Shown: positions 1 to 64,000 of the stretch, one piece after another
Numbering within the stretch: position 1 is the first letter of the stretch
Layout: each line of letters starts with the position of its first letter
NCBI GenBank assembly: GCA_902800345.1
Contig: CADCDO010000015.1
Coordinates: forward strand, 62,001-126,000
Source of the DNA: Fibrobacter succinogenes
GTDB taxonomy: Bacteria > Fibrobacterota > Fibrobacteria > Fibrobacterales > Fibrobacteraceae
DNA length: 64,000 bases
Reading direction: 5' to 3'
The notes under the pieces: model-generated
Told to the model about the DNA's origin: nothing
The model's input: the letters and a program-made list of their open reading frames with translations, nothing else
Database searches by the model: none
Program-made: the position numbers and the translations under genes

Positions 1-494
1 GGAAGAGCCGCAAAGCCATAACTATCCAACCCATTTCCAACTTTGTTTTCACAATTATTCCAACCACCTGAAGACTTCAACTTTCTACCCGCGGACATTT
101 GGCCACCCGACGTATAGAATAAAGTAACCAGTTCTGCTTGAGACGGTAAATGCCAACCAGCCGGGCAAGCCTCTTTTGCAGCGTCCCACGTATAAAGTCG
201 CCCATACTTTACGCAATTTTCTGCATTTTCTCCATAGCAATAACTATTTGGCATCTTATAATTCAGATTCTCGGCCATCCAAGTTTGCTTGCCAATTTTT
301 ACGGTCTTGTATTTTTGGCAATCGCGAGAATCAAACAGGACATTTTTACTCTTTGCAGATTCTAAAGCAAAAGCATCCGCTGTACAAATACAATTAGAGG
401 CTTGGTCACGGCCAGTCATACTGCACGCGACAATCATTGCGAGCAACAAAAAACAAATCAGGGATAAAAGGGGAATTCGTTTACGCATAAACAT
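1..494 (-). CDS. FISUMP-domain lipoprotein, 3' end beyond window
   Basis: Reverse-strand reading frame open to the left window edge, so the C-terminus is missing. It starts MFMRKRIPLLSL and has a hydrophobic signal segment followed by a lipobox-like VACS, indicating a lipoprotein. Met1 (494) or Met3 (488) could be the start; no strong ribosome site separates them. The mature part contains TVKIGKQTWMAENLNY, YCYGENAENCVKYGRLYTW and ACPAGWHLPSQAEL, the hallmark order of the Fibrobacter succinogenes major paralogous (FISUMP) domain, distantly like formylglycine-generating/C-type lectin folds. A second FISUMP protein is at 39556-40677. The specific function is unknown; surface or outer-membrane display is inferred from the lipobox. 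Confidence 0.85.
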   Translation of the reverse strand, partial: MFMRKRIPLLSLICFLLLAMIVACSMTGRDQASNCICTADAFALESAKSKNVLFDSRDCQKYKTVKIGKQTWMAENLNYKMPNSYCYGENAENCVKYGRLYTWDAAKEACPAGWHLPSQAELVTLFYTSGGQMSAGRKLKSSGGWNNCENKVGNGLDSYGFAAL

Positions 495-632
495 TGCTCA
501 ATATACAAATTTAAGTTCTTCGACTTCATACTACACCAAAGTTTACTTTGAGCCTATAGAAACTTGAAACTTGGCATCACTTCACCTTAGTTGAATTCTA
601 CTAACCACTAACCACTTCCTACTGCCTAGAAA

Positions 633-670
633 TCACTGGATCCTTCGGGCATTCGCCCTCAGGATGACGT
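633..670. repeat. Dispersed palindromic repeat (CTGGATCC...GTCATCC family)
   Basis: The segment reads CACTGGATCCTTCGGGC, then GCCCTCAGGATGACG. It is the inverse orientation of copies at 23441-23478 and, partly, 23560-23600, which share ACGTCATCCTGAG and GGATCCAGTG. It lies between the divergent FISUMP gene and the thiC leader, so it is not coding. Looks like a REP-like intergenic repeat. Confidence 0.6.
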
Positions 671-673
671 TGC

Positions 674-2383
<1,710 letters not shown>

Positions 2384-2399
2384 CAACCTGGAGGTGTCC

Positions 2400-4184
2400 A
2401 TGGAAAACGGAAAAAGAATTCTCAACGACTTCGTAAAGAGCAAATTCGCCGACTTGAACGAACTAAAGAAAGCTTTGTTCCAGGCCGGCGTTGCCGCTTT
2501 AGACGAAGGCTGGACGTTCATGGACGCCACATTCCAGCTGGGCGGAAAAGCTCGCGACGAAGGTCTTTCGGCTGATGAAGTCGAAACGATTTTGCGCAAC
2601 GCATTCGCCGAAGAAAAAAGAAAAACAGAACGCGAGGAAGAACAAAAGAAGGCTGCAGCACAAGCTGCCGCGCAGGCCCAGGCGCCCCAGGTTGCACATG
2701 CCCAGCCACAACCGGGTGTCGCGCCGAATGTCGCCCCTGGCGTTGCCGCCATGGGTCCCACCATCATCTCGCCGATTTCGGCAAGCATGATGGAGCAGAT
2801 GATTGCGCTTGGGCTAGACACCCAGTCGTTGGAACTCCTGCAAAACTTCAAAATTGACCCCGAAGCGCTTTCGATTCCGTGGCCAGCAGCCGACTGGCGA
2901 AAAGACTTGGCAAAACTTTTAGCGGCCACGTTCAAGCCTAACGAAACGGTCGAATTCAAGATTTCGAACACACCGACAAGTTCACAGGAACTTGTATCGA
3001 ATATTATCGGCCAAGACGAAGCGCTCAAGAAAATCATGAAGCAGCTCGACAGCCCTGACGGAGCGCTCCTGACCATTAACGCCGTCAAGAGCGGTGCGGA
3101 TGCCACCGACGAAAGCTGGCATTACCGTTATGTTGTCGTCGATAACCCGAAGATGTCGCTTGCCAAGCAGCTCGCCTATTACAAAGCGTTGAACCTCCCC
3201 TGCGCAGCGCTTGTCAACACGGGCGCGAATTCCGTGCAGGCATGGATCAAGATTGAAGCGAACGATCTCGAAGAATACAACGAACGTGTCGACTTTTTGT
3301 TCCAGACCCTGGATTCGCAAGGGTTCAAGGTCGATGACGGCAACCGCAAGCCCAACCAGATGGTTCGCATGCCGGGTGTGCTACGCAACGGAAAACAGCA
3401 ATACCTCATCGCTTTGGAACAGGGCGCCAAGAACTTTACGGAATGGCGCGAATGGGCGGAATACTCGCTCGACGGCAAGCCGCTTATTGAACTGGCTAGC
3501 GATAGCGAAGAGGCTCCAAAGAAAGATGCCTGCATTATCGAAAACGTTCTGCGCGCCGGCGAATTTTTCTTGTTTACGGCACCGCCCAAAAGCGGCAAAT
3601 CGCTAGCCCTCATGGACATGGCGCTATCCATTTGCCATGGCGAAGACTGGTTCGGTAACACGACGAATTCGAACGACGTTTTGTTCATTAATATGGAACT
3701 TACAAAGTCCGTGTTTTTAAACAGACTCTTTTTGCTGGCCACCAAGCGCAAGCTAAATGCCAGCACGCCAAAGTTCGGTTTCCTGAACCTCCGCGGTACG
3801 GCGCTCTCGCCGCTCGAAATCGCACAACTTATCGCAAAGCGTATCCAGGGCGCCAAGAAACTCGAAAACCACGATTACAAGGTTGTCGTCATCGACCCGA
3901 TTTCAGCAGTGCTCCACAATCCCAAGTCCGCAAGGCTTAGCGGTTCGCCGCACCAAATTCTCATGCAGATGGTCGACACGATTATAGCCCTCACTGGATG
4001 CGCCGTAGTCTCTTCGTGCAACATCGATGAATACCCCTACCTCGAAGCGCGCGCCGACAGCGTCATGTCGCTCTCGCCTGTGGAAGGGAGCCTCAACATG
4101 TACCAAATTAACGGTTCGTTCCGCGAATTCCCCAAGACTCTCGCCCGCGAATGCTCCTGGATTTATCCTAGATTTGTCGTTTAA
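2400..4184 (+). CDS. P-loop (RepA/RecA-like) ATPase with possible primase-like domain
   Basis: About 594 residues from the ATG at 2400, chosen over the GTG at 2394 because GGAGG (2390-2394) lies five bases before it. Residues about 1-90 are helical, followed by a Lys/Ala/Gln/Pro-rich linker. The middle part (VDDGNRKPNQMVRMPG) resembles RepB/D5-type primase-like modules of plasmid and phage proteins. The C-terminal third has a Walker A (APPKSGKS, about 394-401) and a Walker B-like VVVIDPISAVL, typical of RepA/KaiC-like hexameric ATPases. Its role is unknown; an ATP-dependent nucleic-acid function is inferred. It lies 16 bases after thiC and is probably cotranscribed, without obvious functional link. 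Confidence 0.75.
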   Translation: MENGKRILNDFVKSKFADLNELKKALFQAGVAALDEGWTFMDATFQLGGKARDEGLSADEVETILRNAFAEEKRKTEREEEQKKAAAQAAAQAQAPQVAHAQPQPGVAPNVAPGVAAMGPTIISPISASMMEQMIALGLDTQSLELLQNFKIDPEALSIPWPAADWRKDLAKLLAATFKPNETVEFKISNTPTSSQELVSNIIGQDEALKKIMKQLDSPDGALLTINAVKSGADATDESWHYRYVVVDNPKMSLAKQLAYYKALNLPCAALVNTGANSVQAWIKIEANDLEEYNERVDFLFQTLDSQGFKVDDGNRKPNQMVRMPGVLRNGKQQYLIALEQGAKNFTEWREWAEYSLDGKPLIELASDSEEAPKKDACIIENVLRAGEFFLFTAPPKSGKSLALMDMALSICHGEDWFGNTTNSNDVLFINMELTKSVFLNRLFLLATKRKLNASTPKFGFLNLRGTALSPLEIAQLIAKRIQGAKKLENHDYKVVVIDPISAVLHNPKSARLSGSPHQILMQMVDTIIALTGCAVVSSCNIDEYPYLEARADSVMSLSPVEGSLNMYQINGSFREFPKTLARECSWIYPRFVV

Positions 4185-4205
4185 ACATTCAACACTATTA
4201 TAAAG

Positions 4206-5582
4206 ATGTACAAACAAAACAATCGTTTTCCCCGCCGTTCCGAAGGCAACAGAATCGGCAAGCCCCTCGCCGGAGGCAAATTCCACGCTTCCAGAAAATC
4301 CGATGTCCGGAATAGCGACAAACTCAACGAAGCCAAGAAGGCGGAAAAATCCGCAGCGCCTGTCGTCCGCCGCATCATGACGTTCGATGACATCAAGGCG
4401 CAAGTTTCAGCATGGATGGAAAACGACCGCATTCCAGGAAAGTTGCAAGCCTGGTTTACCGCCGACGCCATCCCCGAGCATTCCGACTGGAGAATTGTCA
4501 AGGAATACCGCGGGAAACAGGAGTTCTTGACCATCGACGCTCCGACCCGCGACATGAAGCCGATCGAGCTTGTGAACCGTGTCATGGAACAACTTCACAA
4601 AGACCATCTCCACATATTCAAGAAAGCATTGCGCCAGATTTGGTTCCGTGCCACGGGCGACGGACGCTTTGCGCTTCTCGTCCAGGTGAATGTCAAAGGG
4701 AAACTCTCCGCGCACGGCTACAAGACGTTTATCGATTTCATCGAACGCAGTTGCCCCGAAGTCATCAGCTGCCACCAGATTCAGTGCCTCCCCGACCGGC
4801 TTTTCAACCCCGCCGATGCTCAGGGAATGAAGATTGAAACCAAATGCTCCCTCGGCAACGACTTTATGCCTATCGCCGGCACAGGCTTCTGCATGCATGT
4901 TCTGGACTGGACGCCCCGCATCAAGGACGCATGGCTGAACCTCCCCGTGCGCATCAAGGACGCTATACATCCGAACCGTGAAGACCGATTCTTTGAATTC
5001 TGCTCCGGTTCTTCGTATATCTCGGCTTCGCTTGCCGCATATTTCAAGCAGGTCGAATCGATGGACTGCCGAGAATCCGCCATGCAGTCTTCCAAGCTTA
5101 ACATCCGGAACCTTTCCACGTCCAACATGCGTTTCCACCGCAGCCACCTGGACGCAAACTTCATTTCGAAATTTTTCTCCAGGAGCGAAAACGCCGAAGG
5201 CCGCTGGACGTTCTACATCAACCTGAACGCCGAAGACATTCTCCCCTCGAACGTAGAACAGACGCTAGCCGCGTCAAGGCCCGAAAGGATCCTCCTCCAG
5301 ACCGGGAACCTCGAAACCGCCTCCCGCGAAATCAAGGCTTTCCGAAACGAAGGATACGTGCTACGCAAGAGCATCCCGCTTTACCTCGAACCGGGCAGCG
5401 GACGTTTCGAAATTCTTTTTCTGTTCGTCCCGGACAGAGTAGGCCTCCTGGGCCAGAATCCGGCCATGGCACACCGTTCCAGAAATATCCAGCGCCCCAA
5501 GGAACGCCCGCAAAGCTCGAAAAAGTGTGAAATTCCGCATTTTGTGCAACAAACACCATCTTTTAGGCAAAGAAAAGATTAA
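4206..5582 (+). CDS. TrmA/RlmCD-like methyltransferase homologue, probably degenerate
   Basis: A 458-residue protein with a basic, low-complexity N-terminus (residues 1-55, many Arg/Lys). The C-terminal half resembles the class I SAM fold of TrmA/RlmC/RlmD uracil-5-methyltransferases: motif I-like FFEFCSGSSYISASLAAYF, an acidic VESMDCRES, then a terminal region ILLQTGNLETASREI and GYVLRKSIPLYLEPGSGRFEILFLF. Active family members have an SCNP-type cysteine where this protein reads QTGN, so the nucleophile appears absent. It may bind RNA without methylating uracil, or use different chemistry. Starts 21 bases after the ATPase gene; ribosome site weak (AAAG). Confidence 0.6.
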   Translation: MYKQNNRFPRRSEGNRIGKPLAGGKFHASRKSDVRNSDKLNEAKKAEKSAAPVVRRIMTFDDIKAQVSAWMENDRIPGKLQAWFTADAIPEHSDWRIVKEYRGKQEFLTIDAPTRDMKPIELVNRVMEQLHKDHLHIFKKALRQIWFRATGDGRFALLVQVNVKGKLSAHGYKTFIDFIERSCPEVISCHQIQCLPDRLFNPADAQGMKIETKCSLGNDFMPIAGTGFCMHVLDWTPRIKDAWLNLPVRIKDAIHPNREDRFFEFCSGSSYISASLAAYFKQVESMDCRESAMQSSKLNIRNLSTSNMRFHRSHLDANFISKFFSRSENAEGRWTFYINLNAEDILPSNVEQTLAASRPERILLQTGNLETASREIKAFRNEGYVLRKSIPLYLEPGSGRFEILFLFVPDRVGLLGQNPAMAHRSRNIQRPKERPQSSKKCEIPHFVQQTPSFRQRKD

Positions 5583-5634
5583 ATTAATGACTGATAACTA
5601 AAAAAAACATTAATTATTTGGCGAAGGGAAACGT

Positions 5635-6792
5635 ATGCGATTTTTTAAATGTGCTTCGATCTGTCTCGGTCTTTCGGCTCTGATTGCATCAGCCTATGTG
5701 GTTAAAAAAGGCGATACCCTTTGGGACTTAAGTGATGAATTCTTGCACGATCCATTCGCTTGGCCAGACCTTTGGGAAAACAACAGGCACATTGAAGACC
5801 CGCACTGGATTTATCCGGGCGACTCCATCTATCTGGGCGAAGGCATCAAGGACGACGGCTACCGTCTCCCGAAAACGAGACCGTGCGAAGCGGCCATCGC
5901 CGATTCCAACTTGCCAAAGTATATCAAGGCCGTCGGCTGCGACGAGAGGGACGCCCGCAACGGCGACTTCGAGAACATGCTCGGCAACCTCCGCGACAAG
6001 GACAAGAAGCAGAAGAAGAAAAAAATCGCCGATACATACATCTACCAGAAACGTCCCGAGCCGAAAATTTTCAACGGCTACTACCAAATTTTGGCCCCGG
6101 AAATCTACACCCTCGATTCCATCAAGAAGGACAAGAGATACTTCTCCATCCAGACTGGTGAAAAGAAGGCGCCGATTATCCATATCCCTGAATCCGAAGT
6201 TGTCATAGGCGTCGGACGCAAGACGAACCCCGGCATCAAAAAAGGCGACCTGGTCGAAATCCTGGATGCCCGCTCCATCGAAGTGCCTACGCACAAGGGC
6301 AAGAGTTTTGACTACTTCGCGCTCGTCAGGCTTTCGGGCTACGCAAAGATTACAAGCGTGGGCGATACGCTTTCGAGAGCGATGATTGTCCAAAGTTTCA
6401 AGGAAATCAAGCTGGACCATGCCAAGGCACGCCTCAAACAGCCTCTCGACATCCTGAATGTTTCCGGCTACACCGCCGTTCCCGAAGCGCGAGTCGAGGA
6501 GATGGCGATGATCCGCTATACAATGGACCCGATGCTCATCATCGGTGCATACGCCTACATTTTGGTGGATAAAGGCGAAAAACAGGGCTTCAGTACAGGC
6601 GATGCCATTGCCATCTGGGAAGAAGACAATTCCGATGCAGGCCTAGCCCCTAGACTCCTTGGACGGGGCGTCATCGCGAGAGCGACCGACAACGAATCGA
6701 CGGTTCTCGTCCGTGAAGTTTATTCGAACAGCCGCCATATAGAAGTCGGACACAAGGTTTCCATAACACACAAAGCGAACCTGGCCCAGTGA
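5635..6792 (+). CDS. Secreted LysM-domain protein
   Basis: 385 residues with an N-terminal signal peptide (FKCASICLGLSALIASA). A single LysM domain follows at once: YVVKKGDTLWDLSDEFL, then PDLWENNRHIEDPHWIYPGDSIYL, a peptidoglycan-binding module. The rest of the protein is about 300 residues with a basic stretch (KDKKQKKKKI) and no recognised domain. Export to the periplasm and contact with cell wall are inferred from the signal and LysM. GAAGGGAAACGT precedes the ATG. It heads a tightly packed cluster with a small membrane protein, a histidine kinase and a response regulator, so it may sense or feed a wall-related signal. Confidence 0.85.
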   Translation: MRFFKCASICLGLSALIASAYVVKKGDTLWDLSDEFLHDPFAWPDLWENNRHIEDPHWIYPGDSIYLGEGIKDDGYRLPKTRPCEAAIADSNLPKYIKAVGCDERDARNGDFENMLGNLRDKDKKQKKKKIADTYIYQKRPEPKIFNGYYQILAPEIYTLDSIKKDKRYFSIQTGEKKAPIIHIPESEVVIGVGRKTNPGIKKGDLVEILDARSIEVPTHKGKSFDYFALVRLSGYAKITSVGDTLSRAMIVQSFKEIKLDHAKARLKQPLDILNVSGYTAVPEARVEEMAMIRYTMDPMLIIGAYAYILVDKGEKQGFSTGDAIAIWEEDNSDAGLAPRLLGRGVIARATDNESTVLVREVYSNSRHIEVGHKVSITHKANLAQ

Positions 6793-6905
6793 CAAAGAAC
6801 TTATTGATAATTATCGGTATTGCCATTTCGATTCTTGCGATACTCATGGCCGGAAGTGTCCTCATCCTGAATTATCCTGAATTGTCGGCACATATTCCAT
6901 TCTAA
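6789..6905 (+). CDS. 38-residue single-pass membrane microprotein
   Basis: A GTG-started frame overlaps the stop of the LysM gene (GTGA). It encodes MTKNLLIIIGIAISILAI, LMAGSVLILN and YPELSAHIPF: one hydrophobic helix of about 23 residues and a short polar tail. It fills the gap up to the kinase gene almost exactly, ending 14 bases before the kinase ATG, which supports it as a real translationally coupled gene. No function can be assigned; a modulator of the adjacent sensor kinase is a guess from position. Confidence 0.55.
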   Translation: MTKNLLIIIGIAISILAILMAGSVLILNYPELSAHIPF

Positions 6906-6919
6906 GGGTATGGCCAGCA

Positions 6920-8968
6920 ATGCGGATATCACGAAGCAATCTTCTCTTTCTTTCCTTTTTTGCAGGGGGAATTGTCCTGCCTACGGCAATTCTTTCGTTT
7001 TTGAGCGTCCGGAACATCCAGAACGAAGCGTACCTCGCACAGAAGAACTTCACCGAAAGCACGGCCGCTTTCCGCGAAGAAGTCGAATCGGCTATCAGCA
7101 AAGAACAGAGCAAGATTTTCCAGGAAATCAAGTCCGCATCGCTTTACCTTTATGAACAGCCGCACAACCTGCTCGACTTCGGAAATGCAACACAGTTCAA
7201 GACCGTAAACGGTATCGAGGCCACGTTCCTTTACAACAAGGGCGTCCTCATCTACCCCGACATTTCGTCAAAGCATTTTTCGAAAACCTCGGACTATTCG
7301 AACAGCGTCGCAAGCCGTCTCGAAAAGATGCTGTTCCGCGAAGAAGTCACGTCGGCCATACCGCAACCCGCAAGCCTCTCCCGTTCGGCAAGGCAGCTGC
7401 GTTTTTCGTTCGAATCCATCGACGACCAGATCCAGAACATCCTTGGCCTGGTACGCATCGCCTACAAAACAAAAGATTACGACGAAGCGCTCCGTCTTTT
7501 AAACATTCTCGAAGAACACCCGCACCAACAGGGCTACCTCCATTCGGACCTCACACGCTCCGTGAACCTGCTTCACTTTGAAATCCTTGTCGCACAAAAG
7601 AAGCACAAGGAGGCCGAAGACTACAGCCTCTCCGTCTTGAACCAGTTCCTTCAAAGCAAGAACATCGAGAACCTCCCCTCGACAAAGTTTTTCTTCGAGA
7701 CGATGTTCACCCAAATTCTCTCCTTCGAAAATCTGAGCCAGGAAAAACGAGAAGCTTTCTGGAACCTGCGCGAGAACTTCAACCGACAGCTCGGCTACAT
7801 GGACATATTCTTCAACAACAAAGATATCGTCCAGGCGCTTTTGGACAAGGAAACGGTCACCAAGAACGGCATCGACATCATGAACGACCGCAAGGTGACG
7901 TTCATCAAGATGAGCTACCCCATCCTGTCGGGCGACCAGGTCGTGCTTGCCAAGGTCAACACCGACGAATACCGCGAACGCATGCGTTCCAAGCTCAAAA
8001 CCGTGGTGCAGGGTTGGAAGGGCATCCCCTACTCCATTACCGAAGGTTCCGACAAGACGCTCATCTTGGGACACGTTTCGGACAGTTCCGCCGTACTCAG
8101 CCAAAGGGTTCTGGACAAGGCTATATCTTGGTCGCTTACCTTATACGAAAAAGGACTGGACGAGATCAAGATGGAAACACGCAAACGCATGTTCCTCATG
8201 TACGGTCTTCTGTCGTTCTCGCTTATAACGGTGCTTTTAGGCTCCATCGTCATGTTCCGTTTTCTCACGCAAGAACATAAGCTTTTGGCCATGAAGGCGA
8301 ACTTCCTTTCGAGCGTTTCGCACGAACTCAAGACTCCGCTCACCTCCATCAAGATGTTCGCCGAAATGATGGCCCGAGGGCGCGTACAGAAAGTCGAGAA
8401 AGTGCAAGAATATTCGGGACTTATCGGCAAGGAGGCGACCCGACTGGAAAACCTGATCGGGGCCATTTTGAACTATACGCGCATGGAACACGGCAAGGGC
8501 GGTTTCCACTGGGAAAAGCTGGACCTTTCCGCCTGCGTCCAGAAGGTTTTTGACAACGTCGAGGACATCGGCGTCGAAAAAGGACTCACGTTCTACACGA
8601 ATATCGAACCGAACCTTTTTGTCACCGGGGACTACACGGCCCTCTACAGCCTGGTGCAGAACCTTATCGAAAATGCGATCAAATACACGAACGCCCCGGG
8701 CAACATCACCATAAACGTCGAACCGGACGAAGACAGGGTCGTTTTCTCCGTAGCCGATACCGGCATCGGCATTCCCTCTTCGGAGCAAAAAAATATATTT
8801 AATGATTTCTACAGGGTCGGTGACGAAATGACGCGCAGCACGAAAGGCTCAGGACTCGGTCTTGCCATCGTGAAACGCGTGGCGGAAACACACCATGCCA
8901 CCATTTCGCTCACCAGCAAACCCGGCAAGGGTTCCACATTCACCGTAAGATTCAAAAAGGCAGAATGA
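6920..8968 (+). CDS. Membrane sensor histidine kinase with TPR-like sensor region
   Basis: 682 residues. A transmembrane helix near residues 8-26 and a second at about 424-447 (FLMYGLLSFSLITVLLGSIVMF) bracket a roughly 400-residue periplasmic part. That part includes helical TPR-like repeats (KDYDEALRLLNILEEHP, then HKEAEDYSLSVLNQF). The cytoplasmic part has a canonical H-box (SVSHELKTPLTSIK, His468), N-box NLIENAIKYT, G1 VADTGIGIP and G2 GSGLGLAI. It should autophosphorylate and pass phosphate to the regulator encoded next, whose start overlaps its stop by four bases. The signal is unknown; TPR-like periplasmic sensor regions suggest a protein partner. Confidence 0.95.
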   Translation: MRISRSNLLFLSFFAGGIVLPTAILSFLSVRNIQNEAYLAQKNFTESTAAFREEVESAISKEQSKIFQEIKSASLYLYEQPHNLLDFGNATQFKTVNGIEATFLYNKGVLIYPDISSKHFSKTSDYSNSVASRLEKMLFREEVTSAIPQPASLSRSARQLRFSFESIDDQIQNILGLVRIAYKTKDYDEALRLLNILEEHPHQQGYLHSDLTRSVNLLHFEILVAQKKHKEAEDYSLSVLNQFLQSKNIENLPSTKFFFETMFTQILSFENLSQEKREAFWNLRENFNRQLGYMDIFFNNKDIVQALLDKETVTKNGIDIMNDRKVTFIKMSYPILSGDQVVLAKVNTDEYRERMRSKLKTVVQGWKGIPYSITEGSDKTLILGHVSDSSAVLSQRVLDKAISWSLTLYEKGLDEIKMETRKRMFLMYGLLSFSLITVLLGSIVMFRFLTQEHKLLAMKANFLSSVSHELKTPLTSIKMFAEMMARGRVQKVEKVQEYSGLIGKEATRLENLIGAILNYTRMEHGKGGFHWEKLDLSACVQKVFDNVEDIGVEKGLTFYTNIEPNLFVTGDYTALYSLVQNLIENAIKYTNAPGNITINVEPDEDRVVFSVADTGIGIPSSEQKNIFNDFYRVGDEMTRSTKGSGLGLAIVKRVAETHHATISLTSKPGKGSTFTVRFKKAE

Positions 8969-9687
8969 TTATGCAACAACATAGAATTCTCATCGTAGAG
9001 GACGAAGAAATCATCCGGCTTGGGCTTCAGGACAACTTCGAGCTCGAAAACTACGAAGTCGAAACGGCATGCGATGGCGAAGAAGCCATCGCCAAGACGG
9101 ACTCTTTCCAGCCGCACCTGATTTTGCTGGACGTGATGCTCCCCAAAAAAAGCGGCTTCGAAGTCTGTCGCTTCATCCGCAAGAAACACCCGGAATGCAT
9201 CATCATCATGCTCACCGCAAAGACCGAGGAGACAAGCAAGGTCGCAGGTCTCGACATGGGCGCGGACGACTACGTCACGAAGCCGTTTTCAATCTTGGAA
9301 CTGCTCGCCCGCGTCAAAGCGTTCCTCCGCAGGATTGACCTGCAAACGCAGGCACGCCCGACAAAGCAGCTCGCTTCCGTCGATGCCATCGACTTTGCGG
9401 ACATCCACCTGGATTTCAAGAAGTTCATCGCCACCAAGAACGGCGAACCGCTTGAACTTTCGACCAGGGAATTCCAGATTCTCAAGTATTTCTGGCAGCG
9501 CCGCGGCGAAGTCGTGTTGCGCGAAGACCTCCTGCAGGACCTCTGGGGCTACACTCCAGAAAACATGCCCTCCACGCGAACGATCGACAACCATATCGTG
9601 AACTTGAGGCGCAAGCTGGAAGACGACCAGGCGAACCCGAAAATCATCCTTTCCATCCGCGGAGCGGGCTACAAGTTCGATGCGTAA
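8965..9687 (+). CDS. OmpR/PhoB-family response regulator
   Basis: 240 residues. The receiver domain has the acidic pair EDEE (about residues 12-15), phospho-acceptor Asp56 in LILLDVMLP, the Thr in MLTAK and Lys106 in VTKPF. The C-terminal winged-helix DNA-binding domain includes LSTREFQILKYFWQRRGEVV and TRTIDNHIVNLRRKLE. ATG at 8965 overlaps the kinase stop (ATGA), and AAGG sits just upstream; Met3 at 8971 is an alternative start. It is almost certainly the cognate partner of the preceding kinase. Target genes are not visible; the adjoining envelope genes are natural candidates. Confidence 0.96.
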   Translation: MIMQQHRILIVEDEEIIRLGLQDNFELENYEVETACDGEEAIAKTDSFQPHLILLDVMLPKKSGFEVCRFIRKKHPECIIIMLTAKTEETSKVAGLDMGADDYVTKPFSILELLARVKAFLRRIDLQTQARPTKQLASVDAIDFADIHLDFKKFIATKNGEPLELSTREFQILKYFWQRRGEVVLREDLLQDLWGYTPENMPSTRTIDNHIVNLRRKLEDDQANPKIILSIRGAGYKFDA

Positions 9688-12211
9688 TACCAGACAAAAA
9701 AATAGCGGATTCGTCAAGACGTGGATTATAGCAGTCCTCGCCCTCTGTTCGCTATTTTCAAGTCAGGCAATCGCCAGTAAAATGGCATCGCAACTTCAGG
9801 AGGCCATCTACCTTTTCGAAATGAAGGGCGAAGTCGATGACGCCATAAGACTGCTCGAAAAAATATCCCGCCAAGGGGACCCCGACGACAAGGAATCCGC
9901 ATTTTTCTATCTCGGGAAAATCTACGACCTCGCCAACAACAAGGCTCAGGCGAACCATTTTTACAACCGCTGCCAGTCGATAAATACGATGACAAGCAAA
10001 GCCTACTGGCTTGCCGAACGGGACGCCGCCACCAGTTTTTCCCCGGAAAAGCTTTTAAAAAAGACACTTACGCTCCGGAGCCCCATCCGAAAAATCTTTG
10101 ACGGAAAAAACGCGAACATTCTTTTCGAGAACGGTCATATCGCCAAAGTCGAAAATGGTAAAATCACGGAAATTCCCGCCCAAATCGAAGAGGGCGCCCA
10201 CCTCCTGCATATCGATTCAGATGGAATGTGGTACCAGAATTCCGCAAGGGATTCCCTCTTTTACAAGCCGCACAATTCGCCAAACCAGAAGGTTTCGTAC
10301 AGCATAAAGAACATCTCGCAGTTTGCAGCCGTCAACGGGAACGCGCTCGCCATGACGGACAGGGATATCTACATCATCAACCGCAAAGGCTCCCTGGTAA
10401 GGGGGGACAATGAATTCTCCTCGTGCCGGTTGCAAAACGAGACGTTCAAGAACGACAACTTCATCATGAACTGCTCCGACAACGCGCTGCACTTCATTTC
10501 GCCCGCCACGGCCACCGAATCGTTTACCATCGCGCAATACGACATTATCCAGCAAACATTCGTCTATAAAGATTTCATCTACCTGATCGCCGGAAACATC
10601 CTGTTCTGCTACTCATCGCAAGACAACAAGGCTCCTCTCTGGAAAGTGAACGTCGGAAACATCGAAAGCATCCAGTCGTTCGAAAACAACATCGTCACGC
10701 TGGAAGCCTCCGGGAAAATAACGCTTTACGAAAAATCCACCGGGGCAATTCTTTCGAGCATCCGCGCGAACGCCTCGAACATGTACCCGCTCGCCCAAGG
10801 AACTCTTGGACTGTTCTCGAACGAAGGCGCCCTCATCACGGTCGATACGCTACTCCGCCCCCTGTGGAATTTTAACTTCGGCAGGGCCCCCTTGACACGT
10901 CCCATCATCAAGCACAAGTACATCTACATTCCCTTTAACGACAAACGGATTTACGCAATAGACGCCCACTATTACGGGCAACGCGCCCTCTATTCCAATA
11001 AACTTGCCGCAAAGGCCATATTCCAGGCGAACCAGGGACGCTGGGACAACATCAATACGGTTATCGACACCATCATCAAGAACGAGCCCGGCAACGCCGA
11101 AGCCCATTTTCTCAAGGCCTTGAACCTGGAGCAGACCAAATCCTCCGAAAAAGAACGGCAAAAAGCCTGGGCCGAAGCCGTCCGCCTTTCCATCGGGAAC
11201 GCCCCCATCGCAAACACCATCCTCGGCTACTACGGCAAAGTCATCGGCGCAAAATTCGTAAGCCCGCTCAACATTTCGCCCAAGACCATGTACCCGCAAT
11301 TTCTCGGTTCCAAAAAGAACCTTTACACGGTCGATCCGGCAACAGAGCAGCTGATATGCATCAACGCCGAAACCGGGGAACAGCGCTGGAGCAAGTATAT
11401 CGGCAAGATCGGGAACGCCCCAGTCATCCAGTCCGACGAGAACTCCATCGTCATTTCGACCGGCTACCAGATGAACGTCTATGACATGAACAAGGACGCG
11501 TTCAACAAGCCCCTGCAATTGCCGGGCAAGGCGTTCAACTTCACGATGTCGGGCGACTACATCTACGCCTCGACATGGAACGGATTCCTGCTCAAGATTT
11601 CTCGCCCGTCGAACAGCATCATATGGTCCCGCAAAGTGTATTCCATGCCGTTCCACGTTGTCAAGTTCCAGCGCTACTTGCAACTTTGCAACCTCGACGG
11701 AGAACTCATCCGACTAAGCGACGATTCCGGACTCGCCGTGGAGAACTTCACGAACAAGGTGCAACTGAACATCACCGGCATGGAAGGGCTGGACTCCACG
11801 TTGGTGCTCGTTTCCAGCACAAATAAACTGTTCCTGCAAAATACGAAAAAGAAGGACTTCACCCCCACTCAAGTGCTCATGGAATATCCCATCGTCTCCA
11901 TGCAGGTGCTCCGGGACCAAAACGACGACAAGATAATCATCTCGCTTGCCGACCAGTCTATTTTACTTTATTCAAACATCGGGACACCCCTTTGGAAATA
12001 CCAGGGAAAAAAATCCGTATTCTCCAAGCCCTTCATTTACGATGGAAACGCATGGATCGACCAAGGGACCGAAATCATAGCCCTTTCGCTCAAGGACGGA
12101 AAAGTCGTAAAGTCGTTCAGCACACCGGGCGGCGCCGGCACACCCTTTATCTTGAACCACACGCTGTTCAGCGCCTCCCCCAAACGCGTCCTGTACGGAT
12201 TTCCGCTCTAA
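9680..12211 (+). CDS. Secreted TPR / PQQ-like beta-propeller protein
   Basis: 843 residues. A hydrophobic segment (TWIIAVLALCSLFSSQAIA) acts as signal peptide. Residues about 35-110 look like TPR helices (EVDDAIRLLEKISRQ, then ESAFFYLGKIYDLA). Most of the rest shows repeated beta-propeller strands such as LYTVDPATEQLICINAETGEQRW and LLKISRPSNSIIWSRKV, typical of PQQ-like/WD-type propellers. A second TPR-like patch (EPGNAEAHFLKALNLEQ) interrupts the propeller. It overlaps the response-regulator gene by eight bases, so it belongs to the same operon. Probably a periplasmic scaffold; no catalytic motif was recognised. Confidence 0.8.
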   Translation: MRNTRQKNSGFVKTWIIAVLALCSLFSSQAIASKMASQLQEAIYLFEMKGEVDDAIRLLEKISRQGDPDDKESAFFYLGKIYDLANNKAQANHFYNRCQSINTMTSKAYWLAERDAATSFSPEKLLKKTLTLRSPIRKIFDGKNANILFENGHIAKVENGKITEIPAQIEEGAHLLHIDSDGMWYQNSARDSLFYKPHNSPNQKVSYSIKNISQFAAVNGNALAMTDRDIYIINRKGSLVRGDNEFSSCRLQNETFKNDNFIMNCSDNALHFISPATATESFTIAQYDIIQQTFVYKDFIYLIAGNILFCYSSQDNKAPLWKVNVGNIESIQSFENNIVTLEASGKITLYEKSTGAILSSIRANASNMYPLAQGTLGLFSNEGALITVDTLLRPLWNFNFGRAPLTRPIIKHKYIYIPFNDKRIYAIDAHYYGQRALYSNKLAAKAIFQANQGRWDNINTVIDTIIKNEPGNAEAHFLKALNLEQTKSSEKERQKAWAEAVRLSIGNAPIANTILGYYGKVIGAKFVSPLNISPKTMYPQFLGSKKNLYTVDPATEQLICINAETGEQRWSKYIGKIGNAPVIQSDENSIVISTGYQMNVYDMNKDAFNKPLQLPGKAFNFTMSGDYIYASTWNGFLLKISRPSNSIIWSRKVYSMPFHVVKFQRYLQLCNLDGELIRLSDDSGLAVENFTNKVQLNITGMEGLDSTLVLVSSTNKLFLQNTKKKDFTPTQVLMEYPIVSMQVLRDQNDDKIIISLADQSILLYSNIGTPLWKYQGKKSVFSKPFIYDGNAWIDQGTEIIALSLKDGKVVKSFSTPGGAGTPFILNHTLFSASPKRVLYGFPL

Positions 12212-12303
12212 CATTCTAATTTAGAGTATGGTAAACTAAATTTTAGTAGTCATTTTAACAAAATCTCACTACATTATGCTCATAAACTCCTACAGGTTTT
12301 TCA

Positions 12304-14076
12304 ATGAGCGCTATTCTAAAAAAATTAGTCCCGTCATGCGGCCTCTCCCTTGCTGTGGCCCTTACCGCTACAGGCTGCAAGGACGAAATTTCTAAAGCGC
12401 CCAAAACACCGGAGAACGCATCCGAATACCCGCGGAACGAGACACTTTATGTCGGCGGTTTCGAATGGGCTCCCCCCACGTCGTTCAACCCGCTAGACCG
12501 TAACCCGAACTTTCCGACAGACGGAAAAGTACGGATCATGTACGAGTCGCTCCTCGCCTACAACCAACTCACAGGCAAACTGGACCCGATGCTGGCCGAC
12601 AGCTACATCACAACCGATTCGAGCATCACCGTGCACCTGGATACGAGAGCCAAATGGAACAACGGGGAAAAAGTCACGCCGGACGATGTCATCTATACGT
12701 TCCGAATCGATTCCATCCTCCCGACAGCCCATCACGACAACTGGAAGTACATCAAGACCATTACGGATGACGGGAACAACAATATTACGTTCCATCTTCC
12801 CGCCAAGCGTAACCCGCTCATGGCGCTGGACGCCATCGCCGAGACCTCCATCCTCCCCAAGTCCGTTTTCGAGCCGCTGATCAAGTCCGCAAGAAGCGGT
12901 AAGACCTACAACATGGAAGTCATTTTCAAGTTCAAGAACGACTCCCTCCCGGTCGCCTCGGGCCCCTATATCCTCAAGACTTACGCCCCCGACAAAATCG
13001 TGCTGGAGCGCTCCGAGAACTACTGGGGAATAAGCAGGCACAACGGCAAAAAGCCGGCGCCTAAGTATATCATCCACCCCATTTACGACAACAACGACAA
13101 CTTCAACAACGCCATGGTTCGCGGGAACCTGGACATATCCTCCATCTACCTTCCAAGAATCTGGGAAAAGTCAAAGGACAACATCCGCGCCTGGAGCCGC
13201 GAAGAGCCCTACCAGTTGCCGGCAAACATCACAGTCCTCGTCGTGGCGACGCAAAAGGAACCGTTCAACAACGTAAATTTTAGACGCGCCCTCGCCCACG
13301 CCATCAATTTCGAGAAAATCAAGGTCCGTGCGGTTTCCAACTACACGCCGACCATACAGCCCGGTCTCATACTCCCCTTCGGGGCCGAAAAGGCCTACTA
13401 CAACAAGGAAGACGCCGAACTTTACGGTTACAGCTACAATACGAGCAAGGCCCGTGAAATCCTCGCTAGTGCGGGCTATTCCTGGAACGCCGAGGGAAAA
13501 CTCCTCGACAAGAAGAAAAAGCCGATTCGAACCATTTCCATTGAATGCCCGCAAGGTTGGACCGACTGGAACGAGGCCATCAACGTCATCGCCGAATCGT
13601 TCGCCGAAATCGGGATTGAAGCAGTCCCCAAGTTCGTCGATTACGGAACCTGGAACATGGACCTCCGTCTCGGCACGTTCGATTTGTCCATGAGAACGCC
13701 CCCTACAGAGCATTCCGTAGCGAGCCCCTGGAACAGATTCAACCACCTCATGAGCCTTAACGCCTACAAGCCCGCTGGCGAAGAAGCGTTTTCGAACCAG
13801 GGACGATTCCAGGACATAAAAATAAACGCCCTGTTAAACATGATTCCGACAATTACAGACGAAAAGGAGCTCAAGCAGGCATACCGCGAACTTAACAAGC
13901 GGTTCATGCAGGCCCTTCCCGTCCTGCCAGTCATGTACAGGCCCGCGACCTATTACAACTTTTCCACAAAACACTGGACAAACTTCCCCACAGCCGAAAC
14001 TCCATACGCACCGCCAGACAATCTCGTCGTGACCACCGGCGTAAGTGCACTTTGGGAAATAAAACCTGTCGAATAA
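12304..14076 (+). CDS. Oligopeptide-type ABC transporter substrate-binding lipoprotein
   Basis: 590 residues with a lipoprotein signal ending in lipobox TATGC (Cys about 25). The mature part matches bacterial extracellular solute-binding protein family 5 (OppA/DppA type): GGFEWAPPTSFNPLDRNPNFP, VRIMYESLLAYNQLTGKLDPMLADSY, WNNGEKVTPDDVIYTFRIDS and FNNVNFRRALAHAINFEKI. Such proteins bind peptides or other oligomers in the periplasm for ABC import. No permease or ATPase genes are adjacent, so it may be an orphan or act as a sensor accessory. A 92-base gap separates it from the propeller gene. Confidence 0.9.
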   Translation: MSAILKKLVPSCGLSLAVALTATGCKDEISKAPKTPENASEYPRNETLYVGGFEWAPPTSFNPLDRNPNFPTDGKVRIMYESLLAYNQLTGKLDPMLADSYITTDSSITVHLDTRAKWNNGEKVTPDDVIYTFRIDSILPTAHHDNWKYIKTITDDGNNNITFHLPAKRNPLMALDAIAETSILPKSVFEPLIKSARSGKTYNMEVIFKFKNDSLPVASGPYILKTYAPDKIVLERSENYWGISRHNGKKPAPKYIIHPIYDNNDNFNNAMVRGNLDISSIYLPRIWEKSKDNIRAWSREEPYQLPANITVLVVATQKEPFNNVNFRRALAHAINFEKIKVRAVSNYTPTIQPGLILPFGAEKAYYNKEDAELYGYSYNTSKAREILASAGYSWNAEGKLLDKKKKPIRTISIECPQGWTDWNEAINVIAESFAEIGIEAVPKFVDYGTWNMDLRLGTFDLSMRTPPTEHSVASPWNRFNHLMSLNAYKPAGEEAFSNQGRFQDIKINALLNMIPTITDEKELKQAYRELNKRFMQALPVLPVMYRPATYYNFSTKHWTNFPTAETPYAPPDNLVVTTGVSALWEIKPVE

Positions 14077-14148
14077 CAGCGTAATCAATAAAAAAGTTCC
14101 CCTTTTCTTCAAAAAAAATTATCTTTAAGTCACCATTTAAAGGAGTAT

Positions 14149-14949
14149 ATGGTGCAGAAACTACGCTTTATTTTGCCAAATGCTTTCACAAGCATGAATT
14201 TTTTGCTGGGTGTTTTTTCCATTTGCTGGACAACCGGAGCGTTCAGTTCGTTCAGTACGGCAGACCAAATCCGCATGGGTGCCTACTTTGTCATGCTGAG
14301 CGCCCTCTTTGACAAGCTCGACGGTTTTGCCGCGCGACTCGTAAACGCCAGTTCCGAATTCGGAGCCCAGTTCGACAGCCTGGCCGACCTGATAGCCTTC
14401 GGTCTCGCCCCGGCGTTCTGCTTTTTCTTCTGCTACAAAATCTACGCCCCTGAATGGTTCTCGAATCACGGACTCCTGATGACGGTGACGCTCGCCATTT
14501 ACGTACTTTGCGCCGCCATGCGTCTCGCCAAATACAACGCCTGCGATTCCGACACGTACCACCACCACTTCTCCGGGCTTCCCTCCACATTTGCGGGTAT
14601 GGTGAACGCAACCCTCATCGTATTCCTCATGAGCAAAGGCGTTTTCGCTGATTCCAGCACGTTCCTTTTCTGGCTTCCGCTCATCGTATTTGTCGCTACC
14701 GCATTTTTGATGGTGAGCCCGTTGTTCCTCCCGAAACTCCAGCCGCGCAAGAACAAGGCATTCAACATTTTCCAGATTGTGCTGATCGTGCTTACCTACA
14801 TTGCCGGTCTCCTCTTCTACAACGAAAAGGTGCCGTTCATTCTCGAATACCTGCTCCTTCTCGGTGCCTGCTACATGCTCATCGGCTTTGGCGTAGGAAT
14901 CGCCTACCGCAAGCAAATCATTGAAGAAGCGAAAGCGGGTAAAAAGTAG
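14149..14949 (+). CDS. pssA: CDP-diacylglycerol--serine O-phosphatidyltransferase
   Basis: 266 residues, several transmembrane helices, inner membrane. It carries the complete CDP-alcohol phosphatidyltransferase signature D-x2-D-G-x2-A-R-x8-G-x3-D-x3-D, seen as DKLDGFAARLVNASS then EFGAQFDSLAD. The N-terminal LPNAFTSMNFLLGVFSI and the spacing are typical of the short bacterial PssA that makes phosphatidylserine, the precursor of phosphatidylethanolamine. PgsA-type enzymes share the motif, but this start favours PssA. GGAG lies six bases before the ATG. A structured repeat and a strong terminator follow. Confidence 0.9.
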   Translation: MVQKLRFILPNAFTSMNFLLGVFSICWTTGAFSSFSTADQIRMGAYFVMLSALFDKLDGFAARLVNASSEFGAQFDSLADLIAFGLAPAFCFFFCYKIYAPEWFSNHGLLMTVTLAIYVLCAAMRLAKYNACDSDTYHHHFSGLPSTFAGMVNATLIVFLMSKGVFADSSTFLFWLPLIVFVATAFLMVSPLFLPKLQPRKNKAFNIFQIVLIVLTYIAGLLFYNEKVPFILEYLLLLGACYMLIGFGVGIAYRKQIIEEAKAGKK

Positions 14950-14957
14950 TAGGATAT

Positions 14958-15004
14958 AGACGAAAGAACGCCCGCAAAAGCGGGCTACAGACGAAAGACG
15001 AAAG
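14958..15004 (+). repeat. Post-stop hairpin repeat, copy 1 (AGACGAAAGAACG family)
   Basis: AGACGAAAGAACG, then a stem GCCCGC-AAAA-GCGGGC, then CTACAGACGAAAG. Located nine bases after the pssA stop. Three further copies at 39419, 46510 and 47388 keep the flanks but have different, still self-complementary stems. Confidence 0.75.
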
Positions 15005-15007
15005 AAA

Positions 15008-15034
15008 GCACCGCAGTCGCGGTGCCATTTTTTT
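15008..15034 (+). terminator. Rho-independent terminator after pssA
   Basis: GCACCGC-AGTC-GCGGTGC forms a perfect 7-bp stem with a 4-base loop, followed by CATTTTTTT. Confidence 0.9.
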
Positions 15035-15116
15035 CCTAAGACCTAAAACCTGTTCTTTTTACGATGTCTTCCCGCACAATGTTGCGGGATTTTCTTTTTT
15101 ATAGTTTCTCACAGCG

Positions 15117-15166
15117 AAGCGACCTCAAAGCACTTTAGTGCGAGCTCATACCTCATACCCCTGTAA
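15117..15166. repeat. Dispersed CCTCAAAG...GAGCTCATACC repeat, copy 1
   Basis: ACCTCAAAGCACTTTAGTGC then GAGCTCATACCTCATACCC. The middle GCACTTTAGTGC is a small palindrome. Related copies: 23480-23540 (inverse), 46560-46621 and 58111-58166 (inverse). The repeat overlaps the last codons of the reverse-strand peptidase gene (15146-15841). Confidence 0.65.
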
Positions 15167-15841
15167 AAATTCCGCAAACGCTTTCCCATAGCGGTCGAAC
15201 AAATGCTCCAGCGACATGCGCGGGAGTTCCAGCGTCACGCATTCCAGGTTACGTTCGCCACACCACGTCCCGAAGCTACCCGGCGTCGTATAACCGATAT
15301 CCGGGAGCCAAGGCAAGTTGAACACCCCCATCAAATCTTCGACAAGTTTAGTCTTTTGCGGAGCGTCTATACAACCCATCGGCGCATGCATAGCAAGCAC
15401 GCTCGCGGGCTTCAACCGTTCCACAAGAGACACAAGCGTCTGCGTCTCCGGTTCGCTCCCGGGCACCGCTCCTGGCGACAATAGCGTATCGCGATCCGAT
15501 TCTAGGATTGAACGCGAACCGACCTTTTCCGTCGAAAAATTCAGCGTCTTGAAATTGCGGTTCAAGTCAACACCATTAGCGTTTCCGCGCGTACCCAGCG
15601 CCACGCCATCCGGATTGGCGCACAAGATAAACGACACCGAATCAAAAGGTTCGTCAAAAGCACGGAGCGCACGACTCAAGAGGAACGTCGTCTCAGGTTC
15701 CTCGCCATGAATTCCAGCCATCACAAGCAAGCGACACTGGCCACGGCAAGGAATATAGCGGAGCGGAGCGCCTAAAACGGAGCGCCCATATTCAGAAAAC
15801 GGCAAACGGATAATTCCGCGAGAGTTAGGAGAGAAGTGCAT
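15146..15841 (-). CDS. MpaA-like M14 zinc peptidase (murein tripeptide amidase)
   Basis: 231 residues, no signal peptide, so probably cytoplasmic. Zinc and active-site motifs of the M14 carboxypeptidase family are present: MAGIHGEEPE (HxxE), CANPDGVALG, a GVDLNRNF substrate loop, a third zinc His in LAMHAPMG, and a glutamate in CVTLELP. Size and motifs fit MpaA, which cleaves the gamma-D-Glu-diaminopimelate bond of the murein tripeptide during wall recycling. The last residues GYEV and the stop are encoded by a dispersed repeat. The neighbouring VanY-like gene upstream on the same strand supports a murein role. Confidence 0.8.
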   Translation of the reverse strand: MHFSPNSRGIIRLPFSEYGRSVLGAPLRYIPCRGQCRLLVMAGIHGEEPETTFLLSRALRAFDEPFDSVSFILCANPDGVALGTRGNANGVDLNRNFKTLNFSTEKVGSRSILESDRDTLLSPGAVPGSEPETQTLVSLVERLKPASVLAMHAPMGCIDAPQKTKLVEDLMGVFNLPWLPDIGYTTPGSFGTWCGERNLECVTLELPRMSLEHLFDRYGKAFAEFLQGYEV

Positions 15842-15971
15842 AGTGGTTAGTCGGTAGAACTTAGTTGGTAGAACTTAGATAGGTTATAGGTTGTAGGCTA
15901 TAGGGATTAGGCTTGCAAGCAATCCTGCTTCACTCGCCTTACGCAGTTGTCTAAGCTCTAAGTTCTAAATG

Positions 15972-16640
15972 CTATACAAAATAAGGATAAATGTATTCCT
16001 CCGCAAGTTCGGGCAAGCGTGCGAGTACGACTCGTTTGCACGCCATGTCGCATTGTCCATAAATTTCACGCAGCGTCGAAAGCGAAAAATGTTCGAGCAG
16101 TTTGCGCGATGTCGGCAAGTGCGCGATGTGCCAGCCTTCGGGTTTGATTTTTCCACGACCCGGGATGAACACACGGCTAAAGCCAAACGACTTGTCCATT
16201 TCCATCCGCTCCGTCAGGAACGCATGGAACTTCGCAAACATGCCGTCGCATTCCGCGGGCGTGAGCTCTACTTCGTAGCCCTCCGGGCAAGCCGCTCCAT
16301 CGACCACGTCGATGTCCGTCCCCAAATGGTGACGGCTCGCCCCCGGAAGTGCGGACCACGTCAAAATTGCATACATCAGTTCCTCTTCGTCCTTCGGGCG
16401 CGCCATTCTCTCCCCCGTTTCCGACAAAAGCGGGAGTTCGCCGCTCGCCTTGCGGTTCCAAATCGAGAGTTGCTTTTCAAACGTGCGGTATGCAGACTCC
16501 ACGCGCAGTTCAAAGCCGTTCGCCTTCGCTTCGCTCGACAACGCTTTCAAATCATCGACAATAGAATTTTCGACAAAATAACCCGGCTGAAATTCCACCA
16601 GGTTCGGCGTTCCGAGACCATAAGGCAACAGGTCCGTCAT
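15972..16640 (-). CDS. VanY-like M15 D-Ala-D-Ala carboxypeptidase
   Basis: 222 residues. M15B signatures are visible: VESAYRTFEKQLSIW, the zinc ligands in SRHHLGTDIDVVD (HxxGxxxD) and the later catalytic/zinc EGWHIAH. This family removes terminal D-Ala from peptidoglycan stem peptides or precursors. No signal peptide is seen, so a cytoplasmic or non-classically located enzyme is possible, consistent with peptide recycling. The start overlaps the ruvC stop by four bases, so the two are cotranscribed. A 130-base spacer of AT-rich, locally repetitive DNA (TAGAACTTAG twice) separates it from the MpaA-like gene. Confidence 0.8.
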   Translation of the reverse strand: MTDLLPYGLGTPNLVEFQPGYFVENSIVDDLKALSSEAKANGFELRVESAYRTFEKQLSIWNRKASGELPLLSETGERMARPKDEEELMYAILTWSALPGASRHHLGTDIDVVDGAACPEGYEVELTPAECDGMFAKFHAFLTERMEMDKSFGFSRVFIPGRGKIKPEGWHIAHLPTSRKLLEHFSLSTLREIYGQCDMACKRVVLARLPELAEEYIYPYFV

Positions 16641-17206
16641 TGAATCGTCCCTCCCATTTTTTCAATAAGGTTCTTCCACTGCTGAACTGTAGATTTCTTT
16701 TTCGGTTTCGATTTTTTTCCGACAAGCGACTGAACCAAAGGCGCCGGATTTGCATGAGTCCACGCAATCGCAAGCGCATCGGTCGCATCGAGCGGGAGTT
16801 CGGCAGCCTCGATACCCAAACGCGCAAAAACCATGTTCGCCACATGCTCCTTCGATGCCGCCCCATCGCCAGTAATTGCCTGCTTCACGACACGCGGCGG
16901 GTATTCCTCGTAAGTCATCCCGCGCCGGTGGCACGCCACGAGAATCGCCCCGCGGATATGCCCGAGCACAAGGGCACTCTTCACGTTCTTCGCAAAAAAC
17001 ACACCTTCCATAGCAAGCGCATCCGGATGGTAATAGTCCAAGCGCGCCTCCAGTTCCGATACGATATGCACAAGCCTGTCTTCCAAATTTTTAGCAGGAT
17101 TGGCATGAAACGTGCCATATTCAAGCACCTGAATTTCGCAACCCGTCTTTTTCAAGAACGCATACCCGGTCGTGATAGAACCCGGGTCAATACCAAGAAT
17201 AACCAT
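16637..17206 (-). CDS. ruvC: Crossover junction endodeoxyribonuclease RuvC
   Basis: 189 residues; cleaves Holliday junctions in recombination with RuvAB. The RNase H-like fold has all four acidic catalytic residues: Asp7 in LGIDPGS, Glu67 in ALAMEGVFF, and Asp140/Asp143 in LDATDALAIAWTH. The VVKQAITGDGAASKEHV region is also typical. The C-terminus is slightly longer than the classic protein, with a basic KKSKPKKKS tail. ruvA and ruvB are not adjacent. First gene of the reverse-strand group with the VanY-like peptidase. Confidence 0.97.
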   Translation of the reverse strand: MVILGIDPGSITTGYAFLKKTGCEIQVLEYGTFHANPAKNLEDRLVHIVSELEARLDYYHPDALAMEGVFFAKNVKSALVLGHIRGAILVACHRRGMTYEEYPPRVVKQAITGDGAASKEHVANMVFARLGIEAAELPLDATDALAIAWTHANPAPLVQSLVGKKSKPKKKSTVQQWKNLIEKMGGTIQ

Positions 17207-17296
17207 GCCTCAAAAAATAGATAAGAAATGCTTTTTTTTCAAAAAAACACAATCTACGAAGTCGTTCTTTATTAGATTTCTATTCAGGAGGCTGCC

Positions 17297-19183
17297 ATGC
17301 TGATTGATCAAGAACATGCAGATTATATGAGAACCAAAGCCCACCCAAGACAACTGGGAATTCCCCTGAGTCGTTGGGGACGTAACCTTATTGCCTGCTG
17401 TCCGTTCCACTCCCCCGAAGAAACATCCCTGTTTTTCTATGATGCACTTGGATATTGGCGTTACCGCTGTCTCCAATGCGGGAGCGAAGGCGACTTGGTC
17501 GATTTTGTCATGAGGAGCCGTTTTAACGGCCTGGACGAACAGTCCGCCCGTTCCGAAGCGTTCGATTTTCTCGGCGCCCTGGACATGGAAACCGCAAACA
17601 CCCAGGATAGCGAACATCCCTGGGTCAAGGAAGTCGGTGGCGAAAAATCCAAAGTGCTCGAATGCTTCGTGCGCTACTGCCACTGGGCCGCAAGCAAGAG
17701 TCCTTCCTCAGCAAAGTTCCTCGAAGCACGCGGCTGGAGCATCGGACAGGCGCAACTCTATGGTCTCGGCTACTACAGCGGCGACCCGGAGCCGTTCATC
17801 AGCTACTGCATGCTTTCGGGCATCGAACGCCACCAAATCAGTTTTTATCTCGACAACCTCGAAGCCTACCACGAACCTCGACTGACCATTCCCGCTCGCA
17901 ACTCCAAGGGATTCATCCATTCCGTCTATGGCAGGCTCATCGAAGACAACGAAAAAAGCCACACTTATATCACCTACGCCTCGGGTCCAACAGTCATCCC
18001 GTTCAACATCCAGGCCGAAAGCGAGCACCCCATCATCGTCCAAGGCTTCTTTGACGCATTGACGGCGGACCTCGCCGGCATCCCGGGCGTCGTTTCCACG
18101 ATGTTCCAGGAGCTGAACATAAACCACCTGTACAAGCTCAAGGCATGCGGGGCCGATTCGTTCACGGTCATATTGCGTAGGGAACAGGACCGCAGGGAAC
18201 AGGAACTGAGAATCCAGAAGTACCTCAAGATGGCCGAGCAGCTCCACATGAGCATCAAGTCCATCGTGCTCCCCAAGGGCGAGTCCGTCGATACGCTTGT
18301 CCGCAAGAACGGCGCCGACCAGCTCATCGATCTCATCAACCAGACCGAAGTCGATACGATACACTCCCACCGCCGCTCCATGCTGTTGCAGGACATCAAG
18401 GAGAACTTCGACACCGCGATGGCATGTCCGCCCGACCAAAGCGTGGGCTATACGCTGAACACGTTCCCCAAGCTGACCAAGGAAGTCGATGGCATCCAGT
18501 CGGGTTGTTTCTTCGTCTCCTCGCAACCGTTTGGACTCAAGACCATTTTGCTTTCGAGCCTCGCGCTCGACCTTATCGAGAGCAATCCCAACCTCAAGGT
18601 CATTTACGTCGCCTACGAAACGCCGCGCCGTCAAATTTTCGACCGTTTTGTTTCCATGCTCATCGGGCAGTCCATCCTCACGGTCCGCAAGCAAAACGCC
18701 GACAACGAAATCAACAAGAAAGTCATGGAAGCGACCCGTGAACTCATGGGCTACGTGCGCAACAACCGCCTTGAAATTTGGGAAGACATGCCCTCGCTCG
18801 ACTTTAACGACCTCCTCAAGACGCTAAAGCCAGAACTCAAGGAACATCCGGACTTGGTCCTCATGATCGACGGCATCGACCACTTGAAGATTACCGACCG
18901 ACCGGAACTCCCGGACATTCACGAAAAACGTTCTTCCGTCATGCTGGACTTGTACAAGGCGCTCGACATCCCCATATTCCTAGGTGGCGAACTCATCGAT
19001 TCCCCCAACATGGGACTTCTGGGGCCAAGAGCCTACCTCCGCGATTCCGACGCCATCTACTGGATTACGACGAAAAACGACAACCTGACTCTTACGGTCG
19101 ATTCCAAGCGCTTAGGAACAAGCCATGTCTATGAAGGGGCTATTTCGATTGATCCTCAATCTAGCCGCATGAAAGAAGCTTAA
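17297..19183 (+). CDS. Primase-helicase-like protein with degenerate catalytic motifs
   Basis: 628 residues. N-terminal CHC2 zinc finger as in DnaG: Cys35, His38, Cys58 and Cys61 (CCPFH, then CLQCG). A TOPRIM-like region follows, but the usual catalytic Glu of the EG motif reads Gln249 (QGFFDAL) and the acidic DxD is not evident (ILRREQDRREQ). The C-terminal RecA/DnaB-like part has a weakened Walker A, SSQPFGLKT with Lys415 retained, and a Walker B-like VLMIDGIDHL. The layout resembles phage T7 gp4 or Twinkle, but primase chemistry is probably lost. GGAGG precedes ATG 17297. Its stop overlaps the glycosyltransferase start (TAATG). Confidence 0.75.
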   Translation: MLIDQEHADYMRTKAHPRQLGIPLSRWGRNLIACCPFHSPEETSLFFYDALGYWRYRCLQCGSEGDLVDFVMRSRFNGLDEQSARSEAFDFLGALDMETANTQDSEHPWVKEVGGEKSKVLECFVRYCHWAASKSPSSAKFLEARGWSIGQAQLYGLGYYSGDPEPFISYCMLSGIERHQISFYLDNLEAYHEPRLTIPARNSKGFIHSVYGRLIEDNEKSHTYITYASGPTVIPFNIQAESEHPIIVQGFFDALTADLAGIPGVVSTMFQELNINHLYKLKACGADSFTVILRREQDRREQELRIQKYLKMAEQLHMSIKSIVLPKGESVDTLVRKNGADQLIDLINQTEVDTIHSHRRSMLLQDIKENFDTAMACPPDQSVGYTLNTFPKLTKEVDGIQSGCFFVSSQPFGLKTILLSSLALDLIESNPNLKVIYVAYETPRRQIFDRFVSMLIGQSILTVRKQNADNEINKKVMEATRELMGYVRNNRLEIWEDMPSLDFNDLLKTLKPELKEHPDLVLMIDGIDHLKITDRPELPDIHEKRSSVMLDLYKALDIPIFLGGELIDSPNMGLLGPRAYLRDSDAIYWITTKNDNLTLTVDSKRLGTSHVYEGAISIDPQSSRMKEA

Positions 19184-20364
19184 TGTTTACCATTGTCGAT
19201 TTCAACAACTTCTGGAGTCCGTCTGGAGGCGGAGTCCGGCGTTACCATTTACAGAAAATGGCATTTTACGAACGCCAAGGCGAAGTTCTTTCGGTCTTCG
19301 TCATGCCGTCGTCGAGCACTTATACAGAAACGCGAAGTGACGGACTGATTATCGAGCACGTAGAAGCATTCCGGTTCCCCGGCAACTGGGAATACCGCTT
19401 TATGTGGAAACCGCATCAAATCCGTCCGATTCTCGAGAAGTACAAGCCGGATGTAATCGAGGTGGGCTCGCCCTACATTTTGCCTTCGGCCGTCCGACGC
19501 ATCGCGAAAAAAGTTGTACCCAACGCCGCTCTGTTCAGTTTCTGGCATGCCGACTTCCCCGTAACATACGTGGGCCGCCCCGTCGCCAAAAAATTCGGCG
19601 CAAATGCAGGCGTATTCACCCGAAAAATTGCGTTCTGGTACGCGAAACAAGAATTCAAAGGCTACGATTGCGTACAAGCTTCATCGAAAGAAGCGATGGC
19701 GCGCCTCAAGAAAAACGGCCTCCCCAACCCGCGCTGGATTCCGCTCGGATGCGATATCGACACGTTCTCGCCGAGCAGACGCGACGAAGCACTCGTCAAG
19801 GAACTCAAGGACGGTTGCCCGGAACGCCTCACGATATTTTTCCCGCACAGGCACTGCAACGAAAAGGGGATTGACCTTGTCCTCGGTGCATACGACATCT
19901 TGACGCAAAAGCTCGGGCACGAACCCGCCATAGTCTTTGCGGGCACAGGTCCAAGCCTCCCGCTTGTGCAAGCCGCCGCCGAAAAATATAAGCATGTAAG
20001 CTACATCGGATTCGTGAACTCCATCGACGAAATGGCGCGCTATTATGCTAGCGTCGATATGGGGCTTGCCCTCTCCGGCTGGGAAACATTCGGGCTTTCA
20101 ATCTTGGAAAGCATGGCCAGCGGAAACGCTCTCGTCGGAGCCGCCGCCGGAGCCGCCTACGAACACGTCACAGAATCGGGAGCAGGCACAATCCTCAAGG
20201 AACGCACGCCCGAAGCCTTGGCCGAAGCAATTGTAGAACTGTACCATTCCGACCTCACCGACAAAAAGATTAAAGCTCGAAAGTACGCCGAAAAATTCAG
20301 CTGGAACGATTGTTTCAAGCGACAGCTCGCTTTGTACAAAGAAATTACCGGACTTAAAAAATGA
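19183..20364 (+). CDS. Family 4 (GT-B) glycosyltransferase
   Basis: 393 residues. Recognisable GT4 features are an N-terminal glycine-rich acceptor region (NFWSPSGGGVRRYHLQKM), IPLGCDIDTFSP, FPHRHCNEKGIDLVLGAYDIL and the nucleotide-sugar-binding EX7E motif in GWETFGLSILESMASG. It probably transfers a sugar to a lipid, glycan or other acceptor at the inner membrane; donor and acceptor cannot be told. It is coupled to the gene before (TAATG) and to the LtaS-like gene after (ATGA overlap), suggesting assembly of a phosphorylated glycopolymer or modified envelope glycan. Confidence 0.88.
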   Translation: MFTIVDFNNFWSPSGGGVRRYHLQKMAFYERQGEVLSVFVMPSSSTYTETRSDGLIIEHVEAFRFPGNWEYRFMWKPHQIRPILEKYKPDVIEVGSPYILPSAVRRIAKKVVPNAALFSFWHADFPVTYVGRPVAKKFGANAGVFTRKIAFWYAKQEFKGYDCVQASSKEAMARLKKNGLPNPRWIPLGCDIDTFSPSRRDEALVKELKDGCPERLTIFFPHRHCNEKGIDLVLGAYDILTQKLGHEPAIVFAGTGPSLPLVQAAAEKYKHVSYIGFVNSIDEMARYYASVDMGLALSGWETFGLSILESMASGNALVGAAAGAAYEHVTESGAGTILKERTPEALAEAIVELYHSDLTDKKIKARKYAEKFSWNDCFKRQLALYKEITGLKK

Positions 20365-22418
20365 AAGAATTTATACGGAAAATATCCAAATTCTTTGAGC
20401 CGACCAAGAACTTGGTTTTAATATCGCTCGCTTTTTGGGTAACGCATATTCTGCTCCGCATAATGCTCTTGTTCCGCAGCAATCCCTACGGGTTCCCGTT
20501 CGTATCAAAGCCGGACTGGTTCATCTTCCACGCCATCTGCATCGACTTCATGTGGATTTGCAATGCGCTTGTGGTGTTCATGATTCTGGGCGGTATTGCC
20601 GTAAAAATCGCAAGCCCAAAAGGTTCGCGCAACGCTAATGAGAAAGTCGCGGACATTTCGAAAGGAATCACGACCGCAAAAATCACGACGATTCTCTACA
20701 CCGTTTTCCACAGTGTCATCTTGCTTTTTACGCTTCTCGATAACGAAGTACAACGATTCCTGGGCGGGCACTTGAGTTTCGGACTCATGGACACCTACAA
20801 GGATACCTCGTCCATTACCATGTTCTACGACTACGTGGCAAACGACTTGTCCGTTCCGTACTTGCAATTCGTCGTACTCGTGCTGATGCTCCCGCTGACT
20901 TACGGCATTTACAAGTTGCTGAACAGGCATTACCGCACTCCCGACGGATTCCGTATGAAAAAATCCGTCATCGCGATGGTCATCTTTTATATCGCCTCGT
21001 ACCTGTTCGTTTATTTTATCTGGACCGGAAACGCCCGCATGGCCAAACTCCGTCCAGTCGTATCGCTAGTCTACAACGATCTCTTTATCGCCAAAAAAGC
21101 AGCTGGGCTTAACGAAAAAGACCTTGCCATCTACCGCACCGCCTACCAGAATTTATGGCAGCGCGTCGAAGGAGACAACCTCTGGAAATTCTCGGACGAT
21201 AAGGAAAGCCACGGCCTCCCGCTTTACCGCGTGCCGAGCGCAGAACTTTTGAACAGCAAAAAACTCGCCGCCCAACGCGAAATGCAGCCAAACTTCATAC
21301 TCGTGCTCATGGAATCGCATCGCGGGCTCAACACGGGTTACATGAATCCGCAAATCCAGCCCACGCCTACGCCGTTTCTCGATTCGCTCGCCGCCAATTC
21401 CCACGTGTGGATGCGCATGCACACAAGCGGCGTCCCGACCACCGGAGGAGTCCTTTCGACGCACCTCGGCATCCCGCACCATTCCAGGCTCGCCCAAGCG
21501 ACCGACCTCGCGCACGTTTCTCTCCCCAGTTTCGTATCCGTTCTGACCGAAAAAGGCTACAGCACGCACTACATGTCCGCCGCCGACCCCGCCTGGGACA
21601 ACCTCGGCGTTTGGATGGCAAAATGGTACTCCGCCGTACAATACAACCGTGAACGCGAAGACGACTCCACATTCATGGGCCACGCTGCCGAATTTGTGCG
21701 GGACACGCTATCGAAACAAGGCAAACCGTTCCTCGCCACGCTCATGACGCGCTCCAACCACTACCCGTTCAACTTTGCCGCCGGCATGACCGACGAACAG
21801 AAGGCTCGCCCGCTGCAAGAGCGCATCAACGTCACGATGAACTATGCCGACAGGCAACTCGCACGATTCATCCGCGCCATCCAAAACGAAGAATGGTACA
21901 AGAACACGTATGTCATCATCATGGCTGACCACGGATTCCCCTTGGGCGAAAACGGGGTATCTACCATGAACGGCGGCGGTTTTTCGAACGTGAGCTGGAT
22001 TCCGTTCATTATCCACGGCAAGGGGCTAGATGCAACGCGGGACACGACGACGGCCGCCCAAATCGACATCGCGCCGACCGTACTTGAACTTGCAGGCTTT
22101 GCCGTCCCGAACATTTTCATGGGACACAATCTTTTACGCGAGACCGAAACAACTCTTGATGCGGACAGCACGAGCGTAAAAAAAGATCGCGCCGGACTCT
22201 CACTAGGTGCTTATTCCGGCTACTCCGCCCTCGGCCTGGACCATTACCGTATAGTTTCCAAGACCAACTCCAACGACGAAGTTTATCTCTTTGCAGACAA
22301 CGACATGAGGCAGGAACACGACCTCGCCAAAACAGAGTCCGAACGCACAGCAAAAATGCATGCAACGCTCGACACGCTCATCAAAATTTCGGACTATACG
22401 CTCGAACACGGACTTTAA
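20361..22418 (+). CDS. LtaS-like membrane sulfatase/phosphotransferase
   Basis: 685 residues. Four to five transmembrane helices fill residues about 15-230, followed by an extracytoplasmic alkaline-phosphatase-superfamily (sulfatase) domain. Metal and nucleophile motifs are visible: ILVLMESHRG, the SGVPTTGG threonine region, and IIMADHGFPLGE. The architecture matches LtaS/OpgB-type enzymes that transfer phosphoglycerol, or EptA-type ethanolamine phosphate transferases. In a Gram-negative organism, decoration of a periplasmic or membrane glycan is more likely than lipoteichoic acid. Overlaps the glycosyltransferase stop by four bases. A bidirectional terminator follows. Confidence 0.85.
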   Translation: MKEFIRKISKFFEPTKNLVLISLAFWVTHILLRIMLLFRSNPYGFPFVSKPDWFIFHAICIDFMWICNALVVFMILGGIAVKIASPKGSRNANEKVADISKGITTAKITTILYTVFHSVILLFTLLDNEVQRFLGGHLSFGLMDTYKDTSSITMFYDYVANDLSVPYLQFVVLVLMLPLTYGIYKLLNRHYRTPDGFRMKKSVIAMVIFYIASYLFVYFIWTGNARMAKLRPVVSLVYNDLFIAKKAAGLNEKDLAIYRTAYQNLWQRVEGDNLWKFSDDKESHGLPLYRVPSAELLNSKKLAAQREMQPNFILVLMESHRGLNTGYMNPQIQPTPTPFLDSLAANSHVWMRMHTSGVPTTGGVLSTHLGIPHHSRLAQATDLAHVSLPSFVSVLTEKGYSTHYMSAADPAWDNLGVWMAKWYSAVQYNREREDDSTFMGHAAEFVRDTLSKQGKPFLATLMTRSNHYPFNFAAGMTDEQKARPLQERINVTMNYADRQLARFIRAIQNEEWYKNTYVIIMADHGFPLGENGVSTMNGGGFSNVSWIPFIIHGKGLDATRDTTTAAQIDIAPTVLELAGFAVPNIFMGHNLLRETETTLDADSTSVKKDRAGLSLGAYSGYSALGLDHYRIVSKTNSNDEVYLFADNDMRQEHDLAKTESERTAKMHATLDTLIKISDYTLEHGL

Positions 22419-22507
22419 GCAAAAATCCGCGCGCCCCGAACAACCTTACAAGTGCACCCATTCACCCTAAAGTCCGCATTAAACGTCCGCAAGCAATAAT
22501 GCAAAAA

Positions 22508-22532
22508 AGACTCGTCAATGACGAGTCTTTTT
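22508..22532 (+). terminator. Bidirectional Rho-independent terminator
   Basis: AGACTCGT-CAATG-ACGAGTCT is a perfect 8-bp stem, with TTTTT downstream on the plus strand and AAAAAA upstream. It can end the LtaS-like operon and the reverse-strand tRNA-like transcript. Confidence 0.9.
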
Positions 22533-22609
22533 AGTCGGGATGACTGAATTCGAATCAGCGACCTCTTGAACCCCATTCAAGCGCTCTACCAGGCTGAGCG
22601 GTGTTTTTT
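22533..22609 (-). pseudogene. tRNA-Pro(GGG) remnant lacking its 5' acceptor strand
   Basis: Read on the minus strand, the D arm (GCTCAGCCTGGTAGAGC), the anticodon stem-loop CTTGA-ATGGGGT-TCAAG with anticodon GGG, the T arm (CTGATTCGAATTCAG) and a 3' acceptor strand CATCCCG are present. The matching 5' strand should read CGGGATG, but the bases before the D arm are AAAAACACC and cannot pair. The 3' end reads ACTA rather than ACCA. It therefore looks like a truncated or rearranged tRNA gene, or an assembly junction, and is unlikely to fold into a working tRNA. Confidence 0.7.
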
Positions 22610-22666
22610 CAAGGCAAAAGCGCGAAAAAAGCGAAATTTAACCCACTCCGGCAGCGCCAGTCCTTC

Positions 22667-23401
22667 CTAGTCCTTCCAGTAACCGACAATCAGCACTTCG
22701 GGAGTCGCCTTCGGGAACTTCTTGCTCTTGAAGCCCACAATCTTGCGGATGCTCTTTTGCTTGAGTTCCCAACCCGTGCGCGTAAGCCCGGCCGTCGAAA
22801 GCGTCACCTTGATGCCGGGCACCTTGCCGCCTTCCTTGATTTGATCGACTTTATCGACATTGAGCATCACGTTCTTTGTCTTGATTTTGAATTCCTTCGC
22901 CGCATTTTCGTCCAGCACAAGATCCGGACGTTCTTTCTTGTCCGTTCCCCAAACGTAGAACGTCCATTCGCGCTTTTCGTTCGGCGCATAATAGCCGGCG
23001 TCAAAAAGCTTTTCGCCAAAGAAAATCGGATTTTTCACATAGCCGTCGAGTTGTGCGGCATACGGCGTACCGTGATTATCGACCATCACCACGACCGGAT
23101 TGATTTGCCCGTCCATGCCGGCAAAATCCATATCGAATTCAATCGTCACCGGAGCATTCGGCGCAATCTTTTGCGGAAACTTGAAGTTCGACATGCCAAT
23201 GCCCTGCCCCATCACGGTTTCAAGGACTATTTCTTTATTCGTAACGTTAGCGCCCTTGATGACGATATGCTTGACATCGCCCTGGTCTGCATAACCAATC
23301 GGGTACGGATCCGGCACAAAACGGATGACATCATCGGCCATGGCTGTCGCCGAAAAAGCAAGAGCTGCAACAAAAATAGATTTGAAAATTCTAGACATCA
23401 T
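22667..23401 (-). CDS. Secreted protein with Ig-like (DUF1573-type) regions
   Basis: 244 residues, signal peptide SIFVAALAFSATAMA with cleavage before DDVIRF. The mature part looks like two beta-sandwich segments; phrases such as KHIVIKGANVTNKEIVLE and QKIAPNAPVTIEFDMDF resemble DUF1573/ASPM-SPD-2-Hydin-like domains, which often decorate periplasmic or surface proteins in Bacteroidetes and Fibrobacter. No catalytic residues are recognised. The start is MMSRIF; Met1 or Met2 cannot be separated. It stands alone between the tRNA-Pro remnant and a repeat-rich spacer. Confidence 0.7.
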   Translation of the reverse strand: MMSRIFKSIFVAALAFSATAMADDVIRFVPDPYPIGYADQGDVKHIVIKGANVTNKEIVLETVMGQGIGMSNFKFPQKIAPNAPVTIEFDMDFAGMDGQINPVVVMVDNHGTPYAAQLDGYVKNPIFFGEKLFDAGYYAPNEKREWTFYVWGTDKKERPDLVLDENAAKEFKIKTKNVMLNVDKVDQIKEGGKVPGIKVTLSTAGLTRTGWELKQKSIRKIVGFKSKKFPKATPEVLIVGYWKD

Positions 23402-23420
23402 GATATGAATATAGCAAATA

Positions 23421-23600
23421 GTAGTTGGTAAAACTTAGGGACGTCATCCTGAGACGCGAAGCGACGAGGGATCCAGTGAAGGAATGGGCTATGGGGTATG
23501 AGGTATGGGCTCGGCACTGCGTGCCTTTGGGGTATGAGATTTAATTGTAAAACTTAGGGACGTCATCCTGAGCAACGAAGACGACTCAGAAGGCGAGCGT
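23421..23600. repeat. Composite intergenic repeat block
   Basis: TAAAACTTAGGGACGTCATC followed by CTGAG occurs twice (about 23429-23453 and 23548-23572). Between the copies lies an inverse copy of the CCCAAAG...GAGC-CATACC repeat (about 23480-23540) with a GGCAC-TGCG-GTGCC-like palindrome. The first half also has GGATCCAGTG, shared inversely with 633-670. No coding potential seen. Confidence 0.65.
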
Positions 23601-23650
23601 TGCAACAATGAGTTTTCTCATTTTTATAATCGAGCCGAAGGATTGGGGCA

Positions 23651-23923
23651 TTAACTAGCTTTTTTTCGTTCCCTACACACGTACAAAGATTCTTCGCGGC
23701 ACCGCAATTGGACATCGGGATTTTGCGAATTAGAATGCCTGCTAAGGCAAAAATCGTATTTTTCTTGGTCGAGGCATTTTGCATTCTTTTGATCCATCGA
23801 ATCCCTATCCGTTCCGCCATACCATTCCTCGGCACAGTTGTCAGTAGACGCACATGTACACGCCCACAAAAACGTGCACAAAAGCGCAAGCATAAGCAAC
23901 AAATAAATCCGCTGAAAAAACAT
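23651..23923 (-). CDS. Small Cys-rich putative lipoprotein
   Basis: 90 residues starting MFFQRIYLLLMLALLCTFLW with lipobox-like LWAC, then a short polar, cysteine-containing region (CTCASTDNCAEEW, CLDQEKYDFCLSRH, LRCREESLYVCRERK). The even spacing of six mature cysteines suggests disulfides. A start at 23989 is possible but puts 22 polar residues before the signal, so 23923 is preferred. No family recognised; convergent or divergent neighbours give no functional hint. Confidence 0.5.
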   Translation of the reverse strand: MFFQRIYLLLMLALLCTFLWACTCASTDNCAEEWYGGTDRDSMDQKNAKCLDQEKYDFCLSRHSNSQNPDVQLRCREESLYVCRERKKAS

Positions 23924-24046
23924 ATTAAGAATATAAAATCTACAACAACCAAAGCTACGCTCATCCTCATAATCCCATACCCATCTCACTTTTTCAATGA
24001 CAAAAGACCATCGACTAACAACCCAACATTTTCTACATTTGGCGCC

Positions 24047-24889
24047 ATGACTTCACTCGACGAAATCAGGGACCTTCTCGCGCAAAAAGAATTGTTCATT
24101 TTCGACTTGGACGGCACGCTGTTCAACACGCTTGGCGATTTAGCCCCTGCCGTAAACTACGCGATGACGCAATTCGGGTTCCGCACGCATAGCAACGACG
24201 ATGTGCGAACATTCATCGGGAACGGTTCCATGAACTTGATTCGCCGGGCAGTCGCCGCAAATTTCATTGACGTGAAACTCGTTCGCAACTTTGACGAAGT
24301 CGCCGCCGTTCTAGAACGTGAAGGCTACAACGAAGAGAAAATCAAAGGAATCCATAAAGTTTATTCGGAATTCTACTGGGAGCATTGCACCGAAAATACG
24401 GAGCCTTACGAAGGCGTTGTGGAACTCATTAAACGAATTGCCCAAAGCGCGGGATGTGATAGGGACAGCGCGGGAAGTTTCAATCGTAACGAAGACTGCG
24501 CGGGAAATGATAAGAACTGCGCAGAAAGCAATGGGAACAGCGCCGGGATTAAACGCGCGGCCATGCTCACAAACAAGCCGGTCGCCCCCGCACAAAAAAT
24601 TCTCAAAAAATTCGGACTCGAAAATTCGTTCGCCACATACCTCTGCGGCGACACGACGCCCGAACGCAAGCCAAGCCCCGCCGGCATTTACGAGATACTC
24701 CGCCAGACCGGAATCGCCCCCGAAAAAGCAATCATGATCGGTGACGACACGCCCGACATTCTAGCCGCCAAAAACGCAAACATCGATTGTATCACGCTTT
24801 TCGAGGGCTTCGGCAAAGCAGAAAACTTGCTCCCGCTAGAGCCCCGCTACACCGCTGGGCACATCAAGGACTTTGCGGAATTGATTTAG
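24047..24889 (+). CDS. HAD-superfamily phosphatase (phosphoglycolate phosphatase-like) with an insert
   Basis: 280 residues from ATG 24047. Motif I FDLDGTLFNT, motif II AAMLTNKP, motif III Lys in PERKPSP and motif IV GDDTPDILAAKNA are all intact, as in Gph/PgmB-type HAD hydrolases acting on small phosphates such as 2-phosphoglycolate. Between cap and core (about residues 140-180) is an odd hydrophilic insert rich in Asn, Asp, Ser and Cys, with phrases RDSAG, EDCAG, KNCAES and GNSAG. It looks like a decayed tandem repeat with a roughly 7-10-residue period. No strong ribosome site is visible. Confidence 0.85.
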   Translation: MTSLDEIRDLLAQKELFIFDLDGTLFNTLGDLAPAVNYAMTQFGFRTHSNDDVRTFIGNGSMNLIRRAVAANFIDVKLVRNFDEVAAVLEREGYNEEKIKGIHKVYSEFYWEHCTENTEPYEGVVELIKRIAQSAGCDRDSAGSFNRNEDCAGNDKNCAESNGNSAGIKRAAMLTNKPVAPAQKILKKFGLENSFATYLCGDTTPERKPSPAGIYEILRQTGIAPEKAIMIGDDTPDILAAKNANIDCITLFEGFGKAENLLPLEPRYTAGHIKDFAELI

Positions 24890-24906
24890 AAGTAGTTAGT
24901 CCTTAG

Positions 24907-26178
24907 TCAATGGTCATTAGCCGACGACAAGGGCTGTTCAGAACCGCTCGATGAGGCCTCAGGGAATTTTTCGTATAAAGAAATAGGAATCGTAACAGTT
25001 CCGCCGTTCTGGGTTTTCGGGAATTTCCAACGGCCTACGGAGTTCCTGACATCCTCATTAATTGTTCTAAAGTTGCTTTTTTCTCCAATTGTCGTCGATT
25101 TAATTTCGACATTTTCAACAGAACCGTCCGGAGCGATTTTCAACGTCAAGACAATTTTCGCTTTAAATTCTTTTGTTCGTTTAGAACGATACTTTACATT
25201 TGTATAAAGATTCTTATTGCAGATATGGCGGAACGACGGCAAACGTTGACGAGCAATCTTTAATACTGTTTCAAGATCGACATCTGAACCATCCTCAATC
25301 ACAATATCTTCAGGCTTTAAATCCTCGACAAGACATCTCGCAACAGCCTTTTTCTCTGGGCCTTTGATAAATCCGTCATCCACAGGACGCACGCCATACA
25401 GAGTGACCGCATTACCAAAATCCCGTTCAACAACGCCATAAAGTGCCCGGACACGAACAAATTCTTCTTTTACGGAATTCATGGAATCAGCAAACAAAGC
25501 CATGCGAGCCCTTGGCTTTTCGGCGACAGCTTCCTTAATTTTCGTAAGTTCGATGGTTTTATCCACATCAGACGGCGCCGAGCCATGCTCATAAAAATAA
25601 ACGGGGAACGTAATAAAAGATTTTCCCTTTTCACTTTTTGGGAAAACCCAATTTCCAATCGCACTCTTTATTTCTTCATCAAAATCTTTAACACCCGTCG
25701 TCGAAGAATCAATCACGGATTTTACAACAGAACCATCCGAACCAATTTCCAACGAAAAGACAATTTTTCCACTAAAAAATGCATCCGCCTTTTTCCTCAG
25801 ATAACGATTGTAAAGATGGCGAATTCCGGGAGTGCGCATACGCACTGTCTTGACAACGGAATCTTTTCCAAGAACAGATCCCTTTGCAAAAACTATTTCT
25901 TCAGACGGAATATTGACAGAGCCATTAGACTTTATGACAACAACTCTATCACACCCGTTGCAACCATAAAGCGTTCCCGTAAGGTTATCGTTAATATTCC
26001 CTTCATCTTTTTCAATATGTTTCTTATCGTAAAACTTAGTCACATCCCACGGATGAATGATTTTAGAACCGTCCGCCGGTTCATCCGCCTTCTTATCGGA
26101 ATCGTTACAACCGGCCCACAACGCAGCTGCGGTCATGAGCGCTACTTTGCCAAGAAACTTGCTGAAATTTTTTGCCAT
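24907..26178 (-). CDS. Lipoprotein with two AgmX/TonB-like C-terminal domains
   Basis: 423 residues, signal MAKNFSKFLGKVALMTAAAL ending in lipobox WAGC. Two similar modules are present. Module one has RTPGIRHLYNRYLRK, GKIVFSLEIGSDGSVVK and a TGVKDFDEEIKSAIGNWVFP end. Module two has PSFRHICNKNLY, AKIVLTLKIAPDGSVEN and RNSVGRWKFPK. This is the AgmX/PglI C-terminal pattern, related to TonB C-terminal domains and found in gliding and envelope proteins. Probably periplasmic-facing lipid-anchored. It belongs to a run of three paralogues here and lies 67 bases after the stop of 26245-26931 on the same strand. Confidence 0.8.
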   Translation of the reverse strand: MAKNFSKFLGKVALMTAAALWAGCNDSDKKADEPADGSKIIHPWDVTKFYDKKHIEKDEGNINDNLTGTLYGCNGCDRVVVIKSNGSVNIPSEEIVFAKGSVLGKDSVVKTVRMRTPGIRHLYNRYLRKKADAFFSGKIVFSLEIGSDGSVVKSVIDSSTTGVKDFDEEIKSAIGNWVFPKSEKGKSFITFPVYFYEHGSAPSDVDKTIELTKIKEAVAEKPRARMALFADSMNSVKEEFVRVRALYGVVERDFGNAVTLYGVRPVDDGFIKGPEKKAVARCLVEDLKPEDIVIEDGSDVDLETVLKIARQRLPSFRHICNKNLYTNVKYRSKRTKEFKAKIVLTLKIAPDGSVENVEIKSTTIGEKSNFRTINEDVRNSVGRWKFPKTQNGGTVTIPISLYEKFPEASSSGSEQPLSSANDH

Positions 26179-26244
26179 AGCCTAGTAGAAATTTAGAAGT
26201 AAACAGTTGAAAGTTTTCAAAAAATGGGAATAAATTATAAGCCG

Positions 26245-26931
26245 TCAATTCTCATAGAACCTTAACGGGACCTTGTATGTTCCGCGAGTTTTTTTCTTTT
26301 CAAATTTCCATCGGCTTACGGCTCGTCTAACATCTTCGTCAAATTCATCATAGCCCGTCGTTGAAGATTCGACCACAATATTTTCCACCGCCCCCAATTC
26401 ATCAACTTTCAATTTCAGAAGAACAGTTCCGCTAAACTCGGGCCTTTTCATCAGATACTTGTTGTAAATATGACGCAAGCCCGGACTCCTGCGACGAAAC
26501 TCTTTCCAAGCATAATGCACATCTAAATCGGATCCTTCAACAACAACAATATCCGTTTCTTTGGGGACCTGCACAGGACATTTCGTTTTGACCATGACTC
26601 CGCCCCCACTCCCATAAAGGAGCCCAGCGACAATACCATCCCCCATACGTCGATCTTCATCTAGCTGCGGATCGAGCATGCTACGTGTTCCATAAAGAGC
26701 AGTCACACCAGAAATAGTTTCGCTCGTTATAGAACTATCGCGGACAGGGAGATATTTGGATTCAACAATAACTTTTTTATTTTGCCTCACAACTTGTTGC
26801 TGTTCCGCCTTAATATTTTTTTGCGTGACCGGATCATCCGCCTTCTTATCGGAATCGTTACAACCAGCCCACAACGCAGCTGCGGTCATCAAAGCAACTT
26901 TGCCAAGAAATTTGCTGAAATTTTTCGCCAT
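26245..26931 (-). CDS. AgmX/TonB-like lipoprotein paralogue
   Basis: 228 residues. The first 32 residues are identical to those of the 24907-26178 protein (signal, lipobox WAGC and NDSDKKAD), and the DNA there differs at only a few positions, while the bodies diverge. One C-terminal module is present: RSPGLRHIYNKYLMKR, GTVLLKLKVDELGAVEN, SSTTGYDEFDEDVRRAVSRW. Role unknown. Just upstream on the same strand is dyad array A (27017-27233), whose position suggests it controls this gene. Confidence 0.8.
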   Translation of the reverse strand: MAKNFSKFLGKVALMTAAALWAGCNDSDKKADDPVTQKNIKAEQQQVVRQNKKVIVESKYLPVRDSSITSETISGVTALYGTRSMLDPQLDEDRRMGDGIVAGLLYGSGGGVMVKTKCPVQVPKETDIVVVEGSDLDVHYAWKEFRRRSPGLRHIYNKYLMKRPEFSGTVLLKLKVDELGAVENIVVESSTTGYDEFDEDVRRAVSRWKFEKKKTRGTYKVPLRFYEN

Positions 26932-27016
26932 ACTTCATAAATAACAAAATTCAAGTCAAAAAAATCAGCGAGAAAAGACAATTTTACACGTTCAAGGGGC
27001 ATTTTTCGCCAAAATA

Positions 27017-27233
27017 TGCTACCAAAAGTTAAAAATAATGTATTCTGGTAGCATAATTTTTAATTTATATGAATCAGCTGAAGGCAAAAAAGCCGTGATT
27101 ATGCTACCAAAACGGATAATTTCGGCAATTTGGTAACACAAAATCAGTTCGACAAAGCAAAATCGCCCCCAAAATAGTTAATTTATTCAAATTTTATGAT
27201 ACCAAAATTCCATTTTTTTGCGATTTGGTAGCA
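27017..27233. other. Three-dyad element, copy A (37-bp palindromic units)
   Basis: Three units of identical length, each a 10-bp arm, 17 variable bases and the inverted arm: 27017-27053 (TGCTACCAAA...TCTGGTAGCA), 27102-27138 (TGCTACCAAA...TTTGGTAACA) and 27197-27233 (TGATACCAAA...TTTGGTAGCA). Unit starts are 85 and 95 bp apart, close to 8 and 9 helical turns. The same geometry recurs exactly at 29315-29531. The spacers have AT-rich segments resembling each other (TTTATATG). Noncoding; it lies between two reverse-strand lipoprotein genes, upstream of the one at 26245. Confidence 0.85.
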
Positions 27234-27328
27234 TTTTTCACATTTTTCGGGTTAGCAAACGGACAAACAATCCTGCATCAAAAGCCCGATTTTATCGTAG
27301 TTGTTGCGCGTAAAGCCAAGTATTTGGT

Positions 27329-28288
27329 TTATTCAAAAAATTGAATAGGCACATAAACAACAATCGTCCCAGATTTAACCTTGGGGAAAGTCCATCGACT
27401 TACTACGGTTCTTATATTTTCATCAAATTCTTTAACGCCCGTCGTCGATTTCTTTATTGAAGATTCTTTTACACTTCCATCAGCAGCAATCGTCAATTTT
27501 AAAACGATTTTTCCTTGAAATGTATTAGCAGAATCTTTCTTGACAAATTTTCTGTATATATGCCTTAAACCCGGACTTCTTTGTTGAAAGACACGTTTAA
27601 TTCTAGAAAGCATATCTTGATTAGGAGTTCGTTTGTCTGCGAATTCAATATTTTCATAAAGAACTTTCAGAGTCCATTTAGACGGAAACACATTCGAATT
27701 ACCCAATAACGATTGAAGAATAGACCCATCATCTACAGAAGAATTTCCAGGACCATTATTAAATCGACCTTCAGAACCATCATTAATGCCAAGACGACGT
27801 GGTCTATTCCTATCCGCAATAACACCATAATAACACATAACAGAGCCCAAATCTAATTTTGCTTTCAAAATCGAATCACGATTTTTTGCAAAAATAAACC
27901 TCCGCATAAGAGCATATTGATATCCGTCTTTCTTTTTTTCTACATCATTCCATTCAATCGGGAAAAAAGCCTTCATCAAGCTATCTCTAGTCCGCTGTTT
28001 TTCAAGCAGTTTCGCAGAATCCAACAATACGACCGCTTGAGAATTTGCATCAAGTGAATCTTTGAGAAATTCACTCGCAAGAGAATCGTCTTTTTCCGAT
28101 ACATGCGGCAACGCTGCAGAATCAGGCGATTCAATGGGCTTGGATTTTTCAGCTACACCGAAACTATTCGAAGCGTTGCTTACCGACTTTTCATTTTTCG
28201 AATCTTTATCGACATTGCAACCCGCCCACAGCATCGCTGTAGCCATCAACGCAATTTCACTAAAATATTTGCTAAACAATTTTGCCAT
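27329..28288 (-). CDS. AgmX/TonB-like lipoprotein paralogue, divergent
   Basis: 319 residues from the MAKLFSKYF start at 28288, chosen over Met codons at 28294 and 28303 because it aligns with MAKNFSKFL of the two paralogues. Lipobox WAGC, then a Ser/Asp/Lys-rich linker. The single C-terminal module reads RSPGLRHIYRKFVKK, GKIVLKLTIAADGSVKES and TTGVKEFDENIRTVVSRWTFPK. The signal resembles, but is not identical to, the other paralogues. The gene starts 31 bases after the PD-(D/E)XK-like gene, suggesting cotranscription from the region holding dyad array B. Confidence 0.8.
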   Translation of the reverse strand: MAKLFSKYFSEIALMATAMLWAGCNVDKDSKNEKSVSNASNSFGVAEKSKPIESPDSAALPHVSEKDDSLASEFLKDSLDANSQAVVLLDSAKLLEKQRTRDSLMKAFFPIEWNDVEKKKDGYQYALMRRFIFAKNRDSILKAKLDLGSVMCYYGVIADRNRPRRLGINDGSEGRFNNGPGNSSVDDGSILQSLLGNSNVFPSKWTLKVLYENIEFADKRTPNQDMLSRIKRVFQQRSPGLRHIYRKFVKKDSANTFQGKIVLKLTIAADGSVKESSIKKSTTGVKEFDENIRTVVSRWTFPKVKSGTIVVYVPIQFFE

Positions 28289-28319
28289 GGCCATAAATAA
28301 CAAAATTCAAAACAAGCAG

Positions 28320-29135
28320 TCAATGCCAAAAGATTTCTTTTACAATTTTTTTCACATCTTTTTGGTTCAAAGGATTTTCAGAACTTTCCATTGAGATTAC
28401 GAGATTTTTCCCAAGGACATAGCCGCTTTGGAGGTAAGACGATAATTTTTTTACGGCAAGCGAAGCATACTCAGGATTATCCATCATCCCCAAATGTTCC
28501 CATAGCACTTCCTTGCGCGTCCTTAAATTCAGGCAAGTAAAATCTGGATAAACAGTTTTACCTCCATCCTCGAGTTTTAAAGGGCATTCATATTTGTATG
28601 GTATCCCCGAACGCTCAAGCGCATCAGCAATAATCACCTCGGACTTTGAGCGAACACGTTCGCCCTTCGCCGTCCGCAAATCAGGAATTTCCGCATCAAA
28701 ACCTTTCCCTTTATACGATACAGCAAGCCAACGTCTTGCATATTCTTCATCCGAAAGCTGAATCGGCTCGACCAACGATTTGCGCACCTCAATCAAATTT
28801 TCATAAACATCAAGCACATCAATCGTCTTATATTTTTCAATAAACGCATCAACTAAATTTAGCTTGCATTCCAAGACGCCAAGCACCTTTTCATCATAAT
28901 ACTTTTGCGCAAGTTTAGACATCAACGCCAAATTACTTTTAGGGATATATTCGCTTTTATCATCCAGAACATGGCAAGCGTAAAAATCACGACCTCGCCT
29001 CGCAAGCTTCAAACGGCCCCGCGGTGCGCGAGTCAACGATTTTTTAGTTATTTCAATTGCACGAAGAAGTTCCTCCGCACGGGATTGCAACAAAGGCAGT
29101 AAAATATCGGGAGAAAGTCGTTCAAACGATAGCAT
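28320..29135 (-). CDS. PD-(D/E)XK nuclease-like protein
   Basis: 271 residues from ATG 29135, preferred over 29195 because AAGAGG lies five bases before it. The N-terminal half is helical. The C-terminal part has the layout of a PD-(D/E)XK fold: ERVRSKSEVIIADALERSG (helix with Glu), YKYECPLKL, YPDFTCLNL (Asp) and KEVLWEHLG, where WEH may supply the last acidic/basic position, then YASLAVKKLSSYLQSGYVLG. Similar small uncharacterised proteins occur in gut anaerobes. DNA cleavage is only inferred. It precedes the lipoprotein gene at 27329 in the same operon. Confidence 0.6.
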   Translation of the reverse strand: MLSFERLSPDILLPLLQSRAEELLRAIEITKKSLTRAPRGRLKLARRGRDFYACHVLDDKSEYIPKSNLALMSKLAQKYYDEKVLGVLECKLNLVDAFIEKYKTIDVLDVYENLIEVRKSLVEPIQLSDEEYARRWLAVSYKGKGFDAEIPDLRTAKGERVRSKSEVIIADALERSGIPYKYECPLKLEDGGKTVYPDFTCLNLRTRKEVLWEHLGMMDNPEYASLAVKKLSSYLQSGYVLGKNLVISMESSENPLNQKDVKKIVKEIFWH

Positions 29136-29314
29136 CGCATCCTCTTGTAGTTGTTCATATAGCAAACGATATAGCAAACCGAGGTGCAGACGCATCCTGC
29201 ATATAATAAAGGGTCGAACAAGTCATTCTTGCCCAACAAACAATGACAATATGCAAAATTTTTTCATTAAAAACAAGCAGTAGCGAGCTAGAAAGTGCAA
29301 TTTTTACCAAAAAG

Positions 29315-29531
29315 TGTTACCAAACTGGTCCAAAAATTAATTTTGGCAACACAAATTTTAGTTTATATGCAACAACTAGGGACTAAATAGACGAAAAAAT
29401 GTTACCAAAACAAGAAATAAAGCCAATTTGGTAACACACGAAACCCCAAGCGCATCCAAAAATCACAGATTTTAATTAATTTGTATATAAAATTTGATAC
29501 CATTTTCACTTTTCTACGCACTTTGGTAGCA
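29315..29531. other. Three-dyad element, copy B
   Basis: Units at 29315-29351 (TGTTACCAAA...TTTGGCAACA), 29400-29436 (TGTTACCAAA...TTTGGTAACA, perfect) and 29495-29531 (TGATACCATT...TTTGGTAGCA). Each is 37 bp, with starts 85 and 95 bp apart, exactly as in copy A. Spacers share ATTTTAGTTTATATG and TTAATTTGTATA-like segments with copy A. It fills much of the 502-base gap between the reverse-strand nuclease-like gene and miaB, so either or both could be controlled by it. Confidence 0.85.
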
Positions 29532-29637
29532 TTTTTTCGCATTTTCAGCACTTTCGAACTCCAACATTCACCATTTGCGCCATTTATCCCTCGTCTCTCG
29601 TCACTCATCTCTCGTCTAAAAATCTATTTTTGCGCGC

Positions 29638-30894
29638 ATGAAAAAGTACCACTTGGCCACATACGGCTGCCAGATGAACGAATACGACTCCGCGATGATC
29701 GCGCAGGAGTTGGACATGTGCGGTTGCGTCGAGACGAACAACCAGGAAGACGCCGACATCATCATCGTGAACACCTGCAGCGTGCGTGAAAAGGCCGAGG
29801 AAACGTGCGGCTGCATGGCCAAGAATCGCGGGCCGGAACTGCTCAAGCGCCTCAAGAACGTGAACTACATCGTGGGCCCGGACCAGTACCGCAAAATTCC
29901 GGAACTGCTGTTCGGCGACGCCCAGAGCCCGCTGCACCAGACGCACCACAAGATGTTCATCGACGAAGACCTGAGCGAGAACTACCTCGGCGAATATGCC
30001 AAACTCCAGAACGACGTAAGCGCATTCGTCGCCATTCAGCGCGGTTGCAACAAGCGTTGCAGTTACTGCATCGTGCCGTACCTCCGCGGTCCCGAGAAGT
30101 ACCGCGACATGGACGACGTGCTGACCGAAGTCAAGCGAGCCGCCGACAAAGGCATTACCGAAGTCATGCTGCTCGGCCAGACGGTAAATGCATACAAAAC
30201 GCCAAATGCGGACTTCACGACATTACTGACAAAAGTTTCTGAAATCGGCGGCATCAAGCGCATCCGCTTTACAAGTCCGCATCCGCGTCACTATACGAAC
30301 GAACTCATCGACGTACTCCTGAACAACCCGAAAGTTTGCCATTATGCGCACATTCCGCTCCAGAGCGGCTCCGACGCCATCCTCAAGAAGATGCGCCGCC
30401 AGCACAACATGGAGCAATACATGACCGTCATCGAGCAGTTGCGCAGCAAGGACCCGTACTACGCAATTTCGACAGACGTCATCTGCGGATTTGTCGGCGA
30501 GACCGAAGAAGATTTCGAACAGACTATCAAAGCGTTCGAAGCGTGCCAATTCGACACGGCGTACATGTTCATCTACAGCCCGCGCAAAGGCACCGAATCG
30601 TACAAAGAAACAGAAATTCTCACGCCCGAAGAAAAACTCGCCCGCCACACGCGCCTCGTGGAACTCCAGAACGCCATTACGCTCAAGCGCAACCAGATGA
30701 TGATTGGCCGCACCGAAGAAATTCTCGTCGAAACAAGTTCCACACGCGACGCCACTGAATTTGTCGGCAAGACGGACAACTTCAAGAAAGTCATCTTCAA
30801 GCCGGAAGAAGGTCGCATCGTCAAGCCAGGCGATTACGTACAGGTAAAAATCGACGACATCCGCGGTTGGACACTCCGCGGAACGCTCGTCTGA
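29638..30894 (+). CDS. miaB: tRNA-2-methylthio-N6-dimethylallyladenosine synthase MiaB
   Basis: 418 residues. MiaB adds a methylthio group to i6A37 of tRNA using two 4Fe-4S clusters and SAM. N-terminal cluster cysteines lie in TYGCQMNEYDS, IIVNTCSVREKAE and TCGCMAKNRG. The radical-SAM CxxxCxxC is in RGCNKRCSYCIVPYLRG. A C-terminal TRAM domain closes with VQVKIDDIRGWTLRGTLV. The final eight codons and stop form the first unit of a 32-bp tandem repeat that runs to 31150. The start ATG at 29638 has only weak upstream purines. Confidence 0.97.
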   Translation: MKKYHLATYGCQMNEYDSAMIAQELDMCGCVETNNQEDADIIIVNTCSVREKAEETCGCMAKNRGPELLKRLKNVNYIVGPDQYRKIPELLFGDAQSPLHQTHHKMFIDEDLSENYLGEYAKLQNDVSAFVAIQRGCNKRCSYCIVPYLRGPEKYRDMDDVLTEVKRAADKGITEVMLLGQTVNAYKTPNADFTTLLTKVSEIGGIKRIRFTSPHPRHYTNELIDVLLNNPKVCHYAHIPLQSGSDAILKKMRRQHNMEQYMTVIEQLRSKDPYYAISTDVICGFVGETEEDFEQTIKAFEACQFDTAYMFIYSPRKGTESYKETEILTPEEKLARHTRLVELQNAITLKRNQMMIGRTEEILVETSSTRDATEFVGKTDNFKKVIFKPEEGRIVKPGDYVQVKIDDIRGWTLRGTLV

Positions 30895-31150
30895 TAGTAT
30901 GGACACTCCGCGGGACGCTCGTCTGATAGTATGGACACTTCGCGGGACGCTCGTCTGATAGTATGGACACTCCGCGGAACGCTCGTCTGATAGTACGGAC
31001 ACTCCGCAGGACGCTCGTTTGATAGTATGGACACTCCGCGGAACGCTCGTCTGATAGTATGGACTTTCCGCGGGACGCTCGTCTGATAGTATGGACACTC
31101 CGCGGAACGCTCGTCTGATAATACGGACACTCCGCAGGACGCTCGTCTGA
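30869..31150 (+). repeat. 32-bp minisatellite arising from the miaB 3' end
   Basis: Eight full units and one partial unit of GGACACTCCGCGGAACGCTC plus GTCTGATAGTAT. Unit boundaries: 30869, 30901, 30933, 30965, 30997, 31029, 31061, 31093, 31125. Unit 1 is the end of miaB, encoding the last residues and the TGA. Copies differ by single substitutions (CGGAAC, CGGGAC, CAGGAC). Units 4-5 and 8-9 share the same variant pair, suggesting duplication of larger blocks. The period is not a multiple of three. Confidence 0.95.
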
Positions 31151-31348
31151 CAGGTAACAGGTTTTAGTTTTTGGGGTTTAGGGGGTAAAACAAGAAGGTT
31201 GTACCCGCCAAACCATGAGGTTCCTAAACAGACTCCGCCCCTCGGTTCATTTACGTAACTTACGGAATATCAACAACTTACGTATTTTTCAGCTGTCGCT
31301 TTATAAAAATATTTGTATCTTTAGTCACGAGGGAAAATAGAGGCTAGC

Positions 31349-32257
31349 ATGGCAAAATACTTTATTCAAAATCTGGTTCTTACGAGTGCTCTGTGCACAT
31401 TGGCCTCAACTGCATCTTTTGCAGAGGCCTCCCCAACTCTTGCCACCGCTCAAAAGGCATACGTAAACGGCAACTGGAAAGAAGCCGCAGCCGCTTACGA
31501 ACAGGTCTGTCCGACGCAGGCAGATTCCGTGCGCACCGAATGTTACCTGTGGAATATTCTCGCGCTTTCGCAAACGGGCGTCGCCGCCGATTTCAGCAAG
31601 GCGGGCAAACGCCTCGACAGCCTCATCGACAAGACGAGCACACAAAAGCCCATTTACGCCGACCTCATGATGACGAAAGCGCAATTCCAGATGTACCTGG
31701 GTCGCTACAACAAGGCCGCCGAATCGCTCATCCACGCCATCGAAACATCGCAGCCGCATCAAGTGACCGTGCTGCAAAAAGTCTGTTCGGCAGTGCAGGA
31801 CCGAGCCCGCAACGAAGAATTGAACACCGCATGCAAGAACCTCCGCAACCCACAAGCACGAAAGCAAACCGTGACCAAGGCCTCGGAACAGGCACCTGCG
31901 GTAAAAACAGAACCAAAACCTGCAGAAGCCAAAGTCGAAGCAAAGGCTGAACAACCAACCGCACCAACAAATGCAGTGCAAGCCCCCGTAACAAAGCCCG
32001 CCGAAACCTCTTCCGCTTGGCAATTGCAGCTGGGTGCGTTCGGAGTCAAGTCCAACGCAGACTTGCTCGTCGATAATCTTAAAAAGAGAAACATTTCCTG
32101 CACTATCACAGAAAGCACCCTCGAAAGCGGCAAAACGCTCTATATCGTGCGCACCGGGCCATTTGATACAAAGGAAAGCGCAGTTGATTACGGAGCGAAA
32201 AAACTCACTCCACTCAACGTAGAGTTCCGTCCCATGCCCATGAAGCAGGCCTTATAA
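31349..32257 (+). CDS. Secreted SPOR-domain protein with TPR-like region
   Basis: 302 residues. Signal peptide (LVLTSALCTLASTASFAEA). Residues about 25-150 are TPR-like helices (AYVNGNWKEAAAAYEQVCP). Then a Lys/Ala/Glu/Pro-rich flexible stretch, and a C-terminal SPOR domain (SAWQLQLGAFGVKSNADLLV, LYIVRTGPFDTKESAVDYG). SPOR domains bind denuded glycan strands at division septa, so a septal or wall role is likely. GAGG lies in the leader. A stretch of AT-rich DNA with weak palindromes separates it from the tRNA-Leu remnant. Confidence 0.88.
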   Translation: MAKYFIQNLVLTSALCTLASTASFAEASPTLATAQKAYVNGNWKEAAAAYEQVCPTQADSVRTECYLWNILALSQTGVAADFSKAGKRLDSLIDKTSTQKPIYADLMMTKAQFQMYLGRYNKAAESLIHAIETSQPHQVTVLQKVCSAVQDRARNEELNTACKNLRNPQARKQTVTKASEQAPAVKTEPKPAEAKVEAKAEQPTAPTNAVQAPVTKPAETSSAWQLQLGAFGVKSNADLLVDNLKKRNISCTITESTLESGKTLYIVRTGPFDTKESAVDYGAKKLTPLNVEFRPMPMKQAL

Positions 32258-32374
32258 GCTAATAAAATCATACTAAAAAAAATTTTTTACAGTTTTTCTT
32301 ACATAAAACGGCGTTTTTTACGCAAAGCACCTACAAAAAAAGCAAAAATAGTGCTATATTTGTTGTGCTCCCCC

Positions 32375-32440
32375 GCCGGGGTGGTGAAATTGGTAGACGC
32401 GCTGGACTCAAAATCCAGTACTCGCGAGAGTGTGAGGGTT
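32375..32440 (+). pseudogene. tRNA-Leu(CAA) remnant lacking T arm and 3' acceptor
   Basis: A near-canonical 5' part: acceptor strand GCCGGGG, D arm (TGGTGAAATTGGTAGACGC), anticodon stem-loop CTGGA-CTCAAAA-TCCAG with anticodon CAA, long variable arm (TACTCGCGAGAGTG) and the first T-stem bases GAGGGTT. The expected CCCTC and CCCCGGCA-CCA never appear; the sequence continues directly into codons for a secreted protein. TATATT at 32356 is a plausible -10 box. A working tRNA cannot form, so this is a deletion junction in the genome or in the assembly. Confidence 0.75.
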
Positions 32441-33143
32441 TGTTCTATTCGCGGGCACATTAGCGTTTGCTCAGAGTGACGATCTTTTTTCCGATGATTT
32501 CCAAGACGCAGCTACTGCGGACTCCATCGCTCATGCCAACGCCGAAGCAACCACTCAGGCTAATATCGGCGCAGCCAAGGCTACAAGCGGCCAGTGGGAT
32601 GGATTCAACTACGAAGACCTGGGTCTTACCCAGTGGGAATACCAGCAGGCAAAGGAACAGGGCGTCACTCGCGAAAAACTTACTAAACTAGTCGAACTTG
32701 GCATCCGTCCAACAGAATATCTCCAAAAGCCGTGGAACAGACTCGGCGTGAGTGAAGAAGACTGGCTCAGCCAGCGTGCCGAAGGCATGGAAGACGCCGA
32801 TATCGACCGTTCCTACCGCTATCGCAGCGGCGATCAGAAAAGCGCTTACATATCACTTTTGATTCCCTCTTATTATCAGTGGAAAACAAAAGCTGTTGCT
32901 AAGGCCACATTCATGGACGTCCTTGAAATTGGCAGTATTGCCGTTACGGTCGTTCTCAAAGTTCAAGACAAGAGCTATTGGTGGTATGGATTCCTCGGAA
33001 TTGCAGCCGCTCATCTTTGGTCTTTCGCAGACGCATTTATCTGCACCCAATGGGACAGCAATCCGGATGCAAACCGATTCAGCTTTGGCGTTCTGCCGAC
33101 CCCGGATCAGGGCGTCGCAGGCTTCTTTAATGTCAAGTTCTAA
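32439..33143 (+). pseudogene. Headless gene for a small secreted/membrane protein
   Basis: An open frame begins inside the tRNA-Leu remnant without ATG/GTG/TTG; an in-frame TGA lies at 32433. The first residues FVLFAGTLAFAQSDDLFSDD look like the end of a signal peptide, so the true start codon and ribosome site are missing. The 234 visible residues have two helical halves, a hydrophobic centre (VLEIGSIAVTVVL, YWWYGFLGIAAAHLWSFADAF) and a C-terminal [22 protein letters not shown]. The last suggests an outer-membrane-like end and an accessory envelope protein. GTG 32748 could give a 131-residue fragment. Family not recognised. Confidence 0.65.
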
Positions 33144-33151
33144 GCAGCAAG

Positions 33152-33502
33152 ATGCAGCTAGAATTACTTAAAAGTAAAATTCATCGCGCTACGGTAACTG
33201 ATGCGAACCTTAATTACCAAGGTTCTATCACCATTGCGCGCGATTTGATGGATGCAGCAAACATCCTCCCCTACGAAAAAGTCGGCGTTCTCGACGTAAA
33301 CAACGGCAACCGTCTCGATACATACGTTATCGAAGGCAAGGCCGGTTCCGGCGTCATCTGCCTGAACGGTGCAGCGGCTCGTTTAGTACAACCAGGCGAC
33401 TTAGTCATTATCGTGACTTATGCGACCATGTCTCCAGAAGAAGCAAAAAACTGGAAACCGACAGTCGTTCACGTCAACGGGAAGAACGAAATCATACCGT
33501 AA
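33152..33502 (+). CDS. panD: Aspartate 1-decarboxylase PanD
   Basis: 116 residues; makes beta-alanine for pantothenate and CoA. The pyruvoyl cleavage site Gly24-Ser25 lies in NYQGSITIA, and the Lys9 region ([10 protein letters not shown]), Arg54-like RLDTYVIEG and [11 protein letters not shown] segments are all typical. It starts eight bases after the previous frame, and AGCAAG is the only upstream purine run. No other pan genes adjacent. A terminator follows at 33536. Confidence 0.97.
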
Positions 33503-33535
33503 ATCGTTTGAGCCACACGCTAGACCCTACAAAAT

Positions 33536-33564
33536 AAGGCAGCTGCAAAAGCGGGCCTTTTTTT
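33536..33564 (+). terminator. Rho-independent terminator after panD
   Basis: AAGGC and CTGC pair with GCGG and GCCTT around a small AAAA loop, followed by a run of T residues. Confidence 0.75.
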
Positions 33565-33672
33565 ATCGCTTTTTTACAGAACACAGCATAATTTCAAAAA
33601 AAATTGCAATTTACCGCATAGCGACAAGCTAAATGTTGTATATTATTGACAAATCATAAATAGAGGTCATCA

Positions 33673-35190
33673 ATGCCAGAAAACTTTATCATGCCAGCCA
33701 TTATCGCTGTGGCCGTATTTTTTCTCATCATCATCTTTGTCATGTCTTACATCAAGGCCGCGCCGGACGAGGCCATCATCGTTTCCGGCATTCGCAAAGA
33801 ACCGAGAGTCATCATCGGTCGCGCCGGTCTCAGGATTCCGTTCTTCGAACGAGCCGACCACCTTTCTTTGCAATTGATTCAGATAGACGTCAAGACGGGC
33901 AGCCCCGTCCCCACCAAGGACTACATCAACGTATCGGTCGATGCCGTCGTAACCGCCAAGATTTCGGATAATCAAGACCGTCTCAAGTCTTCGGCACAGA
34001 ACTTCTTGAACAAGAAACCCGAAGATATCCGCGCCATGATTGTCGATATTCTCGAAGGTAACATGCGTGAAATCGTCGGTCGCATGCAGTTGGTCGATCT
34101 CGTGGGCGACCGCAAGCAAGTTTCTGAACTCGTGCTCGAAAACGCCATCCCGGACTTGGAAAAACTCGGCATCGTGGTGCAGACGTTCAACATCCAGAAC
34201 TTCGAAGACGCAAACGGCGTGATTGAAAACCTCGGTGTCGATAAGACTTCCGCCATCCGCAAGGCAGCCGCCATTTCCAAGGCAAACGCCGAACGCGATA
34301 TCAGCGTGGCGCAGTCGCAAGCCAAGAAAGAAGCGAACGACGCAGCCGTTGCCGCCGAGCTCGAAATTGCCCAGAAGCAAAACGATCTCGCCGTGAAGAA
34401 AGCAAACCTGCAAAGGATTTCTGACACGGAAAAGGCCGTCGCCGACGCAGCCTACGAAATCCAGAAGCAGACCCAGCAAAAGGCAATTAACGTGGCACAG
34501 GCCGAAGCCGAAGTCGCCAAGCAAGAAAAAGAAATTGAAATTCGCGAACGCATGGTCATGGTGACCGAAAAGGAACTTAAGGCCCAAATCGAAAAGAAAG
34601 CCGAAGCCGACCGCCAGGCCCAAATCCAGCGCTCCGAAGCAGAACTCTTCCAACAGCAGAAAGACGCCGAAGCCATCCGCTACAAGGAAGAACAGCGCGC
34701 CAAGGCCATCAAGCAGATTGCAGAAGCAGAAAAGGAAAAAGCGTTCGCCGAAGCAGAAGCCACGAAGGCAAAGGCATTAGCGGAGGCAGAAGCCACAAAG
34801 GCAAAAGGTCTTGCAGAAGCAGAAGCCATCAAGGCACAGGGTCTTGCCGAAGCGGAAGCGCTCAACAAGAAGGCCGAAGCCATGAAACTTTATGGAGATG
34901 CAGCCCGCCAGGAAATGCAGCTCAAGACCATTGAAAAGTACTTCGAACAGATGCCGCAAATCGCAGCCGCCATCGCAAAGCCGATGGAAAAGATTGGAAA
35001 CATCACCATGTACGGCGAAGGCAACACGGCTAAGCTCACGGGCGACATCACCAAGACGCTGACGCAAGTCACGAACGGGCTTACGGACTCGCTCGGTATC
35101 GACCTGCGCACGGTGCTCGGTTCCATGTTCGGCGCAAAACTCGCCGGTGTCACCAAAAACGACGAGCCAAAAGTCGATAACAAAAAATAA
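33673..35190 (+). CDS. Flotillin-like SPFH membrane protein
   Basis: 505 residues. One N-terminal transmembrane helix (AIIAVAVFFLIIIFVMSYI), then a band-7/SPFH domain (PDEAIIVSGIRKEPRVIIGR, SVDAVVTAKI). A long coiled coil carries the EA-rich repeats typical of flotillins (AEAEATKAKALAEAEA, repeated three to four times at about residues 360-395). A C-terminal oligomerisation part follows (IEKYFEQMPQIAAAIAKPM). Flotillins scaffold membrane microdomains and membrane fluidity. AGAGG precedes the ATG. Monocistronic: terminators flank it. Confidence 0.93.
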   Translation: MPENFIMPAIIAVAVFFLIIIFVMSYIKAAPDEAIIVSGIRKEPRVIIGRAGLRIPFFERADHLSLQLIQIDVKTGSPVPTKDYINVSVDAVVTAKISDNQDRLKSSAQNFLNKKPEDIRAMIVDILEGNMREIVGRMQLVDLVGDRKQVSELVLENAIPDLEKLGIVVQTFNIQNFEDANGVIENLGVDKTSAIRKAAAISKANAERDISVAQSQAKKEANDAAVAAELEIAQKQNDLAVKKANLQRISDTEKAVADAAYEIQKQTQQKAINVAQAEAEVAKQEKEIEIRERMVMVTEKELKAQIEKKAEADRQAQIQRSEAELFQQQKDAEAIRYKEEQRAKAIKQIAEAEKEKAFAEAEATKAKALAEAEATKAKGLAEAEAIKAQGLAEAEALNKKAEAMKLYGDAARQEMQLKTIEKYFEQMPQIAAAIAKPMEKIGNITMYGEGNTAKLTGDITKTLTQVTNGLTDSLGIDLRTVLGSMFGAKLAGVTKNDEPKVDNKK

Positions 35191-35213
35191 TTCCTGAAAA
35201 ATCAATCTCAACC

Positions 35214-35250
35214 TGGAGACTTCGCTTTATTCCGAAGCCTCCTTTTTTTT
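35214..35250 (+). terminator. Rho-independent terminator after the flotillin gene
   Basis: GGAG-ACTTCG pairs with CGAAG-CCTCC around CTTTATTC, followed by eight T residues. Confidence 0.85.
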
Positions 35251-35261
35251 ATATTCACTAT

Positions 35262-35840
35262 ATGCGATCCGTGTGTTTTACAGTATTGTTCCTTGCAGCG
35301 CTTACCTTTGCCGCCTCCCCCGCGAAGGCGGATTCCACCGCGCTCTCGGAAACTCTCGTTGCAGCACAAGATACAGTTGTCGATACAATATACGTTATCC
35401 ACAACGACGGTATTCCATGGAATCGCGAACACTTTGACCCCGAGCGTCTCGTACGTCACGACACATTCGACCCCGCCTTGAAAGTCGCCTATACCTATTC
35501 TGTGAATTTCATCAGTGGAAGTTTGGGATCATTCGCGCACCAAAGCTTCATGGCTCATTTTGCCTACGAGTTTACGCCGAATCTTCATTTATACGCAAAC
35601 GTAGGGCTCTGGATGCCATTGTATTCGAGTTTACGTTTCGGGAACCGCATCGCACGTGAAGACGTAAAGCAAGGAAACGTGGGCATTCTGATTCCAGACA
35701 TTGCGCTTGAATACAAGCCAACCGAGAATATGAAATTCAGAGTCATGTTTGTCAACGAAGGCGATGCATTCAAGGCTTACGGGCCGCATCGATTCTTCTA
35801 CGACGATTGTCCATGGAGAAACCCGCATTATTGCTGGTAA
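35262..35840 (+). CDS. Secreted small beta-rich protein, tandem paralogue 1
   Basis: 192 residues with a signal peptide (CFTVLFLAALTFAASPAKA). Core phrases DGIPWNREHFDPERLVRHDT, FDPALKVAYTYSVNFISGSL and FAYEFTPNLHLYANVGLWMP look like amphipathic strands of a small outer-membrane or periplasmic beta-barrel. It is closely related to the gene at 36196 (same order of motifs); the C-terminus here is extended by CPWRNPHYCW. Function unknown. The ATG lies just after the flotillin terminator, so it has its own promoter. Confidence 0.75.
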   Translation: MRSVCFTVLFLAALTFAASPAKADSTALSETLVAAQDTVVDTIYVIHNDGIPWNREHFDPERLVRHDTFDPALKVAYTYSVNFISGSLGSFAHQSFMAHFAYEFTPNLHLYANVGLWMPLYSSLRFGNRIAREDVKQGNVGILIPDIALEYKPTENMKFRVMFVNEGDAFKAYGPHRFFYDDCPWRNPHYCW

Positions 35841-35917
35841 AATTCGGCATCATTGAATATAGCCGGTTTTTAATTGCAAAGAGAACGTCATGCGGGCGGG
35901 GCCCCAGCTATTTTTGC

Positions 35918-36182
35918 GCAAGCTTGATTTTGCTACTCTCGCCTTGCACACTTTTGACGCTTCGCGTCCGTGGCGGCGGCTCGGAACTTTAGTTCCGTTT
36001 ATTGTTCTTTTTAATGTTTCAGCCACTGATATGACTTGGTTGTAGTTCTCTTGCTTTAGCAAGTTAGAAATACACCGTTCTCTTGCTTTAGCAAGTTAGA
36101 AATACACCAATGTCATTGGGCTACGGCTCGGTAATAAAATCAAGCAAGCTTGATTTTGCTACTCTCGCCTTGCTCACTTTTG
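35918..36182. repeat. Repeat-rich spacer between tandem paralogues
   Basis: A 39-bp sequence starting GCAAGCTTGATTTTGCTACT occurs at 35918-35956 and 36144-36182 with one mismatch. Inside, a perfect 32-bp tandem duplication (36045-36076, 36077-36108) begins GTTCTCTTGCTTTAGCAAG and contains a CTTGC-TTTA-GCAAG hairpin. AAAATCAAG-CAAG-CTTGATTTT at 36136-36157 is another hairpin. No gene seen in 35841-36195. Confidence 0.85.
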
Positions 36183-36195
36183 TATATTCATTGGC

Positions 36196-36756
36196 ATGAA
36201 ACAAATTATTTTATCAGCTCTTTGCATAACAACTCTCGCCTTTGCGGAGGTTCCCACAAACATTGAATCTGCCGTAACCGCTTCCAAAATCGTCTCCGAA
36301 GCCACGGATCCCGCAAACACCACCAAAGACAACGTTTACGTTATTCAAGATAACGGTATTCCTTGGAACCGAGAACGTTTTGACACCGACCGAATGGTAC
36401 GTCACCAAACATTCGATCCCGCCTTAAAAGTCGCATACACCTATTCTCTCAATTTCGTAGCGGGGAGTTTCGGGTCGCTCGCAAGCCAAAGCCTCATGGC
36501 TAATTTTGCCTACGAATTTACGCCAAATCTTCACTTGTATGCAAACATCGGTCTTGGAATGCCGCTTTATGCGAACATCAGCAACGGTTCCCGAATTGCA
36601 AGAGAAGACTTGCGTCAAGGCAACGTCAGCGTGTTGATTCCGGACATTTCGCTAGAATACAAACCTAGCGAGAACACCTATATCAGACTCTCTTATGTGA
36701 ACGAAAGAGACGCATTAAAGGCCTACGGTCCACGCAGATTCTTCCATGAGCACTGA
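36196..36756 (+). CDS. Secreted small beta-rich protein, tandem paralogue 2
   Basis: 186 residues, signal peptide MKQIILSALCITTLAFA. It shares with the gene at 35262 the segments DNGIPWNRERFDTDRMVRHQ, FDPALKVAYTYSLNF, FAYEFTPNLHLYANIG and EYKPSENTYIRLSYVNERDA, ending YGPRRFFHEH. Likely the product of a tandem duplication. Probably an outer-membrane-associated beta-structure protein; no family name is safe. A repeat (36144-36182) ends 13 bases before its start, and a terminator follows the stop. Confidence 0.75.
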   Translation: MKQIILSALCITTLAFAEVPTNIESAVTASKIVSEATDPANTTKDNVYVIQDNGIPWNRERFDTDRMVRHQTFDPALKVAYTYSLNFVAGSFGSLASQSLMANFAYEFTPNLHLYANIGLGMPLYANISNGSRIAREDLRQGNVSVLIPDISLEYKPSENTYIRLSYVNERDALKAYGPRRFFHEH

Positions 36757-36809
36757 GCGTCGCAAAATTCAGTACAGAAGCACATCATCACACATCTATT
36801 CTACATTGT

Positions 36810-36838
36810 CCCCTCGCGCACGCCGCGGGGTCTTTTTT
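36810..36838 (+). terminator. Rho-independent terminator
   Basis: CCCC-T-CGCG pairs with CGCG-GGG around CACGC, followed by TCTTTTTT. Ends the 36196 gene. Confidence 0.8.
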
Positions 36839-36863
36839 ATTTTTCTAGATTTTACAGCAAAGA

Positions 36864-37313
36864 ATGTTCCAAAACTATTCTAAAGCACTCCACCTAAACG
36901 TTGCCGTAGGGGTTTCTTCGGCTGTTTTTGCGGCATTCCTCTTTGCCGGCTGCGAAGAAGAAAAGCAAGCCCCAGTTGTTCGCGAGGTACGTCGCATCAA
37001 AGGCGAAGTGGAAGTGCTGAACAGTTGCAGCATGAAAGGCGCCGCCGTAAAAATGCGTTCCTTTTTACGCAACAACGGTTTTGACGTTGTCCATATCGAC
37101 AACGAACGGCTCCAGAACTACGACGAGACCATCATCGTGCTCAGAAATCCGGAATGGGAAGGAGCGCAGGCGCTCGCCGCCACCTTAAAAACAAAAAACG
37201 TTCTCGTGCTCCTCAACAAGAACGCAACGGTCGATGCCGTAGTGCACACCGGAAGAGATTTTCAACAAATAGTAGAACCCGATCAGGGAGAACAAAATGA
37301 CAGCAATAAATAA
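36864..37313 (+). CDS. LytR_C-like lipoprotein
   Basis: 149 residues, signal with lipobox FAGC (Cys about 30). The mature part begins EVRRIKGEVEVLNSCSMKGA and continues VKMRSFLRNNGFDVVHIDNE, then TIIVLRNPEWEGAQALAATL. This is the pattern of the LytR/CpsA/Psr C-terminal (LytR_C) domain, here as a stand-alone anchored protein. Its biochemical role is unknown; wall association is inferred. The stop overlaps the start of rsfS by 17 bases, so the two are translationally coupled. Confidence 0.75.
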   Translation: MFQNYSKALHLNVAVGVSSAVFAAFLFAGCEEEKQAPVVREVRRIKGEVEVLNSCSMKGAAVKMRSFLRNNGFDVVHIDNERLQNYDETIIVLRNPEWEGAQALAATLKTKNVLVLLNKNATVDAVVHTGRDFQQIVEPDQGEQNDSNK

Positions 37314-37716
37314 CCAAGATTTTTCTGAAACCGTTAAGCTTGGTGCAGGTATCCTTTTCGAGCTCCGCGCCCAGAACGTGCAGCTCATCGACCTCCGCGG
37401 CGTCAAGAACGAAGCGGACTACTTCCTCATCGCGACTTGCGAAAGCGAAGCCCAAATGCAGGCTATTTTGAACGAACTCACCAAGGAGTTCAAGGCTCGC
37501 AAACTCCACTTCGTCGGTGTCGAATACAAGGAAGGCGTACGTTGGGCCATTTTCGATGCAGGTCTTGACCTGATGGTTCACCTGTTCGAAGAAGAAAAGA
37601 GAAACGAAATTTCTTTCGACCGCCTGTACGCAGACGGCAAACTCATGAACCTCGATGAACACGACTTCATCCGCGAAGATGCGAAGAAGTCTGGAGACGA
37701 CAATGAACTCATTTAA
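37297..37716 (+). CDS. rsfS: Ribosomal silencing factor RsfS (Iojap)
   Basis: 139 residues. Binds uL14 on the 50S subunit and blocks subunit joining during starvation. Family features: the ELRAQNVQLIDLRGVKNEAD, YFLIATCESEAQMQAI and EGVRWAIFDAGLDLMVHLF segments. GGGAG precedes the ATG. It overlaps the preceding LytR_C-like gene, as often seen with envelope genes, and its end overlaps the argS start (37703). Confidence 0.95.
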   Translation: MTAINNQDFSETVKLGAGILFELRAQNVQLIDLRGVKNEADYFLIATCESEAQMQAILNELTKEFKARKLHFVGVEYKEGVRWAIFDAGLDLMVHLFEEEKRNEISFDRLYADGKLMNLDEHDFIREDAKKSGDDNELI

Positions 37717-39415
37717 TGCAGAAATCGCAAAAGCACTTGCCGCTACGGGTGCATTTGCAGAAGATGCCGCATTGAAACTTATCTCCGTGCCGCCTGATAC
37801 AAGCCACGGAAACTACACTATTCCGTGTTTTTCTCTTGCAAAGACACTCCGCAAGGCGCCAAAACTCATCGCCGAAGACCTTGCCGCCAAGGTTCAACTC
37901 CCCGCCGGGCTTTCCAAGGTTGAAGCCGTCAACGGTTACTTGAACTTTTTCATCGACCGCGGATTTCTCGCCAAATCGACTTTGGACGAAATTGCCGCCA
38001 AGGGCTTGGAATACGGTCATGCCGCTCCGAACGGAAAAGTTGTCTGCATCGACTACAGTTCCCCGAACATCGGTAAGGAACTCGCTTTCCATCACTTGCG
38101 TTCGACGATGATCGGGAACTCGCTTGCCCGCATCTACAAGGCCGCCGGCTACAAGGTGGAACGCATCAACCACCTGGGCGACTGGGGGACTGCATTCGGC
38201 AAGCTCATCGTGATGTACCTCCGCGAAAAGCTCCCGACCGACGAAGCGACTTTGAACGCCCTCACCGTGAAGGAACTCAATATCCTTTACGCAAGCTTCT
38301 CCAAGGCCTCCAAGGAAGAACCCGGTCTCGAAGACGAAGCGCGCGCCGCATTCACGAAGCTCGAACAGGGCGACGAATTCTATCGCAAGCTGTGGACGGC
38401 ATTCCGTGCGGCAACGCTCAAGGAACTCATGCGCATTTACGACATGATGGGCGTTGGTTTTGACCACTATACCGGCGAATCGTTCTTTGAAGACAAGATT
38501 CCGGCCGTTCTCGACGAACTCCGTGAAAAGAATTTGTTGGTGAACAGCCAGGAACGTGACGTGGTGATGCTCGACGAATTCGACTTGAATCCGTGCCTTA
38601 TCCGCAAGAGCGACGGATCTACGTTGTACGCAACCCGCGACCTCGCTGCCGCAATTTACCGCAAGAAGGAATACAACTTTGACAAGTGCCTTTATGTGGT
38701 GGACCTCGGACAGGCACTCCACTTCAAGCAAGTGTTCCATGTGCTCAAGAAGATGGGCCGCGAATGGTACAAGGACATGTACCACATTCCATTTGGCGTC
38801 ATTCTCCAGCTGGTCGACGGCAAGTGGGAAAAGGGCAAGACGCGTACCGGTACGGCAAGTCTCCTCCGCGACGTCATCGAAGCCGCCCAGAAGAAGATTC
38901 TCGAATTCATCGACGAAAAGAATCCGACTCTCGAAAACAAGGAACTCATCGCACGCCAGATCGGTATCAGCGCGCTCACCTTCAACGACCTCAAGAACAG
39001 CCGTTTGAAGGATGTACGCTTTGACTGGGATGCCGTGATGAGCTTCGAAGGCGATACAGGTCCGTACGTGCAGAACGCACACGTGCGTCTTTGCAGCATT
39101 ATGCGCAAGGCCGGCTACACGGTTCCGGTAAGCGACGTGGATTACGCACAACTTACCGACGACGCGGCCTACAGCCTCATCAACATTCTCGCGAAGAAGG
39201 GCGAAAAGATTCTCGCCGCCGTCAAGGACGATGAACCGAGCGTGCTCGCGCAATACGCACTCGAAATTGCCGAAGCCGCACACAAGTTCATCCACGAAGA
39301 CCGCGTGCTCGGATCCGTCGAAGAAAAATCCAGACTCTTCCTCGTGCAATCCACGCAGATTGTGCTCGAGAACGTGCTGGATTTACTCGGCCTCTTCCCC
39401 ATCCGCCAGATGTAA
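37703..39415 (+). CDS. argS: Arginyl-tRNA synthetase
   Basis: 570 residues from ATG 37703 (GGAG seven bases before), preferred to an upstream Met at 37655. Class Ia synthetase: N-terminal Add-1-like domain, the HIGH region reads SSPNIGKELAFHHLRSTMIG (an AFHH variant instead of HVGH), INHLGDWGTAFGKL, FDLNPCLIRKSDGSTLYATR and VVDLGQALHFKQVF. A C-terminal anticodon-binding helical domain ends GLFPIRQM. The KMSK segment is replaced by KTRTGTASLL, as in many ArgRS. Charges tRNA-Arg. Confidence 0.97.
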   Translation: MNSFNAEIAKALAATGAFAEDAALKLISVPPDTSHGNYTIPCFSLAKTLRKAPKLIAEDLAAKVQLPAGLSKVEAVNGYLNFFIDRGFLAKSTLDEIAAKGLEYGHAAPNGKVVCIDYSSPNIGKELAFHHLRSTMIGNSLARIYKAAGYKVERINHLGDWGTAFGKLIVMYLREKLPTDEATLNALTVKELNILYASFSKASKEEPGLEDEARAAFTKLEQGDEFYRKLWTAFRAATLKELMRIYDMMGVGFDHYTGESFFEDKIPAVLDELREKNLLVNSQERDVVMLDEFDLNPCLIRKSDGSTLYATRDLAAAIYRKKEYNFDKCLYVVDLGQALHFKQVFHVLKKMGREWYKDMYHIPFGVILQLVDGKWEKGKTRTGTASLLRDVIEAAQKKILEFIDEKNPTLENKELIARQIGISALTFNDLKNSRLKDVRFDWDAVMSFEGDTGPYVQNAHVRLCSIMRKAGYTVPVSDVDYAQLTDDAAYSLINILAKKGEKILAAVKDDEPSVLAQYALEIAEAAHKFIHEDRVLGSVEEKSRLFLVQSTQIVLENVLDLLGLFPIRQM

Positions 39416-39418
39416 TTT

Positions 39419-39465
39419 AGACGAGAGAACGCCCGCCACGGCGGGCTACAGACGAAAGACGAAAG
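39419..39465 (+). repeat. Post-stop hairpin repeat, copy 2
   Basis: AGACGAGAGAACG, stem GCCCGCC-AC-GGCGGGC, CTACAGACGAAAGACGAAAG. It starts four bases after the argS stop; same family as 14958, 46510 and 47388. Confidence 0.75.
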
Positions 39466-39470
39466 TAAAA

Positions 39471-39500
39471 AAGCAAGAACATGAATGTTCTTGCTTTTTT
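39471..39500 (+). terminator. Bidirectional terminator between argS and a FISUMP gene
   Basis: AAGCAAGAACAT-GA-ATGTTCTTGCTT, a perfect 12-bp stem, with T run downstream and A run upstream, so it can serve both convergent genes. Confidence 0.93.
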
Positions 39501-39555
39501 CGTAAATGCTAGACTAAAAAATCTCTCGTCTCTAGTCTCTCGTCTTTCGTCTAAA

Positions 39556-40677
39556 CTAATTTCCGTTAATGCATCTCACAGAATAACCGTTATTCCTAGC
39601 CGTTGCAGGCACGAGCTGGCGAACCATCTGGTCGCTCATGCGGCCCATGGCCCAAAGCCAAATCGTTTCGTTACGGCCGTTCTGCGCACTCCAGAAGCCA
39701 GCGTATTCGCCCATGTCTTCATAGCGCACAGTCGTTTTGCCGAGGAGTTTACGATAGCCCGATGAGAAAATGGTGAAACCATATTCGTCGGTACCGCCAC
39801 CGCCCTGCCAGCCAGTCGTAGCCTTCATCTTTGTCGCAAAGTTACCGCACTTGTCAACGCCATCGTAGCAACCCGTAAGTCCCTTGAGCATGTCGGACCA
39901 TTCGCGGTCACGCGGCAAGTGCCAGCCTTCCGGGCAAGCCTTGCGGGCACCTTCCAGGTCGTACAAACGGCCGCTGCGGGCACAGTAGGAATCCTTGTCT
40001 TCGTAGCACCAGGAGTGGCCTTCGACATTGTAGTTCACGTTCTGCGCAAACCATTCACGACCTTCCACCTTGATGACGCGGTAAACCTGTCCGTCGCGCG
40101 GATCCGTAAACGAAGTCGACTTGTCGCGGATTTCAGCTCGGTGTTCCTGTTCAGCCTTGCGGAATTCCGAAAGCTGTTCGCGCTTGTATTTCTGGCGGCC
40201 TTCAAGTTCGTTCACCCAAGCTTTCTGGGCCTGCGGATTCGTAAACTTTATACGTAAATCCTGGACGTTGAACAAGTCATTACCACAAGCGAAATCGACA
40301 CCGGCGATATTGATGATAAGCGTTTCGCTTCCGAATTGACGCGGCTTGTCGAAATAAGAAATCCAAGCTTCCATGGTATTGCGGCAGCTTTCATAAAAAT
40401 CCTTGCTTTCAACCATCTTGGACGGAACCGTCATATTGCCCGCAACAGAGAAATCAAACTTGTCATCCAACACGCGGAACGATACCGGCAAAACACTCTT
40501 GTAATGAGTATATTCTCCGAAACGAATATTCCCGTCTATTTTGGCTGCAGAGTATTCACCCTGCCCTTCTGCATTAAAAATGGCATCCCACGTTTTAAGT
40601 GGAACCGCAAAAGCCTGCGCAAGAGACATCACAAGCACAGAGCCAACCCCCAATTTGAACAATTTCATTCGCTCCAT
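39556..40677 (-). CDS. Secreted FISUMP-domain protein
   Basis: 373 residues with a signal peptide (LGVGSVLVMSLAQAFA). Residues 25-170 are a unique beta-rich region; residues about 195-373 form the FISUMP domain: YRVIKVEGREWFAQNVNYNV, HSWCYEDKDSYCARSGRLYD, ACPEGWHLPRDREWSDML, GFTIFSSGYRKLLG, AGFWSAQNGRNET and NNGYSVRCI. This Fibrobacter-specific expansion has no settled function; fibre binding or surface display is often suspected. The reverse-strand promoter region contains two 20-bp direct repeats (40703-40742). Confidence 0.9.
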   Translation of the reverse strand: MERMKLFKLGVGSVLVMSLAQAFAVPLKTWDAIFNAEGQGEYSAAKIDGNIRFGEYTHYKSVLPVSFRVLDDKFDFSVAGNMTVPSKMVESKDFYESCRNTMEAWISYFDKPRQFGSETLIINIAGVDFACGNDLFNVQDLRIKFTNPQAQKAWVNELEGRQKYKREQLSEFRKAEQEHRAEIRDKSTSFTDPRDGQVYRVIKVEGREWFAQNVNYNVEGHSWCYEDKDSYCARSGRLYDLEGARKACPEGWHLPRDREWSDMLKGLTGCYDGVDKCGNFATKMKATTGWQGGGGTDEYGFTIFSSGYRKLLGKTTVRYEDMGEYAGFWSAQNGRNETIWLWAMGRMSDQMVRQLVPATARNNGYSVRCINGN

Positions 40678-40702
40678 AGAATCATCCTTTTTAAATACTT
40701 TC

Positions 40703-40742
40703 TAATAATATTGTAATGTTAGTAATAATATCGTAATGTTAG
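40703..40742. repeat. Two 20-bp direct repeats upstream of the FISUMP gene
   Basis: TAATAATATTGTAATGTTAG followed directly by TAATAATATCGTAATGTTAG (one mismatch). Position, 26 bases before a reverse-strand start and about 65 before purU, could mean operator sites. Confidence 0.7.
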
Positions 40743-40807
40743 TTATTTTTTATCTATAATAATACAAAATATTTGGTAAAAAGCCCCAATTTTTTTAATA
40801 TTGTAGT

Positions 40808-41653
40808 ATGTCTATGACTCGTTATATTCTTCAAATCCACTGCCCCGACCAAAAAGGGCTTATCGCAGGCACGACGCAAGTCCTCGCCAAGGCCGGAGCG
40901 AACATTATCGACCTCCAGCAGCACACCGCAAAAGACATAGAAACGTTTTTTCTCCGCGCCGTATTCGACATCGAACAAGATGGCATCCCCGAAGTCAAGA
41001 GACACCTCGAAACGATTGCCCCGCACCTCCAGTTGAACTGGAAACTGTTCGACACGTCTAAAACAGAACGCGTCGCCATATTCGTCTCCAAGACCGACCA
41101 CTGCCTGTACGATCTTTTGCTCAAGCGCCGCGACGGCGACCTTCCCTGTGAATTTAGCTGCATTGTCGGAAACCACCCGGACCTGGGCCCCGTCGGCGGG
41201 ACCTTCGGCGTGCCGTTCTACTATGTGCCGTCCAACCCCGACAAGAGCATCCCCGAAAACCGTTTCCGCGAAATCATTGCCGAAACAAATACCGATACCG
41301 TCGTACTCGCACGCTACATGCAAATCTTGAGTGAATCGTTTACCGAAGAATTCAAGTACAGAATCATCAACATCCACCACGGATTCCTCCCGGCGTTCAA
41401 AGGAGCGAAGCCATACCACCAGGCATGGCACAAAGGCGTTAAGATTATCGGCGCCACAGCGCACTTTGCAACAGAGGACCTCGACCAGGGCCCGATCATT
41501 TGTCAGGACATCCAGCGCGTGCCCGAAACCGCAAGCATCGACGAGCTCGTGGAACTAGGAAAAGATATTGAAAAACGTACCCTGTCTGCTGCACTCAAAC
41601 TGTGGCTTGAACACCGCGTATTTGTCTATGCAGGCAGAACATTTATATTATAA
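40808..41653 (+). CDS. purU: Formyltetrahydrofolate deformylase PurU
   Basis: 281 residues. N-terminal ACT domain (RYILQIHCPDQKGLIAGTTQ) and C-terminal formyltransferase-like hydrolase domain with NIHHGFLPAFKGAKPYHQAW, GATAHFATEDLDQGPIICQD, the usual catalytic Asn-His-Asp set. Releases formate from 10-formyl-THF, balancing one-carbon and glycine pools. ATG 40808 or 40814 could start; no ribosome site decides. Monocistronic. Confidence 0.95.
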   Translation: MSMTRYILQIHCPDQKGLIAGTTQVLAKAGANIIDLQQHTAKDIETFFLRAVFDIEQDGIPEVKRHLETIAPHLQLNWKLFDTSKTERVAIFVSKTDHCLYDLLLKRRDGDLPCEFSCIVGNHPDLGPVGGTFGVPFYYVPSNPDKSIPENRFREIIAETNTDTVVLARYMQILSESFTEEFKYRIINIHHGFLPAFKGAKPYHQAWHKGVKIIGATAHFATEDLDQGPIICQDIQRVPETASIDELVELGKDIEKRTLSAALKLWLEHRVFVYAGRTFIL

Positions 41654-41760
41654 GTATTAGGAGTTAGGTAATAGGGTTCAGGTATTAGCAAGTAGGAACG
41701 ATATCTCTACTTAGTCCTAAACCGCGACCCATCGCCTGAAACCTTTATAAGGAGTCCATC

Positions 41761-42393
41761 ATGTCCGAAGAAATCCAGAATGAAGCCCCCGCACAAGAGC
41801 CGACTGCACCTGTAAGCTGCGACACGGCACCTGAGGCCACAACCGAAACTCCACAGGCAAGCACTGCGGCACCGTCGGCACCCCCTGCGGCTCCGGATCC
41901 AGACAAGGAACTGGTCAACCCCATGACAGGCGAAGTCATTTCTCCCAAGAAACCCAAGGAAGAATCTTCTAACTCGCCGTACAAGAGGTTCAAGCCCGAG
42001 ACCTACATCAACCCCATGACGGGCGAGGAAGAACAGACCACGATCGGTTCGCAGGTCATCATCAAGAAAGACCGCGGACTGGCCTACTACGTCGGATTTA
42101 CACTGCTCGTGGTTCTCAGCATGGCTTTCTTCTTCATGCCGGGAATTACAATCACGTTTGCCGTAAGCCGCCTCGTGGAACTGAACACATCCGCGGCATG
42201 GGTCTTTAGCGCTATCCTGAGCTTTGTCGTATGGCTCCTCTTCAAAATGAAAATCAAGGGATTCGAAAAATCCTTCCACTGGTATTTGGTTCTTTGCGTC
42301 TCATGCCTTGTCGCAATGTTCGCCATCCAGCTGCTTACCGAATACAACATAATCTCTGAAGTTATAGCGCTCCTCCTCGGAGCCAAAGGCTAG
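41761..42393 (+). CDS. Membrane protein with Ala/Pro-rich N-terminus and two NPMTGE motifs
   Basis: 210 residues. The first 60 residues are low-complexity (Glu, Ala, Pro, Thr), predicted disordered and cytoplasmic. ELVNPMTGEVISPKK (about 57-71) and TYINPMTGEEEQTT (about 82-95) repeat the same motif. Three hydrophobic helices follow from about residue 110. No family recognised. GGAG precedes the ATG and pyrE begins ten bases after the stop, so they may be cotranscribed. Confidence 0.75.
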   Translation: MSEEIQNEAPAQEPTAPVSCDTAPEATTETPQASTAAPSAPPAAPDPDKELVNPMTGEVISPKKPKEESSNSPYKRFKPETYINPMTGEEEQTTIGSQVIIKKDRGLAYYVGFTLLVVLSMAFFFMPGITITFAVSRLVELNTSAAWVFSAILSFVVWLLFKMKIKGFEKSFHWYLVLCVSCLVAMFAIQLLTEYNIISEVIALLLGAKG

Positions 42394-42402
42394 GAATTTT
42401 CA

Positions 42403-43074
42403 ATGAACAAGACAGATACTTTCGTACACTTTCTCGTAGAATCAGGCGCACTCAAGTTTGGCAACTTCGTGACCAAGAGCGGCCGCGAAACGCCTTACTT
42501 TATCAACACCGGAGAGTTCCGCACCGGAGCGTCCCTTTCGAAACTCGCCGAATTCTACGCAGCCGCATTCATGGAGCACTTTGCAGACAAAGCACAAAAC
42601 CTCTACGGTCCGGCCTACAAAGGCATCCCGCTGTGCGCAGCTACCGCCATGAAGCTCTCCGACGTCTATGCCAAGAACCTGACTTTTACATATAACAGAA
42701 AAGAAGTCAAGGACCATGGCGAAGGCGGTTCGCTCGTCGGCTACAAATACGCCGAAAAGACGAACATCGTGATCATCGAAGACGTGATTACGGCAGGGAC
42801 CTCCGTGAACGAGACCATGCAGGCGCTTTCGCAAATTGAAAACGCGAACGTCGTGGGCCTCCTCATCTCGGTTGACCGCAAGGAAAAACTCGAAAACGGG
42901 AAATCCGCACTGCAGACCGTTCAAGACGAATACGGCATCGAAGCCCACTCCATCGTGAACATAAACGACATCATTGCATTCCTCGAAAGCGAAGAGAACC
43001 GCAAGGCCATCAATGCCCCCGAAGGAATCCTCGACCGCGTTTACGCCTACCGCGAAAAGTGGGGCGCCGTCTAA
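42403..43074 (+). CDS. pyrE: Orotate phosphoribosyltransferase
   Basis: 223 residues. The type I PRTase fingerprint VIIEDVITAGTSVNET binds PRPP; YKGIPLCAATAM, FTYNRKEVKDHGEGGSLVG and ESGALKFGNFVTKSGRETPY complete the PyrE pattern. Converts orotate to OMP in pyrimidine synthesis. It sits ten bases after a small membrane protein gene and upstream of a lipoprotein gene, with no other pyr gene near. Confidence 0.95.
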   Translation: MNKTDTFVHFLVESGALKFGNFVTKSGRETPYFINTGEFRTGASLSKLAEFYAAAFMEHFADKAQNLYGPAYKGIPLCAATAMKLSDVYAKNLTFTYNRKEVKDHGEGGSLVGYKYAEKTNIVIIEDVITAGTSVNETMQALSQIENANVVGLLISVDRKEKLENGKSALQTVQDEYGIEAHSIVNINDIIAFLESEENRKAINAPEGILDRVYAYREKWGAV

Positions 43075-43102
43075 GATATTTATCCATAATTTACGAGAGC
43101 TA

Positions 43103-43798
43103 ATGACGTTCAAAAAGTCCATACTTATCCTTGGATTAGCAATCTGCATGCTCGCCGGGTGTGCAGATTCTAGTCATTGGACTGCAAGCCATCCATCGTA
43201 CCATAAGGCCCCTTATGGCGGTATTGCGGTAACAGGTATAGAAAATGCCTTTGTCATCACGCGATCTTCGTGGTTTGCCAAACGTCTTGAAATAGAAAGG
43301 GATAGCGTACAAATTATCGCCACGCGTCATTGCAGGAACATTTTTGAAGACGAAATGCGCAAAGGCTACGGGAACCTCCTGGTCCTCCCCGATTCCGTCA
43401 ACGCAAAGTCGCCCGAAGAAAGTCTAAGAATCGATGAACGCATTTTCATCAAAGGGCACATCCCGGAACAAGGCATATCGCTCAAGGATTCCTCGGGAAA
43501 TGTACCGCCCTTGGTGTTGATTCTACACGAATTCATCATCGGAACAGACCTGAAACGGGAAAATTTCTTTGATTACGCCCTGATCCACAACGAAAGCGGC
43601 AGCATCCGCAAGCCGGATAACGTAAGCGCAATCTTTTCTTATACGCTTTGGGACAACCTAAAGCAGAGACCGCTATTCAGCGCCATCGAAGAAATCCAGC
43701 AGCCCATCACGACATATAAAATCAGCAACTTGACAAAACTCATCCAAATTGCGGTCCAAAAAATTCGCAAGAGCCTTTACACGGGAGCTTCCAAATGA
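43103..43798 (+). CDS. Lipoprotein of unknown family
   Basis: 231 residues from ATG 43103, starting MTFKKSILILGLAICMLAGC with a good lipobox LAGC. The mature part (ADSSHWTASHPSYHKAPYGG, ITRSSWFAKRLEIERDSVQI) is not recognised. A late LIQIAVQKIRKSLYTGA helix ends it. It overlaps the next gene by four bases, forming a pair of envelope proteins, probably exported together. Outer-membrane anchoring is inferred. Confidence 0.75.
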   Translation: MTFKKSILILGLAICMLAGCADSSHWTASHPSYHKAPYGGIAVTGIENAFVITRSSWFAKRLEIERDSVQIIATRHCRNIFEDEMRKGYGNLLVLPDSVNAKSPEESLRIDERIFIKGHIPEQGISLKDSSGNVPPLVLILHEFIIGTDLKRENFFDYALIHNESGSIRKPDNVSAIFSYTLWDNLKQRPLFSAIEEIQQPITTYKISNLTKLIQIAVQKIRKSLYTGASK

Positions 43799-45051
43799 AA
43801 AAGTTCCTAGCCATACTCTTGTTTGTCGCCATCTGGGCCGGGGCCTCCGAAGTTTACTTCGATTCCCGCTTTACGCTTTGGAAAGACGCGACCATTCTCA
43901 TTTGGTCTCCCGAAGGCAACTCCCCCATCAACACCTCGGATTTTTGCCATTCGCTCCGCCGCAACAATACAGGAATCGGCGAGCCCAAGTGCCGTGAACT
44001 CGGAGAATGGGAACGCGACTCCATCGCCCTGCGCTATGGCACATGGTTGACGAACAACATAGAGAACGGATTGGCCTCCCACTACCTGCGGGCAAGGCAT
44101 CCCGGCATGGCCGCAAAAATCCAGACCCTGGAAGACAACATCGTCCTGTTCCTCGCCCCACAGGGGAAAAACATCCTCGTCGCCATATTTGACGAAACCG
44201 CCCTGGAACCCAAAGCCGTAGGCACCGTCAGGGCGAATAACGACAAAATCGCCCTTGGCGACGACATCGCCGCCACCTTCTTCGACAAACGCACCAAGCG
44301 GCGCCTGACAAAAGAAGAACGCCTCAAGCAGCAAACGGAACCCGACGACCTTTACAAAGAAGTCCCCGGCCTAAAAATTTGGGCAGGAGTGGGCATCGGT
44401 TATTCGCAAGCGCATTTCCCGCTCACCCCCGACAACTGGACCAGCAGCCACACCAGGAGCCGCGTCAAGAACTACCGCATCACAAAAGATTCCGTAAGCC
44501 TTTGGAACTTTATCGAAGACTCGGCCCCGTTCTTATCGCTATACGCAGGCCTCACCTGGCACGGCTTTATCGGACTGGAAATCATGTACCGCTATTCCAG
44601 CCGCGACATGAAAACGGACAATTCCGACACCGTCTACCGAGAACTGGACCACTGGAATTTCGGACAACACGACATCGGCCTCAACGTGCTGTTCTCCATG
44701 ACATACCCGATAACGCCATGGCTTACCATTACACCACTAGCATTCATCGGATTCCAGTACACGTTCTATTCCGAAGACATCGATGTCAAAAGCGGCGTTC
44801 AAAAACCGTCTAGAGCCTACCAGTACCGCATTCAATTTGAAGACGCCTACAAAGGAGCGCTAATAGGCATCGGCGGGCAATTCGTATTCAAGAAACATTA
44901 CGGCCTGGATTTGCGCGCAGGCGTATCGAGCCGCGGCAGGGACCTCTACGAAGCCCCCTCTCCCGACGCAGGCGCCGCCCCCACGACCATCGGAAAATCC
45001 ACCATCGATTGCTTTATAAGCCTCGGGTTTGAATACCACTGGACGCTGTAA
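43795..45051 (+). CDS. Secreted protein with probable outer-membrane beta-barrel C-terminus
   Basis: 418 residues, signal peptide KFLAILLFVAIWAGA. Residues 20-180 are a mixed globular part. From about 190 on, alternating aromatic strands appear: LKIWAGVGIGYSQAHFPL, APFLSLYAGLTWHGFIGLEI, WLTITPLAFIGFQYTFY and a final FISLGFEYHWTL ending in Leu rather than the usual aromatic. This suggests a beta-barrel of about eight to ten strands. Coupled to the preceding lipoprotein by an ATGA overlap. Confidence 0.75.
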   Translation: MKKFLAILLFVAIWAGASEVYFDSRFTLWKDATILIWSPEGNSPINTSDFCHSLRRNNTGIGEPKCRELGEWERDSIALRYGTWLTNNIENGLASHYLRARHPGMAAKIQTLEDNIVLFLAPQGKNILVAIFDETALEPKAVGTVRANNDKIALGDDIAATFFDKRTKRRLTKEERLKQQTEPDDLYKEVPGLKIWAGVGIGYSQAHFPLTPDNWTSSHTRSRVKNYRITKDSVSLWNFIEDSAPFLSLYAGLTWHGFIGLEIMYRYSSRDMKTDNSDTVYRELDHWNFGQHDIGLNVLFSMTYPITPWLTITPLAFIGFQYTFYSEDIDVKSGVQKPSRAYQYRIQFEDAYKGALIGIGGQFVFKKHYGLDLRAGVSSRGRDLYEAPSPDAGAAPTTIGKSTIDCFISLGFEYHWTL

Positions 45052-45114
45052 CACCCTGCTTTTCTCCCGTCTATCGTCCCCGTCTCTCGTCTAATTTCTA
45101 AATTTGCCGTCACT

Positions 45115-46506
45115 ATGAGTGAAGACATTAAAGAAGAAACGAAAGAAAGAGTCAATCCGTTTTTAACGCCTGTCAAAATTATCGAGCCAAAGAACAAGCT
45201 CCCCGACTATACATTCGACATGCTTCCCGAAGAACAGAAGGCAATTCTCCGGGAACACGGCTGGACCGAACTCATGCCCGTCCAGCGCAAGTCCATCCCC
45301 TACATGCTCGCCGCACGCGACATGCTCGTGCAATCAAAGACCGGTTCGGGAAAGACCGGCGCATACGCCCTTCCGCTTCTGCAGGTCATCGTCCGCGACC
45401 ATCCGTATCCGCAGGCACTCATTCTCGTTCCGACGCGAGAACTCTGCATCCAGGTGCAAGAAGAATTTGAAAAACTTTCGAAGGGCACCGGCATCAAGTC
45501 CGTCGCGATTTTTGGCGGCGTGAACTACGAACCGCAAATCAAGGCGCTCCGCGCAGGTGTCCACGTCATCGTCGCCACCCCGGGCCGCCTCATGGACCAC
45601 ATCCAGCGCGGCAATGTCGACTTGCTCTCCATCCGCGACCTCGTGCTTGACGAAGCCGACGAAATGCTCTCGATGGGTTTCTACCCCGACATGCAGAAAA
45701 TTCGCAAGTGCTTGCCGAAGGCCATCTCTTGCACAATGTACAGCGCCACGATACCGCAGACAGTCAAGAGCCTCGCCCGCGAATTCCAGCGCCCGAGCGC
45801 CGAATTCCTTTCACTCAGCTACGACAAAGTCATCGCGAACAACCTCGAACACCGCTACTACCTCTGCGACGTGATGGAAAAGGATTCCATGACCATCAAG
45901 GTTCTGGAATACTACAATCCCGAAAGCTGCATGATTTTCTGCAACTACAAGCGCGATGTGAGCTACTTGGAACAAGTGCTTTCCGGCTACGGCTTTGAAG
46001 TCGGCGCGCTCAGCGGCGACGTGGCCCAGAGCCTCCGCGAAAAGACGCTCAACGCCTTCCGCGACAAGAAGCTCAAGATTCTCATCTGCACGGACGTTGC
46101 CGCACGCGGCATCGACGTCGACCACGTGACGCACGTTCTCGTCTATGACCACCCCGCCGACCACGAAGTCTACGTGCACCGCAGCGGACGTACCGCACGT
46201 GCAGGCCGCAGCGGCCTTTGCGTCTCGCTCATCACGCCCGTCGAAGAAATCGAACTCCGCCAGACCGCAGTCGATTTCGGCATCAACTTCATCAAGATGG
46301 ATCCGCTTACAAACGAAGAAATCGCACAGAAAGTAAGCGAACGTACCAAAGTCCGCCTCGAAGAAGTCCGCAAGCACTTCGGCGGTCAAAAAGCAACCGA
46401 ACGCATCAGCCGCATGCTCCCGCTCGTCAAAGACCTTGCAAACGGCACCACCGACGACCAGATGCTCCTCGCGTACCTGTTAGACAAATTTGCATGGAAG
46501 AAGTGA
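45115..46506 (+). CDS. DEAD-box ATP-dependent RNA helicase
   Basis: 463 residues. All DEAD-box motifs are visible: Q-motif region with MPVQRKSIP, motif I SKTGSGKTGAY, Ia PTRELCIQV, Ib TPGRLMDH, II VLDEADEM, III SAT (YSATIPQT), V TDVAARGID and VI HRSGRTARAGRSG. The C-terminal extension is short (about 90 residues) and lacks the CsdA/DeaD RNA-binding domain, so it is closer to RhlE or CshA minimal helicases. Unwinds structured RNA in ribosome assembly or decay. Followed by a hairpin repeat. Confidence 0.95.
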   Translation: MSEDIKEETKERVNPFLTPVKIIEPKNKLPDYTFDMLPEEQKAILREHGWTELMPVQRKSIPYMLAARDMLVQSKTGSGKTGAYALPLLQVIVRDHPYPQALILVPTRELCIQVQEEFEKLSKGTGIKSVAIFGGVNYEPQIKALRAGVHVIVATPGRLMDHIQRGNVDLLSIRDLVLDEADEMLSMGFYPDMQKIRKCLPKAISCTMYSATIPQTVKSLAREFQRPSAEFLSLSYDKVIANNLEHRYYLCDVMEKDSMTIKVLEYYNPESCMIFCNYKRDVSYLEQVLSGYGFEVGALSGDVAQSLREKTLNAFRDKKLKILICTDVAARGIDVDHVTHVLVYDHPADHEVYVHRSGRTARAGRSGLCVSLITPVEEIELRQTAVDFGINFIKMDPLTNEEIAQKVSERTKVRLEEVRKHFGGQKATERISRMLPLVKDLANGTTDDQMLLAYLLDKFAWKK

Positions 46507-46509
46507 TTT

Positions 46510-46548
46510 AGACGAAAGAACGGACCTACGGTCCTACAGACGAAAGAA
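46510..46548 (+). repeat. Post-stop hairpin repeat, copy 3
   Basis: AGACGAAAGAACG then GGACC-TAC-GGTCC, then CTACAGACGAAAGAA, four bases after the helicase stop. The stem differs from copies 1, 2 and 4 but remains paired. Confidence 0.75.
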
Positions 46549-46559
46549 TTTTAAGTAAC

Positions 46560-46621
46560 AACCTCAAAGCGAGCAACGCGAGCGACCTCAGACCCCAAAG
46601 CGCGAAGCGCGAGCTCAATCC
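46560..46621. repeat. Dispersed CCTCAAAG...GAGCTCA repeat, double unit
   Basis: ACCTCAAAGCGAGCAACGCG then GAGCGACCTCAGACCCCAAA then GCGCGAAGCGCGAGCTCAA: two palindromic units in tandem (GCGAGCAACGCG and GCGCGAAGCGC). Lies immediately before map, whose start is at 46628. Same family as 15117, 23480 and 58111. Confidence 0.6.
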
Positions 46622-46627
46622 CTAAAA

Positions 46628-47389
46628 ATGGCTAAGATCAAAGTAAAATCCGCAAAAGAAATCGAATTGATCCGCGATGCAGGCGCTCTCGCCGCCGAAA
46701 CGCTGATCCGCGCGGGAGAAATGTGCAAGCCCGGCGTCTCCACGCTCGAAATCGACGAATTCATCGGCGACTACACCCGCCAGCACAAAGGCATCTCCGC
46801 CTGCATGGGCTATCACGGCTATCCGCGCTACGCCTGCATCAGCCTCAACGAAGTTGTCTGCCACGGCATCCCGAACGCGAACACCATCCTCAAGGATGGC
46901 GACATCGTGAACATCGACATCACCACGATCCTCTCCGGCTACCACGGCGACACCTCCGCCATGTTCTGCGTCGGCAAGGTCTCTGACATTGCCCGCGAAC
47001 TTGTCGATACCGCCAAGTTCTGCATGGAAGAAGGCATCCGTGCCGCCGGCGAACAAGGCGCCCACTGGAACGACATCGGCTGCGCTATCCAGGACATCGC
47101 CGACGAACACGGCTTCAGCGTCGTCGAAGACTACTGCGGTCACGGCATCGGCCGCGGCTTCCACGAAGAACCGACCGTCTATCACTTCCGCAACTACGAA
47201 CGCTGCCCGTTCATCGAAGTCGGCAACGTCTTTACCGTAGAACCGATGATCAACGTCGGACGCCCGGGCACCAAGACGCTCAAGGACGGCTGGACCGCAG
47301 TCACCCGCGACGGAAGCCTCAGCGCACAGTGGGAACACACCGTCGTAAAGACCAAGGACGGCATCGACATTTTGACGCTCCCGCGATAG
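46628..47389 (+). CDS. map: Methionine aminopeptidase, type I
   Basis: 253 residues. Metal ligands are seen in GDIVNIDITTILSGYHGDTS (two Asp), GHGIGRGFHEEP (His), VFTVEPMI (Glu) and SAQWEHTVV (Glu); HGY at CMGYHGYPRYACISLNEVVCHG binds substrate. Removes initiator Met from nascent proteins. No clear ribosome site, because a palindromic repeat ends seven bases before the ATG. The stop overlaps a hairpin repeat. Confidence 0.97.
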   Translation: MAKIKVKSAKEIELIRDAGALAAETLIRAGEMCKPGVSTLEIDEFIGDYTRQHKGISACMGYHGYPRYACISLNEVVCHGIPNANTILKDGDIVNIDITTILSGYHGDTSAMFCVGKVSDIARELVDTAKFCMEEGIRAAGEQGAHWNDIGCAIQDIADEHGFSVVEDYCGHGIGRGFHEEPTVYHFRNYERCPFIEVGNVFTVEPMINVGRPGTKTLKDGWTAVTRDGSLSAQWEHTVVKTKDGIDILTLPR

Positions 47390-47423
47390 ACGAAAGAACG
47401 GGCTACGCCCTACAGACGAAAGA
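47388..47423 (+). repeat. Post-stop hairpin repeat, copy 4
   Basis: AGACGAAAGAACG, stem GGGC-TAC-GCCC, TACAGACGAAAGA. Its first two bases are part of the map stop codon. Confidence 0.75.
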
Positions 47424-47430
47424 GATATAG

Positions 47431-47468
47431 AACGCCTCGCGCAAAACGTGCGAGGTGTTATTTTTTCT
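47431..47468 (+). terminator. Rho-independent terminator after map
   Basis: AACGCCTCGC-GC-AAAA-CG-TGCGAGG-TGTT forms a long stem with an AAAA loop and a following TATTTTTTC. Confidence 0.85.
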
Positions 47469-47618
47469 TCTTGGACTTGTTTGGACTACAGTTATACCGA
47501 GTCTTACTCTCACAAGCTTTGTTTGTTTCACGTACATATTTTGCATTCATTTGCTTTTTCTGAGCACAACATATATAGTTTATTTAGTAAAAAAAACTAG
47601 AAACAAAAGCTTCACTCA

Positions 47619-47708
47619 AAAACACCTCCGCATACGCGGAGAAAACAAGGCGTTCAATGCGCCTCTCAAGTGTCCGGCGGAAACACCTCCGCGTACGCGG
47701 AGCAATTC
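47619..47708. CRISPR. Two-repeat CRISPR remnant, type I-E-like repeat
   Basis: Repeat 1 (47619-47646): AAAACACCTCCGCATACGCG plus GAGAAAAC. Repeat 2 (47680-47707): GAAACACCTCCGCGTACGCG plus GAG, then diverging. The repeats are 61 bp apart, the classic I-E period (28-29 plus 32-33). The inverse strand reads GTTTTCTCCGC...GCGGAGGTGTT, with the palindromic stem CTCCGC/GCGGAG found in I-E repeats. One 33-base spacer (about 47647-47679) starts AAGGCGTTCAATGCG. An AT-rich, leader-like region precedes at 47540-47618. No I-E cas genes are present here. Confidence 0.75.
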
Positions 47709-47709
47709 T

Positions 47710-48192
47710 GTGCGGAGTGGAGATGTTGATAATCGAGAAGCTGTAGCCGCTGCATATTACTGGAAAGAAATTTTCCCTGACATTCCCGATTTCGTCCGAG
47801 ACAGAAACGGAGTACCACCCAACAATATGTTAAACTACGGATACGCTATATTGCGTGGCGTAGTTGCAAGAGCTTTGGTTTCAAGTGGACTTTTACCGAC
47901 TTTGGGTATACACCACCATAATCGTTATAACGCCTATTGTTTGGCTGATGATATTATGGAACCATACCGCCCTATTGTAGATAAATTAGTTTTAGATATT
48001 CTAGCAGAAATGGATGAATATCCTACAGATCTATCTACCGAAATAAAAGCAAAGCTTTTAAATATTCCTGTACTTGATTGTGTTATAGATGGAAACCGAA
48101 GCCCGTTGATGAACGCCGTTTCAACAACTACGGCGTCGCTAGCCAAGTGCTATTTAGGAACAACAAGGAAATTGCTCTATCCGGAGATGTAG
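47710..48192 (+). pseudogene. cas1: Cas1 C-terminal fragment (type II-like)
   Basis: About 160 residues of a Cas1 integrase, from VRSGDVDNREAVAAAYYWKE through NNMLNYGYAILRGVVARALV, TLGIHHHNRYNAYCLADDIM and EPYRPIVDK to KCYLGTTRKLLYPEM. Active-site residues of the helical domain are present: Glu in NREA, His in GIHHHN, Asp in LADD. The first half of the protein (about 130-165 residues) is missing: homology begins just after the degenerate second CRISPR repeat. An open frame continues upstream to 47455, but its product is not Cas1-like. The style (type II-B/C) contrasts with the I-E-like repeats upstream. Confidence 0.85.
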
Positions 48193-48193
48193 G

Positions 48194-48530
48194 ATGGATC
48201 GATTTAGCGAGTACAGAATTATGTGGATCATGTGTTTCTTTGATTTGCCGACGGAAACGAAAATTGAGCGACAAAGGCACAGCGAGTTTCGCAAAAATCT
48301 GTTAAAAGACGGATTTTTCAAGATTCCAATTGTCCATATACATTCGGCATTGCGCTTCTGTTGAAAATGCCGAAGTTCATATAGCTCGCGTAAAAAGCTT
48401 TATGCCGCCAGATGGCTCGGTAAGTATTCTTTGTATCACAGATAAGCAATTCGGTAAAATACAAGTTTTTTATGGCCGTAAGGAAAAGCCTAAACCAAAA
48501 TCAACGGGGCAATTAGAGCTTTTTCTGTAG
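48194..48530 (+). pseudogene. cas2: Frameshifted Cas2 (type II-like)
   Basis: ATG 48194, one base after the cas1 stop. The first frame gives MDRFSEYRIMWIMCFFDLPT and KNLLKDGFFKI, then runs to a stop at 48362. The continuation lies one frame over: LSIYIRHCASVENAEVHIAR, SFMPPDGSVSILCITDKQFG, QLELFL, ending at 48530. Removing one C in the CC at about 48327 joins the halves as a normal-length Cas2 of about 111 residues. So a single-base insertion, or a sequencing error, breaks the gene. Confidence 0.85.
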
Positions 48531-48551
48531 AAAAAAGTAGCTCTAAAAAAG

Positions 48552-48583
48552 AAAAAATCGGCTCATTAGTGCCGATTTTTTTT
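48552..48583 (+). terminator. Terminator after the cas remnant
   Basis: ATCGGC-TCATTAGT-GCCGAT with an A run before and a T run after. Either the cas2 terminator or, if read differently, the end of a tracrRNA-like transcript. Confidence 0.75.
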
Positions 48584-48631
48584 GCAATATCAAGTCTAAC
48601 TCGTTTATAGCTGTATAGTTACAACAAGTCA

Positions 48632-48724
48632 GTTGTTATTGCACTATCGAAGATAGAAAATCTGAAAGCAATTCATTACTCAGACAAATTAAAAAAAACT
48701 AATAATTAATAGTTGTTATAGCAC
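48632..48724. CRISPR. Remnant of a type II-C-like CRISPR repeat (or anti-repeat)
   Basis: 48632-48679 reads GTTGTTATTGCAC, then a middle, then CTGAAAGCAATTCATTAC. Its reverse complement begins GTAATGAATTGCTTTCAG and ends GCAATAACAAC, like the 47-48-base repeats of Bacteroidetes type II-C loci (GTTGTGAATTGCTTTC...CAAC). GTTGTTATAGCAC recurs at 48712-48724, 80 bases on, then diverges. It may be two decayed repeats with one spacer, or a tracrRNA anti-repeat. No cas9 is visible in 47390-48947; the rest of this spacer shows nothing else. Confidence 0.55.
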
Positions 48725-48947
48725 AAGTAAAGCAAACTTCCCAGATAAGAAGAATCCACCACGCGAATGATAGAGTCCAAAATTCAATATTTCCCCCAAA
48801 TTTCTCAAAAAAACACTTTTGCTGAATTATCCGATTTTAAAGACCTAATCGGAAAATGTATATTGAAGGAAAAACTTAGCACTAACCATCAAGCACGAAT
48901 TACTTCTCAAGCCCTACTACCTAACCCCTACCCCCTATTACCTACTC

Positions 48948-49283
48948 ATGTCCTTCCTCAGCAACGCACGCGATAAAGCAATCCAAATATTTTTCCAGCG
49001 GAACGAATTCATCAGAAAGTTCGGCGAAATCCAGGGCGTCGATATCGACACCTTGGAGAACTGCGCAAGCGTCACGATTCTTTTGCATGGCGAATACATC
49101 CCGACAACGTTCTGCGCACACTACTGTTTCGAAGACACAGACGAAGGGACGCTGATTGTCATAAACAAAGTAGATAGCGAAAGGGAGATGATCAACGCCA
49201 TCGCCGCATGGTGGTTCAGGGATCATTCCATTAAAAAGGCTCTGCCCAAGGGTACGGGCTTATTCGCCAAAATTTTGTTCTAG
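48948..49283 (+). CDS. Small hypothetical protein, first of an EcsC-linked trio
   Basis: 111 residues, MSFLSNARDKAIQIFFQRNE at the start. A central segment VTILLHGEYIPTTFCAHYCF resembles VLPHGESAPISFHLNYRL in the next gene, suggesting the two are distant paralogues of one small alpha/beta fold. The C-terminus ends with a helix carrying KKALPKGTG. No signal or membrane helix. Twenty-one bases separate it from the following gene. Function unknown. Confidence 0.7.
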   Translation: MSFLSNARDKAIQIFFQRNEFIRKFGEIQGVDIDTLENCASVTILLHGEYIPTTFCAHYCFEDTDEGTLIVINKVDSEREMINAIAAWWFRDHSIKKALPKGTGLFAKILF

Positions 49284-49304
49284 CATTTCATCGAAGGATT
49301 TTCC

Positions 49305-49592
49305 ATGGACGAACTACTTCAAAAAAATTTAAACAACGTATCTTTCAGCGTCAATGCGAACAAGCAAACTATGGACTTGACCGTTCTCCCCCATGGCGAG
49401 AGCGCTCCTATTTCGTTTCATCTGAACTACAGGCTTGTAGAGAAGGGCGACGATACAGAGATTATCGTCCAGAACATAGCGTCCGACAGGCTCTGGGTCG
49501 ATGAATTCGTCAAAATGTGGCTTGAAAAAAGCAATTTCCAATACAAGCTCCCGCCAAAGGTCGCAGGAATTGTTAAAATGTTTTTGAAATAG
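49305..49592 (+). CDS. Small hypothetical protein, paralogue of the preceding gene
   Basis: 95 residues, starting MDELLQKNLNNVSFSVNANK. The shared pattern with the gene before is HGE-x2-P-x2-F-x3-Y, an acidic connecting turn, and a basic LPPKVAGIVKMFLK end. Cytoplasmic. GAAGGA lies upstream of the ATG. Part of a three-gene unit with the EcsC-like gene that follows 17 bases later. Confidence 0.7.
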   Translation: MDELLQKNLNNVSFSVNANKQTMDLTVLPHGESAPISFHLNYRLVEKGDDTEIIVQNIASDRLWVDEFVKMWLEKSNFQYKLPPKVAGIVKMFLK

Positions 49593-49609
49593 GAGAAAGG
49601 AGCCTGCCC

Positions 49610-50308
49610 ATGTTGAATTTTAAAGAATACAAAGACAAAAAAGAAGAATCCGTCCAGGAACTGGTTTATTCCATCATCTTCAACTTGATAACGGACATCC
49701 CGGACTCGCTCCTTTGCCCCAACACGGATCCCGACAAGCGTGCCGAGCTTTTGATTAAACAGGCGGCGTTAAAGGCCGCCACCGTAAGTACGTCGCTTTC
49801 CATCCCGGCGGGTTTAACCGGCGTATTGACGTCCATTCCGGATATCGCCGCCGTCTGGCGCATCCAGGCGCAGCTCGTCTCCGACATCGCCTGCACCTAC
49901 GGCAAGTTCGCCATGCTCTCCCGCGAGGCTATGGTCTGGTGCCTTTTCCGCCACAGTGCAGCATCGCTACTGCGTGATGTTGCGGTCCGCACCGGTAGCC
50001 GCATCGTCGTGCAAAAGCTCTCGCTAAGCGCCCTGCAAAAGTTGCTCCAGAAGATTGGAGTCAAGATTTCGGCGAACTTCCTCGGCCGCATCGCTCTCCG
50101 CGCGATTCCCGCGATTGGCGCCATCGGCAACGGGGCCTATACGTACTTCGACACGAACGAGGTCGGCAAGACCGCGATGGCTTATTTCAAGGCGCTCGAA
50201 GGGATCGAAAAGCCGGAACTTGTCGAGAATTCAATCGACAAGGATCCCGAGCCGGACCATTCCGAAGAGAATAACGAATTTGCAGACGATCCGGACGAGA
50301 ACGTTTAA
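49610..50308 (+). CDS. EcsC-family protein
   Basis: 232 residues. Residues about 55-190 match the EcsC family: KAATVSTSLSIPAGLTGVLT, SIPDIAAVWRIQAQLVSDIA and IALRAIPAIGAIGNGAYTYF, with glycine-rich amphipathic/hydrophobic helices. The C-terminal 30 residues are acidic and probably disordered. Related proteins accompany ABC transporters in Firmicutes and polymorphic loci elsewhere; the molecular role is unclear. AGGAGAAAGGAG precedes the ATG, a very strong ribosome site. Confidence 0.8.
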   Translation: MLNFKEYKDKKEESVQELVYSIIFNLITDIPDSLLCPNTDPDKRAELLIKQAALKAATVSTSLSIPAGLTGVLTSIPDIAAVWRIQAQLVSDIACTYGKFAMLSREAMVWCLFRHSAASLLRDVAVRTGSRIVVQKLSLSALQKLLQKIGVKISANFLGRIALRAIPAIGAIGNGAYTYFDTNEVGKTAMAYFKALEGIEKPELVENSIDKDPEPDHSEENNEFADDPDENV

Positions 50309-50336
50309 CGGATCCGCTTAGCATCATTATCCGCCA

Positions 50337-51818
50337 GTGTCCGTCCTTTTTAAATTACGTGAAAAATTCAGGCCGCATGGGTTCTCCGCATTCCTTGCGG
50401 TTGTCCTTCTTTTTTTCTTTGCGCTTTCGTTAACGGGCGAAAAGGTTCCGCTCAACGACGGGGTCGGCTACGACGGAGCCTTTTACTACAACGTAGCCCA
50501 GAATTTTTCCACGGACTTTTGGGCGACGGGCTATGACAAATTCCGTATTTTCCGCATATTCCCGTTTTTTCTGATAAACTTGTTCTTTTCTTTTTTCAGC
50601 ATCGAGCCTTCGCATGCAAACTTGATGCGCTCGATGTACGTTCTGCATGTTTTCAATTTGGTTCTCCAGTTGGTTTTCTTTTTCAAGATTGTCCGCCTGA
50701 ACGCATGGAAAAAAACAACGACGGCGCTTATCTTCGGCTGTTTCTTTTTCAATTATTTTATCCTTAAAAGTTGCGGCTACGAGGTTTTCCAGACAGACGC
50801 TTTTGCCTGCACCATTTTTCTTGTTTCCTATTATTACTTGCTCCGGCAAAAGTTCATCCGGGCCGTTTCCATTTCTTTCTTGGGGATTCTCACCTGGCCT
50901 ACCATCACCTACACGATTTGGCTTCTTTACTTTTTCAAGGACAAGTTCCCGCAAAGCGCACCGCGTCTGAAATTCGAGACCGGCAAGGCCGTTTCGCTCG
51001 TTTTCCCGCTGATGTCTGCCGGCGCCGTCGCAACTCTTTATCTGTTGCACAAGCACGCGCTTCTCGAAAGCATGCTCTTTACGCAGGTTTCCATACCGCT
51101 ACTTTTCACGGGTACCGTTTTCTGGGGAATTTTCCTCTACCTTGTCCTGCGCAGCTGCGATTACCGATTCCACACCCCGCTCACTTACATCCGTGAATTC
51201 GTCCATCAATCGCCTTGGAAAAGTCTTGCGTTCGTCGCCATTCCTTTCATCGCCATCAATCTCTACCTCCGCACCCATACCAACGACGAGTTTTTCTTCA
51301 ACGAAACGGCGTTCATCCTGCAGATTTTCCTGCGGCCGCTCAAGTATCCGCTTATCACTCCCGTCGCGCATGTCTGCTACTTCGGGATTGTGCCGCTGCT
51401 CGTGATTTTCCTGTTCCGCGATTTTTCACGGGAGATTTTCAACCGTAGCGCGGGTTACGCGCTGGCCTTCCTCGCATTCCTCTTCTTCGCGACCGACAGC
51501 GAATCAAGGCATGTCATCCCGCTTCTCCCGATGGTTCTCGTCCCGCTCGGATGCGTCCTCGACAAGATGGACCTCAGCGCAAAAGCGGTCGCCGCTTTGC
51601 TCGCCCTCCAAATTTTCCTCAGCCATTTTTATATACCTATAAATGTCGATGGTATTGCCGAGGCTTTCGCGAACAACGACTACAGCACGGTGGTCGCCCA
51701 GCGTTACTTTATGAACTATGGCCCATGGATGTCACCCAAGTTCTATGTAATTTGGTTCATTATCACCATCTTAGCGGCTGTTTTAGTGCGATTTATCATA
51801 AAAAGGCGCAAAATTTAG
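50337..51818 (+). CDS. Polytopic membrane protein, possible GT-C glycosyltransferase
   Basis: 493 residues with about 11-12 transmembrane helices. The first loop contains NDGVGYDGAFYYNVAQNFS, an acidic-aromatic motif reminiscent of GT-C enzymes (GT39/GT87) that use polyprenyl-phosphate sugars. A GTG at 50337 is the likely start, as no in-frame ATG lies nearby and no ribosome site is clear. It follows the EcsC-like gene by 28 bases. Inner-membrane location is sure; catalysis is inferred. Confidence 0.7.
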   Translation: MSVLFKLREKFRPHGFSAFLAVVLLFFFALSLTGEKVPLNDGVGYDGAFYYNVAQNFSTDFWATGYDKFRIFRIFPFFLINLFFSFFSIEPSHANLMRSMYVLHVFNLVLQLVFFFKIVRLNAWKKTTTALIFGCFFFNYFILKSCGYEVFQTDAFACTIFLVSYYYLLRQKFIRAVSISFLGILTWPTITYTIWLLYFFKDKFPQSAPRLKFETGKAVSLVFPLMSAGAVATLYLLHKHALLESMLFTQVSIPLLFTGTVFWGIFLYLVLRSCDYRFHTPLTYIREFVHQSPWKSLAFVAIPFIAINLYLRTHTNDEFFFNETAFILQIFLRPLKYPLITPVAHVCYFGIVPLLVIFLFRDFSREIFNRSAGYALAFLAFLFFATDSESRHVIPLLPMVLVPLGCVLDKMDLSAKAVAALLALQIFLSHFYIPINVDGIAEAFANNDYSTVVAQRYFMNYGPWMSPKFYVIWFIITILAAVLVRFIIKRRKI

Positions 51819-51934
51819 CCTATTCGGCCCCGTTTTATATAGTCAAGTGAAAAACCGCCCTTGAGTTCCCCCCCATTTTTTTCTATTTTTGGGCGCAACA
51901 TTCAATAACATTAACTCCATCAGTGGAATAAAAT

Positions 51935-54067
51935 ATGAAAGACATTCAATTTCACAGAAATATTGGTATTTCTGCCCACATCGACTCCGGTAAGACGACT
52001 CTTACCGAACGTATCCTCTACTTCACAAAGCGCATTCACGCTATCCACGAAGTTCGTGGTAAAGACGGCGTCGGTGCCACGATGGACTCCATGGAACTTG
52101 AACGCGAACGCGGCATCACGATTCAGTCTGCCGCTACGTTCGCAAACTGGACTCACACCAAGAGCGGTGAAAAGGACTCCATCAACATCATCGATACCCC
52201 GGGGCACGTGGACTTCACGATCGAAGTGGAACGTTCTCTCCGCGTGTTGGACGGTGCAATCCTCGTTCTGACCGGCGTTGAAGGCGTCCAGTCCCAGTCT
52301 ATTACCGTTGACCGCCAAATGCGCCGCTACCATGTGCCGCGCGTCGTGTTCGTGAACAAGTGCGACCGCTCTGGTGCAAATCCGCTCCGCGTTGCCGTCA
52401 TGCTCAAGGAAAAGCTCAACCACAAGCCCTGCGTCATGCAGATTCCTATAGGTTTGGAATCCAATCTTAAGGGTGTGGTCGACCTTATCGAAATGAAGGC
52501 CTACTACTTCGAAGGCGACAACGGCGACGACATGATCGAAAAGGAAATCCCGGCCGAACTCGTCGACCAGGCCAACGAATACCGCGAAAAGCTCGTTGAC
52601 TGCTGCGCTGACTACAGCGACGAAGTCATGGAAAAGGCTATGGAAGGCCAGTATGGCGTCGACCAGATCGACAAGGCCCTCCTCAAGAAGGTTATCCGCG
52701 AAGCTACCATCCGTCTCGACATCACTCCGGTGTTCATGGGTTCCGCTCACAAGAACATTGGCGTCCAGAAACTCCTCGACGGTGTTATCGACTTCCTCCC
52801 GTGCCCGACCGACGTTGAAAACAAGGCTCTCGACCTCGACAACAACGAAGCCGAAGTGATCCTCAAGTCCGAAGACAACGCACCGCTCGTCTGCTACGCA
52901 TTCAAGCTCGTGAACGACCGCTATGGCCAGCTCACCTACGTCCGCGTTTACCAGGGTACCCTCAAGAAGGGCGACATGATCACCAACATGGCAACCGGCA
53001 AGAAGGTTTCCGTTGGCCGTCTCGTCCGTATGCACGCTGACGAAATGGTGGATATTACCGAAGCCGGTGCAGGCGACATCGTTGCCCTGTTCGGTATCGA
53101 CTGCGCATCCGGTACGACTTTCACGGATGGCAAGAACCACTACAACATGACTTCCATGCACGTTCCTAACCCGGTTATCGAACTTGTTATCGAAGCCAAG
53201 AACCGTGACGACCTCGACAACATGTCCAAGGCCCTCAACCGCTTCACGAAGGAAGACCCGACGTTCCAGGTCGAAGTGGACAAGGAATCTGGTCAGACCA
53301 TCATCAAGGGTATGGGCGAACTCCACCTTGACGTTTATATCGAACGTATGCGCCGTGAATACAAGTGCGACGTGACGACTGGTGCTCCGCAGGTTGCTTA
53401 CCGCGAAACCATCACCCGCCCGGCCAAGTTCGACTACACCCACAAGAAGCAGACCGGTGGTTCTGGTCAGTACGCTAAGGTCGTCGGCGAAATGCGTCCG
53501 ATGGCTGTCGAAGGCGACCAGGAAAAGGTCTACAACTTCGTCAACTCCGTCGTCGGCGGCCGTATTCCGAAGGAATACATCCCGTCTTGCGACAAGGGTT
53601 TCCAGAGCTGCATGGAAGCTGGTTCCTTGATCGGCTTCCCGGTTGTGGGTATCGAAATGGAAGTTCAGGATGGTGCATTCCACCCGGTCGACTCCTCTGA
53701 CATGGCGTTCCAGGTTGCAGCCCGTATGGCCTTCCGCGAAGCTTTCGCTAAGGCAGGGGCTCAGATTCTCGAACCGATCATGAAGGTCGAAATCCAGACT
53801 CCGACCGAATTCCAGGGTTCTGTCGTGGGTAACGTTTCCCAGCGCCGTGGTGCCATCACCGGCACGACCGAAGAACAGGGCATGACCACGATCGACGCAG
53901 AAGTCCCGCTTTCCGAAATGTTCGGTTACGCTACGGACCTCCGTTCCATGACCCAGGGTAAGGCTGAATTCACGATGGAATTCTGCAAGTACCTCCCGGT
54001 TCCGAAGAACATCCAGGAAGAACTCATCAAGAAGTACGGCGACAAGGTCAAGGCTCCCAAAGTTTAG
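51935..54067 (+). CDS. fusA: Elongation factor G (EFG1/spdEFG-type)
   Basis: 710 residues. GTPase G1 is AHIDSGKTT, and the effector region [20 protein letters not shown], then [10 protein letters not shown] (G3) and NKCD (G4) follow. Domains II-V are complete. The AHIDSGKT form and [20 protein letters not shown] phrase are those of mitochondrial EFG1 and the spirochaete/planctomycete-type EF-G, not of the classic AHIDAGKT EF-G. Promotes ribosomal translocation. A strong terminator follows immediately. Codon use looks highly optimised compared with its neighbours. Confidence 0.97.
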
Positions 54068-54096
54068 GCCCGCAACGAAAGTTGCGGGCTTTTTTC
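54068..54096 (+). terminator. Rho-independent terminator after fusA
   Basis: GCCCGCAAC-GAAA-GTTGCGGGC, 9-bp perfect stem with a GNRA loop and T7 run, starting one base after the stop codon. Confidence 0.97.
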
Positions 54097-54689
54097 ATAC
54101 GGCGGCGGCGCACATCCCTGCGCAAAGACACCCAGTTTCGCACCCGCAGAATCGCCAACACCGCCCCCCCCCTCCGCAAAAATGCACCCAATTTCGCAAG
54201 CGCAAAAAGGCGCAGCCCTGCAAGCGTAAAAATGCCTAGGCTCTCGTTTAGAACAAATTAAATAATCCGTAAAAAAATCCAAATTTCGAAAAAAACGCCA
54301 AATTTACGTGAAAAACTTCGTAATTTTCAATTTTTCACGTAAAAAACGCCCAAAAGTCGATTTCAGCATAAGTCCCGTCCCAAAACAGTCCCAAAAGTGC
54401 AAAAAGAAAGGGCCCCGCGAACAATGGGTCACGGGGTCCTTGTAAATTCGTAACACTGGTAAATTCTACTCCACGATTCGATCCGGCCTCCCGTCTCAGA
54501 ACCAGAACTTACGACTGTCACATAAAGTAAAATACAACAAGATCTGTAGAAATGAAAATTTTTTTTCACAAACCATATTCCAACGTGGAACAAAAAGCTG
54601 AAAAAAAATTTTTTTCCATATATATGGAGTTTCAACCATTTTTTGAACACAAATTTTATATTTTGCGCCATACAAAGATAGGAGAACTT
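54097..54689. other. Gene-free spacer with inverted repeats
   Basis: No supported gene. GC-rich low-complexity DNA (CGCAAAAATGC, CGCAAGCGCAAAAAGGC) is followed by AT-rich DNA. A perfect 13-bp inverted repeat TTTACGTGAAAAA / TTTTTCACGTAAA lies at 54304-54316 and 54332-54344. At 54410-54439, GGGCCCCG pairs with CGGGGTCC; read on the minus strand it is followed by TTTCTTTTT and looks like a terminator without an obvious gene. Confidence 0.6.
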
Positions 54690-55379
54690 ATGAAATCCAA
54701 AAAGGTGCTTGCAAAGGCAAGCGCACTTGCAATAGCAATTGCTATAAATTTTACCGCTTGCAGCGGCATTGGCGGAACCGATTCCTGTGACGAAGTCTAT
54801 CATCCAAAATACAAACTCGCCAAATGCCAAAAAAGCGTCGGCAAATTCAAAAAAGGAAAAACAACCCACTACATCCATTCCAATGGATTCGAGTTCGACT
54901 TGACTGTAGTCAAGGATACCACATACATCGAGCATTGGGACGACTTTTGCGTAGAGGCCGAAGAAGAAGACCGCTCCGTTCTGCTCACTTCCTCCTACCC
55001 CATCATGAGCGTCGATGTCAAATTTCATGGCGGTACAGATAAAGAAATGGACAAATCCATGCTAGGCCAGAAGCACCAAATGACAATAAGTCACGGAGGC
55101 ACCGCATATCTCATTGAGCTTGATTCCGCCGGTTCGCCAACGTCGTCAGGCATTGATGGCGACGTAACCATGCTCGATACGATTACATTCAACGGAGTAA
55201 CTTACGACAGCGTATTCGTCATCATGGATAGCAAGCATTACAACGCATTGAACTACAAAGACGATTCATTCGCCGACGGCAAACTTGCGCATCTTTATTT
55301 CTCGAAGAAAAAGGGCATCTTGAAATTTGAAACGACAGACAATAAGAGTTTCACCGTCAAGGAAGGAGACGATAAATGA
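54690..55379 (+). CDS. Lipoprotein of unknown family
   Basis: 229 residues from ATG 54690; GGAGAA four bases upstream rules out longer starts. Signal MKSKKVLAKASALAIAIAIN ends in lipobox FTAC. The mature part begins SGIGGTDSCDEVYHPKYKLA; later segments (IMSVDVKFHGGTDKEMDKSM, ITFNGVTYDSVFVIMDS, FSKKKGILKFETTDNKSFTV) look beta-rich. No family recognised. Its stop overlaps the next lipoprotein gene by four bases, and the two share late phrases (KKG-L-RF/KFE-like), so they may be distant relatives. Confidence 0.75.
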   Translation: MKSKKVLAKASALAIAIAINFTACSGIGGTDSCDEVYHPKYKLAKCQKSVGKFKKGKTTHYIHSNGFEFDLTVVKDTTYIEHWDDFCVEAEEEDRSVLLTSSYPIMSVDVKFHGGTDKEMDKSMLGQKHQMTISHGGTAYLIELDSAGSPTSSGIDGDVTMLDTITFNGVTYDSVFVIMDSKHYNALNYKDDSFADGKLAHLYFSKKKGILKFETTDNKSFTVKEGDDK

Positions 55380-55951
55380 AGAACTTCAAGATAAACGCAC
55401 TCGCAATCGTCATAAGTTCATTCTTATCAGTCTCGTGCGGGCTTGACATGAGAGAAGAATACGTCGGAGGCGCTTTTGAAAGACTTGTCCTAAAAGAACA
55501 AGATTGGAGCGACACCGTCCAAGTCATCGACAACTTGGGCATCAAGGATTCCTATAACGAACGCCTCTACAGCCACAAGCCCGAGAATTTCGACTTTACC
55601 GCATCTGGCAACATCAACGAAATCTACGTGCACGCCCGCATAGAATGTACCGACGATGGCGGAAACATGATCATCTACTGTAACAATTATCAAAACAACA
55701 ATGTCTGGTTTGACGGTCCTGAAATTGGTTTCAACAATCTCGCCGGAACCAAGATGACTCACAAAGACGGTTATACAATCCGCATGCTGGATTCGCTAAA
55801 GGTGGGCAAAAAAACGTACAAGGACGTTCTGGAATTCGATGCGTCCGGCGCCAAAAAGAACAAATGTAATTACGACAGGTTCTATATAGCCGCTACAAAG
55901 GGGCTCCTCCGCATAGACCTGCAAGACTCTATCAGAATCGAGCGAAAATAA
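55376..55951 (+). CDS. Lipoprotein of unknown family, coupled to the preceding
   Basis: 191 residues, signal INALAIVISSFLSVSC with lipobox SVSC. The mature part includes DTVQVIDNLGIKDSYNERLY and VGKKTYKDVLEFDASGAKKN, then FYIAATKGLLRIDLQDSIRI, resembling the ITFNGVTYDSVF/KKGILKFE order of the preceding protein. Probably a lipid-anchored partner. Convergent with mazG; no terminator visible in the 19-base gap. Confidence 0.75.
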   Translation: MKNFKINALAIVISSFLSVSCGLDMREEYVGGAFERLVLKEQDWSDTVQVIDNLGIKDSYNERLYSHKPENFDFTASGNINEIYVHARIECTDDGGNMIIYCNNYQNNNVWFDGPEIGFNNLAGTKMTHKDGYTIRMLDSLKVGKKTYKDVLEFDASGAKKNKCNYDRFYIAATKGLLRIDLQDSIRIERK

Positions 55952-55970
55952 AGGAACCTAGTCTTTATGA

Positions 55971-56768
55971 CTAGCCACTCGTTTTCGCTTCTTTCCAAAG
56001 CTTTTGTAGGCCTTCCAGCCCAACGTCCTTGATTTCTCGCCCCTGCTCCTTGACTAGGCGCTCCACTTCGCGGAAGCGTTTTTCGAACTTGTTGTTCGCA
56101 CGCTGCAAGGCAATGTTCGCGTTGAAGCCGCAATGGCGCGCCACATTTACCAGGCTGAACATGATGTCGCCGAATTCGTCTTCGAGGCGGTCGATGTTCG
56201 CATTTTCGGGAGTGACCTTTTCCATCTCGTTCCGGAATTCAGCAAATTCCTCTTGGGCCTTGTCGAACACGGGGGCAGCGTCCCCCCAGTCAAATCCGAC
56301 TTTCGCAACTCTACGGATAATGTCTTGCGAGCGTGCGAGCGTCGGCATACTCTTGCTCACTTTATCCATAATGGAATCGCCCGCATGCTTCAGGTTGTTC
56401 TTCTCCTGCGCCTTGATGCGATCCCAGCGACGGCTCACATCGCTTGCCGTATCCACGTGCGCATCGCCAAACACATGCGGATGTCTGCGAACCATTTTCT
56501 CGCACAAGCCCTGCACCACATCGTCAATCGTAAAGTCGCCCTGTTCCTTGCACACCTGCGAATGGAAAATCACCTGGAAAAGCACATCGCCGAGTTCCTC
56601 GCACATGTGTTCCTTGTCGCCGTCCTGCGCAGCATCGATAAACTCACAACTTTCCTCGACCAAATACGGCAACAGCGAATGCGTAGTCTGCTGACGGTCC
56701 CACGGGCAGCCGTTTTCCGAGCGCAGACGCGCCATGATATCGACAAGATCATTAAATGTATACTTCAT
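55971..56768 (-). CDS. mazG: Nucleoside triphosphate pyrophosphohydrolase MazG
   Basis: 265 residues from ATG 56768 (MKYTFNDLVDIMARLRSENG); a Met 16 residues upstream is less likely. Two MazG repeats: the first has CPWDRQQTTHSLLPYLVEES with EESCEFIDA and EELGDVLFQVIFHSQ (metal-binding EExxE-x12-ExxD). The second has EEFAEFRNEME and DEFGDIMFSLVNVARH. Hydrolyses non-canonical or excess NTPs to NMP and PPi; in some bacteria it also lowers ppGpp. Divergent from dprA. Confidence 0.93.
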   Translation of the reverse strand: MKYTFNDLVDIMARLRSENGCPWDRQQTTHSLLPYLVEESCEFIDAAQDGDKEHMCEELGDVLFQVIFHSQVCKEQGDFTIDDVVQGLCEKMVRRHPHVFGDAHVDTASDVSRRWDRIKAQEKNNLKHAGDSIMDKVSKSMPTLARSQDIIRRVAKVGFDWGDAAPVFDKAQEEFAEFRNEMEKVTPENANIDRLEDEFGDIMFSLVNVARHCGFNANIALQRANNKFEKRFREVERLVKEQGREIKDVGLEGLQKLWKEAKTSG

Positions 56769-56915
56769 GCGACCAAAGATAGAAAGTAAACGCGCCCCCT
56801 TGTTTTTATACAACAAATTCAGTAAATTAGTTAAGCCGTTATTATATCGTTAGTTTTATCGTTTCTTATATCCCCACCTTATTTTCAAGTTCAAAACGCC
56901 CGTCCAACAGCAGGC

Positions 56916-57824
56916 ATGACAAAAATGGAAACGAAACTTTTATACAGCGAACCATACCGCGAACTTTCCCCCGAAAATTTTCCGTTTTCGTTGCGGAATT
57001 CAAAATATTGTCCCAAGCGCCTCTTTTGCAAAGGTATGCTCCCTACCGCCGATAAAATCGGCATCGCCATGGTCGGCACACGCCGCCCTTCCACATCGGC
57101 CGAAGAGCTCTGTCGGCGGCTCGTCACATCGCTCCAACACACAAACGCGGTCGTCGTTTCGGGACTTGCGCAGGGCATCGACAGCTATTGCCACCGCGCA
57201 GCGCTGGACTCGGGCATTCCAACGATTGCCGTCCTAGCGCAAGGGCTCAACGCAAAAATAGAAGGCGAACGGGCCGTGCTTGCCGAACGGATTATCGATG
57301 CCGGAGGCGCCCTCCTGAGCGAATACGAAAGCGACACCCCCGCCTACAAAGGGAACTTCGTCGCGAGGAACCGCATCATCAGCGGCCTCAGCCAAACAAC
57401 GCTCGTCGTGCAAAGCCGCAAGAAAGGCGGCGCCCTCCTCACGGCGCAATTCTGCATGGACGAAAACAAACAGCTCCTCGCCTGCCCCGGGAATTTCGAC
57501 GACGAACTTTACAGCGGCACAAACGCACTCCTCGACAGCGGACGCGCAAAACCGGTATTCGTTCCCGAAAGTTTGCGGTCAGCCGCAGGAATTCCCCTCC
57601 TCGACGGGACTAAAATCGGAGAACTCGCCACTTGCGGCGTACAGCTTTCTACCGGAGCGCAAGATGTCTTTAAGCGTTTTAACGGATTCCGCAAAACATT
57701 TTCGGAACTTCAGCAAGAAATTGGGTTTAAGACACCAGAACTTTTAGCTATATTGACGGAATTAGAAATATCAGGTCTAGTCACATCAAAGGACAACTTC
57801 CAATTCTATTTTAACGGAGCATAA
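56916..57824 (+). CDS. dprA: DNA-processing protein DprA (Smf)
   Basis: 302 residues. Rossmann-like DprA domain: MVGTRRPSTSAEELCRRLVT, VVSGLAQGIDSYCHRAALDS, GNFVARNRIISGLSQTTLVV and a KGGALLTAQFCMDENKQLLA stretch. C-terminal winged helix (about residues 245-300: FKRFNGFRKTFSELQQEIG). The N-terminal SAM domain of longer DprAs is absent. Loads RecA on incoming single-stranded DNA in natural transformation. Precedes an FtsB-like gene. Confidence 0.93.
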   Translation: MTKMETKLLYSEPYRELSPENFPFSLRNSKYCPKRLFCKGMLPTADKIGIAMVGTRRPSTSAEELCRRLVTSLQHTNAVVVSGLAQGIDSYCHRAALDSGIPTIAVLAQGLNAKIEGERAVLAERIIDAGGALLSEYESDTPAYKGNFVARNRIISGLSQTTLVVQSRKKGGALLTAQFCMDENKQLLACPGNFDDELYSGTNALLDSGRAKPVFVPESLRSAAGIPLLDGTKIGELATCGVQLSTGAQDVFKRFNGFRKTFSELQQEIGFKTPELLAILTELEISGLVTSKDNFQFYFNGA

Positions 57825-57828
57825 TTAG

Positions 57829-58107
57829 TTGCGCATACGACTTCTTATTGGAATTGCCACCGTGATCGCATTTGCGTTTCTGGTGTTCCACTTGCTGTTC
57901 GGCAAGGACAGCATTCCGGAACAACATAGAATCGCAAAAGAAATCGAGCTTTACCAGAAGCAGATTGACTCCCTGAGCAAAGTCGTCGAGCAACGAGACG
58001 AACTTATCCAAAAGCTAAAGACCGATTCCCTCTACAAAGAAGAAATTCTCCGCACCCGCTACGGCATGAGCCGCGAAGACGAAAAAGTGTTTCAGCTGGT
58101 GAAATAG
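57829..58107 (+). CDS. FtsB/DivIC-like septum formation protein
   Basis: 92 residues, TTG start at 57829 (MRIRLLIGIATVIAFAFLVF). One transmembrane helix (about 4-25), then a coiled coil (IAKEIELYQKQIDSLSKVVE, RDELIQKLKTD), then the family-typical ILRTRYGMSREDEKVF. In other bacteria FtsB bridges FtsL and FtsQ in the divisome. The family is confident; exact orthology is not. Four bases separate it from the dprA stop. Confidence 0.85.
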   Translation: MRIRLLIGIATVIAFAFLVFHLLFGKDSIPEQHRIAKEIELYQKQIDSLSKVVEQRDELIQKLKTDSLYKEEILRTRYGMSREDEKVFQLVK

Positions 58108-58110
58108 GCA

Positions 58111-58166
58111 TGGGGTCGGCGCATAGCGCCTTTCGGCACGCTTCGCTTTGGGGTATGAGCTATGAG
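58111..58166. repeat. Dispersed CCCCAAAG...GAGCTCATA repeat, inverse orientation
   Basis: ATGGGGTCGGCGCATAGCGC then CTTTCGGCACGCTTCGCTTT then GGGGTATGAGCTATGAG. The GGCGC-ATA-GCGCC palindrome is inside. Lies between two convergent genes; same family as 15117, 23480 and 46560. Confidence 0.6.
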
Positions 58167-58261
58167 TTTTTCTCATGATCTCGTTTTCTAATAGCATTAT
58201 TCAGCAAAACCTTGAGTTTTTCTATTACATTAAGCTCAAAGGACCGCAAGTGCCCACAGCC

Positions 58262-61200
58262 CTACGCCATTTTGCTAGCGTCGGTGCTGGTGCATTCGAC
58301 TTTTCCAGCGAAGAAGCTGTATGCTGCTGGCACAATGAAGAGCGACATGAACGTCGCGAACGTAAGGCCGCCGGCAATCGCAATGCCCATCGCGATGCGG
58401 CTAGGCGTGCCGGTCATGATGAGCGGCACGGCGCCCAATACCGTCGACAAGCTCGTCATGAGGATTGGGCGGAAGCGGCGTTCCGCCGCCATCCTAGCCG
58501 CTTCAAGCTTGCTGCATCCCGTATTCTCGGCAATCTGGTTTGCAAATTCCACAATCAAGATACCGTTCTTCGTCACAAGCGCAATCAACAAAATCAAAGC
58601 AATTTCGCTAAAGATGTTGAGCGTCTGGCCTGTAACAAACAAGCTCACCAGCGCCCCCGAGAGCGCGAGCGGCACCGTAAAGAAAATCACGAACGGTGCA
58701 CGGAAACTTTCGAACTGCCCCGCAAGCACCAAGAACACAAGCGCAAGCGCAAGCAAGAACACCACGTACAAGCCCGAAGAACTTTCCTCGAATTCCTTGG
58801 ACGAACCGCTCAAAGTTGTGCTCACGCTCGGGTAATCCTTCAGGAGCTTTTTCGCGATGCGGCGCATCTCTTCCACGCCGTCGCCAATCGTCTTGCCCGG
58901 CACAAGACCCGCCTGGATTGTCGCCGCGCTAAAGCGGTTGTAACGCGGGAGCGACGGCGATGCAGACTGTTCCTTATACGTGATAAAGTTATCCAAGCTC
59001 ACCAATTCACCCTTGCCGTTCTTGACCGTGAGCATCGAGAGATTTTCCGGCGTATCGCGGTACTGGTAACCGACAGCTCCGATGATATCGTACTGGCGGC
59101 CGTCCTTGTAGTAATCGCCATAAGTCTGGTCGCTAATTGCAAGCTGCACCGCCTGCGCAATATCGTTCACCGAGACGCCTTCTTCGTTCGCCTTGTCGCG
59201 TAAAATCTCGATATGGAGTTCCGGCTTGGTAAAGCGCAAGTTGCTGTTCACCACGCTGAATACCGGACTCTTGCTAGCAGCCTCTTCAAATTTCGGCACG
59301 AGGTCGCGCAGCACTTCGATGTTCGGGGCCTGCAACACGAACTGCACCGGGAGCCCGCCGCGCTGCGTACTGATGCTCTGCGGTTCAAACACCATCACTC
59401 GCAAATCCGGATATTCGTTACCGAGAACCTGGATTGCACGGGCAATTTCGCTCTGCGGACGGCGCGCTTTCTTGTCGTCGTTCAAGAACAAACGCATTCT
59501 AGAGTTGCCGGCGTTCCACGCACCCGCCTGGAATTCCGTATATTCGTTCGTATCGAGAATAGAAATCACCTCGTCAGCAAACTCGTCCGCCATGCGTTTC
59601 GTTCTGGCCAGGTTCACGCCTTCGGGCATGCTCATGTTCACCATGACCGCATTCGCATCTTCGGTAGGCGCCATTTCGCTACTCATGTTGTTGAAGCAGT
59701 AGTACGCCGCAAAGAACAGCACCGCCACAACCGGGAACAGGAGAAAACGCATTCTGAGGAATCCGCTCAGCAAGCGCGAATAGAAAGCATTAAACCAATC
59801 GAAGAACGGTTCCGTGACGCGAAAGAACCATCCCTGTTTCTGGCGTTTCAAGAATTTAGAACAAAGCATCGGCGAAAGCGTGAGCGCACAAAGCGTCGAA
59901 AGGAACACCGTCCCGATCATCACCGCCACAAATTCGCGGAACAAGAGCCCAGTCGTACCGCCCAGCGCAAGCACAGGCACGAACACAGCCATCAGCACGA
60001 CAGATGTCGCAATCACCGCAAAAAAGATTTCATTCGTTCCGGCAACAGCCGCCTGCTTGGGCGTCATGCCGCCTTCAATCTTGTGGTATATGTTTTCCAC
60101 AATCACAATCGCATCATCCACGACAAGCCCAATCGCAAGGACCATCGCCAAGAGCGTAAGCACGTTGATACTGAACCCGCAAAGGTAAAGCACAAAGAAG
60201 CTACCGATAACAGACACCGGCACCACGACCATCGGGATAAACGTCGTACGGCCTTCGCGGAGGAACGCAAAGATAATCGCAATCACGAGCACGAACGCAA
60301 TAAAGATGGTCTCCACCACTTCCTTGATGGAGGCTCGGATATTAATCGAAGTATCACGACCGTAAAGCAATTCCACGCTTTCCGGGATTTCACGACGGAT
60401 ATCCTCCACGCGCTTGTAAAACTCGTTTGCAATTTCAACGTGGTTACTGCCCGGCTGCGCCATGAGCGCAAGCGTAATCGAGTTCTTGCCGTTGCGCCTA
60501 AAACCCGTACGCGTATCCTTCGGTTCATAATGGATGTCTGCCACATCGGAAATACGGATAACGTTTCCGTCAGCGGCCGTCTTGACGGCGATATTGCCGA
60601 ACGATTTGGGGTCGAGGATTCGCCCAAGCGTACGGATAGAAAGAGTCGTTTCAGTTCCTTCGATGGAACCGGAAGGGAGTTCGAGGTTGCCCTGCTTCAA
60701 TGCCGCCGCCATCTGTGCGCCCGAAACGCCCAGCGCCTGCATGCGGATGGGGTCAATCCACAAGCGCACTACCGGACGCTTTTCGCCCCAGATGGCCACT
60801 TCGGAAACGCCGTTGATCGTCTGCAAGCGTTCCTTCACATGGTTGTTCGCGATTTCCGAAACTTCCATCGGGTCGAGCTTGTCGCTCACGAGGCTCACCA
60901 TCAAAATCGGGTCGTTATCGCTATCGGACTTATACACAGTCGGTTCATCGACATCGTCCGGCAAACGACGGCGCACACGGCTTACACGGTCGCGAATTTC
61001 GTTCGCAGCCGCTTCCAGATCCATGCCCGTTTCAAATTCAATGCTGATGTAAGAGAATCCGTCACGGCTCGTCGAAGTCAACGCCTTGATGCCGGACGCA
61101 CTGTTGATGGACGCTTCCAAAATTTCTGTGACTTCCGCTTCGACAACGGCTGCGTTCGCGCCCGGATAAGACGTACGCACCTGAATCAAAGGATAATCGA

Positions 61201-61318
61201 CGTTCGGGTATTCACGAATGCCCAAGGAGCTGAGCCCGAAAAAACCAAGCAAAACGATGACAAGCGCCATCACTGTCATCAGAACCGGGCGGCGAACGGA
61301 GAGCTGGCTTACGCTCAT
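58262..61318 (-). CDS. RND-family efflux transporter permease (AcrB/MexB-like)
   Basis: 1018 residues, 12 transmembrane helices and two large periplasmic loops. Conserved features: SVSQLSVRRPVLMTVMALVI at the N-terminus, YPNVDYPLIQVRTSYPGA, the TM4 proton-relay pair in AIGLVVDDAIVIVENIY, and a C-terminal RPILMTSLSTVLGAVPL. This is a hydrophobe/amphiphile-efflux (HAE1/HAE2-type) pump that exports drugs, lipids or other small molecules with an adaptor and an outer-membrane channel. Its ATG overlaps the adaptor stop (TAATG). No TolC-like gene is in the window. Confidence 0.96.
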   Translation of the reverse strand: MSVSQLSVRRPVLMTVMALVIVLLGFFGLSSLGIREYPNVDYPLIQVRTSYPGANAAVVEAEVTEILEASINSASGIKALTSTSRDGFSYISIEFETGMDLEAAANEIRDRVSRVRRRLPDDVDEPTVYKSDSDNDPILMVSLVSDKLDPMEVSEIANNHVKERLQTINGVSEVAIWGEKRPVVRLWIDPIRMQALGVSGAQMAAALKQGNLELPSGSIEGTETTLSIRTLGRILDPKSFGNIAVKTAADGNVIRISDVADIHYEPKDTRTGFRRNGKNSITLALMAQPGSNHVEIANEFYKRVEDIRREIPESVELLYGRDTSINIRASIKEVVETIFIAFVLVIAIIFAFLREGRTTFIPMVVVPVSVIGSFFVLYLCGFSINVLTLLAMVLAIGLVVDDAIVIVENIYHKIEGGMTPKQAAVAGTNEIFFAVIATSVVLMAVFVPVLALGGTTGLLFREFVAVMIGTVFLSTLCALTLSPMLCSKFLKRQKQGWFFRVTEPFFDWFNAFYSRLLSGFLRMRFLLFPVVAVLFFAAYYCFNNMSSEMAPTEDANAVMVNMSMPEGVNLARTKRMADEFADEVISILDTNEYTEFQAGAWNAGNSRMRLFLNDDKKARRPQSEIARAIQVLGNEYPDLRVMVFEPQSISTQRGGLPVQFVLQAPNIEVLRDLVPKFEEAASKSPVFSVVNSNLRFTKPELHIEILRDKANEEGVSVNDIAQAVQLAISDQTYGDYYKDGRQYDIIGAVGYQYRDTPENLSMLTVKNGKGELVSLDNFITYKEQSASPSLPRYNRFSAATIQAGLVPGKTIGDGVEEMRRIAKKLLKDYPSVSTTLSGSSKEFEESSSGLYVVFLLALALVFLVLAGQFESFRAPFVIFFTVPLALSGALVSLFVTGQTLNIFSEIALILLIALVTKNGILIVEFANQIAENTGCSKLEAARMAAERRFRPILMTSLSTVLGAVPLIMTGTPSRIAMGIAIAGGLTFATFMSLFIVPAAYSFFAGKVECTSTDASKMA

Positions 61319-62418
61319 TACTCCACCTCGTAATTGATCGAGTGGCGAAGTCCCTTAATTTTTACATCCGCACCCGGACGGAGACTCACGATACCAGAAA
61401 CAATGACCGTATCACCCGCATCAAGCCCCGAAAGCACTTGCACGGACATCGGCGTGCGCAGTCCTGTTTTGATATGCTTGATTTTAGCCTTGCCGCCTTG
61501 GCTTACAAACACGTAAGCCCCTTCCCTATCGAGAATCATCGCTTCGGAAGGAATCGTAAAGCTCTGCACACCGCTAGACTCCATGGCGACATTCACGCTC
61601 ACAAAGCTCCCCGCAATAAGTTCGCCTTTCGTGTTATCGACTTCCACCATTACACCGCGTGTGCGGCTACTCTCAGAAATCACGGCGTCTAAAGCAGAGA
61701 CAACGCCTTGCTTTTCGACATTGCGTTCAGAATCCTTGAGCGAAATCTTGTCGCCCACCTTGATGACGGATGCATACCGCTGCGGGAGGGCAAACTTCGC
61801 CTTGAGACGATCGACCTCGCTGAGTTCGGCAATCGGCGTCCCGGAGTTGAGCCAGGCGCCCACAGAAACATCCACAAATCCAAGCTTGCCGCTAAACGGC
61901 GCACGGACTTCGGTTTTTGCAAGCTGCGCACGGATGAGTTCCACGCTCGCCTGGGCAGACTTGAGCGAAGCTTCAACCGATTCCAAATCCTGCTTGGTCG
62001 CTCCGTTCTTTTCATAGAGTCCGCGAATGCGCTGCTCCTTCTGTTCGGCGAGCATCTTGTTCGATTCCGCCTGTTTGAGCTGCGCACGGAGCTCCGAATC
62101 GTCAATCTTTGCAAGGAGCGTACCCTTCTTTACGACTGCGCCATCTTTCGCCGTAAGGCTCACCAAACGCCCCGAAGTCGCCGCCGAAAGCGAAACACTG
62201 TTTCTCGGCACGAGCGTCGCCATCGTCTGGAACACCTTGCTTTGCATACCAAGCTCAGCTACATAGCCTTCGACATTCAGCACACGCTGGGCACCGCCCT
62301 TTTTACCACCGGAACCATCTTTACCCCCAGACGCAGGAGCCCCCTTAGCATCATCGCCTTTACTACCACAAGCAGCAAGAAAAAGAGAAGTCAAAGCAAG
62401 AATAAGAAAGTGTTTCAT
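61318..62418 (-). CDS. RND periplasmic adaptor (membrane fusion) lipoprotein
   Basis: 366 residues from ATG 62418, starting MKHFLILALTSLFLAACGSK with lipobox LAAC. A Gly/Lys-rich linker follows, then lipoyl half-motifs (SGRLVSLTAKDGAVVKKGTL, RAPFSGKLGFVDVSVGAWLN), an alpha-hairpin (LKQAESNKMLAEQKEQRIRG) and a beta-barrel part (VGDKISLKDS). The final membrane-proximal part ends GLRHSINYEVE. Same layout as AcrA/MexA. It lies upstream of the pump gene with a strong GGTGGAG ribosome site for the pump inside its end. Confidence 0.94.
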   Translation of the reverse strand: MKHFLILALTSLFLAACGSKGDDAKGAPASGGKDGSGGKKGGAQRVLNVEGYVAELGMQSKVFQTMATLVPRNSVSLSAATSGRLVSLTAKDGAVVKKGTLLAKIDDSELRAQLKQAESNKMLAEQKEQRIRGLYEKNGATKQDLESVEASLKSAQASVELIRAQLAKTEVRAPFSGKLGFVDVSVGAWLNSGTPIAELSEVDRLKAKFALPQRYASVIKVGDKISLKDSERNVEKQGVVSALDAVISESSRTRGVMVEVDNTKGELIAGSFVSVNVAMESSGVQSFTIPSEAMILDREGAYVFVSQGGKAKIKHIKTGLRTPMSVQVLSGLDAGDTVIVSGIVSLRPGADVKIKGLRHSINYEVE

Positions 62419-62574
62419 ATGTAGTTTGAAGTAAAAAGTAGACTGTAGTAGGTGGTTTGATTTTATTCCGTCATTCTGACACCGAAGGTGGAAGAATCCA
62501 AAGCAGTTCAATTTCGCCGATTTAGATGCCTATGGGTTACAATAGGTTGCAAAATCTAGAAAAAAAACTACGCC

Positions 62575-63690
62575 TCAATCCCAACCGAACTCCAAACGGA
62601 TCCAGGCGCTCAAACTTTCAGCATCCGCAAGCGCCTTTTCCTTAACCGGGTGGAAACCATCATTCGGTTCAAACGAAAACCTGTACACCCCCATGATTCC
62701 CTCGCCTTCGAGAGTCGCCTTGGCCACATCCAGATACTGACGGCACTTGACCAAATTTTCCCCATACAACATCGGTCCATCCAATAGCACGATCTTTGCA
62801 TCCGCATGGTAAGAACGAATATTTCGAACAAAATCAACAGTTTTTTTTATAAACATGGTAGAATCGTTTTTGCCGCTTGCAAAATCATTCGTTCCTAAGT
62901 TAATCACGACTATATCCGGATGCCACTGGCCATGATCCCAGAGAACAAACGACGATGATATCGACGATGTTTTGCGGTACATTACGGGCAAGGTTAGCGC
63001 TTTCGAACCGTTCAAGTTGACATAAATTCCGTGCCCACCGCTGCATATGTTATGTTCTTCAGCATGGAGAATTCTTGCCGTTTGCCCTGCATAGCTGTAG
63101 AACGAACTTTCATATATCAACTCAAAATCCTGGCCAGGTACAGGCACCAAGACATCGTCACCACAGGTTATGGAATTTCCGACAAACTCAATTTTACGTT
63201 TAGGCATTGGGGGCAAGAGTTCCTTTTCGGCTTTCCCCAACACGCGCATTCCATACACATACCAATCGCCAAAATTGCTTCCGCTTCTTTTATACAAGGT
63301 GACAACATGCGTATCCAGGGGCAAGCCCGATACCACAGGCACAATAGACGGAGCAGCAAGATCAGAATTCGTCAGAAAAATCAAAGAGGACGGCGTTTCT
63401 TCCCCATCTACAAAGACATCTAAATAAACGTTATTATTCGTCCTCGCATTCAATTCCAGGGCAGTCCCGACAAAAGCAATCGTAATAGAGGATGCAGACC
63501 ACGACAGAATTACGAATTCGCCCTTTTCATAATTAGTCCGTCCAGAAATCCGCAACAAATCCGAGTCATAAGGGACCCAGGTCCATCCATCCTCTAAAGG
63601 TTTATTCGCAAAAGCATCCGAATCAAGCGTACTGTCGCTGCATCCGGCAACAAAAAGCAAAGCAGCAAACAATCCAGCTAAATATTTCAT
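62575..63690 (-). CDS. CE2-like carbohydrate esterase lipoprotein
   Basis: 371 residues from ATG 63690 (MKYLAGLFAALLFVAGC), with lipobox VAGC. An N-terminal beta-sandwich (about 40-140) precedes an SGNH hydrolase domain: FVGNSITCG with catalytic Ser, NICSGGHGI, VVINLGTNDFASG (Asn/Asp) and NDGFHPVKE with catalytic His. The two-domain order is that of family CE2 acetyl esterases, which deacetylate xylan or mannan and fit a fibre-degrading organism. Lipid anchoring suggests the periplasmic or outer-surface face. Confidence 0.88.
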   Translation of the reverse strand: MKYLAGLFAALLFVAGCSDSTLDSDAFANKPLEDGWTWVPYDSDLLRISGRTNYEKGEFVILSWSASSITIAFVGTALELNARTNNNVYLDVFVDGEETPSSLIFLTNSDLAAPSIVPVVSGLPLDTHVVTLYKRSGSNFGDWYVYGMRVLGKAEKELLPPMPKRKIEFVGNSITCGDDVLVPVPGQDFELIYESSFYSYAGQTARILHAEEHNICSGGHGIYVNLNGSKALTLPVMYRKTSSISSSFVLWDHGQWHPDIVVINLGTNDFASGKNDSTMFIKKTVDFVRNIRSYHADAKIVLLDGPMLYGENLVKCRQYLDVAKATLEGEGIMGVYRFSFEPNDGFHPVKEKALADAESLSAWIRLEFGWD

Positions 63691-63757
63691 AAACAGCAAG
63701 TCGGAAACTAATGGTTTGAAGTTCTTTTCCAGAATTACAGCCCCAAAATTTTAGATT

Positions 63758-64000
63758 CTAGAACTTCACGTTCATCAAGAGCCCGCCACCATCTTCAAAG
63801 AACTCGGGAGCAAATTCCAACCGCTGAGAAAAAGACTTGGTCGAAGTCGCACGATAAATACGCACCGCATCGAGTATGGAAATGACGCGGTTCAGAATCA
63901 ACGCACCCACAGAGACCTGGAACACGATCCGGCTCACTCGATAATGACGCATACGGCTCTTGAACTCGTCGATATGCTTTGTCGATTCCGGATTGTCGGA
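63758..64000 (-). CDS. C-terminal part of a DUF5683-like membrane protein (cut by the window edge)
   Basis: Reverse frame open from the window end to a stop at 63758, about 80 visible residues: SDNPESTKHIDEFKSRMRHY, then a hydrophobic stretch QVSVGALILNRVISILDAVR, ending FEDGGGLLMNVKF. The pattern (a helix SxxxxNxxxSxxDA followed by a beta end) resembles the C-terminus of DUF5683 proteins. It cannot be judged further without the missing N-terminal part. Confidence 0.5.
   Translation of the reverse strand, partial: SDNPESTKHIDEFKSRMRHYRVSRIVFQVSVGALILNRVISILDAVRIYRATSTKSFSQRLEFAPEFFEDGGGLLMNVKF

Follow-up and report, generated by a model that had tools for sequence, protein, structure and literature searches.

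Phased arrays of 37-bp palindromes accompany a PD-(D/E)XK-like gene family in Fibrobacter and are predicted to be its binding sites

Phased palindromes are common in operators, the res sites of serine resolvases consist of three unequally spaced dyads with AT-rich centres, and in type III toxin-antitoxin systems the nuclease gene is preceded by RNA repeats of the antitoxin kind. RAYT/REPIN systems (PMC8049555) consist of a nuclease gene flanked by palindromes, together with extragenic palindromes that are dispersed as a lineage-specific population. Here we analyze a window of 64,000 nucleotides from Fibrobacter succinogenes, together with the genome that holds it (G000; 4.27 Mb in 103 contigs) and genomes within and beyond the genus. 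At the sequence level, the comparison reveals arrays of palindromes with a fixed geometry and helical phasing, their linkage to a gene for a PD-(D/E)XK-like protein, and arms whose letters vary according to the gene family. We propose that array B of the window is probably the operator of the adjoining PD-(D/E)XK-fold protein, and that array A and the other dispersed arrays are further predicted sites of the same protein.

Arrays A and B contain three 37-bp dyads each, with the consensus TGNTACCAAA-N17-TTTGGTANCA, set at steps of 85 and then 95 bp that are identical in both (Table 1). The arm TGTTACCAAA is matched 15 times in the window at up to one mismatch, against 3.5 expected, a count reached in none of 100 shuffles. 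The first-pass annotation had claimed that the two copies share the same 37/85/95 geometry; the coordinates bear this out exactly, and well above chance. Other repeats in the window comprise a tandem 32-bp unit at 30837-31188 (eight overlapping 128-bp copies listed, 72-94% identical), which starts inside the end of the miaB ORF and runs past it; a 300-bp repeat at 35391-35690 and 36337-36636 (74% identity), with a perfect 32-bp tandem pair between the two copies (36045-36108); and a 54-bp dispersed repeat at 14954-15007 and 39415-39468 (89%), with a short GC-rich palindrome and AGACGAAAG units.

Table 1. Coordinates of the two arrays and of the genes near them, counted from the first letter of the window (u1 to u3, dyads; M1 and M2, inner motifs)
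Feature	Position	Strand	Remarks
Second AgmX/TonB_C gene	26245..26931	-	Neighbour; 86 bp from array A
Array A, dyad u1	27017..27053	+	
Array A, dyad u2	27102..27138	+	
Array A, dyad u3	27197..27233	+	
Lipoprotein-like gene, AgmX/PglI (TonB_C) C-terminus	27329..28303	-	Neighbour; not counted as part of the system
PD-(D/E)XK-like gene P0001, 291 aa	28320..29195	-	Likely array binder; 15 best-scoring copies have an upstream array
Array B, entire element of ~245 bp	29301..29544	+	~-14 to +230 from u1 start; homology borders; model R1 matches 91301-91543 of contig C15
Array B, dyad u1	29315..29351	+	TGTTACCAAA-N17-TTTGGCAACA; 1 mismatch to consensus
Array B, motif M1 (TTTTACTTTGTNCA-like)	29356..29371	+	Adjoins u1; alignment of 33 arrays
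Array B, dyad u2	29400..29436	+	0 mismatches to consensus
Array B, motif M2 (TTAATTTATNCAAAAATTA-like)	29476..29494	+	Adjoins u3; alignment of 33 arrays
Array B, dyad u3	29495..29531	+	2 mismatches to consensus

Throughout G000, the full dyad at up to two mismatches gave 65 matches against none for a reversed control pattern, and at up to three mismatches 70/71 against 6/9. At least 22 three-dyad arrays, A and B among them, are present with steps of 84-86 and 95 bp; 20 were found by script, and L067, with a one-base slip of its middle dyad, and L079, on contig C65, were added to these. An N19-spacer version of the dyad pattern gave 207 matches, fewer than its control (271), and chance matches made up most of what a loose junction pattern gave (83/85 against 227/206). 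A model of the element built from sequence only, R1, was applied with a match cut of E 0.01, some arrays being counted on both strands; it has two weaker matches in G000, at C5:186257 and C59:21859.

When 33 arrays are aligned from u1 to u3, they span 243-245 bases in 248 columns and share, beyond the dyads, motif M1 near u1, its sister motif M2 near u3, T-rich flanks and AT-rich dyad centres. Mean pairwise identity among the 22 arrays of G000 is 0.90 in the arms, 0.74 in M1, 0.67 in M2 and 0.62 in the flanks, against 0.42 in the dyad interior and 0.37 in the spacers, with 0.29 expected from composition alone, and there are hardly any indels across the 22 copies. Homology between copies usually spans about -14 to +221..+231 from the start of u1 and then ends, and three pairs at different places (L060/L063, L062 twice, L076/L077) are 80-84% alike over the unit. 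In nine orthologous array pairs, arms are identical at 501/540 positions (92.8%) and spacers at 690/857 (80.5%), the two of 18 intervals that differ by 1 bp being omitted from the spacer count. Given these identities among copies and orthologous pairs, arms and spacing appear to be selected at each copy, which agrees with the initial proposal that the architecture is under selection because spacing is kept better than sequence. The idea that A and B enclose an excisable cassette was dropped because most arrays stand alone. A decaying array lies by a class II tRNA synthetase gene at L080:9144-9361 (G004), where u2 and u3 are kept and u1 and M1 are gone.

The 27 unique steps between dyads, ranging from 52 to 198 bp, fall near multiples of 10.55 bp (R 0.82, phase ~0), a value reached by none of 20000 random sets; all steps from the output of the arm-blind finder introduced below were used, 24 hand-picked steps having earlier given R 0.89, and the step of 198 bp is off phase (18.8 turns). 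Steps near multiples of 10.55 bp place the dyads on one face of the helix. A hairpin suits the dyads less well than half-sites for a dimeric protein, since base-3 pairing is broken in 32 of 65 G000 dyads. Pairing at base 3 is above an overall shuffle in G000 (33/65, expected 22.9, p 0.006) and G006 (14/23, p 0.007) and not above it in G086, G043 and G090, and a shuffle within arrays gives p 0.15 for G000.

The gene beside B codes for a protein of 291 aa, the predicted fold of which has a mean pLDDT of 89.8. Its ORF start at 29195 is probably too long: in an alignment of five homologs the first invariant methionine is residue 21 (29135, 180 bp from B), which may be the conserved start. The gene also stands beside arrays in G043, G062, G060, G004 and G009; in G050 and G079 it accompanies arrays with GGGTACC arms, among different neighbours. 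A profile of five array-linked proteins was searched over 80 Fibrobacter genomes, and each of the 15 best-scoring copies has an R1 array 95-166 bp upstream, five of them being members of the query profile, selected for the linkage, and ten new. All 20 genomes with the gene at 390 bits or more have at least four array matches, as do 10 of the other 60, figures for which the bit cut was set post hoc, R1 was built on TG-type arrays and the counts share ancestry. Those ten array-bearing genomes below the gene cut comprise three with no family gene at E 1e-20 (G086, with 22 matches in a genome 72% complete; G093, with 12; G084, with 6) and seven with more distant paralogs only (G091, G019, G021, G049, G069, G007 and G011). 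The gene is present with few array matches in G004 (5) and G001 (4).

One search returned 5423 homologs of this protein family; the family rows examined carry only the source name 'hypothetical protein', and no Pfam or NCBIfam family scored above cut-off for the members tried. Searches of PHROGs, NCBIfam and the sequences of solved structures with the 291-aa protein gave nothing usable, and a Pfam scan of 60 family members gave scattered weak matches (best E 0.0006), with Y1_Tnp absent at E 10. Residues 174-289 match the C-terminal end of the PDC-S68 model (PADLOC, 1221 positions) at E 7e-30, and residues 25-141 have helical matches by VIA-align (Rad50, prefoldin) that are within the range for any long helical hairpin. 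A literature search gave nothing on these arrays or on the PD-(D/E)XK-like family among the matches listed.

Over the same 80 Fibrobacter genomes, R1 has at least one match in 50 and at least eight in 23, with counts of 29 in G006, 28 in G090, 26 in G000, 21 in G062 and 13 in G060. The letters of the arms differ between species: 15 model-read arrays from G062 and G060 have mostly TGCTACT or TGCTACA against TGCTACC in G000, a further G062 array at the amidase locus retains TACC, and GGGTACC, GGGGACC, TGTCACC and GGTTACT are found in other species, with the two inner motifs retained. An arm-blind finder, which passes a region when it contains at least two dyads with common arms, was applied to the 550 nt upstream of 36 + 20 family genes. 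It passed 42 of the 56 (27/36 and 15/20), none of 108 letter-shuffled upstream regions (first set only) and one of 56 downstream regions, which belongs to the locus of the window itself and by its coordinates contains array A. Among the 14 failures, no dyad was found in L269, L276, L278 (185 nt only), L285 (a broken gene), L286 (a fragment) and L297, and one dyad in L260, L264, L268, L271, L279, L281, L283 and L296; further imperfect dyad copies are readable by eye in L260, L264 and L268. A wider control of 135 other ORFs yielded 18 with at least two arm-sharing dyads upstream: judged by coordinates, seven come from array-selected loci, the array of a family gene serves five more, two are family genes on the minus strand that escaped the filter (L287 and L295), and one (L284) lies at a further array with the arm type of its neighbour. 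The other three, two in L286 and one in L285, have two or three such dyads and no tie to a known array.

The arm types of paralogs include TACCTATAAA, GGCATATAAA, TACATACTAA, TACGTACTTA, TAGGACTAAA, GCAGACCAAA and GGGGATTAAA. Arm type TACCTATAA has 28, 20, 47, 31, 36 and 5 dyads in the six of six genomes with a matching paralog array and none in G062 and G003, and GGCRTATAA has 21, 21 and 6 in the three of three with a matching paralog and none in nine others, the positive genomes having been chosen by the gene's own array (at most five of the dyads) and the paralogs of the negatives having been only partly read. In fully listed genomes, dyads of the arm type also lie on contigs other than that of the gene. 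Arm distance tracks protein distance (Mantel r 0.57, 0/5000 permutations) for 27 proteins, obtained from 32 loci by removing two without protein and three near-duplicates and with arms picked by eye; because the genomes share ancestry, this figure and those for co-occurrence overstate certainty.

Several individual loci of this survey may be recorded here. On contig C44 of G000 (L284, ~4572-5122), a second TACGTACTT-type array flanks the family gene on the side opposite its upstream array of that type, and paired dyads of GGCGGTGAAA type lie near the broken and fragmentary family genes of L285 and L286, also in G000. At L286:3490-3650 (G000:C39), three TTACGAAATCT...ATTTCGTA dyads about 54 bp apart stand directly upstream of a 473-aa ORF with an AAA ATPase-like start, perhaps a second gene type with palindromes of its own. 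L093 (G051:C1, a contig of 4.2 kb in a genome otherwise poor in arrays) has the same dyads, spacers and 60-base flanks as L096 (G006:C126), an identity due either to recent transfer or to a contaminating contig.

Beyond Fibrobacter, the family was found in three of 19 genomes, two Lachnospiraceae and one Saccharofermentans MAG (Clostridia, Bacillota). Four TTTCACCAAA-N17-TTTGGTGAAA-like dyads lie upstream of the Saccharofermentans homolog and five TACGGACTAAA dyads upstream of one Lachnospiraceae homolog; the finder passed two of the six homologs in Clostridia, one of the six having only 185 nt upstream. The TACGGACTAAA arm type is present on five contigs of its own genome (four besides that of the gene) and in none of three other genomes. 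An exact two-dyad scan of species genomes (54 stretches) and viral contigs (9 and 3), the pattern of which sees TG-type arms only, gave no array among its non-Fibrobacter matches, which hold at most isolated dyads at up to four mismatches; one match on a virus contig reads as a repeat in coding-looking DNA.

Since most of the relatives examined, including a few in another phylum, follow arrays of the same build with other letters, the arrays are likely bound by the adjoining protein. We envisage that each 37-bp palindrome would be bound by a protein dimer, with the outer five or six arm bases acting as the code and the AT-rich dyad centre helping the DNA to bend. Three or more dimers on one helix face would then join into a single complex, assisted by a reader of motifs M1 and M2; these motifs could also belong to another protein that reads the arms too. 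Through the upstream array, the complex would keep the protein's own gene in check, and it would also occupy tens of intergenic stations. Arrays may occasionally spread as units of ~245 bp and then be retained by selection on binding, with the outcome that each lineage would hold a population of sites matched to its protein. A bolder extension, which we put forward tentatively and hold to be rather unlikely, is that each protein of this widespread family has its own fast-changing password, spelled out in phased palindromes both ahead of its gene and at tens of chromosomal stations. By these stations the nuclease could distinguish the chromosome of its host from foreign DNA, or the folding of the chromosome could be anchored; under such a scheme, the letters would shift from lineage to lineage, since a fixed password would be open to exploitation by viruses or rival copies.

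It is possible, if somewhat doubtful, that the arrays instead constitute an ordinary regulon, in which the PD-(D/E)XK protein or an unlinked regulator would act as a transcription factor for its own gene and for the genes downstream of arrays, AgmX lipoproteins included. The 5' end of the family gene faces the array in the loci compared, ORF starts on the minus strand are 86 bp away from A and 120 bp away from B, and arrays are found within the lipoprotein cluster of G000, G090 and G006. Array placement, however, is mixed: some arrays lie upstream of genes, and at least four others separate convergent genes that each have a Pfam match (OLD nuclease/IDH, DNA polymerase III delta-like/secretin, HSDR_N/exonuclease VII and ammonium transporter/NAD synthase). 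Nor do the genes beside the G000 arrays have a common function in a Pfam scan of 30 neighbour proteins, which include IDH, OLD nuclease, a DNA polymerase III delta-like protein, secretin, exonuclease VII, formyltransferase, LrgA, pyruvate formate lyase, an ammonium transporter, NAD synthase, inositol monophosphatase, a class II tRNA synthetase and an amidase.

The same neighbourhoods bear on what the first-pass annotation had suggested about lipoproteins. An association of arrays with lipoprotein genes is not general, TonB_C/AgmX relatives being close to 5 of the 40 arrays compared and most arrays examined adjoining unrelated genes. The near relative G090 has both A and B, with the same lipoprotein gene next to A; inside the lipoprotein cluster of G006, ~6 kb from B, stands another array, which is a candidate ortholog of A; and in G009 a lipoprotein relative also follows the gene of the B locus. 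G043 has array B at the same place, with miaB on one side and the PD-(D/E)XK gene on the other, and tandem lipoprotein genes with no array A between them. Because A is missing there, and because the closest genome matches of A are other arrays and not B, the suggestion that element and lipoprotein were duplicated together is unsupported. Of the gene pair named beside B, it is the PD-(D/E)XK-like gene, not singled out at the time, that recurs in genome after genome. A lone dyad with two mismatches lies between the PD-(D/E)XK gene and A at L311:12603 (G090:C13), possibly a decaying or partial array.

We regard as unlikely an explanation by purely selfish repeats, moved by the nuclease in the RAYT/REPIN manner and of no use to the host. 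Recurrent element borders, close pairs at different loci, presence or absence at one place between species, as at the IMPase locus, and the tie between array type and linked nuclease-fold gene are all consistent with such movement, but old copies with randomised spacers still keep their arms and spacing, for which selection is needed at each copy, and inspection by eye of the one empty/occupied site compared, which was not cleanly alignable, showed neither terminal repeats nor a target-site duplication. It is more improbable still that adjacency is due to history alone, the gene sitting at a conserved array to which an unrelated protein binds: the linkage in G000, G043, G062, G060, G004 and G009 may stem from one miaB locus, yet linkage persists at other neighbours, in other-arm paralogs of many genomes and at two Clostridia loci. 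That the dyads are RNA or single-strand hairpins, for instance antitoxin-like repeats before a nuclease gene, is highly improbable, for although two to five repeats of ~37 nt stand immediately upstream of a nuclease-fold gene and base-3 pairing in G000 and G006 is above that of the shuffle, this base cannot pair in half of the dyads of G000, many arrays lie far from any such gene, and helical phasing indicates double-stranded DNA.

With arrays predicted to be sites of the adjoining protein as the preferred reading, the family would gain a candidate DNA target and a readable code, in which outer arm letters vary between paralogs and the spacing rule is constant. It would thereby offer a natural series for how a nuclease fold reads DNA, and a case in which the specificity of an entire population of chromosomal sites can change jointly between sister species.

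Compared with known systems, the 291-aa protein matches the candidate phage-defence protein PDC-S68 of PADLOC over ~120 C-terminal positions, but that protein has ~1200 aa at full length and the rest of it is missing here. The catalytic domain of the EDxHD homing endonuclease I-Bth0305I (PDB 3r3p) aligns at 16% identity with a middling Z and leaves the N-terminal half of the 291-aa protein uncovered, and no intron or intein was noticed. With the res sites of serine resolvases the arrays share three dyads, AT-rich centres and unequal spacing, whereas their steps range from 52 to 198 bp, paralogs have up to five dyads and the gene linked to them is of PD-(D/E)XK-like type; the scan of 30 neighbour proteins in G000 showed no resolvase. 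Of the known systems, RAYT/REPIN comes closest in its way of working, with a linked nuclease gene and dispersed extragenic palindromes of a type matching that gene. We do not class the arrays as RAYT/REPIN, because the protein is PD-(D/E)XK-like and has no Pfam match to Y1_Tnp (Y1 HUH transposase), and because the dyads, 32 of 65 of them unpaired at base 3 in G000, do not keep a conserved hairpin pairing. Phased arrays, mostly of two to five palindromes, take the place of paired hairpins here, and the array copies have diverged strongly outside the arms.
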